A stretch of 40,594 nt of DNA from positions 1 to 40,594 of the forward strand of contig JAPPLD010000010.1 in NCBI GenBank assembly GCA_028819565.1. Direction: 5' to 3'. Made by a program: the position numbers and the translations under genes. Positions within the stretch are counted from its first letter, which is position 1, and each line of letters begins with the position of its first letter. Under the pieces are notes generated by a model, which did no database searches, had not been told where the DNA came from, and saw only the letters and a program-made list of their open reading frames with translations. This DNA is from Gammaproteobacteria bacterium. Its GTDB lineage: Bacteria; Pseudomonadota; Gammaproteobacteria; Poriferisulfidales; Poriferisulfidaceae. Shown one piece after another: positions 1 through 40,594 of the stretch.

Positions 1-217
1 TGTTTTCTTCCAGGGTTTCCCGCTTCATGCGCAATGCAATGAAGAAAATCCCCGCCTGCACCGGATCCGCCTGCCCGTTCAGGATCAGGTTCAACGCGGC
101 GCGCGCTTCTTCCTGCGGAAGGTCCTTGCTGTACTCGGGCCCGGTTGCAATGCGCTGCAGAACGCTGCGCATGAAAGCTTGCGGTTCAGTCTGTGCGGCG
201 GTGGCTGGATCGCTCAT
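1..217 (-). CDS. TrpD-like glycosyltransferase family 3 protein, N-terminal part (gene runs off the left edge)
   Basis: The first 72 codons are present, starting at an ATG at 217 on the minus strand; the remainder lies outside the window. The visible part has the small helical N-terminal domain of the anthranilate phosphoribosyltransferase superfamily. It shows an acidic EEARAAL helix followed by LNGQADPVQAGIFFIALRMK, matching the family pattern of a helix, a G-x-AD/VDP-x-Q turn and an ALRMK helix. The GPEYSKDL stretch recalls the TrpD2 / YbiB-like branch rather than true tryptophan-pathway TrpD, and no trp genes are visible next to it. The catalytic PRPP-binding domain is not visible, so the substrate cannot be stated. 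It lies directly downstream of tRNA-Gly on the same strand. Confidence 0.7.
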   Translation of the reverse strand, partial: MSDPATAAQTEPQAFMRSVLQRIATGPEYSKDLPQEEARAALNLILNGQADPVQAGIFFIALRMKRETLEEN

Positions 218-230
218 CGGTACTCGAAAA

Positions 231-304
231 TGGAGCGGGTGAAGGGAATCGAACCCTCGTTATCAGCTTGGGAAGCTGAAGTTCTACCATTGAACTACAC
301 CCGC
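231..304 (-). tRNA. tRNA-Gly, anticodon CCC
   Basis: Read on the minus strand, a complete cloverleaf folds. The acceptor GCGGGTG pairs with CACCCGC. The D arm is GTTC/GAAC. The anticodon stem TCAGC/GCTGA encloses the loop TTCCCAA, so the anticodon is CCC. The T loop is TTCGATT, and CCA is encoded. It closely resembles the E. coli glyU type. Total length is 74 nt including CCA. Confidence 0.95.
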
Positions 305-420
305 TTGAGTTTTATTCTACTTGGTGTAATCCCGGAGTGCGCTCTACTCGCTAGTACGCGTCATGCCAAGCTCTCGCTTTGGTGAACCCAGAAAAATTAT
401 TATGATGATTTACCCTCAAA

Positions 421-532
421 GTCATAATAACAGGTCGTCTTATTCTGATTTCGATAATAACCGGCCATGAAAGGGGTTGTTATTATTATTTAGACGTGAA
501 ATAATAATAACGAGTTTGGTTATTTTGATTTC
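421..532 (+). promoter_or_regulatory. AT-rich control region of the fic gene with perfect inverted repeat over the promoter
   Basis: A perfect 13-bp inverted repeat (479-491 GTTATTATTATTT and 499-511 AAATAATAATAAC, 7-nt spacer) overlaps a plausible sigma-70 promoter: TTGTTA at 477-482, 17-nt spacer, AATAAT at 500-505. The ATAATAAC half-site recurs at 424-431 and 454-461. A 13-nt direct repeat, TTATTCTGATTTC at 440-452 and TTATTTTGATTTC at 520-532, brackets the palindrome. The region is far richer in A+T than the surrounding genes. The layout suggests an operator, probably bound by the winged helix of the Fic protein it precedes. That binding is inference. Confidence 0.6.
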
Positions 533-548
533 TGCAACAGGAGAAATC

Positions 549-1709
549 ATGAGGCGCGGTCCGACCGGTCAATTCAACATCACCCCCACTGGTGGTGAAA
601 CGGTGCGTGCCTTCGTGCCCAACCCTCTCCCGCCCGAACCTGCGCTGGATCTAGGCGTTCTTCAAGAATCCATGGAAAAGGCATTGCTGGCACTGGGCCA
701 ACTAGATAGCCTGTCCACGCTCCTGCCCAATGTACACCAGTTCCTCTACACCTATGTGCGCAAGGAAGCAGTCCTTTCTTCCCAGATCGAGGGCACTCAA
801 TCCACCTTGTCAGACCTTCTGCTCTTCGAACTTGATGAGGCACCGGGCACCCCCCTGGACGATGTCATCGAGGTTTCGAACTATGCCGCGGCATTGGAAC
901 ATGGGATTTCTCGACTGAAGGGCGGATTCCCGCTGAGCAACCGACTTGTCCGGGAAGTCCACGGCAAGTTGCTGAGTCACGGCCGCGGCAGCGAGAAGAT
1001 GCCCGGGGAATTTCGCAAGACGCAGAATTGGATCGGCGGAACCCGCCCCGGAAGGGCCCGTTTCGTGCCTCCGCCCCCTCATGCCGTTGAAGACTGCATG
1101 ACGGATTTGGAGCGGTTCTACCACAAAGAAGACGAAGGATTGCCAGCACTCTTGCGTGCGGGCCTTGCCCACGTCCAGTTCGAAACCATCCATCCATTTT
1201 TGGACGGCAACGGTCGAGTCGGTCGACTGATGATTACTCTTGCCCTGTATGACGCGGGCACCATACACCAGCCACTTCTATACCTGAGTCTCTACTTCAA
1301 GCAACACCGGGACCGCTACTACGCGCTCCTCGACGAAGTGCGGGAAAACGGCGACTGGGAAGCATGGCTCGAATTCTTTTTTGACGGCGTGGCGCAAACC
1401 GCCCAAGAAGCCGTCTCAACTGCCCAGCGCCTGCTTAACATGTTCCAGCAGGATCAAGCAAAGATCCAACAGGAAGGGCGCAGGGCCGGGTCAGCACTAC
1501 GAGTTCATCAGGTGCTGCAAAAACGCCCCATAGCATCCCTTCGAGAGATGGCCCGTGGCACGGGCCTTTCATTCGCTGCCGCTGCTGCAGGGGTGAAACT
1601 GCTGGAGCAACTCGGCATTGTGCGCGAACTGACCGAAAAAAAAAGGAACCGTTTCTTCGGCCATCAGCAGTACTTGGACGTTCTTGCCGAAGAATCCGAG
1701 GTGCCGTAA
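549..1709 (+). CDS. Class II Fic domain protein with C-terminal winged-helix domain
   Basis: A 386-residue Fic protein. The catalytic motif is intact (HPFLDGNGRVGR, residues 215-226), so the protein should be able to transfer AMP or a related nucleotide from NTP to a hydroxyl on a target protein. An N-terminal inhibitory helix motif SSQIEG (77-82, pattern S-x3-E-G) marks it as class II, where the glutamate blocks the active site until displaced. Residues about 315-375 look like a winged helix (LREMARGTGLSFAAAAAGVK is its recognition region). ATG 549 was chosen over an in-frame start at 477 because AGGAG sits at 539-543 and because the earlier start would place the operator palindrome inside the gene. 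It stands alone with no antitoxin-like partner. The target is unknown; autoregulation through the upstream palindrome is likely. Confidence 0.92.
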   Translation: MRRGPTGQFNITPTGGETVRAFVPNPLPPEPALDLGVLQESMEKALLALGQLDSLSTLLPNVHQFLYTYVRKEAVLSSQIEGTQSTLSDLLLFELDEAPGTPLDDVIEVSNYAAALEHGISRLKGGFPLSNRLVREVHGKLLSHGRGSEKMPGEFRKTQNWIGGTRPGRARFVPPPPHAVEDCMTDLERFYHKEDEGLPALLRAGLAHVQFETIHPFLDGNGRVGRLMITLALYDAGTIHQPLLYLSLYFKQHRDRYYALLDEVRENGDWEAWLEFFFDGVAQTAQEAVSTAQRLLNMFQQDQAKIQQEGRRAGSALRVHQVLQKRPIASLREMARGTGLSFAAAAAGVKLLEQLGIVRELTEKKRNRFFGHQQYLDVLAEESEVP

Positions 1710-1787
1710 CGTGCTTTCGGTCTTTTTCTGCCTTGGCCAAGGAAGTTCGGCGAATCCGTAACGATGCAGGATCCTTGCTCCCTGCGG

Positions 1788-2405
1788 TCAGTCCTCCTCA
1801 CCGCGCAGAAGACGACGCAGGTTCTCCTGGTGCCGGTAGACGACCACGATGCCCAGAAAGAGGCCCGCCAACACTAGATCCCAGTCTCGATGCACCGCCC
1901 AGGCATAGAGTGGCAAGGACGCGCCCACCGCGATGGAGGCAGCCGACACCCGACGATACAGCACGTACCCGAACAACCAGGTCGCCAGCCCCATTGCCAG
2001 CAGCAGCGGATTCAGCACCGCCATCACCCCGGCCAACGTCGCCACTCCCTTGCCGCCCTGGAAACGGTAATAGACCGGCCATACGTGTCCGACCACCGCC
2101 ATGACGGCGGCCATCACTTCCGGCGACGGCCAGGAGGAAGGGAGGCTCTCTCCGGCAAGGTAGGAGACCAGCCAAACCGCCAGCGCTCCCTTGCCGGCAT
2201 CCCCGACCAGGGTCATCGCAGCCCATCTCTTGTTCTCGCCGACCCGCAGCATGTTGGTTGCGCCCGGATTGCCGGAACCTTCGGTGCGCGGATCTTTCAG
2301 GTCAAAGACCCTGCTTATAATCAAAGCGCTGTTGACCGCGCCGAGCAGATAACTTCCCAGCACCACGCCCAGCAGCACAAGAAGCTGGTGAACTTCAACG
2401 CTCAT
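1788..2405 (-). CDS. plsY: Glycerol-3-phosphate acyltransferase PlsY
   Basis: This inner-membrane enzyme moves an acyl group from acyl-phosphate to the 1-position of sn-glycerol-3-phosphate, the first step of phospholipid synthesis. It is 205 residues, the same length as E. coli PlsY, and mostly hydrophobic with about five membrane segments. Family motifs are present: SGNPGATN near residue 40, FQGGKGVAT in the middle, and YRHQENLRRLL at the C-terminus. The ATG at 2405 fits the family N-terminus. A TTG start eight codons earlier would give an extension not usual for the family. The start codon shares the palindrome CATG (2403-2406) with the divergent bioH, so neither gene has a private leader, and no clear ribosome-binding site is visible. 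Confidence 0.95.
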   Translation of the reverse strand: MSVEVHQLLVLLGVVLGSYLLGAVNSALIISRVFDLKDPRTEGSGNPGATNMLRVGENKRWAAMTLVGDAGKGALAVWLVSYLAGESLPSSWPSPEVMAAVMAVVGHVWPVYYRFQGGKGVATLAGVMAVLNPLLLAMGLATWLFGYVLYRRVSAASIAVGASLPLYAWAVHRDWDLVLAGLFLGIVVVYRHQENLRRLLRGEED

Positions 2406-3138
2406 GACCAACCCGGATTCCAAAGGCAAGCCGTCGGTGATCCTGATTCACGGATTCGGGTTTCATTCATTCGTGTGGGAACCGGTCGCGACACGGCTTG
2501 CCGCCAATTATACGGTTCGCCGGCTCACGCTCGCGGGGTATGACGGAACTCCCGACCGATCCAATGGCCAAGATTCCGAACAACTGGCGGAATACGAGGA
2601 TGCGCATTGGGTCGGCTGGTCGATGGGCGGTCTGGTGGCGCTTTCCGCCATTGAGAGCGGGCTTCTCCCGCGTTCGCTGACCTTGCTTGCCTCGTTGCCC
2701 TGCATGGTCGAACACGAAGACTGGCCCCATGCCATCGGGGTCTCGGCATTTGAGGATTTCCGCAGGCGCATCCAGCTGGATTCTGAAGCCGCTATGCGCT
2801 ATTTCGCGGCTTTGGTCGCCCATGGCGACGACCAAGCCCAGCAAATCCGCGATCAACTGCAGACCGCGCCGATTCCGGACCGCCCGACTCTCGAACGGGG
2901 CCTGAACCTGCTCGAACACACGGACCTGCGCAAGACATGGATCCAATGTCGGGCTCCGCAACAGTGTATCCTGGGAGAACACGACGCGCTGATTCCGGCG
3001 GACGCGGGCCAGGCCCTGCGCACCTTGCGCCCCAAAACCCGTTTCGACCTCGTCCCCCGGTCCGGGCATGCCTTGCCGCTGTCGGAACCAAACCGGTGTG
3101 CGGAGTTGATGCGCGCATTCTGGAAGTCACTCGGATGA
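2404..3138 (+). CDS. bioH: Pimeloyl-ACP methyl ester carboxylesterase BioH
   Basis: An alpha/beta hydrolase of 244 residues. The oxyanion-hole HGFG lies at 16-19, the nucleophile elbow is GWSMGG with Ser73, and the acid Asp194 is in GEHDALIP. The catalytic His222 is in SGHALPLSEP. In biotin synthesis BioH removes the methyl group from pimeloyl-ACP methyl ester, freeing pimeloyl-ACP for BioF. The assignment rests on these motifs plus the immediately following bioC, joined by an ATGA overlap (3135-3138). BioC methylates the chain that BioH later demethylates. No other bio genes are visible here. The ATG start overlaps the start of divergent plsY by two bases. Confidence 0.9.
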   Translation: MTNPDSKGKPSVILIHGFGFHSFVWEPVATRLAANYTVRRLTLAGYDGTPDRSNGQDSEQLAEYEDAHWVGWSMGGLVALSAIESGLLPRSLTLLASLPCMVEHEDWPHAIGVSAFEDFRRRIQLDSEAAMRYFAALVAHGDDQAQQIRDQLQTAPIPDRPTLERGLNLLEHTDLRKTWIQCRAPQQCILGEHDALIPADAGQALRTLRPKTRFDLVPRSGHALPLSEPNRCAELMRAFWKSLG

Positions 3139-3983
3139 ACGAGCCGGACCGCACCCGACAGGCAAGACTGCGCCGGAGATTTGACCGTGCAGCGGCTCGC
3201 TACGACGAGTGCGCGGGCGTACAACGCGAAATTACCCATCGGCTGCTCGAACGGCTGGACCTGGTCCAGTTGGATCCCGGATGCGTGGTGGATCTGGGTG
3301 CCGGAACCGGGGACGGAACGGTGCAGTTGCACCAGCGCTACCCCCAGGCTCGGGTTCTTGCAGTCGACTTCTCGCAAGCCATGTTGCGGCAGGGCCAAAA
3401 GCGCGAACAGGCCAGCTCTTCCGTCGTGGCTGACGCGTTTCATCTGCCTTTCGCGCCCGGCACGGCCGACTTGGTGTTTTCAAGCTCCACCTTGCAGTGG
3501 TGTGTGCCGCTGGCTGAGGCCCTGCGGGAGATCAGCCGCGTGCTGCGCCCCAGCGGGCTGCTGATGTTCTCGACCTATGGCCCGGACACCCTGCAAGAAT
3601 TGCATGCCGCACAACAGGCGGCGGGCATGGAAGGCGGCGTCAACGAGTTCAGCGACATGCACCCCATCGGTGACCTGCTGCTGGAAGAAGGCTATCAGGA
3701 CCCGGTTCTTGATGTCGAACGGCTTGATGTTTCCTATGCGTCGGTTCGAGACCTGATGGTTGAACTTAAGGGCATCGGCTCAAGTCGTATCGACTCTCCG
3801 GCCGCACAGCCCTGCACCCGACATCAGTGGCAAGCCTTGACCGACGCCTATCCAACCGATGATCAGGGGCGGATTCACGCGACTTACGAAGTCATTTTCG
3901 GGCATGCCCTCGCACCTGTTTCACGTGCTCGCGGCGAAACCGCCACGATCCCGGTCACGGCCGTCGGTCGGCAAGTCCGATAG
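3135..3983 (+). CDS. bioC: Malonyl-ACP O-methyltransferase BioC
   Basis: A class I SAM-dependent methyltransferase of 282 residues. The SAM-binding motif I is VVDLGAGTGDGT, followed by VLAVDFSQAML (acidic residue for the ribose), DAFHLPF and the post-motif SSSTLQWC that is characteristic of BioC. The N-terminal RRRFDRAAARYDECAGVQ is also a BioC signature. The enzyme methylates the free carboxyl of malonyl-ACP, letting the fatty acid cycle build the pimeloyl chain. Translation is coupled to bioH through a 4-nt ATGA overlap. Confidence 0.93.
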   Translation: MNEPDRTRQARLRRRFDRAAARYDECAGVQREITHRLLERLDLVQLDPGCVVDLGAGTGDGTVQLHQRYPQARVLAVDFSQAMLRQGQKREQASSSVVADAFHLPFAPGTADLVFSSSTLQWCVPLAEALREISRVLRPSGLLMFSTYGPDTLQELHAAQQAAGMEGGVNEFSDMHPIGDLLLEEGYQDPVLDVERLDVSYASVRDLMVELKGIGSSRIDSPAAQPCTRHQWQALTDAYPTDDQGRIHATYEVIFGHALAPVSRARGETATIPVTAVGRQVR

Positions 3984-4028
3984 GCCCGCATGGGCATACA
4001 ATAAGCAGATACGCCAATTTTCCCAGAC

Positions 4029-4517
4029 ATGGCCGATCTGACGCACTTCAACGCCCAGGGCGAAGCCCATATGGTCGATATTTCAGAGAAAGAATCCACA
4101 CACCGCGTAGCGGAAGCGGAAGGGCGCATCCTGATGCAGGCGGAAACCCTAGAGCAGATTCGAGAAGGAACCCACCGCAAGGGTGACGTGCTCGGCATTG
4201 CGCGCACCGCAGGCATCATGGCCACCAAGCGAACCGCCGAACTGATTCCACTGTGCCATCCGCTGTCCCTGACCCATGCATCAGTCGAGTTCGAGCTGGA
4301 GGATCAGCCTTCTGCCGTGCGTTGCCTCGCGCGCTGCGAAACCAAGGGACCCACCGGGGTCGAGATGGAAGCCCTGACGGCGGTGCAGGTTTCGCTGCTG
4401 ACCATTTACGACATGTGCAAAGCCGTCGACCGGGGAATGTGCATCCAGGAGGTCGGGCTGCTGCGCAAGTCCGGGGGTCGCTCGGGAGACTGGGCGCGCG
4501 AAACCGCCTCGTCCTAG
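4029..4517 (+). CDS. moaC: Cyclic pyranopterin monophosphate synthase MoaC
   Basis: Catalyses the second step of molybdenum cofactor synthesis, turning the cyclic GTP derivative made by MoaA into cyclic pyranopterin monophosphate. It is 162 residues, close to E. coli's 161. Diagnostic motifs are visible: the N-terminal [11 protein letters not shown], the [18 protein letters not shown] active-site block, the [16 protein letters not shown] segment and the [11 protein letters not shown] segment with the catalytic lysine region. It is a lone moa gene here, with moaA, moaD and moaE elsewhere. Four nucleotides separate its stop from the next gene. Confidence 0.96.
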
Positions 4518-4521
4518 ATTA

Positions 4522-6624
4522 ATGCTGCTCAGGCTTCTGCGCTATACCGCCTTCGGCATCCTGACGTTGGTGCTTGCGGGCCTGTTGGCGCTCAGTTACC
4601 TGGTGCTGACGTTCGAACCCGACGATTACCGGGACGACCTCATCAATCTAGTGGAGGAACAGACCGGGCGGGCATTCACCATCGACGGAAGCCTGGACCT
4701 GCACCTGAACCCGCCGCTGGTCGGCTTCGAGGTCCACGACATCTCGTTCGACAACCCTCCAGGGTTCGGGCAGGAACCGATGCTGACTGCGAAACGCGTC
4801 GAAGCGTACTTGCAAGTCATCCCGCTGCTGCTCGGCGAACTACGCATTCGCTCCGTACTTCTGGACGGACTGCAGTTGCGGCTGCGGCGAAAGTCGAACG
4901 GGCACACCAACTGGTCCGACCTGCTCGCCGACAAGGATGCCCCTAGCCCCAGCCCAGGCGACCCCGGCAAAGCAACCGGCATTGATCTGGCCGAGATCCA
5001 CCTGACCGACGGGACCATCGCAATCTGGGACGAACTACGCAATCGCCGCCTGCGAGGGTCCCATCTCGACCTGAACTTGAAGAACCTGACTTCCGGCGGC
5101 AATGTGCAGGTCGCATTGAACGGCGAGCTGATGGCCTGGCTCGACACCCGTGCCGAAAGCCGAATCAATGCCCAAGTGCAGATGACTACTGACCTCGCCC
5201 TGAAAGACGGCGGAGAGAAAATCACCGGGGAAGACCTGGACATGACGCTGGAGTTGACTGGGCCGGCATTTGCTTTCATGCGCATCAATCCCACCATTGA
5301 AGCCGAATCCTTTCGCTGGGACCAGGCAAGCGACACTCTTCGCCTCGATGGAACCGAGGCGACAGTCGAAGGCGCGCAGTTGCGGCTCGCTCCTCTGGAG
5401 GTGAAGTCTTTGACCGGAAAGCCGGAATTGACGGGACATGTCGAGGGAACCGGCGTCGACGTCCTGCACTGGCTGGCCCTGTGGAACGAAGAAGTGCCAA
5501 CCTTGGAGGATCCGACCGCTTTGCGATTCCTGAAGTGGCAAGGCGATCTCAGGATCCATCCGCAGGGGGTTCAACTATCGGGACTGGATGCCGTGCTGGA
5601 TTCCACCCCGATTCAGGGAGAACTCTCTCTCCTGGACTTCGACCGACCGCGGATCGCCTTGGATCTGCAGGTGGGTGAAATCGACTTGGACCGTTACCTT
5701 CCTCAGGATCAGGAAACCGAAGCCGAGGAAAAACCCGATGCCGAAGGTGCGCCATCACCGGAACCAAGCAGCTTGCCAATCGATTGGCTCCGCCAGCAGA
5801 GACTCGTGGCGAAAGTGGCGCTGGAACGCCTGCATTGGCAGGGGCTTCAATTCGCGGAAACACATGCCCAGCTGACGGCCAATCAAGGGCTCTGGGAAGT
5901 CGAGTCGCTGGACGGGAGAATCAACGACGGCACGGTCGAGGCCAGTGCGGAACTGAACGTCTCCGGCGGCATCCCGCTGTATCGGCTGGATCTGAAGCTG
6001 GAACAGATGGAACTCGGCCGCATGATAGCCCTGTTCGACGAACATGGGCACACACCCATCGAGGGCACGACCGACCTGAACCTGGCCTTCAACACACGCG
6101 GACACCGCATGGCCACGCTTTGGCCTTCGCTGACCGGCTTTGCCAGTTTGACCGTGCGTAACGGCGTGCTGCAGGTCGGAGGGGTCGCCCAAGCCGTAGA
6201 GGCTGCCGTTGCAGCACTGCAGGGTCGCCCTAGCGAAACAACCTCCCAGGGCAAGTTGCCGTTCGATTTGCTGCTTGCGAGCTGGGACGCTAACGACGGG
6301 CGATTAACCAGTCGCGAATTGAAGTTGAATGCCGGCGCGATTTCCTTGGACGGGCTGGGTTACATCGACCTGCCGCATTCGTCGATCGACTATCAGTTGA
6401 ACGTCTGGTCCGGCGACAGCCTGCGGATCCCGGTTCGCATCCGAGGGCCGTTCGACGACCTATCGCACTCCCTGGACATGTCGTCACTGGTCGAGGAACA
6501 ACTGGACAAAGGGCTCGATAAGGGATTGGAGTCCATCGTCGACAAGGTCGAGGAAAAAGTCGAAGAAAAAGCTGGCAAGCCCGCCGGAAAAGTTCTGCGG
6601 AAACTGCTCAAAGACCTGTTCTGA
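4522..6624 (+). CDS. asmA: AsmA family protein (TamB/AsmA-like envelope protein)
   Basis: A 700-residue protein with one N-terminal membrane helix (about residues 8-30) and a long periplasmic region rich in beta strand. The N-terminal PDDYRDDLINLVEEQTGRAF and the following repeats with GLYLR/IDLAEIHLTDG-type strands are typical of AsmA. The C-terminal AsmA_2-type domain contains the LTGFASLTVRNGVL segment and ends in a charged coiled stretch (residues about 650-700, repeated EEKVEEK). Family members are proposed to form lipid-carrying bridges between the two membranes. Placement directly before mutY is a common gammaproteobacterial arrangement. The acidic/proline-rich insert near residues 395-415 is probably a flexible linker. 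Confidence 0.88.
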   Translation: MLLRLLRYTAFGILTLVLAGLLALSYLVLTFEPDDYRDDLINLVEEQTGRAFTIDGSLDLHLNPPLVGFEVHDISFDNPPGFGQEPMLTAKRVEAYLQVIPLLLGELRIRSVLLDGLQLRLRRKSNGHTNWSDLLADKDAPSPSPGDPGKATGIDLAEIHLTDGTIAIWDELRNRRLRGSHLDLNLKNLTSGGNVQVALNGELMAWLDTRAESRINAQVQMTTDLALKDGGEKITGEDLDMTLELTGPAFAFMRINPTIEAESFRWDQASDTLRLDGTEATVEGAQLRLAPLEVKSLTGKPELTGHVEGTGVDVLHWLALWNEEVPTLEDPTALRFLKWQGDLRIHPQGVQLSGLDAVLDSTPIQGELSLLDFDRPRIALDLQVGEIDLDRYLPQDQETEAEEKPDAEGAPSPEPSSLPIDWLRQQRLVAKVALERLHWQGLQFAETHAQLTANQGLWEVESLDGRINDGTVEASAELNVSGGIPLYRLDLKLEQMELGRMIALFDEHGHTPIEGTTDLNLAFNTRGHRMATLWPSLTGFASLTVRNGVLQVGGVAQAVEAAVAALQGRPSETTSQGKLPFDLLLASWDANDGRLTSRELKLNAGAISLDGLGYIDLPHSSIDYQLNVWSGDSLRIPVRIRGPFDDLSHSLDMSSLVEEQLDKGLDKGLESIVDKVEEKVEEKAGKPAGKVLRKLLKDLF

Positions 6625-6628
6625 ATTC

Positions 6629-7639
6629 GTGTCGTCGTTCGCCAGCCGGATCATCCGCTACCAGCGCGAACGTGGCCGGCACGACTTGCCGTGGCAGCGC
6701 CGACGTACGCTGTACCGCGTATGGGTCTCCGAAATCATGCTGCAGCAGACCCAAGTGGCGACCGTGATTCCTTATTTCCGGCGGTTCATGCGACAGTTCC
6801 CGAACGTCAAACAACTGGCTGAGTCCCCTTTGGACTCCGTACTGGCGTGCTGGTCCGGACTGGGCTACTACACCCGGGCACGCCACCTGCATCAGGCCGC
6901 ACAAGTCATCCGCGGTTCGGGGGGTCGTCTGCCGCGCACCGTCGAAGACTGGATGCATCTGCCGGGTATCGGCCGCAGCACGGCTGGCGCCATTGTCTCG
7001 CTCGCCCTGAACCGGCCGGCTCCCATGCTTGACGGCAATGCGCGGCGCGTTATTGCCCGGCATCAGGGCCTGCCCATGACTTCTCGTGTTGCCCTGTGGC
7101 GTGCTGCCGAGCAATTGCTGCCGGACCGGGATGCCACCGCCTACACTCAAGGCTTGATGGATCTGGGGTCGCAATGTTGTACGCCGCGCGCACCCGACTG
7201 CACGCATTGCCCATTAAGCAAGGACTGTCACTGCGCCAACCACGAACTGGATGAGCAACCCAGCCGGAAGCGATCACCACTGCCGCGTCGTGATTTCTGG
7301 GTGGTCATCGTGCAGTCCGAAGACGGGCAGGTTCTGCTACAGCAAAGGCCGACGGACAGCATCTGGGGCGGGCTCTGGAGCCTGCCGGAATACCCGGACC
7401 AGGGCGCGGTGCGGCGCTGGGCCCGGAACTGCGGGAAAAAACTAGAGTGGCAGGAAGACCCTCCCCTGACCCATCGCCTGAGCCATCTGGAACTTTGCCT
7501 TCATCCTCTGCGAATTCGGATTCGGAATTCGGATCGCGAGAGTTTCCAGAAAAGCGGGCGCTGGTTCGACCCAGAGCAATTGACCGTCGGCGTGGCGACT
7601 CCGATCATGAAACTGATCCAGCGCGATTCGATGCCTTAA
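6629..7639 (+). CDS. mutY: Adenine DNA glycosylase MutY
   Basis: Removes adenine mispaired with 8-oxoguanine in base excision repair. It is 336 residues from a GTG at 6629, four bases after asmA. The helix-hairpin-helix glycosylase fold is clear: VSEIMLQQTQVATVIPYF carries catalytic Glu35, LPGIGRSTAGAI is the hairpin, and PMLDGNARR carries Asp135. The iron-sulfur cluster ligands Cys184, Cys191, Cys194 and Cys200 follow the C-x6-C-x2-C-x5-C spacing. The C-terminal part (from about 225) is the NUDIX-like domain that recognises 8-oxoG, with the LLQQRPTDSIWGGLWSLPE segment. In many relatives yggX follows directly; here about 3.1 kb of other genes intervene. Confidence 0.97.
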   Translation: MSSFASRIIRYQRERGRHDLPWQRRRTLYRVWVSEIMLQQTQVATVIPYFRRFMRQFPNVKQLAESPLDSVLACWSGLGYYTRARHLHQAAQVIRGSGGRLPRTVEDWMHLPGIGRSTAGAIVSLALNRPAPMLDGNARRVIARHQGLPMTSRVALWRAAEQLLPDRDATAYTQGLMDLGSQCCTPRAPDCTHCPLSKDCHCANHELDEQPSRKRSPLPRRDFWVVIVQSEDGQVLLQQRPTDSIWGGLWSLPEYPDQGAVRRWARNCGKKLEWQEDPPLTHRLSHLELCLHPLRIRIRNSDRESFQKSGRWFDPEQLTVGVATPIMKLIQRDSMP

Positions 7640-7668
7640 ACATGACTGAGACCCCGCTGCGAAGCGGC

Positions 7669-7674
7669 TATAAT
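7669..7674 (+). promoter_or_regulatory. Likely -10 element for the outer-membrane protein pair
   Basis: A perfect TATAAT at 7669-7674 sits 43 nt before the ATG of the first barrel gene. The -35 region is weak (CTGAGA at 7646-7651 gives a 17-nt spacer). The strong ribosome-binding site GGAGGAG at 7704-7710 follows. Confidence 0.5.
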
Positions 7675-7716
7675 TCTTCCAGCCCATACACTGGTTTTTG
7701 TCTGGAGGAGCGCGAG

Positions 7717-8604
7717 ATGAGAACAACGAATAGAGTCAGCGCCTCTACTCTAAAAATCCTAGTCTATACGGCATTTTTTATTGGCTCTTCAACTCCCGCC
7801 CTCGCATTGCAGGAAGGTATCTATATCGGGATTTCTGCCGCGGCGGAAGAGCTGGACGTGTCGGTTTTCAAAACCATCGACAACACGCCCGATGGAAATA
7901 TGACCCTGTCGCAGGGCAAAATCTTCACGGAACGGGATTCCGACACCAAGACGGCGAGCGGGTTCGGGTTTGTGCTTGGATACCAGTGTCCTCTCCACTA
8001 CGGAAGCCTGTACTGGAGCGGCGAAATCAATCTGACCTACCACGGCGGGAAAGCGCGCGGAAGACTGGAAGGAACCGAGGATGTTGAAGCGCGAAAAACC
8101 CACAACGACGAGACCGACCCGGACCTGCCGGCTTTTTCGGTCGGCCCGCAGACCGGCGAGAACTGGCCGGAACGCTGGACTTTCGAGAAAGATTACAGCT
8201 ATGGCGTGACGCTCAGGCTGGGCGGGCGGCCGGAATTCCTGACCTCCGCGCTCGGCCCGGACGCCGGACTCTATGTTCTGGCTGGCGTGCGCCGGGTTGA
8301 GGCCGAGTACGTCAACACCGGAACCGGTTGTTTCGAGGTACCCCCGGCACTCTGCACAAGCGAAGAAGGCTTCAAAACGGATACCGTCCGCACCGACAGG
8401 GACTACACCGCCTGGACCCTGGGAATGGGAGTACATGCGGCGCTCGCGGAGCAGATCGGCCTGCAGATCGAAACCTACTACATGGATTACGATTCGGAAT
8501 CCTTGGTACAACTGGACGGGACAGAGAACTTGCGCGTGCGGGCCGTGCACGAGCCGGATGCCGAGGAGATCGGTCTCAGGATGAGACTGTTACGGTATTT
8601 CTAA
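7717..8604 (+). CDS. Predicted outer-membrane beta-barrel protein, paralogue A
   Basis: Not assignable to a named family. It is 295 residues from ATG 7717, placed by the strong GGAGGAG at 7704-7710 and by an N-terminal signal peptide (hydrophobic stretch about 13-25, cleavage likely after PALA-L). The mature part begins GIYIGISAAAEELDV, then alternates polar and hydrophobic residues with many aromatic/glycine strand ends. The last residue is Phe in LLRYF, as expected for a barrel inserted by the BAM machine. Shared blocks with the next gene include YHGGKARGRL, NWP-x-x-WTFEK, YG-TLRLGG-P-FLTS and DYTAWT. Strand-like repeats suggest an 8-stranded OmpA/Opa-type barrel. Two cysteines in one extracellular-loop candidate (GCFEVPPALC) may form a disulfide. 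Function unknown. Confidence 0.7.
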   Translation: MRTTNRVSASTLKILVYTAFFIGSSTPALALQEGIYIGISAAAEELDVSVFKTIDNTPDGNMTLSQGKIFTERDSDTKTASGFGFVLGYQCPLHYGSLYWSGEINLTYHGGKARGRLEGTEDVEARKTHNDETDPDLPAFSVGPQTGENWPERWTFEKDYSYGVTLRLGGRPEFLTSALGPDAGLYVLAGVRRVEAEYVNTGTGCFEVPPALCTSEEGFKTDTVRTDRDYTAWTLGMGVHAALAEQIGLQIETYYMDYDSESLVQLDGTENLRVRAVHEPDAEEIGLRMRLLRYF

Positions 8605-8611
8605 TCAGCAC

Positions 8612-9472
8612 ATGAAAGAATCCAAACGCTGGAGGGTTTTGGCAGTTCCGGCCCTCGCGGCAGCATTGGTAGGCGCTCCCGGCTTTTCTCCCGCCATGGA
8701 AGAAGGGTTCTACATGGGGCTTTCCGCCTCTGCAGAAAATTTGGACGCCACCCCTTCCCGAATTACGGACAACACGCATCCCATGAACGCGACCACCTCC
8801 CGTGGTCGGACTTTTTCTACCCGGGACTCCGATACCCAAACGATCAGCGGATTCGGTGTCCTAGCCGGCTACACCTTCCGCCCAAGCAATCGGGAACTGT
8901 ATCTGAGCGCTGAAATCGACCTGGTCTATCACGGTGGCAAGGCGCGGGGAAGACTAGCGTGGATCAAGGATTCCGTGCTCCGGGCAGGCGCGAACAACGT
9001 GCCCGACTGGCCGCAATCCGGCGAAGGCTGGCCGGACAACTGGACGTTCGAGAAAAACCGTAGTTACGGCCTAACCCTGAGGCTGGGCGGGCAACCGGAT
9101 TTCCTGACCTCCATGCTAGGGCCGGACTCCGGGCTTTACGCCTTGGCCGGCATCCGTCGCATTGAGGCGGAGTACTCTCTTTCCTACGAAGGCTGCCCCA
9201 CAACCGAAGGCTGTCCCGGCGGGAGAGAAGACGAGTCTTATGTCCAAGGGTCCGACCGGACCGACACGGACTATACCGCCTGGACTGCGGGACTCGGGCT
9301 ACACACCCCGGTCGGGGACCGGCTCGGGATGCAGGTCGAAATGTACTACACCAACTATGAGGAAGAGGACTTGCTGCTTCTAGACGACAACGGTCCGCCT
9401 CACATTCGAGTCGTGCATTCGCCGGATGCTGACGGAATCGGCTTGCGATTGCGGCTGCTGCGGCATTTCTGA
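8612..9472 (+). CDS. Predicted outer-membrane beta-barrel protein, paralogue B
   Basis: A tandem paralogue of the preceding gene, starting 7 nt after it: 286 residues, a signal peptide ending near FSPA-M, and a terminal Phe (LLRHF). It keeps the blocks YHGGKARGRL, NWTFEKNRSYG, TLRLGGQPDFLTS, GLYALAGIRRIEAEY and DYTAWTAGLG, and it likewise has two cysteines in the same loop (GCPTTEGCPGG). Divergence is concentrated in the predicted loops, while the strand segments stay similar, which fits an old duplication followed by surface variation. The close spacing points to co-transcription. Role unknown; no neighbouring transporter or adhesin explains it. Confidence 0.7.
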   Translation: MKESKRWRVLAVPALAAALVGAPGFSPAMEEGFYMGLSASAENLDATPSRITDNTHPMNATTSRGRTFSTRDSDTQTISGFGVLAGYTFRPSNRELYLSAEIDLVYHGGKARGRLAWIKDSVLRAGANNVPDWPQSGEGWPDNWTFEKNRSYGLTLRLGGQPDFLTSMLGPDSGLYALAGIRRIEAEYSLSYEGCPTTEGCPGGREDESYVQGSDRTDTDYTAWTAGLGLHTPVGDRLGMQVEMYYTNYEEEDLLLLDDNGPPHIRVVHSPDADGIGLRLRLLRHF

Positions 9473-9495
9473 CTTACCGAGACCGCTTACAGAAC

Positions 9496-10266
9496 GTGTC
9501 CTTCTCGGCGTTCCGGGGTTTCCTTCTGCAGCAGTGCAAGACTTCCCTCTGCATCATTCTTGCCACCAGCCTACATATCCCGATCGTCTCGGCCGAAGCC
9601 TGGCGCGGCCTGGTCGTCGAGCCGGAAGATCGTTGCTCGCCCTACCGGAGCAACGACTATTCCTATCCACAGTCGGTCGAGCCTAAAATCGTCGTTGAAC
9701 TCGGGAAAATCTACAGCCCTTACACCGGGCAGTGTTTCGGCAGCATTCGACAAACCGACATTGAACATATCGTGGCTCGCTCCGAGGCGCATGACAGCGG
9801 GCTGTGCCGCGCAGATATTGCCACCCGAAAAAGATTCAGTTCCGACCTTCTTAACCTGACACTGGCAAGCCCCACGCTCAATCGGCAACAGAAACGCGCC
9901 TACGATGCGGCTGAATGGATGCCCAAGATCAATCGTTGCTGGTTCGCCAATCGCGTGCTTCAAGCGCGCCTCAAGTACGGGTTGAGCATCGATCGGCGCG
10001 AGGCTGAAGCCCTGGAGCGGATCCTTTCCGCCTGCACGACGGTCGAAATCGAGAAATCGGACTGCGTTGCCGTGTCCGACCTCCCGGCTTCCCGTCCCGC
10101 AGCCTCTTCAGGGGAAGCGGAGGCCTTGCGCCTTTGGGACGACAACCGGAACGGAAGAATTACCTGTCGCGAGGCGCGCCGCCACGGCATTGCGCCCGTG
10201 CCGCGTGGGCATCCCGCCTATCCGTTCATGCACGATGGTGACGGCGACGGCGTGGTCTGTGAATAA
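9496..10266 (+). CDS. Secreted HNH-type (DUF1524-like) endonuclease with Excalibur domain
   Basis: A 256-residue exported protein. An N-terminal hydrophobic stretch (about residues 15-32, cleavage near VSA-EAW) suggests Sec export. The central domain matches the extracellular HNH nucleases of the DUF1524/GmrSD-C type. It has the metal/catalytic motif DIEHIVARSEAHDSGLC, then SSDLLNLTLASPTLNRQQK, DAAEWMP, and a C-terminal helix with GLSIDRREAEALERIL ending in Cys. Residues about 210-256 form an Excalibur-type calcium-binding module, ending DGDGDGVVCE with paired cysteines. The likely role is degradation of extracellular DNA in the periplasm or outside the cell. The start is GTG 9496 without a convincing ribosome-binding site, so the exact N-terminus is uncertain. 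It follows the two barrel genes on the same strand. Confidence 0.75.
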   Translation: MSFSAFRGFLLQQCKTSLCIILATSLHIPIVSAEAWRGLVVEPEDRCSPYRSNDYSYPQSVEPKIVVELGKIYSPYTGQCFGSIRQTDIEHIVARSEAHDSGLCRADIATRKRFSSDLLNLTLASPTLNRQQKRAYDAAEWMPKINRCWFANRVLQARLKYGLSIDRREAEALERILSACTTVEIEKSDCVAVSDLPASRPAASSGEAEALRLWDDNRNGRITCREARRHGIAPVPRGHPAYPFMHDGDGDGVVCE

Positions 10267-10287
10267 CGAACTGAGGGCGGGGCGGGA

Positions 10288-10563
10288 TCAACGGTAAAAC
10301 TCCACGTAGAAACGAACCTTACCGAGCGCCTTGACTTCGTGCGCAATCTCTGGTTCTACAATCCCGGGTGTCTGCGGTGAAAGTTCCTCGTCCCGGGCCT
10401 CGGGCTCCAGGATACGGTAACGCAACCGGCCTTCCAAGACGACGATTTTGCCCCAGATCCCCGCACTGGTCCGGTGCTCTTTCTTGAGGTTCTTCGGTAT
10501 CGAGTCTTCTGTAAATTCGGGGGATCGAGCGAAACTTGAAACTTCTGCAGGCAGGGTTTTCAT
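10288..10563 (-). CDS. DUF1971 domain protein (TehB N-terminal-like small cupin)
   Basis: A 91-residue protein matching the DUF1971 domain, which also occurs at the N-terminus of some TehB tellurite-resistance proteins. Typical elements are the start MKTLP, the segment AGIWGKIVVLEGRLRYRILEP, PGIVEPEIAHEV and the terminal VRFYVEFYR. The fold is expected to be a small beta-barrel/cupin; the function is not established. The ATG at 10563 is supported by GAGGAG about 7 nt upstream on the minus strand. It lies convergent to the nuclease gene (21 nt between the stops) and divergent from yggX. Confidence 0.8.
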   Translation of the reverse strand: MKTLPAEVSSFARSPEFTEDSIPKNLKKEHRTSAGIWGKIVVLEGRLRYRILEPEARDEELSPQTPGIVEPEIAHEVKALGKVRFYVEFYR

Positions 10564-10716
10564 GGCAATAACTCCTCATTTTGCTTCTGTTTCAGGCCAC
10601 CAGTGAACATTGCGGGCCGGATGCGAGCGCTCCTATCACGTGCGTCCTGGGGCGACAGTCTGTGCAGTAGCATAGCCGGTCGAAATCCTGCACGCAATCG
10701 TTGCCGCCCTCGCATT

Positions 10717-10722
10717 TATAAT
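10717..10722 (+). promoter_or_regulatory. Possible -10 element for yggX
   Basis: A TATAAT at 10717-10722 lies 37 nt before the yggX start codon. No good -35 is visible at the expected distance. The rest of 10564-10759 shows no gene. Confidence 0.4.
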
Positions 10723-10759
10723 TACGGGCTCCATCAACCTACTTCCAATTAATCCGACA

Positions 10760-11032
10760 ATGCCCCGAATGGTTCAATGCGTGAAACTCGGTCGCGAAGC
10801 CGAAGGTCTGGAGCGGATGCCCTACCCGGGATCGCTCGGGCAGCGCATCTTCGACGAAGTCTCGGCCGAGGCCTGGAGCGGCTGGCTGCGCCACCAGACC
10901 ATGCTGATCAACGAATACCGACTGACCCCGGTCGACCCCAAGGCGCGAAAATTCCTTGAGGAAGAGATGGAAAAGTATTTCTTCGGAGAAGGCTCTGAAA
11001 AACCGAAGGAATTCGTCGAACCGGAAAGTTAA
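10760..11032 (+). CDS. yggX: Probable Fe(2+)-trafficking protein YggX
   Basis: A 90-residue protein with the family's N-terminal pattern [13 protein letters not shown], here [19 protein letters not shown], then [19 protein letters not shown] and the W-x2[11 protein letters not shown] block. YggX protects iron-sulfur proteins from oxidative damage and may shuttle ferrous iron; the conserved cysteine is at residue 7. It is functionally linked to MutY (itself an iron-sulfur enzyme) in many gammaproteobacteria, where the two genes are adjacent. Here they are separated by the accessory block at 7640-10563. Confidence 0.93.
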
Positions 11033-11063
11033 CCCGGCAGTTTGGTCACAGCGCCCCACGCCG

Positions 11064-11097
11064 TTGTAATCAAACTGAAACATAACGCCGAAATAAT
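11064..11097 (+). promoter_or_regulatory. Pho box and -10 element upstream of pstC
   Basis: Two 7-nt PhoB half-sites, TTGTAAT (11064-11070) and CTGAAAC (11075-11081), are separated by CAAA, matching the CTGTCAT-N4-CTGTCAT pattern. The -10-like AATAAT (11092-11097) lies 10 nt after the box, the spacing seen where PhoB replaces the -35 contact. It precedes pstCAB, the classic PhoB target. Confidence 0.65.
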
Positions 11098-11127
11098 GTC
11101 TCTTCCGTAGAGGCCCGGCGTTCCTAG

Positions 11128-12507
11128 GTGTCCCCACTCGTTCTGATCTTCTTACTGCTGGCATTGTCGTCGGCAGCTTATTTCTTCAGCCAGCGCCGCA
11201 TGCTGCGGCAGACCCGGAACGCCAACGTCGCGCGTCTTAATTCCCTTCCCGAACACTTTGGAACGCTGGGCGCCATCTGGGCCGGCGCACCCGCCCTGCT
11301 GGTGTACTTCGTATGGTTGATTTTCGAGGGCGACATCCTCATGGCCCAAGTGCTGGCAATGCTGCCGGATCCCGAATCCATGGCGGCGACTCGCGAGCTG
11401 CTGATCGGCGACATCCGTAACGCCATCAACAATCCCATGAGCTACCAGATGGCCAGTGAAGAGGTCCGCATGGCGGCGGACCGCTACCATGAACTGTCGC
11501 AGACTGCCACGCTCGCGCTGACCGCCACCTGCCTATCGGTCTTCGCCATCTGTTCCGCGTTGGTCTTGAAATTCCTGACTCCCCGAGTTCGAGCCAGAGT
11601 CCGAGTCGAGAAGATTATCCGTGGGTTCCTGCTGCTGTGCTCGACGCTGGCCATCTTCACCACCGTCGGCATCGTGCTTTCGGTCCTGTTCGAGGCCAGC
11701 CGGTTCTTCCAGGCCGTCTCGGTGACCGAGTTCCTGTTCGGCCTCGAATGGAGCCCTCAGATGGCCATCCGCGAGGACCAGGTCGGCTCCAGCGGTGCCT
11801 TCGGTGCCGTGCCACTGTTCGCCGGTACCCTGCTCATCTCGTTCATCGCGATGCTGGTAGCTGCCCCGATCGGCTTGATGTCGGCAATCTACCTGTCGGA
11901 ATACGCCCCAGCCAAGGTCCGTACCGCGGTCAAGCCGATGCTGGAAATCCTGGCAGGCGTGCCGACCGTGGTGTACGGCTTCTTCGCCGCTATCACGGTC
12001 GGCCCTGCCCTGCGTGGGTTCGGCCAGTCCGTTGGATTGGATGTCGCCTCCGAAAGCGCCTTGGCGGCTGGCTTCGTGATGGGGGTGATGATCATTCCTT
12101 TCGTCTCATCCATCTCCGACGACGTAATCACGGCCGTACCGCAGGCGATGCGCGACGGCTCGCTCGGAATGGGGGCCACCAATTCCGAGACTATGCGCCG
12201 GGTCATTCTTCCCGCCGCTCTCCCCGGCATCATCGGCGGTCTCCTGCTGGCCATCTCGCGCGCCATTGGTGAGACCATGATCGTCGTGATGGCGGCCGGC
12301 CTGTCCGCCAATCTGACGGCCAACCCGCTGGAGGCTGTGACCACGGTCACCGTGCAGATTGTTACCTTGCTGGTTGGTGACCAAGAATTCGACAGTCCCA
12401 AGACGCTGGCCGCATTCGCCTTGGGTCTGGCCCTGTTCTTCATCACCCTGGTGCTCAACTTCATTGCCCTGTATGTGGTGCGCAAATACCGGGAGCAATA
12501 CGAATGA
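11128..12507 (+). CDS. pstC: Phosphate ABC transporter permease PstC
   Basis: Inner-membrane permease subunit of the high-affinity phosphate importer. It is 459 residues, longer than the E. coli protein (319) because of extra N-terminal membrane segments and a soluble stretch around 69-125. The C-terminal half carries the standard binding-protein-dependent transport fold. It has PIGLMSAIYLSEYA and LAGVPTVVYGFFA, then the EAA coupling loop DGSLGMGATNSETMRRVILPAALPGI (about 335-360). The start is a GTG at 11128 that follows a Pho box. Its stop overlaps the pstA start by 4 nt. No pstS lies upstream, so the periplasmic binding protein must be encoded elsewhere. Confidence 0.93.
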   Translation: MSPLVLIFLLLALSSAAYFFSQRRMLRQTRNANVARLNSLPEHFGTLGAIWAGAPALLVYFVWLIFEGDILMAQVLAMLPDPESMAATRELLIGDIRNAINNPMSYQMASEEVRMAADRYHELSQTATLALTATCLSVFAICSALVLKFLTPRVRARVRVEKIIRGFLLLCSTLAIFTTVGIVLSVLFEASRFFQAVSVTEFLFGLEWSPQMAIREDQVGSSGAFGAVPLFAGTLLISFIAMLVAAPIGLMSAIYLSEYAPAKVRTAVKPMLEILAGVPTVVYGFFAAITVGPALRGFGQSVGLDVASESALAAGFVMGVMIIPFVSSISDDVITAVPQAMRDGSLGMGATNSETMRRVILPAALPGIIGGLLLAISRAIGETMIVVMAAGLSANLTANPLEAVTTVTVQIVTLLVGDQEFDSPKTLAAFALGLALFFITLVLNFIALYVVRKYREQYE

Positions 12508-13778
12508 ATCCCACCAAGCAGATTGTTTCCGGGTTGGCCCGGCGGCAGCGGGCCGAGAAGCGGTTCCGGCTCTACGGCCTTATCGCTGTCGTCCTCGGCA
12601 TGGCTTTCCTACTGCTGCTGTTCGGCAGCATCGTCACCAACGGCTATAAGGCATTCACCCAGACCTATATCGAGCTGCCCATTTACTTCGATCCCGCAGT
12701 GATTGATCCAAGTGGCGAACGCAATCACCAAACCCTGTTTTCGGCCGACTACTGGAAGCTGGTCAAAACCGCCGTGTATCAGAAGTTTCCCCAAGTCAAC
12801 GGGCGGAAGGAACGCCGCGAGCTGACCCGGATGATCAGTGAAGGATCTGCGTATGAACTGCGCGATCAGGTTCTGGAGAATCCCCGACTGATTGGAACCA
12901 CGCAACACGTCTGGCTGGCGGCCGACGATGATATCGACATGCTGATGAAAGGCTATATCGATCGGAATTTGCCGGAAGACGAACGGCGCCTGAACGACCG
13001 AATCATCGGCTATGTGGACAGCATGCGCGAGGCCGATGCCATTGAGCGGCGGTTCAATACCACGTTCTTCGCCGCCGGGGATTCCCGGGAACCGGAACAG
13101 GCCGGCATTCTCGGCGCGTTGATGGGATCCTTCCTCACCTTGATCGTCACCTTGCTGCTGTCGTTTCCGATTGGCGTGGCCGCCGCAGTGTACCTGGAAG
13201 AATTCGCGCCCCGAAATCACTTCATCGACCTGATCGAGATCAACATCAACAACCTGGCCGCCGTACCCTCGATCATCTTCGGCCTGCTTGGGCTCGCCAT
13301 TTTCATCAACTGGTTCGGAATGCCTCGTTCCACACCTGTCGTTGGCGGACTGGTTCTGGGGCTGATGACGTTGCCGACCATCATCATCGCCTCACGTGTC
13401 TCCATCCAGTCGGTCCCTCCTTCCATCAAGGAAGCCGCGCTTGGCGTCGGTGCCTCGCGCATGCAGGCGATGTTCCACCACGTACTGCCCATCGCCACGC
13501 CCGGCATGTTGACTGGCACCATCATCGGTATGGCGCGGGCACTTGGCGAGACAGCCCCGTTGCTGATGATCGGCATGGTGGCTTTCATCGTCGATCCCCC
13601 CGGGGGGTTCACGGAACCAGCCACTGCTCTGCCAGTGCAGATCTTCCTGTGGTCGGATAGTCCAGAGCGAGGTTTTACCGAGCGTACCTCCGCCGCAATC
13701 CTGGTACTGCTTGCGTTCCTGATCGCCATGAACGCCGCCGCTGTCTATCTGCGTGAGAAGGTCACCAAGCGGTTCTGA
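12504..13778 (+). CDS. pstA: Phosphate ABC transporter permease PstA
   Basis: Second permease subunit, 424 residues against 296 in E. coli. After the first membrane helix (about 24-46) there is a large soluble insert to about residue 205, rich in charged residues, that resembles the DUF3333-type N-terminal extension of long PstA proteins. The transport core then follows with IGVAAAVYLEEFAPRN, NNLAAVPSIIFGLLGLA, and the EAA loop EAALGVGASRMQAMFHHVLP. ARALGETAPLLMIGM follows and is strongly PstA-like. It is translationally coupled to pstC through an ATGA-type overlap. Confidence 0.93.
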   Translation: MNPTKQIVSGLARRQRAEKRFRLYGLIAVVLGMAFLLLLFGSIVTNGYKAFTQTYIELPIYFDPAVIDPSGERNHQTLFSADYWKLVKTAVYQKFPQVNGRKERRELTRMISEGSAYELRDQVLENPRLIGTTQHVWLAADDDIDMLMKGYIDRNLPEDERRLNDRIIGYVDSMREADAIERRFNTTFFAAGDSREPEQAGILGALMGSFLTLIVTLLLSFPIGVAAAVYLEEFAPRNHFIDLIEININNLAAVPSIIFGLLGLAIFINWFGMPRSTPVVGGLVLGLMTLPTIIIASRVSIQSVPPSIKEAALGVGASRMQAMFHHVLPIATPGMLTGTIIGMARALGETAPLLMIGMVAFIVDPPGGFTEPATALPVQIFLWSDSPERGFTERTSAAILVLLAFLIAMNAAAVYLREKVTKRF

Positions 13779-13812
13779 GGAGCCCGATTAATCACCGGCA
13801 CCCACTATAATC

Positions 13813-14679
13813 ATGAACACCACTGAAACCTTGGCTATTCCGATTCCGGAACAACTCGACCCCCCTGCCGTAACCGGCAAAGTGGATCTTGATCTGACTA
13901 CGGTCGGGGATTTTACCGTCCCGGACCCGCGGATGAAAATCCGCGATGTCAACGTGTTCTACGGTCAGAAACAGGCCATCTATGACGTCAACCTCGACAT
14001 TGGGTCGAATGCCGTCGTGGCCATGATCGGCCCGTCCGGTTGCGGAAAAACCACCTTGCTGCGCTGCCTCAACCGGATGAACGACACGATCGACGGTTGC
14101 CGGGTCGAAGGCCAGGTCGAGATGGACGGCAAGAACGTCTACGGCCGCAAGATGGACCCGGTCCTGCTGCGTGCCCGGGTCGGCATGGTCTTCCAGAAGC
14201 CCAACCCGTTCCCGAAATCGATCTTCGATAATGTCGCCTACGGCCCCCGCATCCACGGACTGGTGCGCGACCGCACCGATCTGGAGGAAGTTGTCCACAC
14301 TTCGCTGGAGCGGGCGGGCTTGCTTGATGAAGTCAAGGATCGGCTGGATCAGCCCGGCACCGGATTGTCCGGCGGCCAGCAGCAGCGCCTGTGCATCGCG
14401 CGCGCCATCGCGGTCAGCCCCGAGGTGATCCTGATGGATGAGCCATGCTCGGCACTGGATCCGATTGCCACTGCGCGGATTGAGGAACTGATCGGCGAGT
14501 TGCGCAAGAATTTCTCCATCGCCATCGTCACTCACTCTATGCAGCAGGCCGCGCGCGTCTCCCAGCGCACCGCCTACTTCCATCTGGGCTATCTGGTTGA
14601 GGTGGGATCCACCAAGGATATCTTCACCACGCCGAAGCACCAGTTGACCGAGGAGTACATCACGGGCCGTTTCGGCTGA
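13813..14679 (+). CDS. pstB: Phosphate ABC transporter ATP-binding protein PstB
   Basis: ATPase subunit of the Pst importer, 288 residues. Walker A is GPSGCGKTT, the Q-loop region has [12 protein letters not shown] (a PstB hallmark), the signature is LSGGQQQRL, and Walker B is [13 protein letters not shown], followed by the switch histidine in IVTHSM. Residues 1-40 form an N-terminal extension before [11 protein letters not shown], where shorter homologues begin, so an internal ATG near 13933 is an alternative start. No ribosome-binding site precedes 13813. It is last in pstCAB; phoU, which often follows, is absent and the convergent phoR stop is 6 nt away. Confidence 0.95.
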
Positions 14680-14685
14680 TTCCGG

Positions 14686-15984
14686 TTAGCGTCCGCCGCG
14701 ATCCTCCGTCGGAATCGGGAACACGCAGGTGAAGGTGCTGCCTTTGCCCCATTCGCTGTCAATCTGCAGTCGCGCATCATGGCGTTGCAGGATGTGCTTC
14801 ACGATCGCAAGCCCGAGCCCCGTCCCCCCGGTGTTGCGCGACCGGGCCTTGTCCACCCGGTAGAAGCGCTCGGTCAACCGGGCGATCTGGTCTTTCTTGA
14901 TTCCGACCCCCTGATCAGTGACCGACAGCCGGACCCGGTCGTTCTTGCGTTGCCAGCCGATCTTCACTACGCCCCCGTCCGGCGAATAACGCAGCGCGTT
15001 GCTGACCAGGTTGAACAACGCGCTGTGCAGTTCTTCCGGTCGCCCTCGGATCGTCACCCCAGTCTCGCCTTCCACTTCGATCGTGTGCTGGGCATCCGAG
15101 GTCAGGGCTTGGGCTTCGCGCCGGACCTCGTCCGTCAGGCGAGCCAGGTTCACGTCATGCAGGTCATAATCGCTCAGTTCGCTGGCCTCCAGCCGCGACA
15201 GTTCCAGCAGGTCTTCCACCAAGCGGTGCATGCGCTGGCACTGGCGTGACATTTCACGAATGATCGACCGCTCCGGGGGTTTGTCTGCATGGTCTTCGAT
15301 GGTCTCCAGATAGCCAGTGACCACGGTCAGGGGGCTTTTGATCTCGTGCGACACGTTGGCCACGAATTCCTGGCGCAACCGGTTCAGGCGGATGTCCTGG
15401 GTCAGATCGCGAAAGGTGATTAGCCGGTCGTGTTTCCCGAACTTCGAAACCTGCACGCTCACCGGGTGCGAGGTGCCCGCGAATGTCTCCAGATCCAAGG
15501 GCAGGGCGAAATCCCCCTCCTGCAGGTACTGCACCAGTTCCGGAATCCGCACGACATGGATCAGCGAGCGGCCCTGATCGTCCGGCTGCAGATCCAGCAA
15601 GGACACGGCCGTGTCGTTGAACCATTCAATCCGCAATTCCGAATCGACTGCTACGGCAGCGTCCGGCAAGGCGATCGACAGAACCTCGAATTTCCTCTGC
15701 AAGCGTTTTAGCTCCTGCTTGACTTGAACCGCCTGATGCCGGCGGTCCGATAAATCCGCGACCCATTTATGCCAAAACGGCGAGAGATTATGCGGGATCG
15801 GTGCCTGTGGAAGGCGTTCCCATTTCCGGACCTGGCGCAACTGCCGCACATGCCACAGGATAAAGAAAAGCAGCCCCAAACCGAATCCCAGGCCCGGCAC
15901 TGAAAAAAAAGAGCCCATGACCATGCCGACCACCGCCAGCGCCAACAGGCGCGCGACCTCCGTGGAAAGCGCGGGATCCTTCAC
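14686..15984 (-). CDS. phoR: Phosphate regulon sensor histidine kinase PhoR
   Basis: Inner-membrane sensor kinase, 432 residues from a GTG at 15984, eight nucleotides after the phoB stop. Longer readings overlap phoB and are not protein-like. Two N-terminal membrane helices (about 13-45) have almost no periplasmic loop, as in E. coli PhoR, which senses phosphate through PstSCAB/PhoU rather than directly. A PAS domain covers about 95-190. The H-box FVANVSHEIKSPLTVV carries phospho-acceptor His213. The ATPase domain has LFNLVSNALRYSP (N box), DQGVGI (G1) and TGGTGLGLAI (G2). It phosphorylates PhoB when phosphate is scarce. Confidence 0.95.
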   Translation of the reverse strand: MKDPALSTEVARLLALAVVGMVMGSFFSVPGLGFGLGLLFFILWHVRQLRQVRKWERLPQAPIPHNLSPFWHKWVADLSDRRHQAVQVKQELKRLQRKFEVLSIALPDAAVAVDSELRIEWFNDTAVSLLDLQPDDQGRSLIHVVRIPELVQYLQEGDFALPLDLETFAGTSHPVSVQVSKFGKHDRLITFRDLTQDIRLNRLRQEFVANVSHEIKSPLTVVTGYLETIEDHADKPPERSIIREMSRQCQRMHRLVEDLLELSRLEASELSDYDLHDVNLARLTDEVRREAQALTSDAQHTIEVEGETGVTIRGRPEELHSALFNLVSNALRYSPDGGVVKIGWQRKNDRVRLSVTDQGVGIKKDQIARLTERFYRVDKARSRNTGGTGLGLAIVKHILQRHDARLQIDSEWGKGSTFTCVFPIPTEDRGGR

Positions 15985-15992
15985 CCGAGTCG

Positions 15993-16733
15993 TCAGGCAG
16001 CCTTGCGCTGCTTGACCTTGCCGGATTTCTTCTTGGGTTTCGCAGGCAGGTCGGTGTGGAACTGGTAACCTGCGCTGTGAATGGTGCGAATATGGCCGGA
16101 GGCCTTCTTGCCGAGCGCCTTGCGCAAACGCAGGATGTGCACGTCGATAGTCCGTTCCTCGATGTAGCTGTTCTGTCCCCACACCTGGTCCAGCAACTGG
16201 CTGCGGCTATAGACCCGGTTGGGGTGCGCCATCAGGAAACACAACAGCCGAAACTCCGTCGGCCCCATTTCGGCTTGCTTCTTGCCAACCCATACTTCGT
16301 GCCGGAGCGAGTCGAGCCGGACGGCTCCGTGTTGCAGCGTGGGGCTTGCGATATGCGGTGCGGAACGGCGCAGCAGGGCGTGTATGCGAGCAATCAATTC
16401 ACGCAGCGAGAACGGCTTGGATATGTAGTCGTCTGCGCCACACTCCAGTCCACGCACCCGGTCGGATTCCTCCCCACGGGCGGTCAACATGATGATCGGA
16501 ATCTCGGAGGTCGGCGCATCCTTGCGCAAGCGCCGGGCCACCTCCAGGCCGCTTTGCCCGGGCAGCATCCAGTCAAGCAGGACCAAGTCCGGCTTATGGT
16601 CGGCAATCAATCCGTAGGCCTGCTGTGCGTCTCCCGCTTCCAGCAGTTCGAAATCGGATTGCCGGAGAGCGTAACTCACCATCTCGCGGATGGCGGACTC
16701 GTCCTCGACAATGAGGATTTTTGCAACGGGCAT
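15993..16733 (-). CDS. phoB: Phosphate regulon response regulator PhoB
   Basis: An OmpR-class DNA-binding regulator of 246 residues. The receiver domain has acidic residues Glu10-Asp11, the phosphorylation site Asp54 in LVLLDWMLPGQSG, and Lys in YISKPFS. The C-terminal winged helix (about 135-225) has the PTEFRLLCFLMAHPNRVYSR and DVHILRLRKAL blocks typical of PhoB. A lysine-rich tail (about 228-246) is unusual. The ATG at 16733 was chosen; a GTG two codons upstream is also possible. It is transcribed ahead of phoR, with a Pho box in its own promoter, implying positive autoregulation. Confidence 0.95.
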   Translation of the reverse strand: MPVAKILIVEDESAIREMVSYALRQSDFELLEAGDAQQAYGLIADHKPDLVLLDWMLPGQSGLEVARRLRKDAPTSEIPIIMLTARGEESDRVRGLECGADDYISKPFSLRELIARIHALLRRSAPHIASPTLQHGAVRLDSLRHEVWVGKKQAEMGPTEFRLLCFLMAHPNRVYSRSQLLDQVWGQNSYIEERTIDVHILRLRKALGKKASGHIRTIHSAGYQFHTDLPAKPKKKSGKVKQRKAA

Positions 16734-16758
16734 GCTCACGCTAGTCTGCTTCGCAAAT

Positions 16759-16776
16759 GTTACATCATTCTGACAG
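16759..16776 (-). promoter_or_regulatory. Pho box upstream of phoB
   Basis: On the minus strand the half-sites CTGTCAG and ATGTAAC are separated by AATG, a close match to the PhoB direct-repeat consensus (CTGTCAT-N4-CTGTCAT). The box ends 26 nt before the phoB start codon. Because the intergenic space is short, a PhoB molecule here could also affect the divergent symporter gene. Confidence 0.7.
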
Positions 16777-16795
16777 TCGCCACCGGCATCGTGCT

Positions 16796-16801
16796 TATAA
16801 T
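16796..16801 (+). promoter_or_regulatory. Probable -10 element for the AGCS symporter gene
   Basis: TATAAT at 16796-16801, 47 nt before the start codon at 16849. The only -35-like hexamer, CTGACA at 16770-16775, lies inside the phoB Pho box and gives a long 20-nt spacer. Confidence 0.45.
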
Positions 16802-16848
16802 GAACTCCAAGTAATTCGGCGTTTTGCATCCGCAACGGAGGTTTGGCT

Positions 16849-18174
<1,326 letters not shown>

Positions 18175-19008
18175 GTGGTGATCCCAGACCCGAGCATAGT
18201 TCGCGAGGACGTCGCTCGGGCCTTGCGGGAGGACGAGGCGACCGGCGACCTGACCGCCGGGCTGGTTCCCGAGCAGTCGGCTCGCGCGACGATTCTCTGC
18301 CGACAACAGGCCGTTCTGTGCGGTATCCCTTGGGCCGCGGAAGTGTTTCAGCAACTGGAACCCTCCATTACCCTCGAGTGGCAGGCCGAAGACGGCGATC
18401 GGGTTGAGGCTGATACCGTCGTCTGCGAACTTCAGGGACCGGGCCGAGCCCTGTTGCAAGGCGAGCGCACGGCGCTCAACTTCCTGCAGTTCCTGTCAGC
18501 AACCGCCAGCCGCACCCACCAGTTCGCGCAAGCGCTGGATTCAGCTCCATGCATGCTGCTCGATACCCGCAAGACGCTCCCCGGCCTGCGTCACGCGCAG
18601 AAATACGCGGTGCGCTGCGGTGGAGGCATAGCCCACCGCTCAAGCCTGGCGGAAGCCGTCCTGATCAAGGAGAACCACTGGGCCCTGCTTCCCGACCTGG
18701 AGGCTGCCATCCGCAAGGCGCACGACCAGCATCCGGACACGCAGGTCATCGTGGAAGTCGAGAACCTGGAACAACTCGAGCGCGTACACGCGGCGCGCCC
18801 GGACGTGATCCTGCTGGACAATTTCAGCCCGGAACAGGCGCGATCAGCGGCAGCCGAATGCCCGGACATCCCGCTGGAAATCTCCGGCGGGGTTACCGAA
18901 TCGAATCTGGCCGACTACGCGGCCGCCGGTGCGGCACGTATTTCTCTCGGCACCCTGACCAAGGATATTCAAGCCGTCGATTTTTCGATGCGGCTGGAAC
19001 ACGCCTAG
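18175..19008 (+). CDS. nadC: Nicotinate-nucleotide pyrophosphorylase (quinolinate phosphoribosyltransferase) NadC
   Basis: Converts quinolinate and PRPP to nicotinate mononucleotide in de novo NAD synthesis. It is 277 residues starting at GTG 18175, directly abutting the symporter stop; a second GTG at 18178 is equally possible. Motifs are NFLQFLSATASRT, LLDTRKTLPGLR, the AEAVLIKENH block, VEVENLEQLE, DVILLDNFSP and EISGGVTESNL. One oddity is that the usual GGG-x-NHR substrate-binding segment reads GGGIAHR, with Ala in place of the common Asn. The stop codon shares the CTAG palindrome at 19005-19008 with the convergent mazG. Confidence 0.95.
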   Translation: MVIPDPSIVREDVARALREDEATGDLTAGLVPEQSARATILCRQQAVLCGIPWAAEVFQQLEPSITLEWQAEDGDRVEADTVVCELQGPGRALLQGERTALNFLQFLSATASRTHQFAQALDSAPCMLLDTRKTLPGLRHAQKYAVRCGGGIAHRSSLAEAVLIKENHWALLPDLEAAIRKAHDQHPDTQVIVEVENLEQLERVHAARPDVILLDNFSPEQARSAAAECPDIPLEISGGVTESNLADYAAAGAARISLGTLTKDIQAVDFSMRLEHA

Positions 19009-19775
19009 GATTCGGCGCGCTTCGCCTCCTGCCACAATTCCTCCCAACGCTCGGCGGATACCGTTTCTACCGCCTCGCCGCATTCCTGCAGGCACGCCTC
19101 CATGGATTCGAAACGTTGCGTAAACCGCGAGCAGGCGCGGTGCAAGGTTTCCTCCGGACGGAAGCCGCAATGGCGTGCATAGTTCACTAGGGTGAACAGC
19201 AGATCGCCGATTTCCGCGGCCCGCTCATCCGGATTCCTCGCCTCGCGCAACTCGCGCAGTTCTTCCTCGATCTTGTCCTCCACCTGACGGGCTTCCTCCC
19301 AGTCAAACCCTACCCGGGCGGCACGTTTTTGCAGCTTGAACGCCCGCGTCAGTGCCGGTTGCGCCTTCGGCACGCCTCCCAACACGCCCGATGTCCCGTA
19401 TTCGGCCCGTTCGCGATGCTTGCGCCTCTCCCAATCCTGCTTGATTTCATCCTCGTTGCGCTGGCCAACCTCCCCGAAGACATGCGGGTGCCGCTCGATC
19501 ATCTTGGTACAGATCGCCTCCACCACGTCGGAGAAGCGGAACAAGTCTTGTTCCTCGGCCATTTGCGCGTGATACACCACCTGTAGCAACAGGTCGCCGA
19601 GTTCACCTCGCAACTCGTGCCAAGCTTCCCGTTCGATGGCATCCGCCACCTCATAGGCCTCCTCCACCGTGTAAGGCGCGATTGTCCTGAAATCCTGGCG
19701 CAAGTCCCACGGACAGCCATGGTTGGGATCCCGCAGGTCCCGCATGATTTTCAGCAGGTCGTCAATGCCGCGCAT
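19005..19775 (-). CDS. mazG: Nucleoside triphosphate pyrophosphohydrolase MazG
   Basis: Hydrolyses non-canonical and regulatory NTPs to NMP and pyrophosphate. It is 256 residues from an ATG at 19775 with GGGAGAGG just upstream on the minus strand. Two tandem MazG domains are visible. The first has the GCPWD motif, ETxEEAYEVADAI-like PYTVEEAYEVADAI and ELGDLLLQVVYHA. The second has KIEEELRELREA and EIGDLLFTLVNYARH, giving the paired ExxE...ExxD magnesium sites. MIERHPHVFG lies between. It is convergent with nadC, and the two stop codons overlap. Confidence 0.96.
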   Translation of the reverse strand: MRGIDDLLKIMRDLRDPNHGCPWDLRQDFRTIAPYTVEEAYEVADAIEREAWHELRGELGDLLLQVVYHAQMAEEQDLFRFSDVVEAICTKMIERHPHVFGEVGQRNEDEIKQDWERRKHRERAEYGTSGVLGGVPKAQPALTRAFKLQKRAARVGFDWEEARQVEDKIEEELRELREARNPDERAAEIGDLLFTLVNYARHCGFRPEETLHRACSRFTQRFESMEACLQECGEAVETVSAERWEELWQEAKRAES

Positions 19776-19855
19776 GGCCTCTCCCGGTCGAATGAAACTG
19801 AACGACACCTATCGTAGAGGGTTTCTAGGTTAGTTGGCGGAGCCCTGCCTGCTGA

Positions 19856-20113
19856 CTACTTGATCAGACCCAGTCTTTTCATGTCCTTTTCTGACCATCC
19901 AATATCTTTTAGAAGTGCCTTCAGGAGGCGTGGCGTATAAGTTTTCTTCCTGGTGTGCCAGTGGATGGTAACCTTTCTTCCATCAGGGTGACGGTACGTG
20001 CGAATGGCACTCTTGGAATAGGTTTCTTTGAAACCATCCTTTTTGAGGGCCTTTACAAGTGTGTCTGCATGGATTGCCCTGATCTGGCTCCATGCTTCGG
20101 AGCTCAAACTCAC
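19856..20113 (-). CDS. hicA: HicA/YcfA-like toxin of a type II toxin-antitoxin pair
   Basis: An 85-residue protein starting at a GTG that overlaps the hicB stop by 4 nt. The core is a double-stranded-RNA-binding-like fold: helix HADTLVKALKKDGF, strands TYRHPDGRKVTIHWH, helix PRLLKALLKDIGW, tail SEKDMKRLGLIK. HicA toxins usually carry a GSHH-type catalytic histidine before the RHPDG strand. Here that segment reads KSAIRTYRHPDG, so the usual histidine is missing, while a HWH cluster follows. It may use a different residue or be inactive. The expected role is cleavage of mRNA until neutralised by the partner. Gene order (antitoxin first) matches one class of hic loci. Confidence 0.72.
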   Translation of the reverse strand: MSLSSEAWSQIRAIHADTLVKALKKDGFKETYSKSAIRTYRHPDGRKVTIHWHTRKKTYTPRLLKALLKDIGWSEKDMKRLGLIK

Positions 20114-20436
20114 GCCGCGATGGACAGTTCGCGAATGTAGGAGTGGGGAATGTTTTGCTGTCTGGGTTGTTTTTCCGGGGCAGGCAATGCTTCATAAGTG
20201 GTTTCTTCGTCTATGCAACCAATGGGAATCGGGTCTCCGTATTTTAAGATCGTATGGATATGCTGGTCTATGGCAATCTGACAATTTTCCAGCGCCTCCT
20301 GTTCCGAATCGCCTGACACATGAACGCCCTTGAGTTCAGGGCAAAAAGCATGAAAAGAATCTTCGTCCGGCTCGACAAAAATCCGCACCTTGATTTTGAG
20401 TTCCTTCGCGGGAACCCTACCGAATAAATTGAACAC
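20110..20436 (-). CDS. hicB: HicB-family antitoxin
   Basis: A 108-residue protein whose first about 70 residues match the partial-RNase-H-like HicB fold: KIKVRIFVEPDEDSFHAFCP, ELKGVHVSGDSEQEALENCQ, AIDQHIHTILKYGDPIP. The C-terminal tail is proline- and glutamine-rich and shows no ribbon-helix-helix or helix-turn-helix, so direct DNA binding is not evident. It precedes and overlaps the hicA-like gene by 4 nt, which implies coupled translation in a fixed ratio. The start is a GTG at 20436; GGAG at 20449-20452 and GGGAAG nearer the start are the only upstream purine-rich elements. Confidence 0.8.
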   Translation of the reverse strand: MFNLFGRVPAKELKIKVRIFVEPDEDSFHAFCPELKGVHVSGDSEQEALENCQIAIDQHIHTILKYGDPIPIGCIDEETTYEALPAPEKQPRQQNIPHSYIRELSIAA

Positions 20437-20466
20437 GATTCTTCCCTGCTCCAGAAGGGATAGTCA

Positions 20467-20494
20467 ATGGTATCTCTACGGCGGCAAATGTCAA
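20467..20494 (-). promoter_or_regulatory. Probable sigma-70 promoter of hicBA
   Basis: On the minus strand a perfect -35 TTGACA (20489-20494) is followed after 16 nt by TACCAT (20467-20472). It lies about 30 nt upstream of the hicB start codon. Confidence 0.55.
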
Positions 20495-20590
20495 GCCTCG
20501 CTTCTCATTCTTGCTCAAGCTAAGGCAAGATAGGCTGGCGCGAACAGGTGCCCGGTACAATGGGTTTTTGTCCTTTATCATTTCCTTCTG

Positions 20591-21460
20591 ATGGCTACGC
20601 GCATCCGTAAAGCGGTGTTTCCGGTCGCTGGGCTCGGCACGCGGTTTCTGCCCGCCACCAAGGCGGTGCCCAAGGAAACCCTGCCGATCGTGGACAAGCC
20701 GCTAATCCAGTACGCGGTGGAAGAAGCCGTTGCCGCCGGCATCGACCAGCTCATCTTCATCACCGGGCGCAACAAGCGCTCGATCCCGGACCATTTCGAC
20801 ATGGCCTACGAACTGGAAGCGGAATTGGAAGCCTCCGGCAAGACCGAGCAACTCGAACAGGTGCGGAAAATCACCCCTGAAGGCGTCAGTTGCGTCTATC
20901 TTCGCCAGCGCCAGGCACTCGGGCTGGGCCATGCCGTTCTATGCGCGGAACCGGTCGTCAGCGACGAGCCGTTCGCCGTCATTCTCGCGGATGATCTGAT
21001 CGACGGCGGAGACAACCCGTGCCTGAAGCAGATGATCGACGTATTCCAAGCCTTTGAAGCTGGAGTAATCGCGGTGGAGCAAGTCCCGCCGGAGAGGATC
21101 TCGCGTTACGGCGTGATTTCGGGCGATTCGTGCGGTGATCGGCTGTGGATGTTGAACGGGATCGTGGAGAAACCCCCGGCCGATGAGGCGCCTTCTGACC
21201 TCGGCGTGGTTGGGCGCTATATCCTGACCCCGGAAATCTTCGATCACCTGCGCGAAACGGCTGCCGGTGCTGGCGGAGAAATTCAGCTGACCGATGCCAT
21301 TGCCCTCCAATTGCAGAAAGAAACAGTTCAGGCCTATCAGTTCGAGGGAAAACGCTACGACTGCGGAAGCAAACTCGGCTATCTGCAGGCCTCCGTGGAA
21401 TACGCCTTGAACCGCGAAGACCTGGGCGAAGAATTCAGGGCATGGCTGGAACAGCTATAG
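20591..21460 (+). CDS. galU: UTP--glucose-1-phosphate uridylyltransferase GalU
   Basis: Makes UDP-glucose from UTP and glucose-1-phosphate for envelope polysaccharides and trehalose-type products. It is 289 residues. The nucleotide-binding signature [20 protein letters not shown] lies at about 8-27, followed by [34 protein letters not shown], the metal-site ILADDLI, GIVEKPP, and the C-terminal [20 protein letters not shown] possible -10, TACAAT at 20556-20561, lies 29 nt upstream; its -35 is poor. Confidence 0.96.
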
Positions 21461-21498
21461 CAGCAGGTTGAGAGGCGGCGCCTTCAATCCCACATAGG

Positions 21499-21518
21499 AA
21501 AAACTGCCGGATCCGGCA
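21499..21518 (-). terminator. Rho-independent terminator downstream of tRNA-Asn
   Basis: A perfect 14-nt palindrome, TGCCGGATCCGGCA at 21505-21518, is followed on the minus strand by a run of five T (21499-21503). This fits a stem-loop terminator for the minus-strand tRNA gene, whose 3' end is at 21528. On the plus strand there is no T run, so it does not serve galU in the classical way. Confidence 0.7.
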
Positions 21519-21527
21519 AGGGGGAGG

Positions 21528-21603
21528 TGGCTCCCCGGGACGGGCTCGAACCGCCGACCTAGTGGTTAACAGCCACCCGCTCTGCCAACTGAGCTACCGG
21601 GGA
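21528..21603 (-). tRNA. tRNA-Asn, anticodon GTT
   Basis: Read on the minus strand: acceptor TCCCCGG/CCGGGGA, D arm GCTC/GAGC, anticodon stem GGTGG/CCACT enclosing CTGTTAA (anticodon GTT), T arm GGCGG with loop TTCGAGC, discriminator G and encoded CCA. Length is 76 nt. Confidence 0.95.
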
Positions 21604-21675
21604 ATGGGGCCGCAAAGTTTAACACAGCCGACCGGAGCCTGAAGCCCCATCAATAGGAAGAACAACAGGCTTTAG

Positions 21676-21731
21676 TTTGACAAAACGGCCTGTAAAGGAA
21701 ACTTTTTGACAAAGTACGGGTAAAATATAAG
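21676..21731 (+). promoter_or_regulatory. rpoD promoter region with tandem TTTGACAAA repeats
   Basis: Two near-identical elements, TTTGACAAAACGG (21676-21688) and TTTGACAAAGTACGG (21705-21719), lie 29 bp apart, each containing a consensus -35. Downstream AT-rich hexamers TAAAAT (21721-21726) and TATAAG (21726-21731) are candidate -10s, but spacing to a perfect TTGACA is short (9 or 14 nt). TTTTGA at 21704-21709 gives a 16-nt spacer to TATAAG. The exact promoter is therefore uncertain. Confidence 0.5.
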
Positions 21732-21753
21732 GTTACGCTTTTCTCTCTACCCT

Positions 21754-23526
21754 ATGAGCAAAAATCCCACTTCCTCGGCCGACCAAGACAACACTCTTGA
21801 AGAGTTGATCGCGCACGGACGCGAAAAGGGACACCTGACGCTGGACGAGATCCACAAGCAGTTGTCCGACGAGCACGATGACGAATCGATCGCCCTGATG
21901 GTCGAGAGCCTCTCCGACATGGGGATCGAAATCATGGAGCAGGACCCCGATGAGGAAGGCGACCTCATGGGGGACGACGAAGAGATCGACGGGAAAGACT
22001 CGGACTCGCCGGAAAACACGACCCCCGAACCGGACGACTCCCACACCTCGGATCCCATCCGCATGTACATGCGCGCGATGGGGGCAGTCAGCTTGCTGAG
22101 CCGAGCCGAGGAAATCGAGATCGCAAAGCGCATCGAACTCAGCGAGTGCAATGCTGTTTTCGCCATGGCGCAATGTCCGCTTGTGATCGAGAAGATGCTG
22201 GAAAAATACGAAGAATTCAAGCAGAAGAAACTCAAGATCGCCGACCTTGTGCTCGGTTTCGAGGATCCCCGCATCCAGCCGGAGAAGGTCGAAATCAACA
22301 AGGACAGCAAGAAGGACCGTTCCCCCACCAAGCGCCAGGTGCAAACCCGTTTTCGTGAACTGGCCAACCGTCACAAGCGGGCCATGAACAGCAATGTCCG
22401 GCGCAATCCGAACGCCTATCAGCGCCGCCGCCAAGAAGTGGCCGACTATTTCGTCCTGTTCCGTCTGCCCCCCAACATCATTGCCGAACTGCGTGAAATC
22501 GTGCAACAGATGGGCCACGTCGCCAGCCAGGAGGAAGCCAACATCCGCAAGCTTTGCCTCGACGCGGGCATGCCCGCGGAGGATTTTGAAAGGGATTTCC
22601 CGAAGAACGCCTCCAAGCCGGCCTGGATCGGCAACTGCCTGCGCCGCCAGATTTCATACAAGGACAACCTGCGCAAAGTGCGCAAGCAGATCGAGACCCA
22701 CCAGAAGAAACTGGCTGCATTGGAAGACGCACACTACCTGAAGTCGCCGGTCATCAAATCCATCGTCAGCGACTTGCGCACCGCTGATCTGCAGGCTCAG
22801 AAAGCCAAAGATGAAATGGTCGAGGCCAACCTTCGACTGGTCATCTCGATTGCTAAGAAGTACACCAATCGCGGCTTGCACTTCCTAGACCTGATCGAGG
22901 AGGGCAATATCGGCCTGATGAAAGCGGTCGACAAGTTCGAATACCGGCGCGGTTTCAAGTTCTCCACCTACGCAACCTGGTGGATCCGCCAGGCCATCAC
23001 TCGTTCCATCGCCGACCAAGCGCGCACGATCCGGGTGCCGGTCCACATGACGGAGACCATCAACAAAGTCAATCGCATTTCCCGGCAGATCATGCAGGAA
23101 CAGGGACGGGAGCCGACGGCAGCGGAATTGGCAGACCGGATGGAACTGGCCGAAAACAAGGTCCGTCGCGTACAAAGCATCGCCCGCGACCCAATTTCCA
23201 TCGAGACTCCAGTCGGCGACGATGACGACCTGCATATCGGGGACCGGCTGGAAGACACCTCGCAGGAGCTGCCGGAAGATGCCACCACCCGGGCGGCGGT
23301 TGCCAAGGCAATCCGCGAGGCATTGAGCACGCTGTCACCGCGCGAATCGAAGGTGCTGCGCATGCGCTTCGGGATCGACCTGAACCAGGATCACACCCTG
23401 GAGGAAGTCGGCAAACAATTCGAGGTGACGCGCGAACGAATACGGCAAATCGAGTCCAAGGCCCTGCGCAAACTGCGTCATCCCAGCCGTTCCGAACTGC
23501 TTCGCAGTTTCCTCGACCGGGAATGA
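21754..23526 (+). CDS. rpoD: RNA polymerase primary sigma factor RpoD (sigma-70)
   Basis: A complete primary sigma factor of 590 residues. Region 1.1 lies at the N-terminus ([18 protein letters not shown]), followed by an acidic linker and region 1.2 ([16 protein letters not shown]). A long non-conserved insert of the gammaproteobacterial type follows (about 130-350). Region 2 carries [19 protein letters not shown] and [14 protein letters not shown], the -10 recognition helix. Region 3 has [16 protein letters not shown]. Region 4.2 is [20 protein letters not shown], which reads the -35. The near-consensus TTGACA/TATAAT promoters found elsewhere in the window fit this factor. No dnaG or rpsU is next to it. 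It is followed by a CAU tRNA. Confidence 0.98.
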
Positions 23527-23554
23527 CCGGGCCCTGGATTCCAACGCCATCCGT

Positions 23555-23631
23555 GGGCCTGTAGCTCAGTTGGTTAGAGCAGAGGACTCATAATCCTTTG
23601 GTCGCAGGTTCGAATCCTGCCGGGCCCACCA
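23555..23631 (+). tRNA. tRNA with CAU anticodon, probably tRNA-Ile2 (lysidine type)
   Basis: The cloverleaf is complete: acceptor GGGCCTG pairs with CGGGCCC (with one G-U type pair), D arm GCTC/GAGC, anticodon stem AGGAC..ATCCT with loop CTCATAA (anticodon CAT), T loop TTCGAAT, encoded CCA. The TTGGTCGC variable region and the GC-rich acceptor resemble E. coli ileX more than elongator tRNA-Met, so the isoleucine-2 identity is favoured. Elongator Met is not excluded. Confidence 0.85.
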
Positions 23632-23657
23632 CATTTAAAAAGTCGTAGAAACAATGC

Positions 23658-23663
23658 TATAGT
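23658..23663 (+). promoter_or_regulatory. Extended -10 promoter at the start of the copper-efflux cluster
   Basis: TATAGT at 23658-23663 is preceded by TG one base upstream (an extended -10). Transcription would begin near 23670, which is the ATG of the small Cys/His-rich gene, so the mRNA may be leaderless. Confidence 0.45.
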
Positions 23664-23669
23664 GTTTTT

Positions 23670-24041
23670 ATGCGAAATTCCAAAGTTGTCTGGATTGCGT
23701 TGATCGCGGTGGCATTCGCGGCGAATGCCTACGCCACGGCTTTTGCGGCTTCGTGCGATTGCATCAATACGATTCCGGTCGAGACCGTGAAGGTGGACAT
23801 GCAGTGCCACGATTCGGATGAGCCGGATTCGGCATCTCACATTGACGAATCCCATCAAGGGAGCCTGCCCGACTGCAACCATTGCGCATACGGTCACTGC
23901 CAGGTTTCTCCCCAGACTCCTTTGTTCAACAGCTCGGGAATAGACCTCGTTTCTGAAGACGGGTGGCGCAACTTTTCCGCCAAAGTGCCAAAACCCCCTC
24001 TTTCCTACGGCATAGACTACCCTCCTAAACACACCTCCTAA
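23670..24041 (+). CDS. Small secreted Cys/His-rich protein ahead of the Cu/Ag efflux genes
   Basis: Not recognised as a named family. It is 123 residues with a signal peptide (hydrophobic 7-25, cleavage near FAA-S). The mature part has cysteines at 29, 31, 46, 69, 72 and 77 and histidines at 47, 57, 62, 71 and 76, including CDC, QCH and the cluster DCNHCAYGHC. Such a pattern suits a periplasmic metal chaperone or sensor. Position at the head of the outer-membrane/adaptor/RND set points to copper or silver, and no CusF-like gene is present to fill that role. There is no ribosome-binding site; a promoter sits so close that translation may be leaderless. Metal binding is inference. Confidence 0.6.
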   Translation: MRNSKVVWIALIAVAFAANAYATAFAASCDCINTIPVETVKVDMQCHDSDEPDSASHIDESHQGSLPDCNHCAYGHCQVSPQTPLFNSSGIDLVSEDGWRNFSAKVPKPPLSYGIDYPPKHTS

Positions 24042-24045
24042 TCTC

Positions 24046-24094
24046 GACACCGGCAGGTGTCTCCATAAAGGATCGGTACGCCATGCGTGTACCG
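24046..24094 (+). repeat. Two adjacent inverted repeats upstream of the channel gene
   Basis: The first is a GACACC/GGTGTC hairpin with a 4-nt loop (24046-24061). The second is CGGTAC/GTACCG with a 9-nt loop (24074-24094). Both lie between the small Cys/His-rich gene and the GTG at 24120. Neither is followed by a T run. They could stabilise or separate the two cistrons, or be operators. Confidence 0.45.
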
Positions 24095-24119
24095 GGAAAC
24101 AACCGATTAGGAGGTTATT

Positions 24120-25346
24120 GTGGTTACAAAACGCCTTTGGGCCATAGCAGGACTGGCCATCCCCTTGGGGGTGGTACAGGCAAACGCCGAAACGCTGGAA
24201 AGCTACGCCCAGCGATTGGCCGAACATCCCCAGGTTACGAGAATCCTGGAGCAGAGTACCCGTTTCGAGGAATTGTCCGACGGTGAAATGGGGCTTCCGG
24301 ACCCGCAAATCATTTTTGGTGCGGAGAACGTGCCAATCAATAGCCCAACATTCGACCGGTTCCTGCCCACTTCGAAAGTTTTGGGGATCCGACAGCAGAT
24401 TCCTAGCTATTCCCTGCGCAAAGCCCGATCCGGCAAACAGGAAAGCCTCGCCAAGCGACAAAACCTGGTCGCCGACTATACGCGGAAGCGGCTGGAATCC
24501 ATCCTCATTGGCCAGTTGGCCGAACTGGACAAGGTCAAAACCCTGGAGAAGCTGGCTGGGGAACAGTTGGAACTTTACCGCGCAATGGAAGAAGACATGC
24601 AGGGCCGGCTGGAGGCAGGCAGTCCCGTTTACGGAAGATTCTCAGAAATTGACGTTGACCGCGCCGAGGTGGAACAGCGCCTGAACGACCTGAAAGTCGA
24701 GCGTGTGGCCATTGAGGAGGAACTCGTCCGCTTGGTCGGCGAGGTGCCGTCTATCCCTCTCCCCCCAGTTCCGGAAATCGCATGGAATCGTGATGGAACG
24801 GCACTCTATCCGGTACGCATTGCCGCAGAAGATGTACAAGTGGCCACCAAGGACGTGGACGTGGCAGATGCGGCCTTCGGCCCCACCTATGGAGTGCAGG
24901 CACTCTACAAGCAGCGTGAATCCGGTGCAGGATTCTCCGGGGACGACTGGCTCAGCGTGCAGGCGACCGTCTCCATTCCTCTATGGGCCACCTCCAACCA
25001 AAAGCCGAAACTACGGGCAGCACAGGCGGGCAGACGTAGCGCCAAATACGCCTATGAGGATGTCCGACGCGAATGGGTGGGACGCATGGCCGCCCTCAAG
25101 GTCGAACGCAACGTCACCCTGGACAACATTGCACTGCTTCAGGAGAAGGCGTCCGCCCTTCGGGAAAAGACAGAAGCGGCGGAACGTGATTACGAGTCCG
25201 GCAATACCTCGCTGGAGTCCGTGCTCGAGACGCAGATCGATGCGTTGATTATTGCCGCACAACTGGCGGAACAGCAGAGCCAGCACGTCCGACTGTCTGC
25301 CCAGTTCAATAGCCACATCGTGGGAGGACGCCATGAAAGCAATTAA
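24120..25346 (+). CDS. Outer-membrane efflux channel protein (TolC/CusC/CzcC family)
   Basis: A 408-residue outer-membrane factor, the exit duct of the tripartite pump encoded with the two following genes. The signal peptide ends near ANA-E. Long amphipathic helices (about 100-180 and 320-395) show the coiled-coil content of the TolC alpha-barrel. FGAENVP, SVQATVSIPLW and the late ESGNTSLESVLETQIDAL are typical of the heavy-metal branch. The start is a GTG at 24120 with TAGGAGG at 24108-24114. The last 14 nt overlap the adaptor gene. There is no lipidation cysteine. Confidence 0.88.
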   Translation: MVTKRLWAIAGLAIPLGVVQANAETLESYAQRLAEHPQVTRILEQSTRFEELSDGEMGLPDPQIIFGAENVPINSPTFDRFLPTSKVLGIRQQIPSYSLRKARSGKQESLAKRQNLVADYTRKRLESILIGQLAELDKVKTLEKLAGEQLELYRAMEEDMQGRLEAGSPVYGRFSEIDVDRAEVEQRLNDLKVERVAIEEELVRLVGEVPSIPLPPVPEIAWNRDGTALYPVRIAAEDVQVATKDVDVADAAFGPTYGVQALYKQRESGAGFSGDDWLSVQATVSIPLWATSNQKPKLRAAQAGRRSAKYAYEDVRREWVGRMAALKVERNVTLDNIALLQEKASALREKTEAAERDYESGNTSLESVLETQIDALIIAAQLAEQQSQHVRLSAQFNSHIVGGRHESN

Positions 25347-26439
25347 TATTTTGTGGGTCGCGCTGGCCCTTGCCATAAATCCGGCATGGGCCGAAAGCAA
25401 CCCGGCCGACAACACGGAATCGGAACATGCGCATGACGCCACACTGGCGACCGTCGTCATCCCTCCGGAAACAATTCAGAACATCGGGGTCCGCACTGAA
25501 GACGCAGCCTTGGCCAGTTTCGGCATCCATATCAGGAGCTATGGCCTAGTCACGGAGAATGTGAGGAACGCCTACGCCATCTCAAGTCGCGTGGCGGGAT
25601 GGATCGAAGACTTGAAAATCACTGCAGTGGGGGACGAGGTTCGGAAAGGCGACCTGCTCTTCACCCTGTACAGCCCTGATCTGATTTCCGCTCAACAGGA
25701 CTACATCGCTGCCCTTGTCACTGGGAATAAAGGGAGAATCAATTCCAGTGCAAAACGTCTGCAGTCATTGGGCGTAGGCGACAAAGCACTGGAGCAGATC
25801 GGAGCCGAACGTCGGAAACTGGAGCGGTTGCCGTTTTATGCGGAAGCGGCAGGCATCATCAGCCACTTGATGGTAAGCAAGGGAAGCTACGTTACCCCCG
25901 GTATGCAAATTGCCAGCATCCAAGACTACCGCTCCGTCTGGATCGAGGTCAGCGTGGCGGAAAAGGATCTGCAGTTTCTGGAAAAAGACGGAAAAGCCAC
26001 CGTGATTTTCCCCAACCTGGGGAACGTCGAACGCGCTGCTCGAATTGACTACATCTACCCAACCATCGACATGGACAGCCGCACGGGTCGGGTACGGTTG
26101 GTGCTGAACAACCAAGGTGGCACTCTCAAGCCCGGTGCTTATACCGACGTATTGTTCGAAACCAACGTCGAGCAGCGTCTGAGCGTGCCGTCGGAAGCCA
26201 TCCTGAAGAGTTCGGAGGGAGACTTTGTCATTGTTGCCTTGGGTAAAGGACGATTCCGTCCGCAAAAAATACAGACAGGTATTCGCAGCAAAGGCCGGAC
26301 GGAAGTCGTGCACGGCTTGAAGGAAGGCGAAGCCATCGTGGTCAGCAGCCAGTTTTTGATTGATTCCGAGAGTGCGCTCCGGGAATCCTTCCGCAAACTG
26401 CAAACAGTGCCAGCGGGAGGCGGCCATGCCCATCACTAG
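25333..26439 (+). CDS. cusB: Periplasmic adaptor (membrane fusion) protein of a Cu/Ag efflux pump, CusB-like
   Basis: A 368-residue adaptor linking the RND pump to the outer-membrane channel. The signal peptide ends near AWA-E. A short His-rich segment follows (HAHD, near 35). The barrel-sandwich/lipoyl halves are visible as SRVAGWIEDLKITAVGDEV and SHLMVSKGSYVTPGMQI, enclosing a short helical hairpin. The beta-barrel and membrane-proximal domains follow (ARIDYIYPTIDMDSRTGRVR, LKPGAYTDVLFE). The C-terminus is also His-rich (GGGHAHH). GGAGG at 25323-25327 marks ATG 25333. It overlaps both neighbours by 14 nt, so the three pump genes are translationally coupled. Confidence 0.9.
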   Translation: MKAINILWVALALAINPAWAESNPADNTESEHAHDATLATVVIPPETIQNIGVRTEDAALASFGIHIRSYGLVTENVRNAYAISSRVAGWIEDLKITAVGDEVRKGDLLFTLYSPDLISAQQDYIAALVTGNKGRINSSAKRLQSLGVGDKALEQIGAERRKLERLPFYAEAAGIISHLMVSKGSYVTPGMQIASIQDYRSVWIEVSVAEKDLQFLEKDGKATVIFPNLGNVERAARIDYIYPTIDMDSRTGRVRLVLNNQGGTLKPGAYTDVLFETNVEQRLSVPSEAILKSSEGDFVIVALGKGRFRPQKIQTGIRSKGRTEVVHGLKEGEAIVVSSQFLIDSESALRESFRKLQTVPAGGGHAHH

Positions 26440-29400
26440 CGACCATCTCAGTGACGATCCGACCCGATCGGTCACCGCCAAAATCATCGAATGGTCGGCG
26501 AACAACCCGCTGCTGATCATGGCGGTGGTGGCGGCCCTACTGGTATCCGGTTGGCTCGCCATAAAAAACACGCCGCTCGACGCCATCCCAGACTTGTCGG
26601 ACACACAGGTGATCATCCGCACGGACTTCCCCGGTCAATCTCCGCAAATCGTCGAAGACCTGGTGACCTACCCCCTGTCCACCACCATGCTGGGCCTGCC
26701 CAAAACCGAGGACGTGCGTGGGTTTTCCATGTTCGGCACTTCCTTCGTCTACATCATTTTCGAAGACGATGTGGATCTGTATTGGGCCCGCAGCCGAGTC
26801 GCCGAAGTGCTTTCGAAGATTCAGGGAGACCTGCCGCAGAATGCCACGCCGCAAATTGGCCCGGATGCCACCGGCATGGGCTGGGTCTATCAATATGCCC
26901 TGGTGGACAAGACCGGTAAGCACGATCTAGCCTATCTCCGATCTTTGCAGGACTGGTTCCTGAAGCTTGAACTAGCCACGGTCGAGGGTGTATCCGAGGT
27001 GGCCTCGGTCGGTGGTTTCGTCAAAGAGTACCAAGTGCTGGTCGACCCCAACCGCCTACGCGCCTACGACGTTCCGTTGCTTCGCATCGTGGATGCCGTC
27101 AGTGCAGCCAGCAAGGAGGTGGGAGGGCGCGTGATCGAGCAGGGCGAAACGGAACTGATGATCCGCTCCAAGGGCTACATCACGAACCTGGAAGAACTCG
27201 AAAAGGTCGTGGTCTATGCCAAGGGCGGCACACCGGTGGCCCTTTCCGACGTGGCACATATCGTCGAGGGGCCAGAATTGCGCCGTGGCGTGGTCGAGCT
27301 TGACGGCGAGGGCGAAGTCGTGGGAGGCGTGATCGTCATGCGCTCGGGAGAGAATGCTTTGGCGGTCATTGAAAGAATCAAAGAGAAACTGGAAGAATTG
27401 AAACTCGGCCTTCCTCAAGGGGTCGAGATTCAGGCCGTCTACGACCGCGCTCCACTGATCAAGGGTGCAATTGACTACCTGACCACGAAACTGATCGAGG
27501 AAGGGCTCGCAGTTGCCTTGGTCTGTCTGCTTTTCCTGCTTCATTTCCGCTCCGCGTTCGTAGCCATCGTCACCTTGCCGCTCGGCATACTGGCAGCCTT
27601 CCTTGTGATGTCGGCCCAAGGGATCACTGCCAACATCATGTCCCTGGGCGGTATCGCGATCGCCATCGGCGCCATGGTCGATGCTTCTGTCGTAATGGTC
27701 GAGAACGCCCACCGAAAACTCTCCCGGATGGCGCCGGATGCCGATACAAGGGAAAGGCGTGCAGCCATACTGCTGGCGGGCAAAGAAGTGGGTCCGGGAC
27801 TGTTTTTTTCGCTCCTGATTATTACCGTGTCGTTTCTGCCGGTCTTTGCCTTGACCGGGGAGTCTTTCCGCTTGTTCTCGCCCCTGGCATTTACCAAGAC
27901 CTATGCCATGGCTTTCGCGGCGATTCTCTCGATTACGGTCGTCCCGGTGCTGATGATGTGGCTGCTGCGTGGCAAGATCCGACAAGAGGCAAGCAATCCG
28001 ATCAACCGCGGACTCGCCTGGTCCTACACTCCCCTGCTCGCGGCAGCACTGCGTCACAAGTGGCTTACGATGGCCGTCGTTGGCACGCTGCTGGCAAGTG
28101 CGGCCCTGCCCCTTACACGCATGGGCTCGGAATTCATGCCCGCCCTGTACGAAGGCGAGTTGCTCTACATGCCGACCACCTTGCCCGGCGTGTCGATCAC
28201 CAAGGCCAAGGAGATCCTGGCCCAGACCAACCGTCTGATCAAGACGACCCCGGAAGTGGAAATGGTGTTCGGCAAGGTCGGGCGCGCAGACACCGCGACC
28301 GATCCGGCCCCGATTTCGATGATCGAGAGCTGGATACGACTCAAGCCGAAAGATGAATGGCGCAACGGGCTTACCGTCGAAGAACTGATCGCGGATCTTG
28401 ACCAACGGGTGAAATTGCCCGGCTTAGTCAACAGCTGGGGCTATCCAATCAAAATCCGTACCGACATGATCTCCACCGGTATCCGCACGCCAGTCGGAAT
28501 CAAAATCTCCGGAGCGGACTTGAACGAAATCAACCGGGTCGCGCTGGATGTGGAGGTTGCCGTCAAGGATATCGAGGGCACGCGTTCTGCTTTTGCCGAC
28601 CGTGTCGTCGGCGGGAAATATCTGGAAATCAACCCCGATCGGGACGAACTGGCGCGGCAGAACATAGATTTGGGCATGTTCCAGCGCATTATCCAGACTG
28701 CTCTGGGCGGAATGAAAATTTCCGAGTCGGTGCAAGGTCGCGAACGCTACAACATCATGCTGCGCTACGAACGACCTTTCCGGGAATACCCGGAAGACCT
28801 GGCCGATATCCTGGTGCCGACCCCACAGGGACAGCACATTCCACTGGGTGAATTGGCCAGCATCGAGTTTGTCGAGGGTCCGCCGATGATCAAATCCGAA
28901 AACGCCCGGCTCTCCGGCTGGGTGTTCGTGGATATCGCGGACCGGGACATCGGATCGTACGTGGATGAGGCTCAATCCGCAGTGGCGAAGAAGGTGAAAT
29001 TGCCCCCGGGATACGCAATCGAATGGTCGGGGCAGTTCGAACAGATGCTGGAAGCCAAGGCGCGAATGCAAATCGCCATCCCGTCAGCCATTCTCATTAT
29101 CTTCATGCTGCTCATGCTGCATTTCGGCAGGCTGGACCGCACGCTCATGGTGATGTTGTCCTTGCCGTTCGGCCTGATTGGCGGATTTTGGGCACTTTAC
29201 CTGGCCGGGTACCACTTCTCCGTCGCAGTGGGAGTCGGGTTCATCGCGTTGGGCGGGGTTGCCGCCGAAATCGCGGTGGTGATGCTGCTTTATCTCGACC
29301 ACCAGGTACGACAACGCGCTCCCGAAAACCTCAAGGAACTGACTGAAGCCATCCTGCAGGGCGCGACATTGCGGGTTCGGCCCATTTTGATGACAGCGCT

Positions 29401-29587
29401 AATCATCATCGCGGGATTGATTCCGATATTCATCACCGAGGGCTTAGGCTCGGATGTGATGCGCCGGATCGCCCTGCCCATGCTGGGCGGCATGTCTTCG
29501 ACCCTGATTCTGACTCTCATCGCGGTTCCGGTACTTTACCGTCTGTGGGAAGGCCGTCGTTTCAGCCGAACAGGAGAAAACTCCTAG
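26426..29587 (+). CDS. cusA: Heavy-metal RND efflux pump, Cu(I)/Ag(I) type, CusA-like
   Basis: A 1053-residue inner-membrane proton/metal antiporter. The metal class can be read from motifs. The three periplasmic methionines that bind Cu(I)/Ag(I) in E. coli CusA are all present, in LLYMPTTLPG, APISMIES and RTDMISTGIRTP. The TM4 block AIGAMVDASVVMVENAHRKL is of the Cu/Ag type rather than the CzcA type. N-terminal PLDAIPDLSDTQVIIRTDFPGQ and TM10-12 segments are complete, so the pump looks intact. The ATG at 26426 has GGAGG just upstream and lies 14 nt inside the adaptor gene. Confidence 0.95.
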   Translation: MPITSDHLSDDPTRSVTAKIIEWSANNPLLIMAVVAALLVSGWLAIKNTPLDAIPDLSDTQVIIRTDFPGQSPQIVEDLVTYPLSTTMLGLPKTEDVRGFSMFGTSFVYIIFEDDVDLYWARSRVAEVLSKIQGDLPQNATPQIGPDATGMGWVYQYALVDKTGKHDLAYLRSLQDWFLKLELATVEGVSEVASVGGFVKEYQVLVDPNRLRAYDVPLLRIVDAVSAASKEVGGRVIEQGETELMIRSKGYITNLEELEKVVVYAKGGTPVALSDVAHIVEGPELRRGVVELDGEGEVVGGVIVMRSGENALAVIERIKEKLEELKLGLPQGVEIQAVYDRAPLIKGAIDYLTTKLIEEGLAVALVCLLFLLHFRSAFVAIVTLPLGILAAFLVMSAQGITANIMSLGGIAIAIGAMVDASVVMVENAHRKLSRMAPDADTRERRAAILLAGKEVGPGLFFSLLIITVSFLPVFALTGESFRLFSPLAFTKTYAMAFAAILSITVVPVLMMWLLRGKIRQEASNPINRGLAWSYTPLLAAALRHKWLTMAVVGTLLASAALPLTRMGSEFMPALYEGELLYMPTTLPGVSITKAKEILAQTNRLIKTTPEVEMVFGKVGRADTATDPAPISMIESWIRLKPKDEWRNGLTVEELIADLDQRVKLPGLVNSWGYPIKIRTDMISTGIRTPVGIKISGADLNEINRVALDVEVAVKDIEGTRSAFADRVVGGKYLEINPDRDELARQNIDLGMFQRIIQTALGGMKISESVQGRERYNIMLRYERPFREYPEDLADILVPTPQGQHIPLGELASIEFVEGPPMIKSENARLSGWVFVDIADRDIGSYVDEAQSAVAKKVKLPPGYAIEWSGQFEQMLEAKARMQIAIPSAILIIFMLLMLHFGRLDRTLMVMLSLPFGLIGGFWALYLAGYHFSVAVGVGFIALGGVAAEIAVVMLLYLDHQVRQRAPENLKELTEAILQGATLRVRPILMTALIIIAGLIPIFITEGLGSDVMRRIALPMLGGMSSTLILTLIAVPVLYRLWEGRRFSRTGENS

Positions 29588-29656
29588 GAAAAAGCCCGTT
29601 TGTACTGTCAACAGATACCCGGATCGTGCGCAGGCTCGGTTCGAAGCCCGGATTCT

Positions 29657-29664
29657 GTTAGAAT
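29657..29664 (+). promoter_or_regulatory. Extended -10 promoter of the rpsP operon
   Basis: TG-T-TAGAAT, with the hexamer TAGAAT at 29659-29664, is an extended -10 about 41 nt before the rpsP TTG start. No strong -35 is present, as expected for an extended -10 promoter. Confidence 0.5.
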
Positions 29665-29704
29665 GCGCACCCCGCAACCTGCGGACGACTTTCTGGAGCA
29701 ACTT

Positions 29705-29959
29705 TTGGTTACCATCCGTCTGGCCCGAGCCGGAGCGAAGAAGCGCCCGTTCTACCACTTGGTAGTCACCGATTCGCGTAAGCCCCGCGACAGTGGGTAC
29801 ATTGAGCGTCTGGGCTTCTTCAACCCCATCGCCACCGGCAAAGAAGAAGAGTTGCGCATCGACCAGGAGCGCGTACAGCACTGGCTGCAGCAGGGTGCGA
29901 AATTATCCGACCGTGCGGCGCAGCTGGTCCGCAAACACGCCAAGCTGCAGGCCGCCTGA
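29705..29959 (+). CDS. rpsP: 30S ribosomal protein S16
   Basis: An 84-residue ribosomal protein with the family sequence [39 protein letters not shown], and a C-terminal [11 protein letters not shown] helix. The start was set at TTG 29705 because homologues begin at M-VTIRL and a TGGAG lies at 29694-29698 with 6-nt spacing. Longer readings from an ATG at 29663 would add residues not found in S16. First gene of rpsP-rimM-trmD-rplS. Confidence 0.95.
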
Positions 29960-29969
29960 GGCCATCCCC

Positions 29970-30512
29970 CTGAACACCCCCTCCGCCACGGACCCGTCCG
30001 GCTCCGCGGCCCCCGCCTATGTGCTGTGCGGTTACATCAGCGGTGTATACGGCGTGCGGGGTTGGGTCAAGATATTTTCGTATACCCGCCCCATCGACAA
30101 CCTTCTCCGCTATCGCCCGTGGCAACTGCGTGACGATGGAAACAACGGCATTTACAACCTGGAATCGAGTCGACGCACTCACCGGGGGCTGATCGCGAAG
30201 CTTCACGGTGTGGACGACCGCGACCAGGCAGAAGCGTTGCGTGGCCAGAAAATCTGGATCGATGCGGCCCAATTCCCGACTCTGCCGAAAGGCGAGTACT
30301 ACCATCGCCAACTGCTGGGGCTGGCTGCATTCGATCAGCAAGGCGAGGCACTTGGGACTGTCGACCAGATCCTAGAGACCGGCGCCCACGACGTTTTGCT
30401 CGTTCGCGGAGAGCAGGAATATCTCATCCCCTACGCTCCCGGCGAGACCGTGCTCAAGATTGACCTGTCTCAGGGCCGGATCGATCTGCGATGGGACGGC
30501 GTGCGGGAGTAA
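29970..30512 (+). CDS. rimM: Ribosome maturation factor RimM
   Basis: Helps assemble the head of the 30S subunit, binding S19. The RimM N-domain shows VLCGYISGVYGVRGWVKIFSYT; KLHGVDDRDQAEALRGQKIWI and the PRC-barrel C-domain (EYYHRQLLGLAAFDQQGEALG, ETGAHDVLLV, YLIPYAPGETVLKIDL) follow. The start is uncertain. A CTG at 29970 has a GAGG 8 nt upstream and gives an N-terminal extension like that of E. coli RimM (180 residues). The in-frame GTG at 30021 is the first standard start but has no ribosome-binding site and begins right at the first strand. Codons 29970-30020 have the high G+C third positions of coding sequence, which favours the longer form. Confidence 0.88.
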   Translation: MNTPSATDPSGSAAPAYVLCGYISGVYGVRGWVKIFSYTRPIDNLLRYRPWQLRDDGNNGIYNLESSRRTHRGLIAKLHGVDDRDQAEALRGQKIWIDAAQFPTLPKGEYYHRQLLGLAAFDQQGEALGTVDQILETGAHDVLLVRGEQEYLIPYAPGETVLKIDLSQGRIDLRWDGVRE

Positions 30513-30516
30513 CGTC

Positions 30517-31278
30517 ATGCGCTTTGATGTCGTCGCACTGTTTCCGGGAATTGTCGAGGCCGTTGTCTCCGAAGGGGTGGTTGGCCGGGCATGCGCCCAA
30601 GGAAAACTGGAGGTCCATTGCATCAACCCCCGTGATTTCACCGAAGACCCGCATCGCACTGTTGATGATCGCCCCTATGGCGGCGGACCTGGCATGGTCA
30701 TGCAGTACGAGCCGCTGGCACGGGCGCACGAAGCGGCACACCAGGCGAACCCGAAAGCCCGCACGATTGCGCTGACCCCGCAGGGAGTCCCCTTTACCCA
30801 AGCACTGGCGCAAGAGACGGCGGAAGAAAACGGCTTGATCCTGATTGCCGGACGCTATGAAGGAATCGACGAGCGCTTTCTGCAGCAACGGACAGATGCC
30901 GAGTGGTCGGTCGGCGACTACGTGCTGTCCGGCGGCGAATTGGCCGCAGCCGTGGTGATCGACGCTGTTGCCCGCTTGCTGCCAGGTGTTCTCGGCTGCG
31001 CGGAATCGGCTGGGCAAGACTCGTTCAGCGAGGGACTTCTGGACTGCCCGCACTACACCCGGCCGGAAGAAATCGACGGCCTGAGCGTGCCGGAGGTGCT
31101 TTTAACCGGCGATCATGGCAAAATAGAACGCTGGCGACGGCGGGAAATGCTCGGACGTACCTATCGACGCCGCCCGGACTTGCTTGGACGTACCGCACTG
31201 TCGGCGGAAGACCAGGCATTGTTGGATGAATACCTGAACGCAACCTCTGAGGACAAGAACCGTGAGCGCGACGATTGA
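30517..31278 (+). CDS. trmD: tRNA (guanine-N1-)-methyltransferase TrmD
   Basis: Methylates G37 of tRNAs to prevent frameshifting. It is 253 residues from ATG 30517, four nucleotides after rimM. The SPOUT knot is visible in [47 protein letters not shown] and the C-terminal [31 protein letters not shown] is also conserved. Its 3' end overlaps the rplS start by 17 nt. Confidence 0.97.
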
Positions 31279-31618
31279 GAAACTGGAAAGCGCCCAAATG
31301 CGCCAAGACTTGGTGGATGTTGAATTCGCCCCGGGCGACACGGTCGCAGTCTCGGTTAAGGTTCGGGAAGGTGAACGCGAGCGCCTGCAGATATTCGAAG
31401 GCGTGGTGATTGCCCGCCGCAACCGCGGTCTGAATTCTTCGTTCACGGTGCGAAAAATCTCGCACGGCGAAGGCGTGGAACGCGTATTCCAGATGCACAG
31501 CCCACTGATCGACTCGATCAATGTCAAACGCCGCGGGAAAGTGCGTCGCGCAAAGTTGTACTACCTACGTGGCCGCACCGGCAAGGCTGCCCGCATCCAG
31601 GAAAAGCTCGGCGGGTGA
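31262..31618 (+). CDS. rplS: 50S ribosomal protein L19
   Basis: A 118-residue ribosomal protein at the subunit interface. Signature blocks are [71 protein letters not shown] and RTGKAARI. It begins at GTG 31262 inside the end of trmD, with TGAGGA upstream, so its translation is coupled to trmD. Confidence 0.97.
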
Positions 31619-31622
31619 TCCC

Positions 31623-32138
31623 ATGGCTGTGTCGGACGCCACCGGCTTCCAGAGTTTCGACACGCCTCTCGACGCACCAATCGAAATCTATACCGACCGG
31701 CACGGCGTGTCGGCGATCTTTTTCAACCTGGACCGCCAAAAGCAACGTCCAGATCGTCCAAATGCCTTGACCCGCATTGCCGCACGGCAGCTCCGGGAAT
31801 ACTTCAAAGGAAAGCGTCAGACATTCGATCTTCCGCTTTCAACCCTTGCATTGGACAACCCTGTCACCGAATACCGGCGCAAAGTGTGGAGTACGCTCCT
31901 GGAAATTCCTTACGGGCAGACCCGGACTTATACCGACATCGCCAAGAAGGCCGGAGGCAGTCCGCGTTCGGTTGGTACCGCTAATGGCCGCAACCCGCTT
32001 TGCATCGTCGTGCCTTGTCACCGCGTGGTTGGGAAAAATGGTCTCGGAGGCTATGGCGGACCGTTGATTCCCGAGAAAGGGGCGGAACTTTTAGAAATCA
32101 AGCGTCGTCTTCTGGAGCACGAGCAGCGCCACGCCTGA
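31623..32138 (+). CDS. ogt: Methylated-DNA--protein-cysteine S-methyltransferase (Ogt-like)
   Basis: Suicide repair enzyme that takes the alkyl group from O6-alkylguanine onto its own cysteine. It is 171 residues. The active-site motif is PCHRVVG with Cys132; helix-turn-helix elements YRRKVWSTLLEIPYGQTRTY and GTANGRNP, plus the late GGYGG segment, complete the family pattern. It begins 4 nt after rplS, so it is probably part of the ribosomal operon. Its last 41 nt overlap the convergent znuB. Confidence 0.93.
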   Translation: MAVSDATGFQSFDTPLDAPIEIYTDRHGVSAIFFNLDRQKQRPDRPNALTRIAARQLREYFKGKRQTFDLPLSTLALDNPVTEYRRKVWSTLLEIPYGQTRTYTDIAKKAGGSPRSVGTANGRNPLCIVVPCHRVVGKNGLGGYGGPLIPEKGAELLEIKRRLLEHEQRHA

Positions 32139-32952
32139 CGCCCTGGCTTCGGCTCAGTCGCTGAGTCCCTCCATCGAACGCAAGGCACCCCAAAAAGAGG
32201 AACGCGGCCACCGTGACGATGGTCGGTCCGGCCGGAGTGTCGAGCCAAAGCGAACCGTAAAGACCCAGTACGCCGGAAAGCGTTGCGATCAGTACCGCAA
32301 TCAGTGCCATTTGTTCCGGGGTGTGCGCCAAGGTCCGTGCCGCTGCAGCCGGAACGATCATCAGAGCGACGACCAGCAAGGCACCCACCACCTGCATACC
32401 CACGGCTACCACGGCGGCCACCAGGGCCATGTAAAGCAGTTGATTACGCAAGGGTTTCGCGCCCTCGGCCGCCGCCAGACCCTCGTGCAGGGTTGCCGCC
32501 ACCAACGGGCGCCAGATCGCCGCCAGTACTACAAGACCAAACAGGCCGCCCAGTCCGATCAGCACCAAGTCTTCCCGACCAACCGCCAGCACATCTCCAA
32601 ACAGGTAGGCGGTCAATTCATACTGCCGGTAGTTATCCGTCAAGGCCATGGCAACGAGGCCAATGGCAAGAGTCGAGTGAGCCAGCACCCCGAGGATCGT
32701 GTCGCCTGGCAGGCGCGACACCCGCTGCAACACCACCACTGTCGCCGCCACGAGGAACGCGACTCCAAACACTCCGGCCTCCGGGTTGAGTCCGAGAATT
32801 ATGCCGAGCACCACGCCGAGCAATGCGGAATGCGCCATGGTGTCGCCAAAATAGGCCTTGCGCTGCCAAAGAATCACGCAGCCGGTCGGTCCGGCCACTG
32901 CCGCAACAGCCAAGGTTGCGAGCAAGGCGCGAAAGAAGAAGTCGTCCAGCAC
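32098..32952 (-). CDS. znuB: Zinc ABC transporter permease ZnuB
   Basis: Inner-membrane subunit of a zinc importer, 284 residues, about eight helices. It resembles E. coli ZnuB through ALLATLAVAAVAGPTGCVIL, RKAYFGDTMAHSALLGV, LTAYLFGDVLAVGREDL and RTLAHTPEQMA. The start at GTG 32952 lines up with the E. coli N-terminus. An earlier GTG at 32991 would overlap znuC and add 13 non-conserved residues. Last gene of zur-znuC-znuB. No znuA is adjacent, so the periplasmic zinc-binding protein is elsewhere. Confidence 0.92.
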   Translation of the reverse strand: MLDDFFFRALLATLAVAAVAGPTGCVILWQRKAYFGDTMAHSALLGVVLGIILGLNPEAGVFGVAFLVAATVVVLQRVSRLPGDTILGVLAHSTLAIGLVAMALTDNYRQYELTAYLFGDVLAVGREDLVLIGLGGLFGLVVLAAIWRPLVAATLHEGLAAAEGAKPLRNQLLYMALVAAVVAVGMQVVGALLVVALMIVPAAAARTLAHTPEQMALIAVLIATLSGVLGLYGSLWLDTPAGPTIVTVAAFLFLGCLAFDGGTQRLSRSQGVRRGAARAPEDDA

Positions 32953-32963
32953 AAGCAGGAGGG

Positions 32964-33698
32964 TCAGGTGTCCAGTGACTCGCCTTGACACTGGTGGCGG
33001 ACATGTCGGTAGGCTTCAGCGCGGGTGCCAAACAACTGATGGAACTCCGGGTGGTCCACCGTGTCCTCCGGCGCCCCCATGCAACGGATCGTCCCATTCA
33101 GGCAGACGACCTGGTCGGTCCGGCTCATCACGTAATGCAGGTCATGGCTGGTCATCAACGCTGCGCATCCTCGGTGTTCGACAACCTCCGAGATCAACTG
33201 GTACATCTCCGCTTCGCTGGAAAAATCGATGCCCCGCAGCGGCTCGTCCATCACCAGAAGATCGGGGTTGCGTGACAGCGCCCGGGCCAGCATTACCCGC
33301 TGGAATTCGCCGTGTGAGAGTTCATTGACCTGAGAGCCAGATAGATGGTCGGCGCCGGCTTCCTGCAAGGCATTCGCGATCGTGTCAGCCGAACATGAAG
33401 AAGTCAGCGTCATCAGGCGCCGTACCGTCAGAGGCAGGTCGAACTGAACCGGGTCGGTGGGCGGCACGTACCCAATCTGAAGTCCGGGCGCACGGACTAC
33501 GTTGCCCGCATCCGGACAGTACAGCCCGAGCAGGGTCTTGAGCAGAGTGCTCTTGCCGGCCCCGTTGGGACCGACCACGGTCACCACTTCGCCAGAGCAA
33601 ATCTCAAGGTTTACGTCATGAATGATCCAGCGCCCTCCCCGATGCACCCCTACGGAACTCGCGCGAACCAGGGGCTCACCCGGATCATGCAGCGGCAT
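32964..33698 (-). CDS. znuC: Zinc ABC transporter ATP-binding protein ZnuC
   Basis: ATPase of the zinc importer, 244 residues. Walker A is GPNGAGKST; the signature is LSHGEFQRV, ZnuC-like with Glu for Gln; Walker B is LLVMDEPLRGID; and the switch His is in MTSHDLHYVM. GYVPPTDPVQFDLPLTV is the Q-loop/lid region. The ATG at 33698 lies 14 nt inside the end of zur with GAGGGG upstream on the minus strand, implying coupled translation. Confidence 0.94.
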   Translation of the reverse strand: MPLHDPGEPLVRASSVGVHRGGRWIIHDVNLEICSGEVVTVVGPNGAGKSTLLKTLLGLYCPDAGNVVRAPGLQIGYVPPTDPVQFDLPLTVRRLMTLTSSCSADTIANALQEAGADHLSGSQVNELSHGEFQRVMLARALSRNPDLLVMDEPLRGIDFSSEAEMYQLISEVVEHRGCAALMTSHDLHYVMSRTDQVVCLNGTIRCMGAPEDTVDHPEFHQLFGTRAEAYRHVRHQCQGESLDT

Positions 33699-34197
33699 CT
33701 TCTGTCCCCTCGGCACAATCGGGGCAATGCCCGACGGCTTCCAGCAATCGAGTATGGATTGTGAAGCCGGATTGCTGAGCCAGTTTGTCCATCATGGATC
33801 CTAGCTTGATCTCTTCACGCTCCATGACAATGCCGCATGCCTTGCACACGAAAAGCACGGCACCGTGCCGCTCGGCGAACCGGTAACAAGCGGCATAGGC
33901 GTTGCTGCTGGCAACGCGGTGCACCAAACCCATGGATTCCAGGAACTCAAGTGCCCGGTATACCTGAACCGGGGCTCGGGCACGCCCCCCCCAGTCGAAA
34001 CGCCTGAGGATTTCATAGGCACCAAGGGCGCAGTGGCTGTCGAGCAGCAACTTCAAAACTGCTCGTCGATTTTCGGTCAGCCGCTTATTGCGATTCTGGC
34101 AGATCGTCTCTGCATGCGCCAAGGCGTCCGAGATGCAGGACTGATGATCGTGCGGGGAGGTTGGAGACGAGGATACGGCGGTCATTTCGGGCATCAT
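33685..34197 (-). CDS. zur: Zinc uptake regulator Zur (Fur family)
   Basis: A Fur-family repressor of 170 residues. The winged helix (about 35-105) includes RLTENRRAVLKLLLDSHCAL, AYEILRRFDW and VYRALEFLESMGLVHRV. The dimerisation domain has HGAVLFVCKACG and the C-terminal HCPDC, giving the paired CxxC structural zinc site. First in the operon with znuCB, which identifies it as Zur rather than Fur. Three in-frame ATGs (34197, 34194 and 34185) are possible starts and none has a strong ribosome-binding site. Confidence 0.93.
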   Translation of the reverse strand: MMPEMTAVSSSPTSPHDHQSCISDALAHAETICQNRNKRLTENRRAVLKLLLDSHCALGAYEILRRFDWGGRARAPVQVYRALEFLESMGLVHRVASSNAYAACYRFAERHGAVLFVCKACGIVMEREEIKLGSMMDKLAQQSGFTIHTRLLEAVGHCPDCAEGTEDAAA

Positions 34198-34227
34198 GTG
34201 GGCGAGATCGCCCTTGGTGACTGGACT

Positions 34228-34240
34228 GTAACATTGTAAC
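34228..34240 (-). promoter_or_regulatory. Candidate Zur operator upstream of zur
   Basis: On the minus strand GTTACAATGTTAC (34228-34240) lies 30 nt upstream of the zur start. It resembles the GTTATAATATAAC-like core of gammaproteobacterial Zur boxes, though here it reads more as a GTTAC direct repeat than a perfect palindrome. Confidence 0.4.
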
Positions 34241-34242
34241 GC

Positions 34243-35298
34243 TTAGCTGCCTGACGATCGAGGAAACGCCACCAAGTGCTCCAGGTCAAGACCTAATTGA
34301 GTTTCTTCGCCGACCTCCAAATCCCTGTGGCTTGAGGCCAGCGCCAGCAGTCGGGTGCCGGATGGCAACCGTAACGTGTACAGGGTGTCGTCGCCCTTGA
34401 AGGCTTTTTCGATTACTGTGGCGGAAATTTTCCCTTCCGGATCAATCAGCACGTCGTCTGGACGCAGCAAGATATCCATGCGTGTTCCCGGCGGATGCGG
34501 ATAGGTGTGATGCTCGTCCCTGACTCGGCCGATCTCGGTGTCGAAAGCGCCCGCCTCGCGCAAGATGCCTTCGATAAAAACTCCTCGGCCGACAAGGCTC
34601 GCGACCTGTCGGGAGATCGGGCGGTGGTAGATGTTGAACGGCGTGTCCCATTGCAGAATGGCGCCGTCCTTGATGATTCCGACCTGATCACCCATGGCAA
34701 AGGCTTCATCCTGATAGTGCGTTACAACGACCGCCGTGGAGCCGGTTTCCTTGAGGATATTGCGGACTTCGAAACTTAACCGCTCACGCAGATCAATGTC
34801 GAGGCTGGCAAATGGTTCGTCGAGCAACAGCAGGCGCGGCTGCGGAGCCAAAGCCCGGGCCAACGCCACCCGTTCTTGCTGTCCGCCGGACAACTCGTGC
34901 GGAAAGCGGGAAATGCAGTGTTCTAGGCCGACGATCTCCAGCAGATTTCGAACGACCCGGTCCTGATCGGCTTTCGGTTCGCGGCGAATCCCAATGGCGA
35001 TGTTCTGCTCCACTGTCAGGTGTGGAAACAATGCACGGTCCTGGAACACCATGCCGACCGGTCGACGCTCCGGCGGAACGTTGAACCCCGGTCGGGACAT
35101 GACCTCGCCCGCGATGCGGATCTCTCCCTTCAAGATCGGCTCGAAACCCAGAATGGAGCGCAACGCGGTCGTCTTGCCGCCGCCCGACGGCCCCAGCAAG
35201 GCGGCAATCTCCCCCTGCACGACTTCGAACGAAAAATCGTGCAGCGCCGAACTGTCGCCGTAAGTACAGGAAATTTTCTCTACTTCCAGAAGCGCCAT
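34243..35298 (-). CDS. fbpC: Ferric iron ABC transporter ATP-binding protein FbpC
   Basis: ATPase of a ferric-iron importer, 351 residues. Walker A is GPSGGGKTT, the Q-loop is VFQDRALFPHLTV, the signature is LSGGQQERVALARAL, Walker B is LLLLDEPFASLDIDLRERL, and the switch is VTHYQDEAF. The C-terminal part (about 240-351) is the TOBE-type regulatory domain with LLRPDDVLI. It follows fbpB by 9 nt and is last in fbpABC. Confidence 0.93.
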   Translation of the reverse strand: MALLEVEKISCTYGDSSALHDFSFEVVQGEIAALLGPSGGGKTTALRSILGFEPILKGEIRIAGEVMSRPGFNVPPERRPVGMVFQDRALFPHLTVEQNIAIGIRREPKADQDRVVRNLLEIVGLEHCISRFPHELSGGQQERVALARALAPQPRLLLLDEPFASLDIDLRERLSFEVRNILKETGSTAVVVTHYQDEAFAMGDQVGIIKDGAILQWDTPFNIYHRPISRQVASLVGRGVFIEGILREAGAFDTEIGRVRDEHHTYPHPPGTRMDILLRPDDVLIDPEGKISATVIEKAFKGDDTLYTLRLPSGTRLLALASSHRDLEVGEETQLGLDLEHLVAFPRSSGS

Positions 35299-35307
35299 GA
35301 CTTTCCC

Positions 35308-36927
35308 TCAGCGTCGGCCGCGCACAGCCAGGAGAAACACCGGAATTAGGCCTGCCGCCACCAATGCCACCGATGGCAACGCAGCCCGCTCCCAGAGGCC
35401 TTCCGAAGACAGGCCGTAAATCCGGACCGCCAGCGTATCCCAACCGAATGGACGCAGAAGCAAAGTCGCCGGCATTTCCTTCATCACGTCAATCAGAACC
35501 AACAATGCAGCCGTCAGCAAGCCGGGGCGCAGGATTGGGATGTAAATCCGCCACACCAACGCCACCCCGCTGAAGCCCAGAGATTGTGCGGCTTCCCGCA
35601 TGCTAGGGCGGACCCGCTCCAGCGCGCTGTCGATCGGGTTGAACGCCAGTGCCAGAAACCGGGCGAAGTAAGCCAGTATAAGACTGAACACACTGCCAAC
35701 AAAGAACCATGTCGCCTCGGTTCCGGTCAACCATAGCCATATTCCGGCGACTTGACGATCAATCCAACCCAGCGACCACATCACGGCTACTGCCAGCACC
35801 GAACCTGGGATGGCGTAGCCTAAAGTGCCAATGCGCACGCTCGTCCGGGTTAGCCAACTTGTGTCACGTCGCAGGGCATAAGCAAGAATCAGGCCTCCTG
35901 CCGTGGTTGCCGCAGCCGCCATGGCACCCAAGGCCAAGGTGTGGCCCAGCAGCGACAGGTAGGCAAAATCTAAGTCGTCGATCCAGTTCCAGGCCCACAG
36001 CAGGAGTTGCGCCATCGGAATGATGAACGCCAGAAACAGAATCAGGCTACAGTATGCGCTTGCCGCCGCCGCACGGGGGCCGTGCAGGCGGTAGGTGCGA
36101 AGATTCGGCGCACTGCCGCTGTCATCGAATCGGGCTCTTCCGCGCCCGTAACGCTCCAAGTACAGCAGCACGAAAACAAACGTCAACAACAGGGATGCCA
36201 ACTGGCTGGCGGCATTGAGATCGAAGAAGCCAAACCAAGCCTTGTAGATGGCCGTGGTGAACGTGTCGTAATTGAATACGGCAACCGCGCCGAAATCGGC
36301 CAGCGCTTCCATCACGGCCAGACTGACGCCCCCGATGATCGCCGGGCGAGCCATCGGCAGGGCTACCCGAAAGAAACTTTCCCATGCGGTCATGCCCAGC
36401 GTACGAGCCGCTTCCAGCGCAACCCGGCCCTGCTTCAGAAATGCCACTCGCGCCAGCAAGTACACATAGGGATACAGCACCAGCACCATGACGGCCAAAA
36501 CGCCGGCGGAATGCCGTGCTTCAATACTCCAAGAGGCCGGCAGACCGAAAGCCTGCCGCAAAAAACCCTGTACCGGTCCCTGAAAATCAAGCAGCCCGAG
36601 AAACACGAACGCCATGACATAGGTGGGCAGGGCAAACGGCAGCATCAGCGCCCAATCGAACCAGCGCCGTCCCGGGAACTCGCAGGTGCTGACCAGCCAA
36701 GCCAGGCTGACTCCAAGAATCAGAGTGCCAATCGCGACGCCGAAGATCAGCAACAAAGTGTTGCCGACCAGCGTCGGGAGTACGGTCGCCGCCAAATGCC
36801 CCCAGACCTCGGTGGCCGGGGCCAACCAGGCTCCGAAAATCACGATCAGCGGGACCAGAATGGCCGCCGCTAGAAGCCGGCTGCCCCAATACCAAAAGCG
36901 ACCGGAAAAGCCGGTAACCAGTGTCAT
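35308..36927 (-). CDS. fbpB: Ferric iron ABC transporter permease FbpB (fused two-domain form)
   Basis: A 539-residue permease containing two copies of the binding-protein-dependent transport domain, each with its own coupling loop. The first is EAARTLGMTAWESFFRVALP (about 193-212) and the second is EAAQSLGFSGVALVWRIYIP (about 447-466). The halves are joined by a charged linker near 260-285. PFALPTYVMAFVFLGLLDFQG is typical of FbpB/SfuB. It forms the whole membrane channel for FbpA-delivered iron. Confidence 0.94.
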   Translation of the reverse strand: MTLVTGFSGRFWYWGSRLLAAAILVPLIVIFGAWLAPATEVWGHLAATVLPTLVGNTLLLIFGVAIGTLILGVSLAWLVSTCEFPGRRWFDWALMLPFALPTYVMAFVFLGLLDFQGPVQGFLRQAFGLPASWSIEARHSAGVLAVMVLVLYPYVYLLARVAFLKQGRVALEAARTLGMTAWESFFRVALPMARPAIIGGVSLAVMEALADFGAVAVFNYDTFTTAIYKAWFGFFDLNAASQLASLLLTFVFVLLYLERYGRGRARFDDSGSAPNLRTYRLHGPRAAAASAYCSLILFLAFIIPMAQLLLWAWNWIDDLDFAYLSLLGHTLALGAMAAAATTAGGLILAYALRRDTSWLTRTSVRIGTLGYAIPGSVLAVAVMWSLGWIDRQVAGIWLWLTGTEATWFFVGSVFSLILAYFARFLALAFNPIDSALERVRPSMREAAQSLGFSGVALVWRIYIPILRPGLLTAALLVLIDVMKEMPATLLLRPFGWDTLAVRIYGLSSEGLWERAALPSVALVAAGLIPVFLLAVRGRR

Positions 36928-36940
36928 GACACTGGAAGGC

Positions 36941-37942
36941 TCAGCGATAGCCAGCCCTGTCCATCAGGCGCACGGCTTCCGCCTGCAGGCGGCCTGCTTC
37001 AGCGAGATTCAGCGAATCCCCTTGGAATTCACCCCAAGCCTGGACTTCCGGTGCCGGGGGGATGTCTTCCCGAACCGGGTATTCCAAGTTGAGTTCAGCG
37101 AACAAGCCCTGGGCCTCGGGCTTCGCCAGCCATTCGAGAAAGGCCTGCGCTTCTTGAGGATGCTTGGAAAGCGCCAGGAGGCCTCCGCCGGAAATATTGA
37201 CGTGGACGCCCTGAGAGTCCTGATTTGGCCAGAACAGGGCAAGCTTGAGATCCGGCTCTTTGCGCATCAACCGGCCATAGTAGTAAGTGTTGACGATGGT
37301 GACATCGCATTGCCCCATCGCAACCGCCTGCAGCGCCTTGGTGTCGTTGGAAAAAGGTTCGGCGACGAGGTTGGCCACCCAACCCTTCACAGTCTCTTCG
37401 GTCGCTTCTTCGCCGTGATGCGCGATCAGGGTCGCGACCAGCGACTGGTTGTAGACTTTCTTGGAGGTACGCAGGCAAAGTCTCCCCTTCCACTTCGGGT
37501 CTGCCAAATCTTCGTAGGAGGAAAGGTCGTCTGGGGAAATCTTTTCAGTATTGTAAGCCAGAGTGCGTGCCCTTTTCGAGAATCCGAACCAGCGATTCTC
37601 CGGGTCACGCAAAGCGGCCGGAACGGATTGGGCTAGTGCTTCGGAATCAATCGGCACCAGCAAGCCGCGCTCGGCGGCATGCCAGAGGTTCCCGGCATCC
37701 ACCGTCAGGAGGACGTCGGCTCCACCGTTTTTGCCCGCCGCGGCAAGGCGCTCAAGGATGGGACCCGGCTTCCCGGTATGGAGGTTGAAACGAATACCGG
37801 TTTGTTTCGTGTAGAGTTCCAGCACCGGCTCGATCAGATGCGCCTTGCGCGAGGAATACAGCGTCAGCGTGATCGGGTCGGCTGCCATCAGGGCAGGTTG
37901 GACCGCGAGAGATGTCAGCAAAGCCAGGGCGAGCTTTTTCAT
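36941..37942 (-). CDS. fbpA: Periplasmic ferric iron-binding protein FbpA
   Basis: Iron-binding subunit of the FbpABC importer, 333 residues. The signal peptide is cleaved near LMA-A. The transferrin-like iron site is seen in the tyrosine run NTYYYGRL (Tyr220-222), where paired tyrosines bind Fe(III). LTLYSSRKAHLIEPVLELYT and VLLTVDAGNLWHA match class 1 ferric-binding proteins. The ATG at 37942 has no ribosome-binding site, and a Fur-like box begins 17 nt upstream. Confidence 0.94.
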   Translation of the reverse strand: MKKLALALLTSLAVQPALMAADPITLTLYSSRKAHLIEPVLELYTKQTGIRFNLHTGKPGPILERLAAAGKNGGADVLLTVDAGNLWHAAERGLLVPIDSEALAQSVPAALRDPENRWFGFSKRARTLAYNTEKISPDDLSSYEDLADPKWKGRLCLRTSKKVYNQSLVATLIAHHGEEATEETVKGWVANLVAEPFSNDTKALQAVAMGQCDVTIVNTYYYGRLMRKEPDLKLALFWPNQDSQGVHVNISGGGLLALSKHPQEAQAFLEWLAKPEAQGLFAELNLEYPVREDIPPAPEVQAWGEFQGDSLNLAEAGRLQAEAVRLMDRAGYR

Positions 37943-37958
37943 CGCAAAGGATAGTGGT

Positions 37959-37977
37959 AATGAGAATGACTATTATT
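37959..37977 (-). promoter_or_regulatory. Fur box upstream of fbpA
   Basis: On the minus strand AATAATAGTCATTCTCATT (37959-37977) matches 11 of 19 positions of the Fur consensus GATAATGATAATCATTATC, including the NATA/TCATT core spacing. Position just before fbpA fits iron repression. Part of it (ATGACTATT at 37966-37974) recurs inverted as AATAGTCAT at 38053-38061 in the promoter of the divergent gene. Confidence 0.6.
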
Positions 37978-38047
37978 AGAGTTTCTTTATCTCTGTCAAC
38001 CTCCTTCTTCACTGCACAAGTCCTGTTACCAACACAAACCATAAAAG

Positions 38048-38077
38048 TTGACAATAGTCATCACTTTAGTTTATAAT
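38048..38077 (+). promoter_or_regulatory. Perfect-consensus sigma-70 promoter of the GHKL-Fic fusion gene
   Basis: TTGACA (38048-38053), an 18-nt spacer and TATAAT (38072-38077). Transcription should start near 38084, leaving a leader of about 45 nt. The surrounding 37943-38128 is markedly AT-rich. Confidence 0.75.
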
Positions 38078-38136
38078 TTTCAAGAGAAAGATTTCTAATC
38101 TCTGGAAAGCGTTTAGGAAATATTGACAATGGTCAA
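38048..38136 (+). repeat. Pair of TTGAC-N4-GTCA palindromes flanking the leader (putative operators)
   Basis: Site 1, TTGACAATAGTCA (38048-38060), overlaps the -35. Site 2, TTGACAATGGTCAA (38123-38136), is a perfect TTGAC-N4-GTCAA palindrome covering the start codon. The two share 12 of 13 bases and lie 75 bp apart, about seven helical turns. The arrangement suggests looping repression by the gene's own winged helix. Binding is inference. Confidence 0.55.
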
Positions 38137-40348
38137 GATCCGTACCCGAAGCGAGCAAATCAGGAATTACATTCTCGACCAGGTCGAGGAGTCGCCGGAG
38201 GCCGTGGCAAAGGAAACAGCGGAGAGATTCGGGATTTCTCGCCAAGCCGCGAACAAGCATCTGAGGCGGCTCTGCGAGGAGGGAATTCTTGAGCAGTCCG
38301 GAAAGACGAACGCGACCCGGTATCGGCTGGCAACATTGTCCAGTTGGACCGGTCGTTACGAGATTCAGCCGAAGTTGACGGAAGAAGTTGTTTGGATGCA
38401 AAACATTCAAGATCAACTCGGCTCTCTGCCAGATAACGTAGAAGGCATTTGGTGCCACGGCTTCACCGAAATGTTCAACAACGCAATCGACCATTCCGAC
38501 GGTTCCATGATCCGGGTTGGAATCACTCGAACCATAGTGGGGATAGAAATGTGGATCCACGATGACGGGTGCGGAATCTTCAGGAAAATACAAAAAGCAT
38601 TGGAGTTGCCGGACGAGCGGCATGCCATTTTGGAATTGTCGAAGGGCAAGCTGACGACCGACCCCGACCGTCATACCGGCGAAGGAATTTTCTTCACGTC
38701 CAGGATGTTCGATGAATTCGCCATTTTCTCAGGCGGCATCTATTTCTCCCATGAATTCGGGAAGAAAGAAGACTGGGTTCTGGAAACAGATCAGGATTTG
38801 GGCGAGACTTCCGTCTTCATGAAGTTGAAAAACACAACGAAAAGAGCAAAAAAAGAGATTTTTGATCGATTCACTTCCGGAGAAGATTTCGGGTTCACTA
38901 AAACGATTATTCCCGTTCGGATGGTTCAGCTTGGAGAGGACGAGTTGATCTCCCGCTCCCAAGCCAAGCGGCTCCTGGCTCGCGTGGAGAAGTTTCAGAA
39001 AGTGTTGTTTGACTTCCAGGGAGTAAAAGACATCGGGCCGGCATTCGCAGATGAGATCTTCCGGGTCTTCGCTCGTCAACACCCGGAAATCGAACTGGCT
39101 CCGATCAACACGGGTCCGGAAACAGAAAAAATGATCGCAAGGGCAGTAAATGTGGAAGCCCATGTTGTGTCCGGCTCCCCCACCGTCAATGTACAAGTTG
39201 AAGTCGTTCCACTCGAAGCCGGTCCACCATTGTCTGAAGCCAGCATCAAAATCCAGGAGTACGTTTCTCAGTCGATTGGGGCGCGCAAGCCGGTCGGGTA
39301 TGACCCGTCATTCCTCTTGTCGTACCAGCCTAACGACACGTTCTACCTCTCGCAGGAGGAACGCGAACATCTATGGGAAACGGGACAGTCAGGCGAATCC
39401 GGACAACCCGCTGGGGTCCATGCCAAGAACATTTTAGACAAGCTACTAATCGACCTGTCGTGGAACTCCAGCCGCCTTGAAGGCAATACCTATTCCCTGC
39501 TTGAAACCAGCCGCCTGCTTGAGCTCGGTGAGGAAGCGGAAGGGAAAAAGCGAAGCGACGCGCAGATGATCCTCAACCATAAGGATGCCATCGAATTTCT
39601 CGTCGAAGCGGTGGAACACATCGGCTTCAACCGGCACACCCTCCTCAACCTTCATGCGCTGCTGGCGAACAACCTGCTACCCGACCCCGACGCGGAAGGA
39701 CGGCTTCGACATGCCAACGTCGGAATTGGGGGATCAGTCTTCCATCCATTGGAGACCCCGCAACTCATTGAAGAACATTTTGACCGAATCCTCGCCACCG
39801 CCTCGGCAATCGAGGACCCCTTTGAGCGAGCCTTCTTCGCGATGGTGCAAATTCCCTACTTACAGGCATTTGACGACGTCAACAAGCGGGTGTCGCGATT
39901 GGCCGTGAATATTCCGTTGATCCAGAGCAACCTATCGCCGCTGTCTTTCGAGGATGTTTCCCGGCGGCTTTACACCGAGGCCGTGCTCGGCGTGTACGAG
40001 TTGAACCGGGTTGAATTGCTCAAGGATGTATTTCTTTGGGCCTACCAGCGGTCGGCCGTCCGCTACGCCGCCATACGGCAATCCATTGGCGAACCCGACC
40101 CGTTTCGCATGCGGCACCGAACTGCGTTGCGCGAAGTCGTCGGCATGGTCGTCCGCCAACGCATGAACAAGCAGCAAGCCGCAACCCATGTCCATACATG
40201 GGCACAAACACAGGTGGATGAACCGGAATATTCCCGCTTCTGCGAAATTGCCGAAAAGATCCTGCTGGGGCTACATGAAGGAAACGTGGCGCCTTACAGA
40301 ATTCGGTTATCCGAATTTACGGCATGGCAGGAACGATGGGGAACCTGA
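38129..40348 (+). CDS. Multidomain regulator: winged helix + GHKL ATPase + STAS-like (DUF4325-like) + degenerate Fic domain
   Basis: A 739-residue chain. Residues 1-70 are a winged helix (AERFGISRQAANKHLRRLCE is the HTH). 85-235 is a GHKL ATPase, with N-box EMFNNAIDHS (114-123), G1 DDGCGIF (145-151) and G2 TGEGIFFT (183-190). 255-340 matches the STAS-like DUF4325 module (ISRSQAKRLLARVEKF, VLFDFQGVKDIGPAFADEIF). 375-739 is a Fic protein of the helical-bundle type, with inhibitory-helix motif SSRLEGN (447-453) and LLNLHALLANNLLPDP. The Fic catalytic motif is degenerate: 579-590 read QAFDDVNKRVSR, so the catalytic His is Gln579 and the phosphate-binding GNG is VNK. ATG 38129 is preferred to TTG 38123 because AGGA at 38115-38118 is then 10 nt away. 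Expected to be cytoplasmic; function unknown. Adjacent to a possible insertion sequence. Confidence 0.85.
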   Translation: MVKIRTRSEQIRNYILDQVEESPEAVAKETAERFGISRQAANKHLRRLCEEGILEQSGKTNATRYRLATLSSWTGRYEIQPKLTEEVVWMQNIQDQLGSLPDNVEGIWCHGFTEMFNNAIDHSDGSMIRVGITRTIVGIEMWIHDDGCGIFRKIQKALELPDERHAILELSKGKLTTDPDRHTGEGIFFTSRMFDEFAIFSGGIYFSHEFGKKEDWVLETDQDLGETSVFMKLKNTTKRAKKEIFDRFTSGEDFGFTKTIIPVRMVQLGEDELISRSQAKRLLARVEKFQKVLFDFQGVKDIGPAFADEIFRVFARQHPEIELAPINTGPETEKMIARAVNVEAHVVSGSPTVNVQVEVVPLEAGPPLSEASIKIQEYVSQSIGARKPVGYDPSFLLSYQPNDTFYLSQEEREHLWETGQSGESGQPAGVHAKNILDKLLIDLSWNSSRLEGNTYSLLETSRLLELGEEAEGKKRSDAQMILNHKDAIEFLVEAVEHIGFNRHTLLNLHALLANNLLPDPDAEGRLRHANVGIGGSVFHPLETPQLIEEHFDRILATASAIEDPFERAFFAMVQIPYLQAFDDVNKRVSRLAVNIPLIQSNLSPLSFEDVSRRLYTEAVLGVYELNRVELLKDVFLWAYQRSAVRYAAIRQSIGEPDPFRMRHRTALREVVGMVVRQRMNKQQAATHVHTWAQTQVDEPEYSRFCEIAEKILLGLHEGNVAPYRIRLSEFTAWQERWGT

Positions 40349-40368
40349 ACAGCGAGATGTCCCGTGTC

Positions 40369-40381
40369 AGAGAAATTCTCT
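40369..40381. repeat. Short inverted repeat after the Fic fusion gene
   Basis: AGAGAA-A-TTCTCT (40369-40381), enclosed by GTGTC (40364-40368) and GACAC (40389-40393). It could be a transcription-stop hairpin (no T run beyond TTT) or lie near the end of an insertion sequence. Otherwise 40349-40515 shows no gene. Confidence 0.35.
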
Positions 40382-40515
40382 TTCCGCCAGACACTCCCGA
40401 GCCTTGGATGGGTAGTCAGTATCGGGCGGCGTATGGTGCCGAATGAAATGGCGCTTCGAGATTTTGTGTGGAATGAAGAGTAGGATGGTCTTTTTGTTGG
40501 GATCTGGAGGAGCCG

Positions 40516-40594
40516 ATGGACGAGGCTGGGAAGTTGCTCGAGCAACTGATGTTTTTGTATGCGCCGTGGGAGGTCGTGTCGGTGTCGTGCCAGG
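40516..40594 (+). CDS. Start of a gene, possibly an ISL3-family transposase (runs off the right edge)
   Basis: Twenty-six codons from ATG 40516, preceded by a strong GGAGGAG at 40506-40512. The visible sequence has KLLEQLMFLYAPWEVVSV, which resembles the N-terminus of ISL3-type transposases (a short helix followed by PW-x-V-x-x-V). Only the beginning is in the window, so the call is tentative. If right, the left end of the element should lie between 40349 and 40515. Confidence 0.4.
   Translation, partial: MDEAGKLLEQLMFLYAPWEVVSVSCQ

What the first reader, a model, noticed from the sequence alone, without database searches (positions are those of the whole stretch)
421..548. Perfect 13-bp palindrome laid exactly over the fic promoter, with extra half-sites
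Seen: arms 479-491 and 499-511, promoter hexamers at 477-482 and 500-505, ATAATAAC repeats at 424 and 454, and a 13-nt near-exact direct repeat at 440 and 520. Known: Fic proteins with a C-terminal winged helix are plausible autorepressors. Inference: a multi-site operator giving tight or cooperative autorepression of an AMP-transferase.
Basis: partly seen in the sequence, partly recalled or inferred. Interest (0 to 1): 0.55.

Follow-up and report, generated by a model that had tools for sequence, protein, structure and literature searches.

The report
Self-operator array before SoFic-type toxin gene
Upstream of a bacterial AMP-transferase gene (a SoFic-type phage-defence toxin with its own DNA-binding tail) lies a set of repeated mirror-image DNA sites whose spacing recurs before more than a hundred related genes, suggesting that these toxins switch themselves off by binding their own control region.

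Summary
The palindrome is exact (479-491/499-511; 0 of 1000 shuffles reach it) and the extra half-sites are real. In the family a unit has four half-sites (A forward, B reverse, C forward 40/41 bp after A, D reverse 30/31 bp after B); here the last D is decayed. With no sequence assumed, direct repeats at 40, 41, 30 and 31 bp stand far above background before 148 homologues; 69 later loci peak at 31 and 41 bp. Wrong spacings fit far less often, and 17 short Fic genes without the DNA-binding domain show no peak (an imperfect control). Half-sites differ between loci, and the window's 12-base core occurs nowhere else in its 1.8-Mb assembly: a private operator, most likely for the Fic protein's own winged helix. 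Fic-HTH autorepression is known (CccR); I found no report of a shared operator geometry for SoFic-type genes. Not shown: binding, repression, coevolution (tests weak or negative); the window's own region fails the four-site fit. Best reading: cooperative autorepression of an AMP-transferase toxin.

The parts
400..412 (+). half-site A' (TTATGATGATTTA), degenerate forward site of the upstream 80-bp unit
   Evidence: aligns with 480-492 at exactly 80 bp
424..431 (-). half-site B' (ATAATAAC), reverse orientation
   Evidence: kept in L005
440..452 (+). half-site C' (TTATTCTGATTTC), forward; 40 bp before A
   Evidence: 12/13 identical to 520-532
454..461 (-). half-site D' (ATAATAAC), reverse; 30 bp after B'
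477..482 (+). -35-like hexamer TTGTTA
   Evidence: consensus scan only
479..491 (+). half-site A, left arm of the perfect palindrome GTTATTATTATTT
   Evidence: its 12-base core occurs only in the two arms of this site in the held 1.8-Mb assembly
499..511 (-). half-site B, right arm AAATAATAATAAC
500..505 (+). -10-like hexamer AATAAT, TG before it
   Evidence: consensus scan only
520..532 (+). half-site C (TTATTTTGATTTC), 40 bp after A
   Evidence: 40/41-bp direct repeats recur in homologues
536..540 (-). position of half-site D (AACAG, decayed), 30 bp after B, next to the likely ribosome-binding sequence
   Evidence: position only (30/31-bp rule); sequence match poor
549..1709 (+). fic: SoFic-type class II AMP-transferase, 386 aa, HPFLDGNGRVGR and SSQIEG motifs intact
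   Evidence: Pfam Fic_N and Fic; PADLOC SoFic E 5e-118; AF2 model against SoFic structures; motif names recalled
1476..1664 (+). C-terminal winged helix-turn-helix, residues 310-372, putative recognition helix 342-354
   Evidence: AF2 model, block pLDDT 80-96 there
231..304 (-). tRNA-Gly (CCC), divergent from fic
   Evidence: ARAGORN

Best explanation
The array is the private, multi-half-site operator of the fic gene. The Fic protein, as a dimer, binds it with its C-terminal winged helix and represses its own transcription. One dimer would take A/B, over or just beside the core promoter, and another C/D next to the ribosome-binding region; in this genome a second 80-bp copy upstream adds further dimers, so repression should be steep. 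The result is a one-gene toxin and repressor: the AMP-transferase is kept low until binding is lost or the protein is diluted. Shown here: the sites, their geometry, its recurrence in many hosts, and uniqueness of the core in the assembly. Inferred: that Fic is the binder, that it acts as a dimer, that binding represses, that it is cooperative.
For: Inverted repeats beat all 30 dinucleotide shuffles in 59 of 150 fic upstream regions (66 of 151 in an earlier run), against 19 of 152 downstream and 8 of 79 upstream of other ORFs in the same loci. Direct 8-mer repeats (7 of 8 or better), no sequence model: 41 bp in 64 of 148 loci, 40 bp in 34, 30 bp in 29, 31 bp in 19, against about 4-6 in shuffles. 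In 69 further non-redundant loci fetched later: 31 bp 29, 41 bp 23, 62 bp 15, 18 and 42 bp 9 each, 40 bp 7, 30 bp 4, against about 1-3. Four-site fit beats all 9 dinucleotide shuffles in 129 of 206 loci (42 of 66 new), against 32-40 of 206 for four wrong spacings and 20.6 expected. Seventeen short Fic genes show 1, 1, 0 and 0 hits at 30, 31, 40 and 41 bp. Only two copies of the 12-base core in the assembly, both here, which speaks against a global regulator. No regulator gene recurs beside fic in 107 cellular loci: the commonest neighbour is shared with 8 others and looks like a restriction gene. No clear G-U bias in arm mismatches. CccR precedent, with footprint, gel shift and lacZ fusion (PMC9755527, passages).
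Against: The window's own upstream region does not pass the four-site fit (score 56.8, 10 of 19 shuffles reach it), nor does L005 (7 of 19), and L006 only nearly (1 of 19); in the window only the A/B palindrome and the 80-bp duplication are significant. Coevolution of half-site and recognition helix is not established: nearest-pair contrasts negative, nearest-neighbour prediction negative, mutual information weak (p = 0.008), partial correlation puts F342 and A343 at ranks 9 and 7 of 345 but the window 338-351 only at 26 of 373. 83 of 206 loci do not pass the fit. Wrong spacings still pass somewhat more often than expected. Many of the 17 short Fic controls seem to be second genes of operons, so their upstream stretch looks coding: a weak control. 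In phage-contig loci a neighbour that I read as ParB-like or a DNA methylase recurs (up to 22 other loci), so another binder is not excluded there. Of 8 named plasmid loci, 4 are reached by 4 or fewer of 99 shuffles. No binding data.
Confidence: 0.74

Rival explanations
1. A host regulator other than Fic owns the sites, Fic being merely its target gene.
For: Binding by Fic is not shown; coevolution tests are weak or negative; the short-Fic control is imperfect; phage loci share a DNA-acting neighbour.
Against: The core occurs only here in the assembly; half-sites differ between loci while the spacing recurs in hosts whose record titles span many phyla; no regulator gene recurs beside fic in 107 cellular loci.
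Confidence: 0.14
2. The palindromes act as RNA hairpins (attenuator, terminator or ribosome-site occlusion).
For: The arms could pair in RNA, and one weak terminator-like match lies at 462-479.
Against: Direct repeats at 40/41 and 30/31 bp have no evident role in hairpins; mismatches show no clear G-U excess: GU/(GU+AC) 0.57 for A/B, 0.47 for C/D, 0.47 for B/C, 0.52 for A/D; the window stem is all A-U but for one G-C pair.
Confidence: 0.04
3. Fic binds the array but mainly to be held in an inactive (or active) state on DNA, the array being an allosteric depot rather than a repressor site.
For: CbFic2 (de)AMPylation is induced by DNA (PMC10628234, title and passages); the C-terminal domain of Sofic differs between apo and ATP-bound structures (PMC12249575, first of four parts and passages).
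Against: In the 123 fitted loci the last site ends a median 13 bp before the start codon, the place expected of a repressor; CccR represses.
Confidence: 0.08

Closest known systems
CccR of Yersinia pseudotuberculosis (PDB 7XUX)
   Same: Fic domain plus C-terminal HTH; binds inverted repeats near -35/-10 of its own promoter and represses it (PMC9755527, passages read)
   Different: Footprint AGATAATCAT-N26-ATGATAATCT, one pair of sites; distant homologue (query residues 33-283 only, E 5e-16; TM 0.58-0.61). The window array has 13-bp arms 7 bp apart, four site positions per unit and two units
SoFic (Shewanella 3eqx/3zcn; E. coli H397 Sofic)
   Same: Among the closest solved folds with 7cb8 (TM 0.81-0.86); PADLOC SoFic E 5e-118; class II, intact motifs; phage-defence toxin
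   Different: 25-26% identity; DNA binding by SoFic was said not to have been shown as of 2023 (PMC10628234); E. coli Sofic has a downstream antitoxin AS1 of 47 residues (PMC12249575); here the only small same-strand frames downstream (25 and 37 aa) are mechanical and were not compared with AS1
CbFic2 of Coxiella burnetii (8cil)
   Same: Fic plus winged helix that binds DNA (PMC10628234, passages)
   Different: Random DNA was used, no specific site known; DNA binding is linked to enzyme activity, not to an operator
Cooperative autoregulation of toxin-antitoxin operons (recalled; PMC7319586 seen in a listing)
   Same: Works like it: several inverted repeats before a toxin gene
   Different: Repressor and toxin would be one polypeptide; no separate antitoxin gene recognised

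Membership tests
SoFic-type class II Fic protein | Fic_N and Fic domains, SoFic profile | tested here: met
   Pfam E 8e-26 and 1e-18; PADLOC SoFic E 5e-118
NCBIfam SoFic equivalog (NF046030) | score over the curated cut-off | tested here: not met
   152.7 bits against a cut-off of 550: not filed as that equivalog
SoFic-type class II Fic protein | intact HPFx(D/E)GN(G/K)R and N-terminal inhibitory (S/T)xxxE(G/N) motifs (recalled definitions) | tested here: met
   HPFLDGNGR and SSQIEG in the translation; in an alignment of 58 sequences, window included, S77, E81, G82, P216 and L218-R223 are invariant, H215 and F217 at least 90%
SoFic-type class II Fic protein | AMP transfer activity | not testable with these tools
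   none
Fic-HTH autorepressor (CccR-like) | C-terminal winged HTH | tested here: met
   AF2 model, full-length match to SoFic and 7cb8
Fic-HTH autorepressor (CccR-like) | inverted repeat at own promoter | tested here: inconclusive
   inverted repeat upstream of the gene present; the promoter is only a consensus match
Fic-HTH autorepressor (CccR-like) | CccR operator spacing (10-bp arms, 26 bp apart) | tested here: not met
   arms 13 bp, 7 apart; family spacing 40/41 and 30/31
Fic-HTH autorepressor (CccR-like) | protein binds the site and represses | not testable with these tools
   none
Fic-HTH autorepressor (CccR-like) | half-site coevolves with recognition helix | tested here: inconclusive

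The most novel reading that the evidence does not exclude
SoFic-type Fic enzymes form a very widespread class of one-gene toxin-repressor modules: each carries a private operator with a shared helical geometry (four half-sites, steps of about 30 and 40 bp), and operator binding also restrains the AMP-transferase, so that losing or diluting the operator (as when a phage destroys or outcopies host DNA) both derepresses and arms the toxin. That would answer how SoFic is kept silent without an antitoxin and how it is triggered.
Probability: 0.2. Interest if true: 0.85.

Novelty: new variant of a known kind. Interest (0 to 1): 0.6.

Why it matters
How solitary SoFic-type toxins are silenced and set off is open: E. 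coli Sofic is toxic when expressed, and its C-terminal domain matters for toxicity (PMC12249575, first of four parts and passages). A recurrent operator gives that domain a job and an immediate assay. The spacing rule gives a signature for finding self-regulated Fic genes, and the changing half-sites in one frame offer a natural set for learning how a winged helix chooses its DNA.

Tried and rejected
Coevolution between half-site and winged helix was tried five ways: MI-APC with 96 loci put A343 x site position 7 first, but with 123 loci and sequence weighting the top pair was E263 in the Fic core and the recognition helix only modestly raised (p = 0.008 and 0.018); 69 disjoint nearest pairs negative; nearest-neighbour prediction negative; shift-tolerant partial correlation suggestive only. 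I therefore do not claim it. A neighbour-encoded regulator or antitoxin was sought and not recognised. RNA hairpins were tested and disfavoured. A regulon in the own genome was sought: the full palindrome (up to 3 mismatches) and the exact 12-base core occur nowhere else in the assembly; degenerate half-sites were not searched. Named plasmid loci gave mixed fits: Thermus 0/99, Cupriavidus 1/99, Agrobacterium 3/99, Haloarcula 4/99; Synechocystis 9/99, S. meliloti 24/99, Paracoccus 44/99, Rhodoferax 63/99 although its TTATTAAA repeats are plain to the eye; for S. meliloti and Paracoccus the start codon was my guess.

The 148 loci were not filtered for redundancy; the 211 (of 388) have at least 125 clean upstream bases and at most 70% ungapped upstream identity; 206 with long enough proteins were fitted. 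Of the 69 new loci 51 are phage contigs. Loci are related by descent, so shuffles do not give true probabilities. Of 20 short Fic loci and 21 winged-helix controls, 3 and 2 had no ORF found and were dropped. In one search eight of 94 loci (L007-L013, L016) were printed in the wrong orientation; mended.

Full report
What is there. The palindrome GTTATTATTATTT-agacgtg-AAATAATAATAAC lies at 479-511, 37 bp before ATG 549 of a 386-residue Fic protein. No shuffle of 1000 equals it. Forward sites step by 40 bp, and reverse sites by 30 within a unit; the whole forms an 80-bp unit present twice (40 of 61 identical, 0 of 300 shuffles at any offset of 30 or more). Both units are kept in the nearest relative L005 (91% protein identity); in L006 (76%) half-sites are kept in part.

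The gene. Pfam finds Fic_N and Fic; PADLOC's SoFic model scores E 5e-118; the SoFic equivalog of NCBIfam is far below its cut-off. An AlphaFold2 model (mean pLDDT 88.7) shows a C-terminal winged helix with helices 310-325, 331-338, 342-354 and strands 358-360 and 369-372. Nearest solved folds are a Mycobacterium marinum Fic protein (7cb8) and SoFic (TM 0.81-0.86 for the latter); CccR (7xux) is further off (0.58-0.61).

Homologues. Thirteen loci came from 12 related genomes, more from the class and phylum and from phage contigs. Inverted repeats beat all 30 shuffles in 59 of 150 fic upstream regions, against 19 of 152 downstream regions and 8 of 79 upstream regions of other ORFs. Asking only whether any 8-mer recurs at a given distance gives two sharp pairs of peaks: 40/41 bp (34 and 64 of 148 loci) and 30/31 bp (29 and 19), with a background near 5. 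Of the 69 non-redundant loci fetched afterwards, 51 from phage contigs, 29 have 31 bp, 23 have 41 bp and 15 have 62 bp, background 1-3; 18 and 42 bp reach 9 each, while 40 and 30 bp are weak (7 and 4). A fit of four half-sites with free sequence beats all 19 mononucleotide shuffles in 123 of 206 loci (37 of 66 new): 53 of 74 contig-scan loci and 32 of 48 phage loci. It beats all 9 dinucleotide shuffles in 129 of 206; with four sets of wrong spacings it does so in 32 to 40, 20.6 being expected. In the 123 loci the median distance from the first site to the start codon is 75 bp, from the last 13 bp.

Half-sites vary: TTATTAAAG-like in many, and for example GCTTTGAAA (L142, L145), AAGAAAGGAT (L074, L076), TTAATTAGC (L113) elsewhere. 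In 96 fitted loci, sites within a locus agree more than sites of different loci (position 5: 0.74 against 0.50), though the fit itself favours this. The window's core occurs in its assembly only in the two arms. So each locus seems to have a private specificity in a shared frame.

Controls. Seventeen short Fic genes (108-228 aa) show 1, 1, 0 and 0 hits at 30, 31, 40 and 41 bp; many of them look like second genes of operons, with coding sequence upstream, so this control is weak. Nineteen Fic genes of other types that I took, by eye, to end in a winged helix show inverted repeats at 21 and 23 bp (10 and 8 of 19, background 1) with other half-sites, and no 40/41 peak (1 and 2). One is in this genome: L003, a DUF4172-Fic gene (Pfam), has ATAATATCCGCA-taatc-TGCGGATATTAT ending one base before its ATG (read by eye). 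Thus private operators may be common to Fic-winged-helix genes, each type with its own geometry. In 107 cellular loci no gene recurs much beside fic except what I read, from memory, as type I restriction genes (commonest neighbour shared with 8 others); phage loci share ParB-like or methylase genes (up to 22 others).

How it most likely works. CccR, a Fic-HTH protein, represses its own promoter by binding two 10-bp arms 26 bp apart (PMC9755527, passages). SoFic DNA binding was called undemonstrated in 2023 (PMC10628234, passages). I infer that the window Fic binds its array as dimers and represses itself, steeply because of the doubled unit. In the window the centres of A/B and of C/D lie about 22 and 12 bp apart, a difference near one helical turn, so the same dimer could reach both on one face; this is speculation.

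What counts against. The window's own region, with a decayed D site, does not pass the four-site fit (10 of 19 shuffles reach it). Coevolution tests were weak or negative. Loci are related, so counts are not independent. No promoter is mapped and nothing has been measured.

Novelty. Searches of the held library (listings, with passages of five papers at most) showed CccR and CbFic2 as the Fic-HTH DNA-binding studies; a 2026 review of AMPylation (PMC12894286, passages) mentions CccR's autoregulation. I saw no report of a shared operator geometry for SoFic-type genes. Most subscription papers and all bioRxiv preprints are missing from that library. I rate it a new variant of a known kind.

Noticed in passing
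L003 (G000:C21) just upstream of ATG: A second Fic gene in this genome (DUF4172-Fic) has its own perfect 12-bp palindrome with a 5-bp spacer ending one base before its start codon (read).
   Followed up: partly
L033, L047, L059, L060, L072, L160, L010, L025; L438 (Synechocystis plasmid): This fic sits among type I restriction-modification genes in several loci (read from memory; annotated in L438).
   Followed up: no
L190-L250 (phage contigs): Some 20 phage-contig loci carry a SoFic-type fic beside genes that I read as ParB-like or DNA methylases, so the defence-type toxin also travels on phages.
   Followed up: no
window 38123-40348 +: A 741-aa protein with HTH_24, DUF4325 and Fic matches over cut-off and a histidine-kinase-like ATPase match below cut-off; SoFic profile E 2e-16.
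   Followed up: no
window 19856-20436 -: HicA toxin next to a HicB-like match below its cut-off: a likely toxin-antitoxin pair.
   Followed up: no
L016, L158 upstream of fic: Tandem arrays with a 40-bp period before the start codon, as if the operator unit can multiply; the later set of loci, mostly phage contigs, also shows a 62-bp peak, twice 31.
   Followed up: no
L440 (Haloarcula hispanica plasmid): The same fic type occurs in an archaeon, with a four-site fit reached by 4 of 99 shuffles.
   Followed up: partly

Follow-up and report, generated by a model that had tools for sequence, protein, structure and literature searches.

Near the end of the stretch of DNA analysed here (the window, 40,594 nt) lies a gene in which a winged helix (WH), a GHKL ATPase, a STAS-like domain and a Fic domain follow one another on a single chain. 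An earlier note on this DNA, with RsbW/RsbV partner switching as the known parallel, had taken it for a self-contained switch in which ATP state or the STAS-like module controls either DNA binding or the Fic module. The locus raises the question whether this order is a conserved architecture, an accident of decay or assembly, or a working protein, and which of the activities ascribed to its modules it uses.

The reading frame is uninterrupted from 38129 to 40348 on the plus strand (739 aa plus stop), as the note had described it, and an in-frame TTG at 38123 would extend the protein by 2 residues. All features of the gene given below are on the plus strand. The winged helix (residues 1-70; 38129-38338) matches Pfam HTH_24 at residues 15-55 (1.1e-6), and its model resembles Zalpha and other winged helices (Z 8.8). 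It is followed by the GHKL ATPase (residues 69-240; 38333-38848) and by the STAS-like domain (residues 258-340; 38900-39148), which matches DUF4325 at residues 278-331 (PF14213, 1.8e-15) and was delimited by alignment of C-termini. The fusion junction and a linker (residues 341-366; 39149-39226), recognised by sequence comparison with WH-Fic proteins, lead to a class II Fic domain (residues 367-650; 39227-40078), with a Fic match at residues 501-595 (PF02661, 7.9e-9), and to a helical C-terminal tail belonging to the Fic protein (residues 651-739; 40079-40345), assigned from the Fic model. The AF2 model of the whole chain was mostly confident for residues 1-340 and, given a shallow usable alignment, poor for the Fic part, which was then modelled by itself (pLDDT 91; match to FICD/HYPE with Z 25 over 238 aligned residues). 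All four modules are recognisable far beyond chance, three through Pfam and the GHKL ATPase through the match of its model to SpoIIAB and RsbW.

A second copy of the four-part order was found neither among the top-ranking relatives when 84,980 species genomes were scanned nor in about 950 genomes searched. The scan yielded 307 relatives; every one of the best 80 of these 307, which cover the rank range where fused copies should appear, is a Fic protein on its own, in most cases about 465 residues long. WH-GHKL-DUF4325 and WH-Fic proteins were both recovered many times in the approximately 950 genomes and never joined. Among 369 Gammaproteobacteria with 53 DUF4325 matches, the frame runs on into a Fic domain in the fused gene only. 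A frame of 643 aa in another genome was considered as a second fusion and rejected, being a WH-GHKL-DUF4325 gene plus upstream open frame. Phages carry WH-GHKL-DUF4325 (27 viral contigs) and, in some contigs, WH-Fic, but no fused form was seen in them. The neighbours of WH-Fic and of WH-GHKL-DUF4325 genes are diverse, and a survey of this genomic context, which the earlier note had proposed, disclosed no conserved operon partner. The note had also known both kinds of protein as separate genes and had allowed that a Fic part always encoded separately in homologues would speak against its reading; in every homologue found, Fic is indeed encoded by a gene of its own. Judged from these comparisons, the fused gene is therefore a lineage-specific fusion and not a conserved architecture. 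Literature searches turned up nothing relevant on DUF4325 or on the operator motif described below, and as far as could be searched, the four-part WH-GHKL-DUF4325-Fic order is new to description, in agreement with the note.

How the two parents were joined can be read from their ends. In an alignment of C-termini, stand-alone WH-GHKL-DUF4325 relatives terminate shortly past residue 341; the fused protein has their domain order and conserved motifs, but its chain does not end after DUF4325. WH-Fic relatives begin with a winged helix of their own (about 95 residues), which is missing from the fused protein, and the linker at residues 341-366 resembles the stretch that follows this winged helix. 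The ends and starts of the parents thus coincide in the alignments with domain borders of the fused protein, although the exact breakpoint is uncertain by about 10 codons. Comparison of sequences shows that the fusion swapped out the winged helix of the Fic protein, at a domain border and without loss of frame, and retained all of the WH-GHKL-DUF4325 protein plus the whole Fic fold.

The upstream neighbour of the fused gene is a divergent iron-transport gene; between the two lies AATGAGAATGACTATTATT (37959-37977), which we take to resemble a Fur box. In a sister species, the same locus beside this gene carries a solo DUF4325 gene (118 residues) and then a WH-Fic gene (483 residues). A frame shift does not explain the fusion: compared with the sister, about 350 bp are absent, among them the stop codon and the Fic winged helix. 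Another relative has kept DUF4325 at the same locus, beside a nucleotidyltransferase/HepT pair. In a congeneric genome (L084:1498-1929), the first approximately 20 residues of DUF4325 are in frame with Fic residues 616-739, a remnant of 143 aa. As relatives hold solo DUF4325 with WH-Fic, DUF4325 alone or a remnant join, the locus is a changing accessory spot. The sequence that follows WH-Fic in the sister sits on another contig in the window's genome, near Schlafen-like, HepT-like and type IIG restriction genes. This region (L181:135-5178), with Schlafen AlbA_2/HATPase_c_4, HepT-like and MmeI-like type IIG genes, is a defence-gene hotspot; it lies by the cupin-like gene that in the sister genome comes after WH-Fic.

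By the adjacent iron-transport gene, window and sister fall together (dS 0.10). The solo DUF4325 genes of two species share 82% identity; their identity to the DUF4325 of the fused gene is 53-60%. They also group together in a tree of the domain, which leaves the nearest relative of the fused gene's DUF4325 undecided. On these data, the DUF4325 of the fused gene is not descended vertically from the solo gene, and the WH-GHKL-DUF4325 part has probably taken the place of the resident gene. For the Fic part, the pairwise comparison of window and sister gives dN/dS 0.12, which says nothing on selection since the fusion, and conserved Fic sites are broken at 3 positions in the window and 2 in the sister. 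These values argue for purifying selection on the Fic part between the two genomes and give no sign of pseudogene drift.

The region upstream of the fused gene bears features of its own. A predicted sigma-70 promoter, TTGACA-N18-TATAAT, matches at 12 of 12 positions (38048-38077, plus strand). One operator-like copy of TTGACAAT (38048-38055, plus strand), inside the palindromic TTGACAATAGTCAT, overlaps the -35 box, and a second (38123-38130, plus strand), inside the palindrome TTGACAATGGTCAA, overlaps the start codon, an overlap also found for words of this type in several WH-GHKL-DUF4325 homologues. With up to one mismatch, TTGACNNNNGTCAA has two matches in the 40.6 kb, both at these sites, although two by chance would not be unusual.

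As TTGACAATAGTCAT and TTGACAATGGTCAA were found at this promoter, the promoters of both parent families were surveyed. Of 78 WH-Fic upstream regions, 72 contain three or more copies of TTGCG or its complement, mostly as direct repeats every 19-21 bp, and many WH-GHKL-DUF4325 loci have TT[GT]ACAAT repeated with a period of 21-22 bp. Because the survey had been prompted by the window, these first motif counts are post hoc. A lag test independent of the chosen motif, which accepts any 8-mer with one mismatch allowed, found a repeat at a lag of 19-22 before WH-Fic genes (69/74), and before WH-GHKL-DUF4325 genes (40/44), compared with 79/388 for control genes, namely other open frames on the same contigs; related loci are samples not fully independent in these counts. 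The repeated word varies by lineage and the spacing is constant, the pattern to be expected under co-evolution of winged helix and operator. The phased repeats suggest that both parent families control their own genes; WH-Fic proteins would be expected to bind and repress their own promoters, and WH-GHKL-DUF4325 proteins likewise.

Further details were seen in the same regions. Upstream of nearly every WH-Fic gene from several phyla (L003-L081), an inverted pair CGCAA-N6-TTGCG accompanies the TTGCG half sites, and more distant WH-Fic genes (L194-L198) have a different repeated word similar to AAGCTCAA. Most WH-GHKL-DUF4325 loci (L118-L145, L153-L179) show direct repeats with 22-bp spacing, the words being TTGACAAT, TTTACAAT, GTTGTCGAT or CCTTTAAGAAA depending on the lineage. 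An acidobacterial WH-Fic gene (L034:5722-7398) has a C-terminal DUF1488 extension (1.5e-15), and frames of comparable length occur at L053, L058, L059 and L064.

At the fused gene, two TTGACAAT sites and no TTGCG site are present upstream, so its operator type fits its winged helix. The two copies are 75 bp apart, compared with 21-22 bp in the WH-GHKL-DUF4325 family, and the repeat array is accordingly not intact. This departure from the phase of the family favours the main rival explanation, by which an accidental deletion or recombination joined two genes of a dwindling accessory locus in frame and left a transient protein of which only one half, or none, works. The partial losses at the sister loci, among them DUF4325 joined in frame to the C-terminal part of Fic, would agree with such decay, as would the singleton status of the fusion and the sequence adjoining the gene at the contig end (40443-40551), which is IS-like and repeated at the ends of two other contigs (C2, C16) of the same genome; the window stops 246 bases past the stop codon. 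Against decay, the ATPase and Fic-family motifs are all intact, the join falls between domains, the promoter is perfect and broken conserved sites are not in excess. We regard this explanation as unlikely, though it deserves to be taken seriously.

An artefact, in which metagenome assembly joined separate genes of related strains, appears improbable. It would account for the occurrence of the fusion in one assembly only, for the 21 of 22 bases at the DUF4325 end that match the sister strain, a stretch typical of assembler mis-joins, and for a DUF4325 part that differs from the sister (53% identity) much more than the adjacent iron-transport gene does. However, the Fic winged helix and a stop codon are gone altogether instead of being out of frame, and a mis-join at random would seldom keep the frame and fall on a domain border as well.

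The Fic part itself departs from the canonical enzyme. It has the class II features, a Fic fold and the N-terminal inhibitory motif (S/T)xxxE(G/N), here an intact SSRLEGN (residues 447-453; 39467-39487). In its active-site loop QAFDDVNKRVSR (residues 579-590; 39863-39898), alignment with FICD-type proteins places Gln579 at the position of the catalytic His in HxFx(D/E)GN(G/K)RxxR. Gln replaces His in 83 of the 88 Fic-like proteins first collected and is invariant in an alignment of 44 sequences reaching down to 34% identity, in which S447, S448, E451, G452 and N453 of the inhibitory SSxxEGN helix are likewise invariant. With the catalytic His exchanged for Gln throughout the family, an AMPylating output is not supported, and ordinary AMPylation is probably not used by the fused protein. 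Its QAFDDVNKR fits the motif Qx[FY]x[DE][GV]NKR of clade D2, the His-less Fic/Doc proteins without known function described by Khater and Mohanty 2015 (PMC4454073).

For the ATPase, Pfam gives a weak match at residues 111-199 (HATPase_c_2, under its gathering score). Its model, in contrast, is closest to SpoIIAB (Z 15.6) and then to RsbW (Z 12.2), with gyrase and sensor kinases at 9-10; the GHKL fold expected in the note was thus obtained by structure prediction, and the domain is of the SpoIIAB/RsbW type. The GHKL motif residues E114, N117, N118 and H122 (N box, 114-122), D145, G147 and G149 (G1, 145-151) and G184 and G186 (G2, 184-189) are invariant across 26 sequences. The N-terminus of the second helix of the STAS-like domain, by contrast with a classical substrate, reads IGPAFADE without a phosphorylatable Ser/Thr. 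At the position of the SpoIIAA/CapS phospho-serine, placed by sequence and predicted secondary structure rather than by superposition on a solved STAS domain, none of the 26 sequences has Ser or Thr, and G-[QPH]-[AG]-F is found instead. Ser275 and Ser277 are conserved but belong to a different helix of the domain. As the usual phospho-acceptor is missing, classical RsbW/RsbV phospho-switching is unlikely in the fused protein, which leaves room for other phosphorylation. That the GHKL kinase phosphorylates the STAS-like module of its own chain and thereby releases an AMPylating Fic toxin is thus very improbable: the SpoIIAB/RsbW-type fold of the model, the inhibitory Fic motif and VapKSC, where a toxin is under the control of a STAS protein (PMC13373217), favour it, but the acceptor is lacking and every family member aligned has Gln for the catalytic His. 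Of the claims in the earlier note, that of key motifs in every module holds for the ATPase and fails at the Fic histidine and the STAS-like acceptor; likewise, the likeness to RsbW/RsbV stands for the ATPase fold and falls for STAS phosphorylation.

On balance, we favour with modest confidence the view that the fused gene encodes a real, lineage-specific and self-regulating chimera of a WH-GHKL-DUF4325 protein and a histidine-less WH-Fic protein, mechanism included. The winged helix would bind the TTGACAAT sites at its own promoter and repress the gene. The nucleotide state of, or a ligand in, the SpoIIAB-like GHKL/STAS-like module would alter DNA binding or the oligomer, and the Fic domain, restrained by its inhibitory helix, may serve on the same polypeptide as a nucleotide-binding sensor or as an output of altered chemistry; classical STAS phosphorylation and ordinary AMPylation would probably be unused. 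A self-contained switch with a DNA-binding part, as first proposed in the note, fits this view, and the repeats at the promoters raise the likelihood of DNA binding and autoregulation. More tentatively, and somewhat short of what we would call probable, WH-Fic and WH-GHKL-DUF4325 proteins, two widespread families, may in general be autoregulators that assemble along direct repeats two helical turns apart at their own promoters, with motif and winged helix co-evolving. The Fic and ATPase folds would then have a sensing role, by which this array is loaded or unloaded. The fused gene would then be a natural domain swap, by which the Fic part came under the winged helix and operator of the other family. 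If this holds, the 'dead enzyme' Fic clade becomes a class of regulators, and likewise WH-GHKL-DUF4325; the fused gene suggests that both parent proteins can function within one chain.

Several known systems share parts of this design. SpoIIAB and RsbW, the nearest solved folds to the GHKL domain, are separate anti-sigma kinases; their targets are a sigma factor, which they bind, and a Ser in a STAS partner, which they phosphorylate. CapK/CapS and VapKSC, in which a GHKL/STAS pair governs transcription or a toxin (PMC13373217), combine HTH, STAS and GHKL modules as the fused protein does. CapK, however, has the order HTH-STAS-GHKL instead of WH-GHKL-STAS-like, takes as substrate a separate STAS protein in which a Ser is conserved, and lacks Fic (PMC13373217). 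CapK/CapS also has a STAS-wHTH repressor encoded next door; beside the fused gene, the neighbour upstream is the iron-transport gene, and the downstream side is covered for 246 bases. Fic and a DNA-binding domain share one chain also in CccR, a Fic-HTH protein that represses its own promoter (PMC9755527), and in CbFic2, whose activity is stimulated by DNA (PMC10628234), and both precedents speak for the favoured view; unlike the fused protein, these have a C-terminal HTH, keep the catalytic His and carry no ATPase/STAS module. The clade D2 Fic/Doc proteins, which have the active-site motif in common with the fused protein, have been described as usually single-domain (PMC4454073), whereas the relatives found here bear an N-terminal winged helix and the fused protein bears WH-GHKL-DUF4325 in its place. 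A further comparison is with the WH-GHKL-DUF4325 proteins (PF14213, about 345 aa): although they stop at about residue 345 without a Fic domain and have their upstream repeats at 21-22 bp instead of 75 bp, they agree with residues 1-340 of the fused protein in domain order, motifs and C-terminal end, and TTGACAAT-type words are common to the upstream regions of both.
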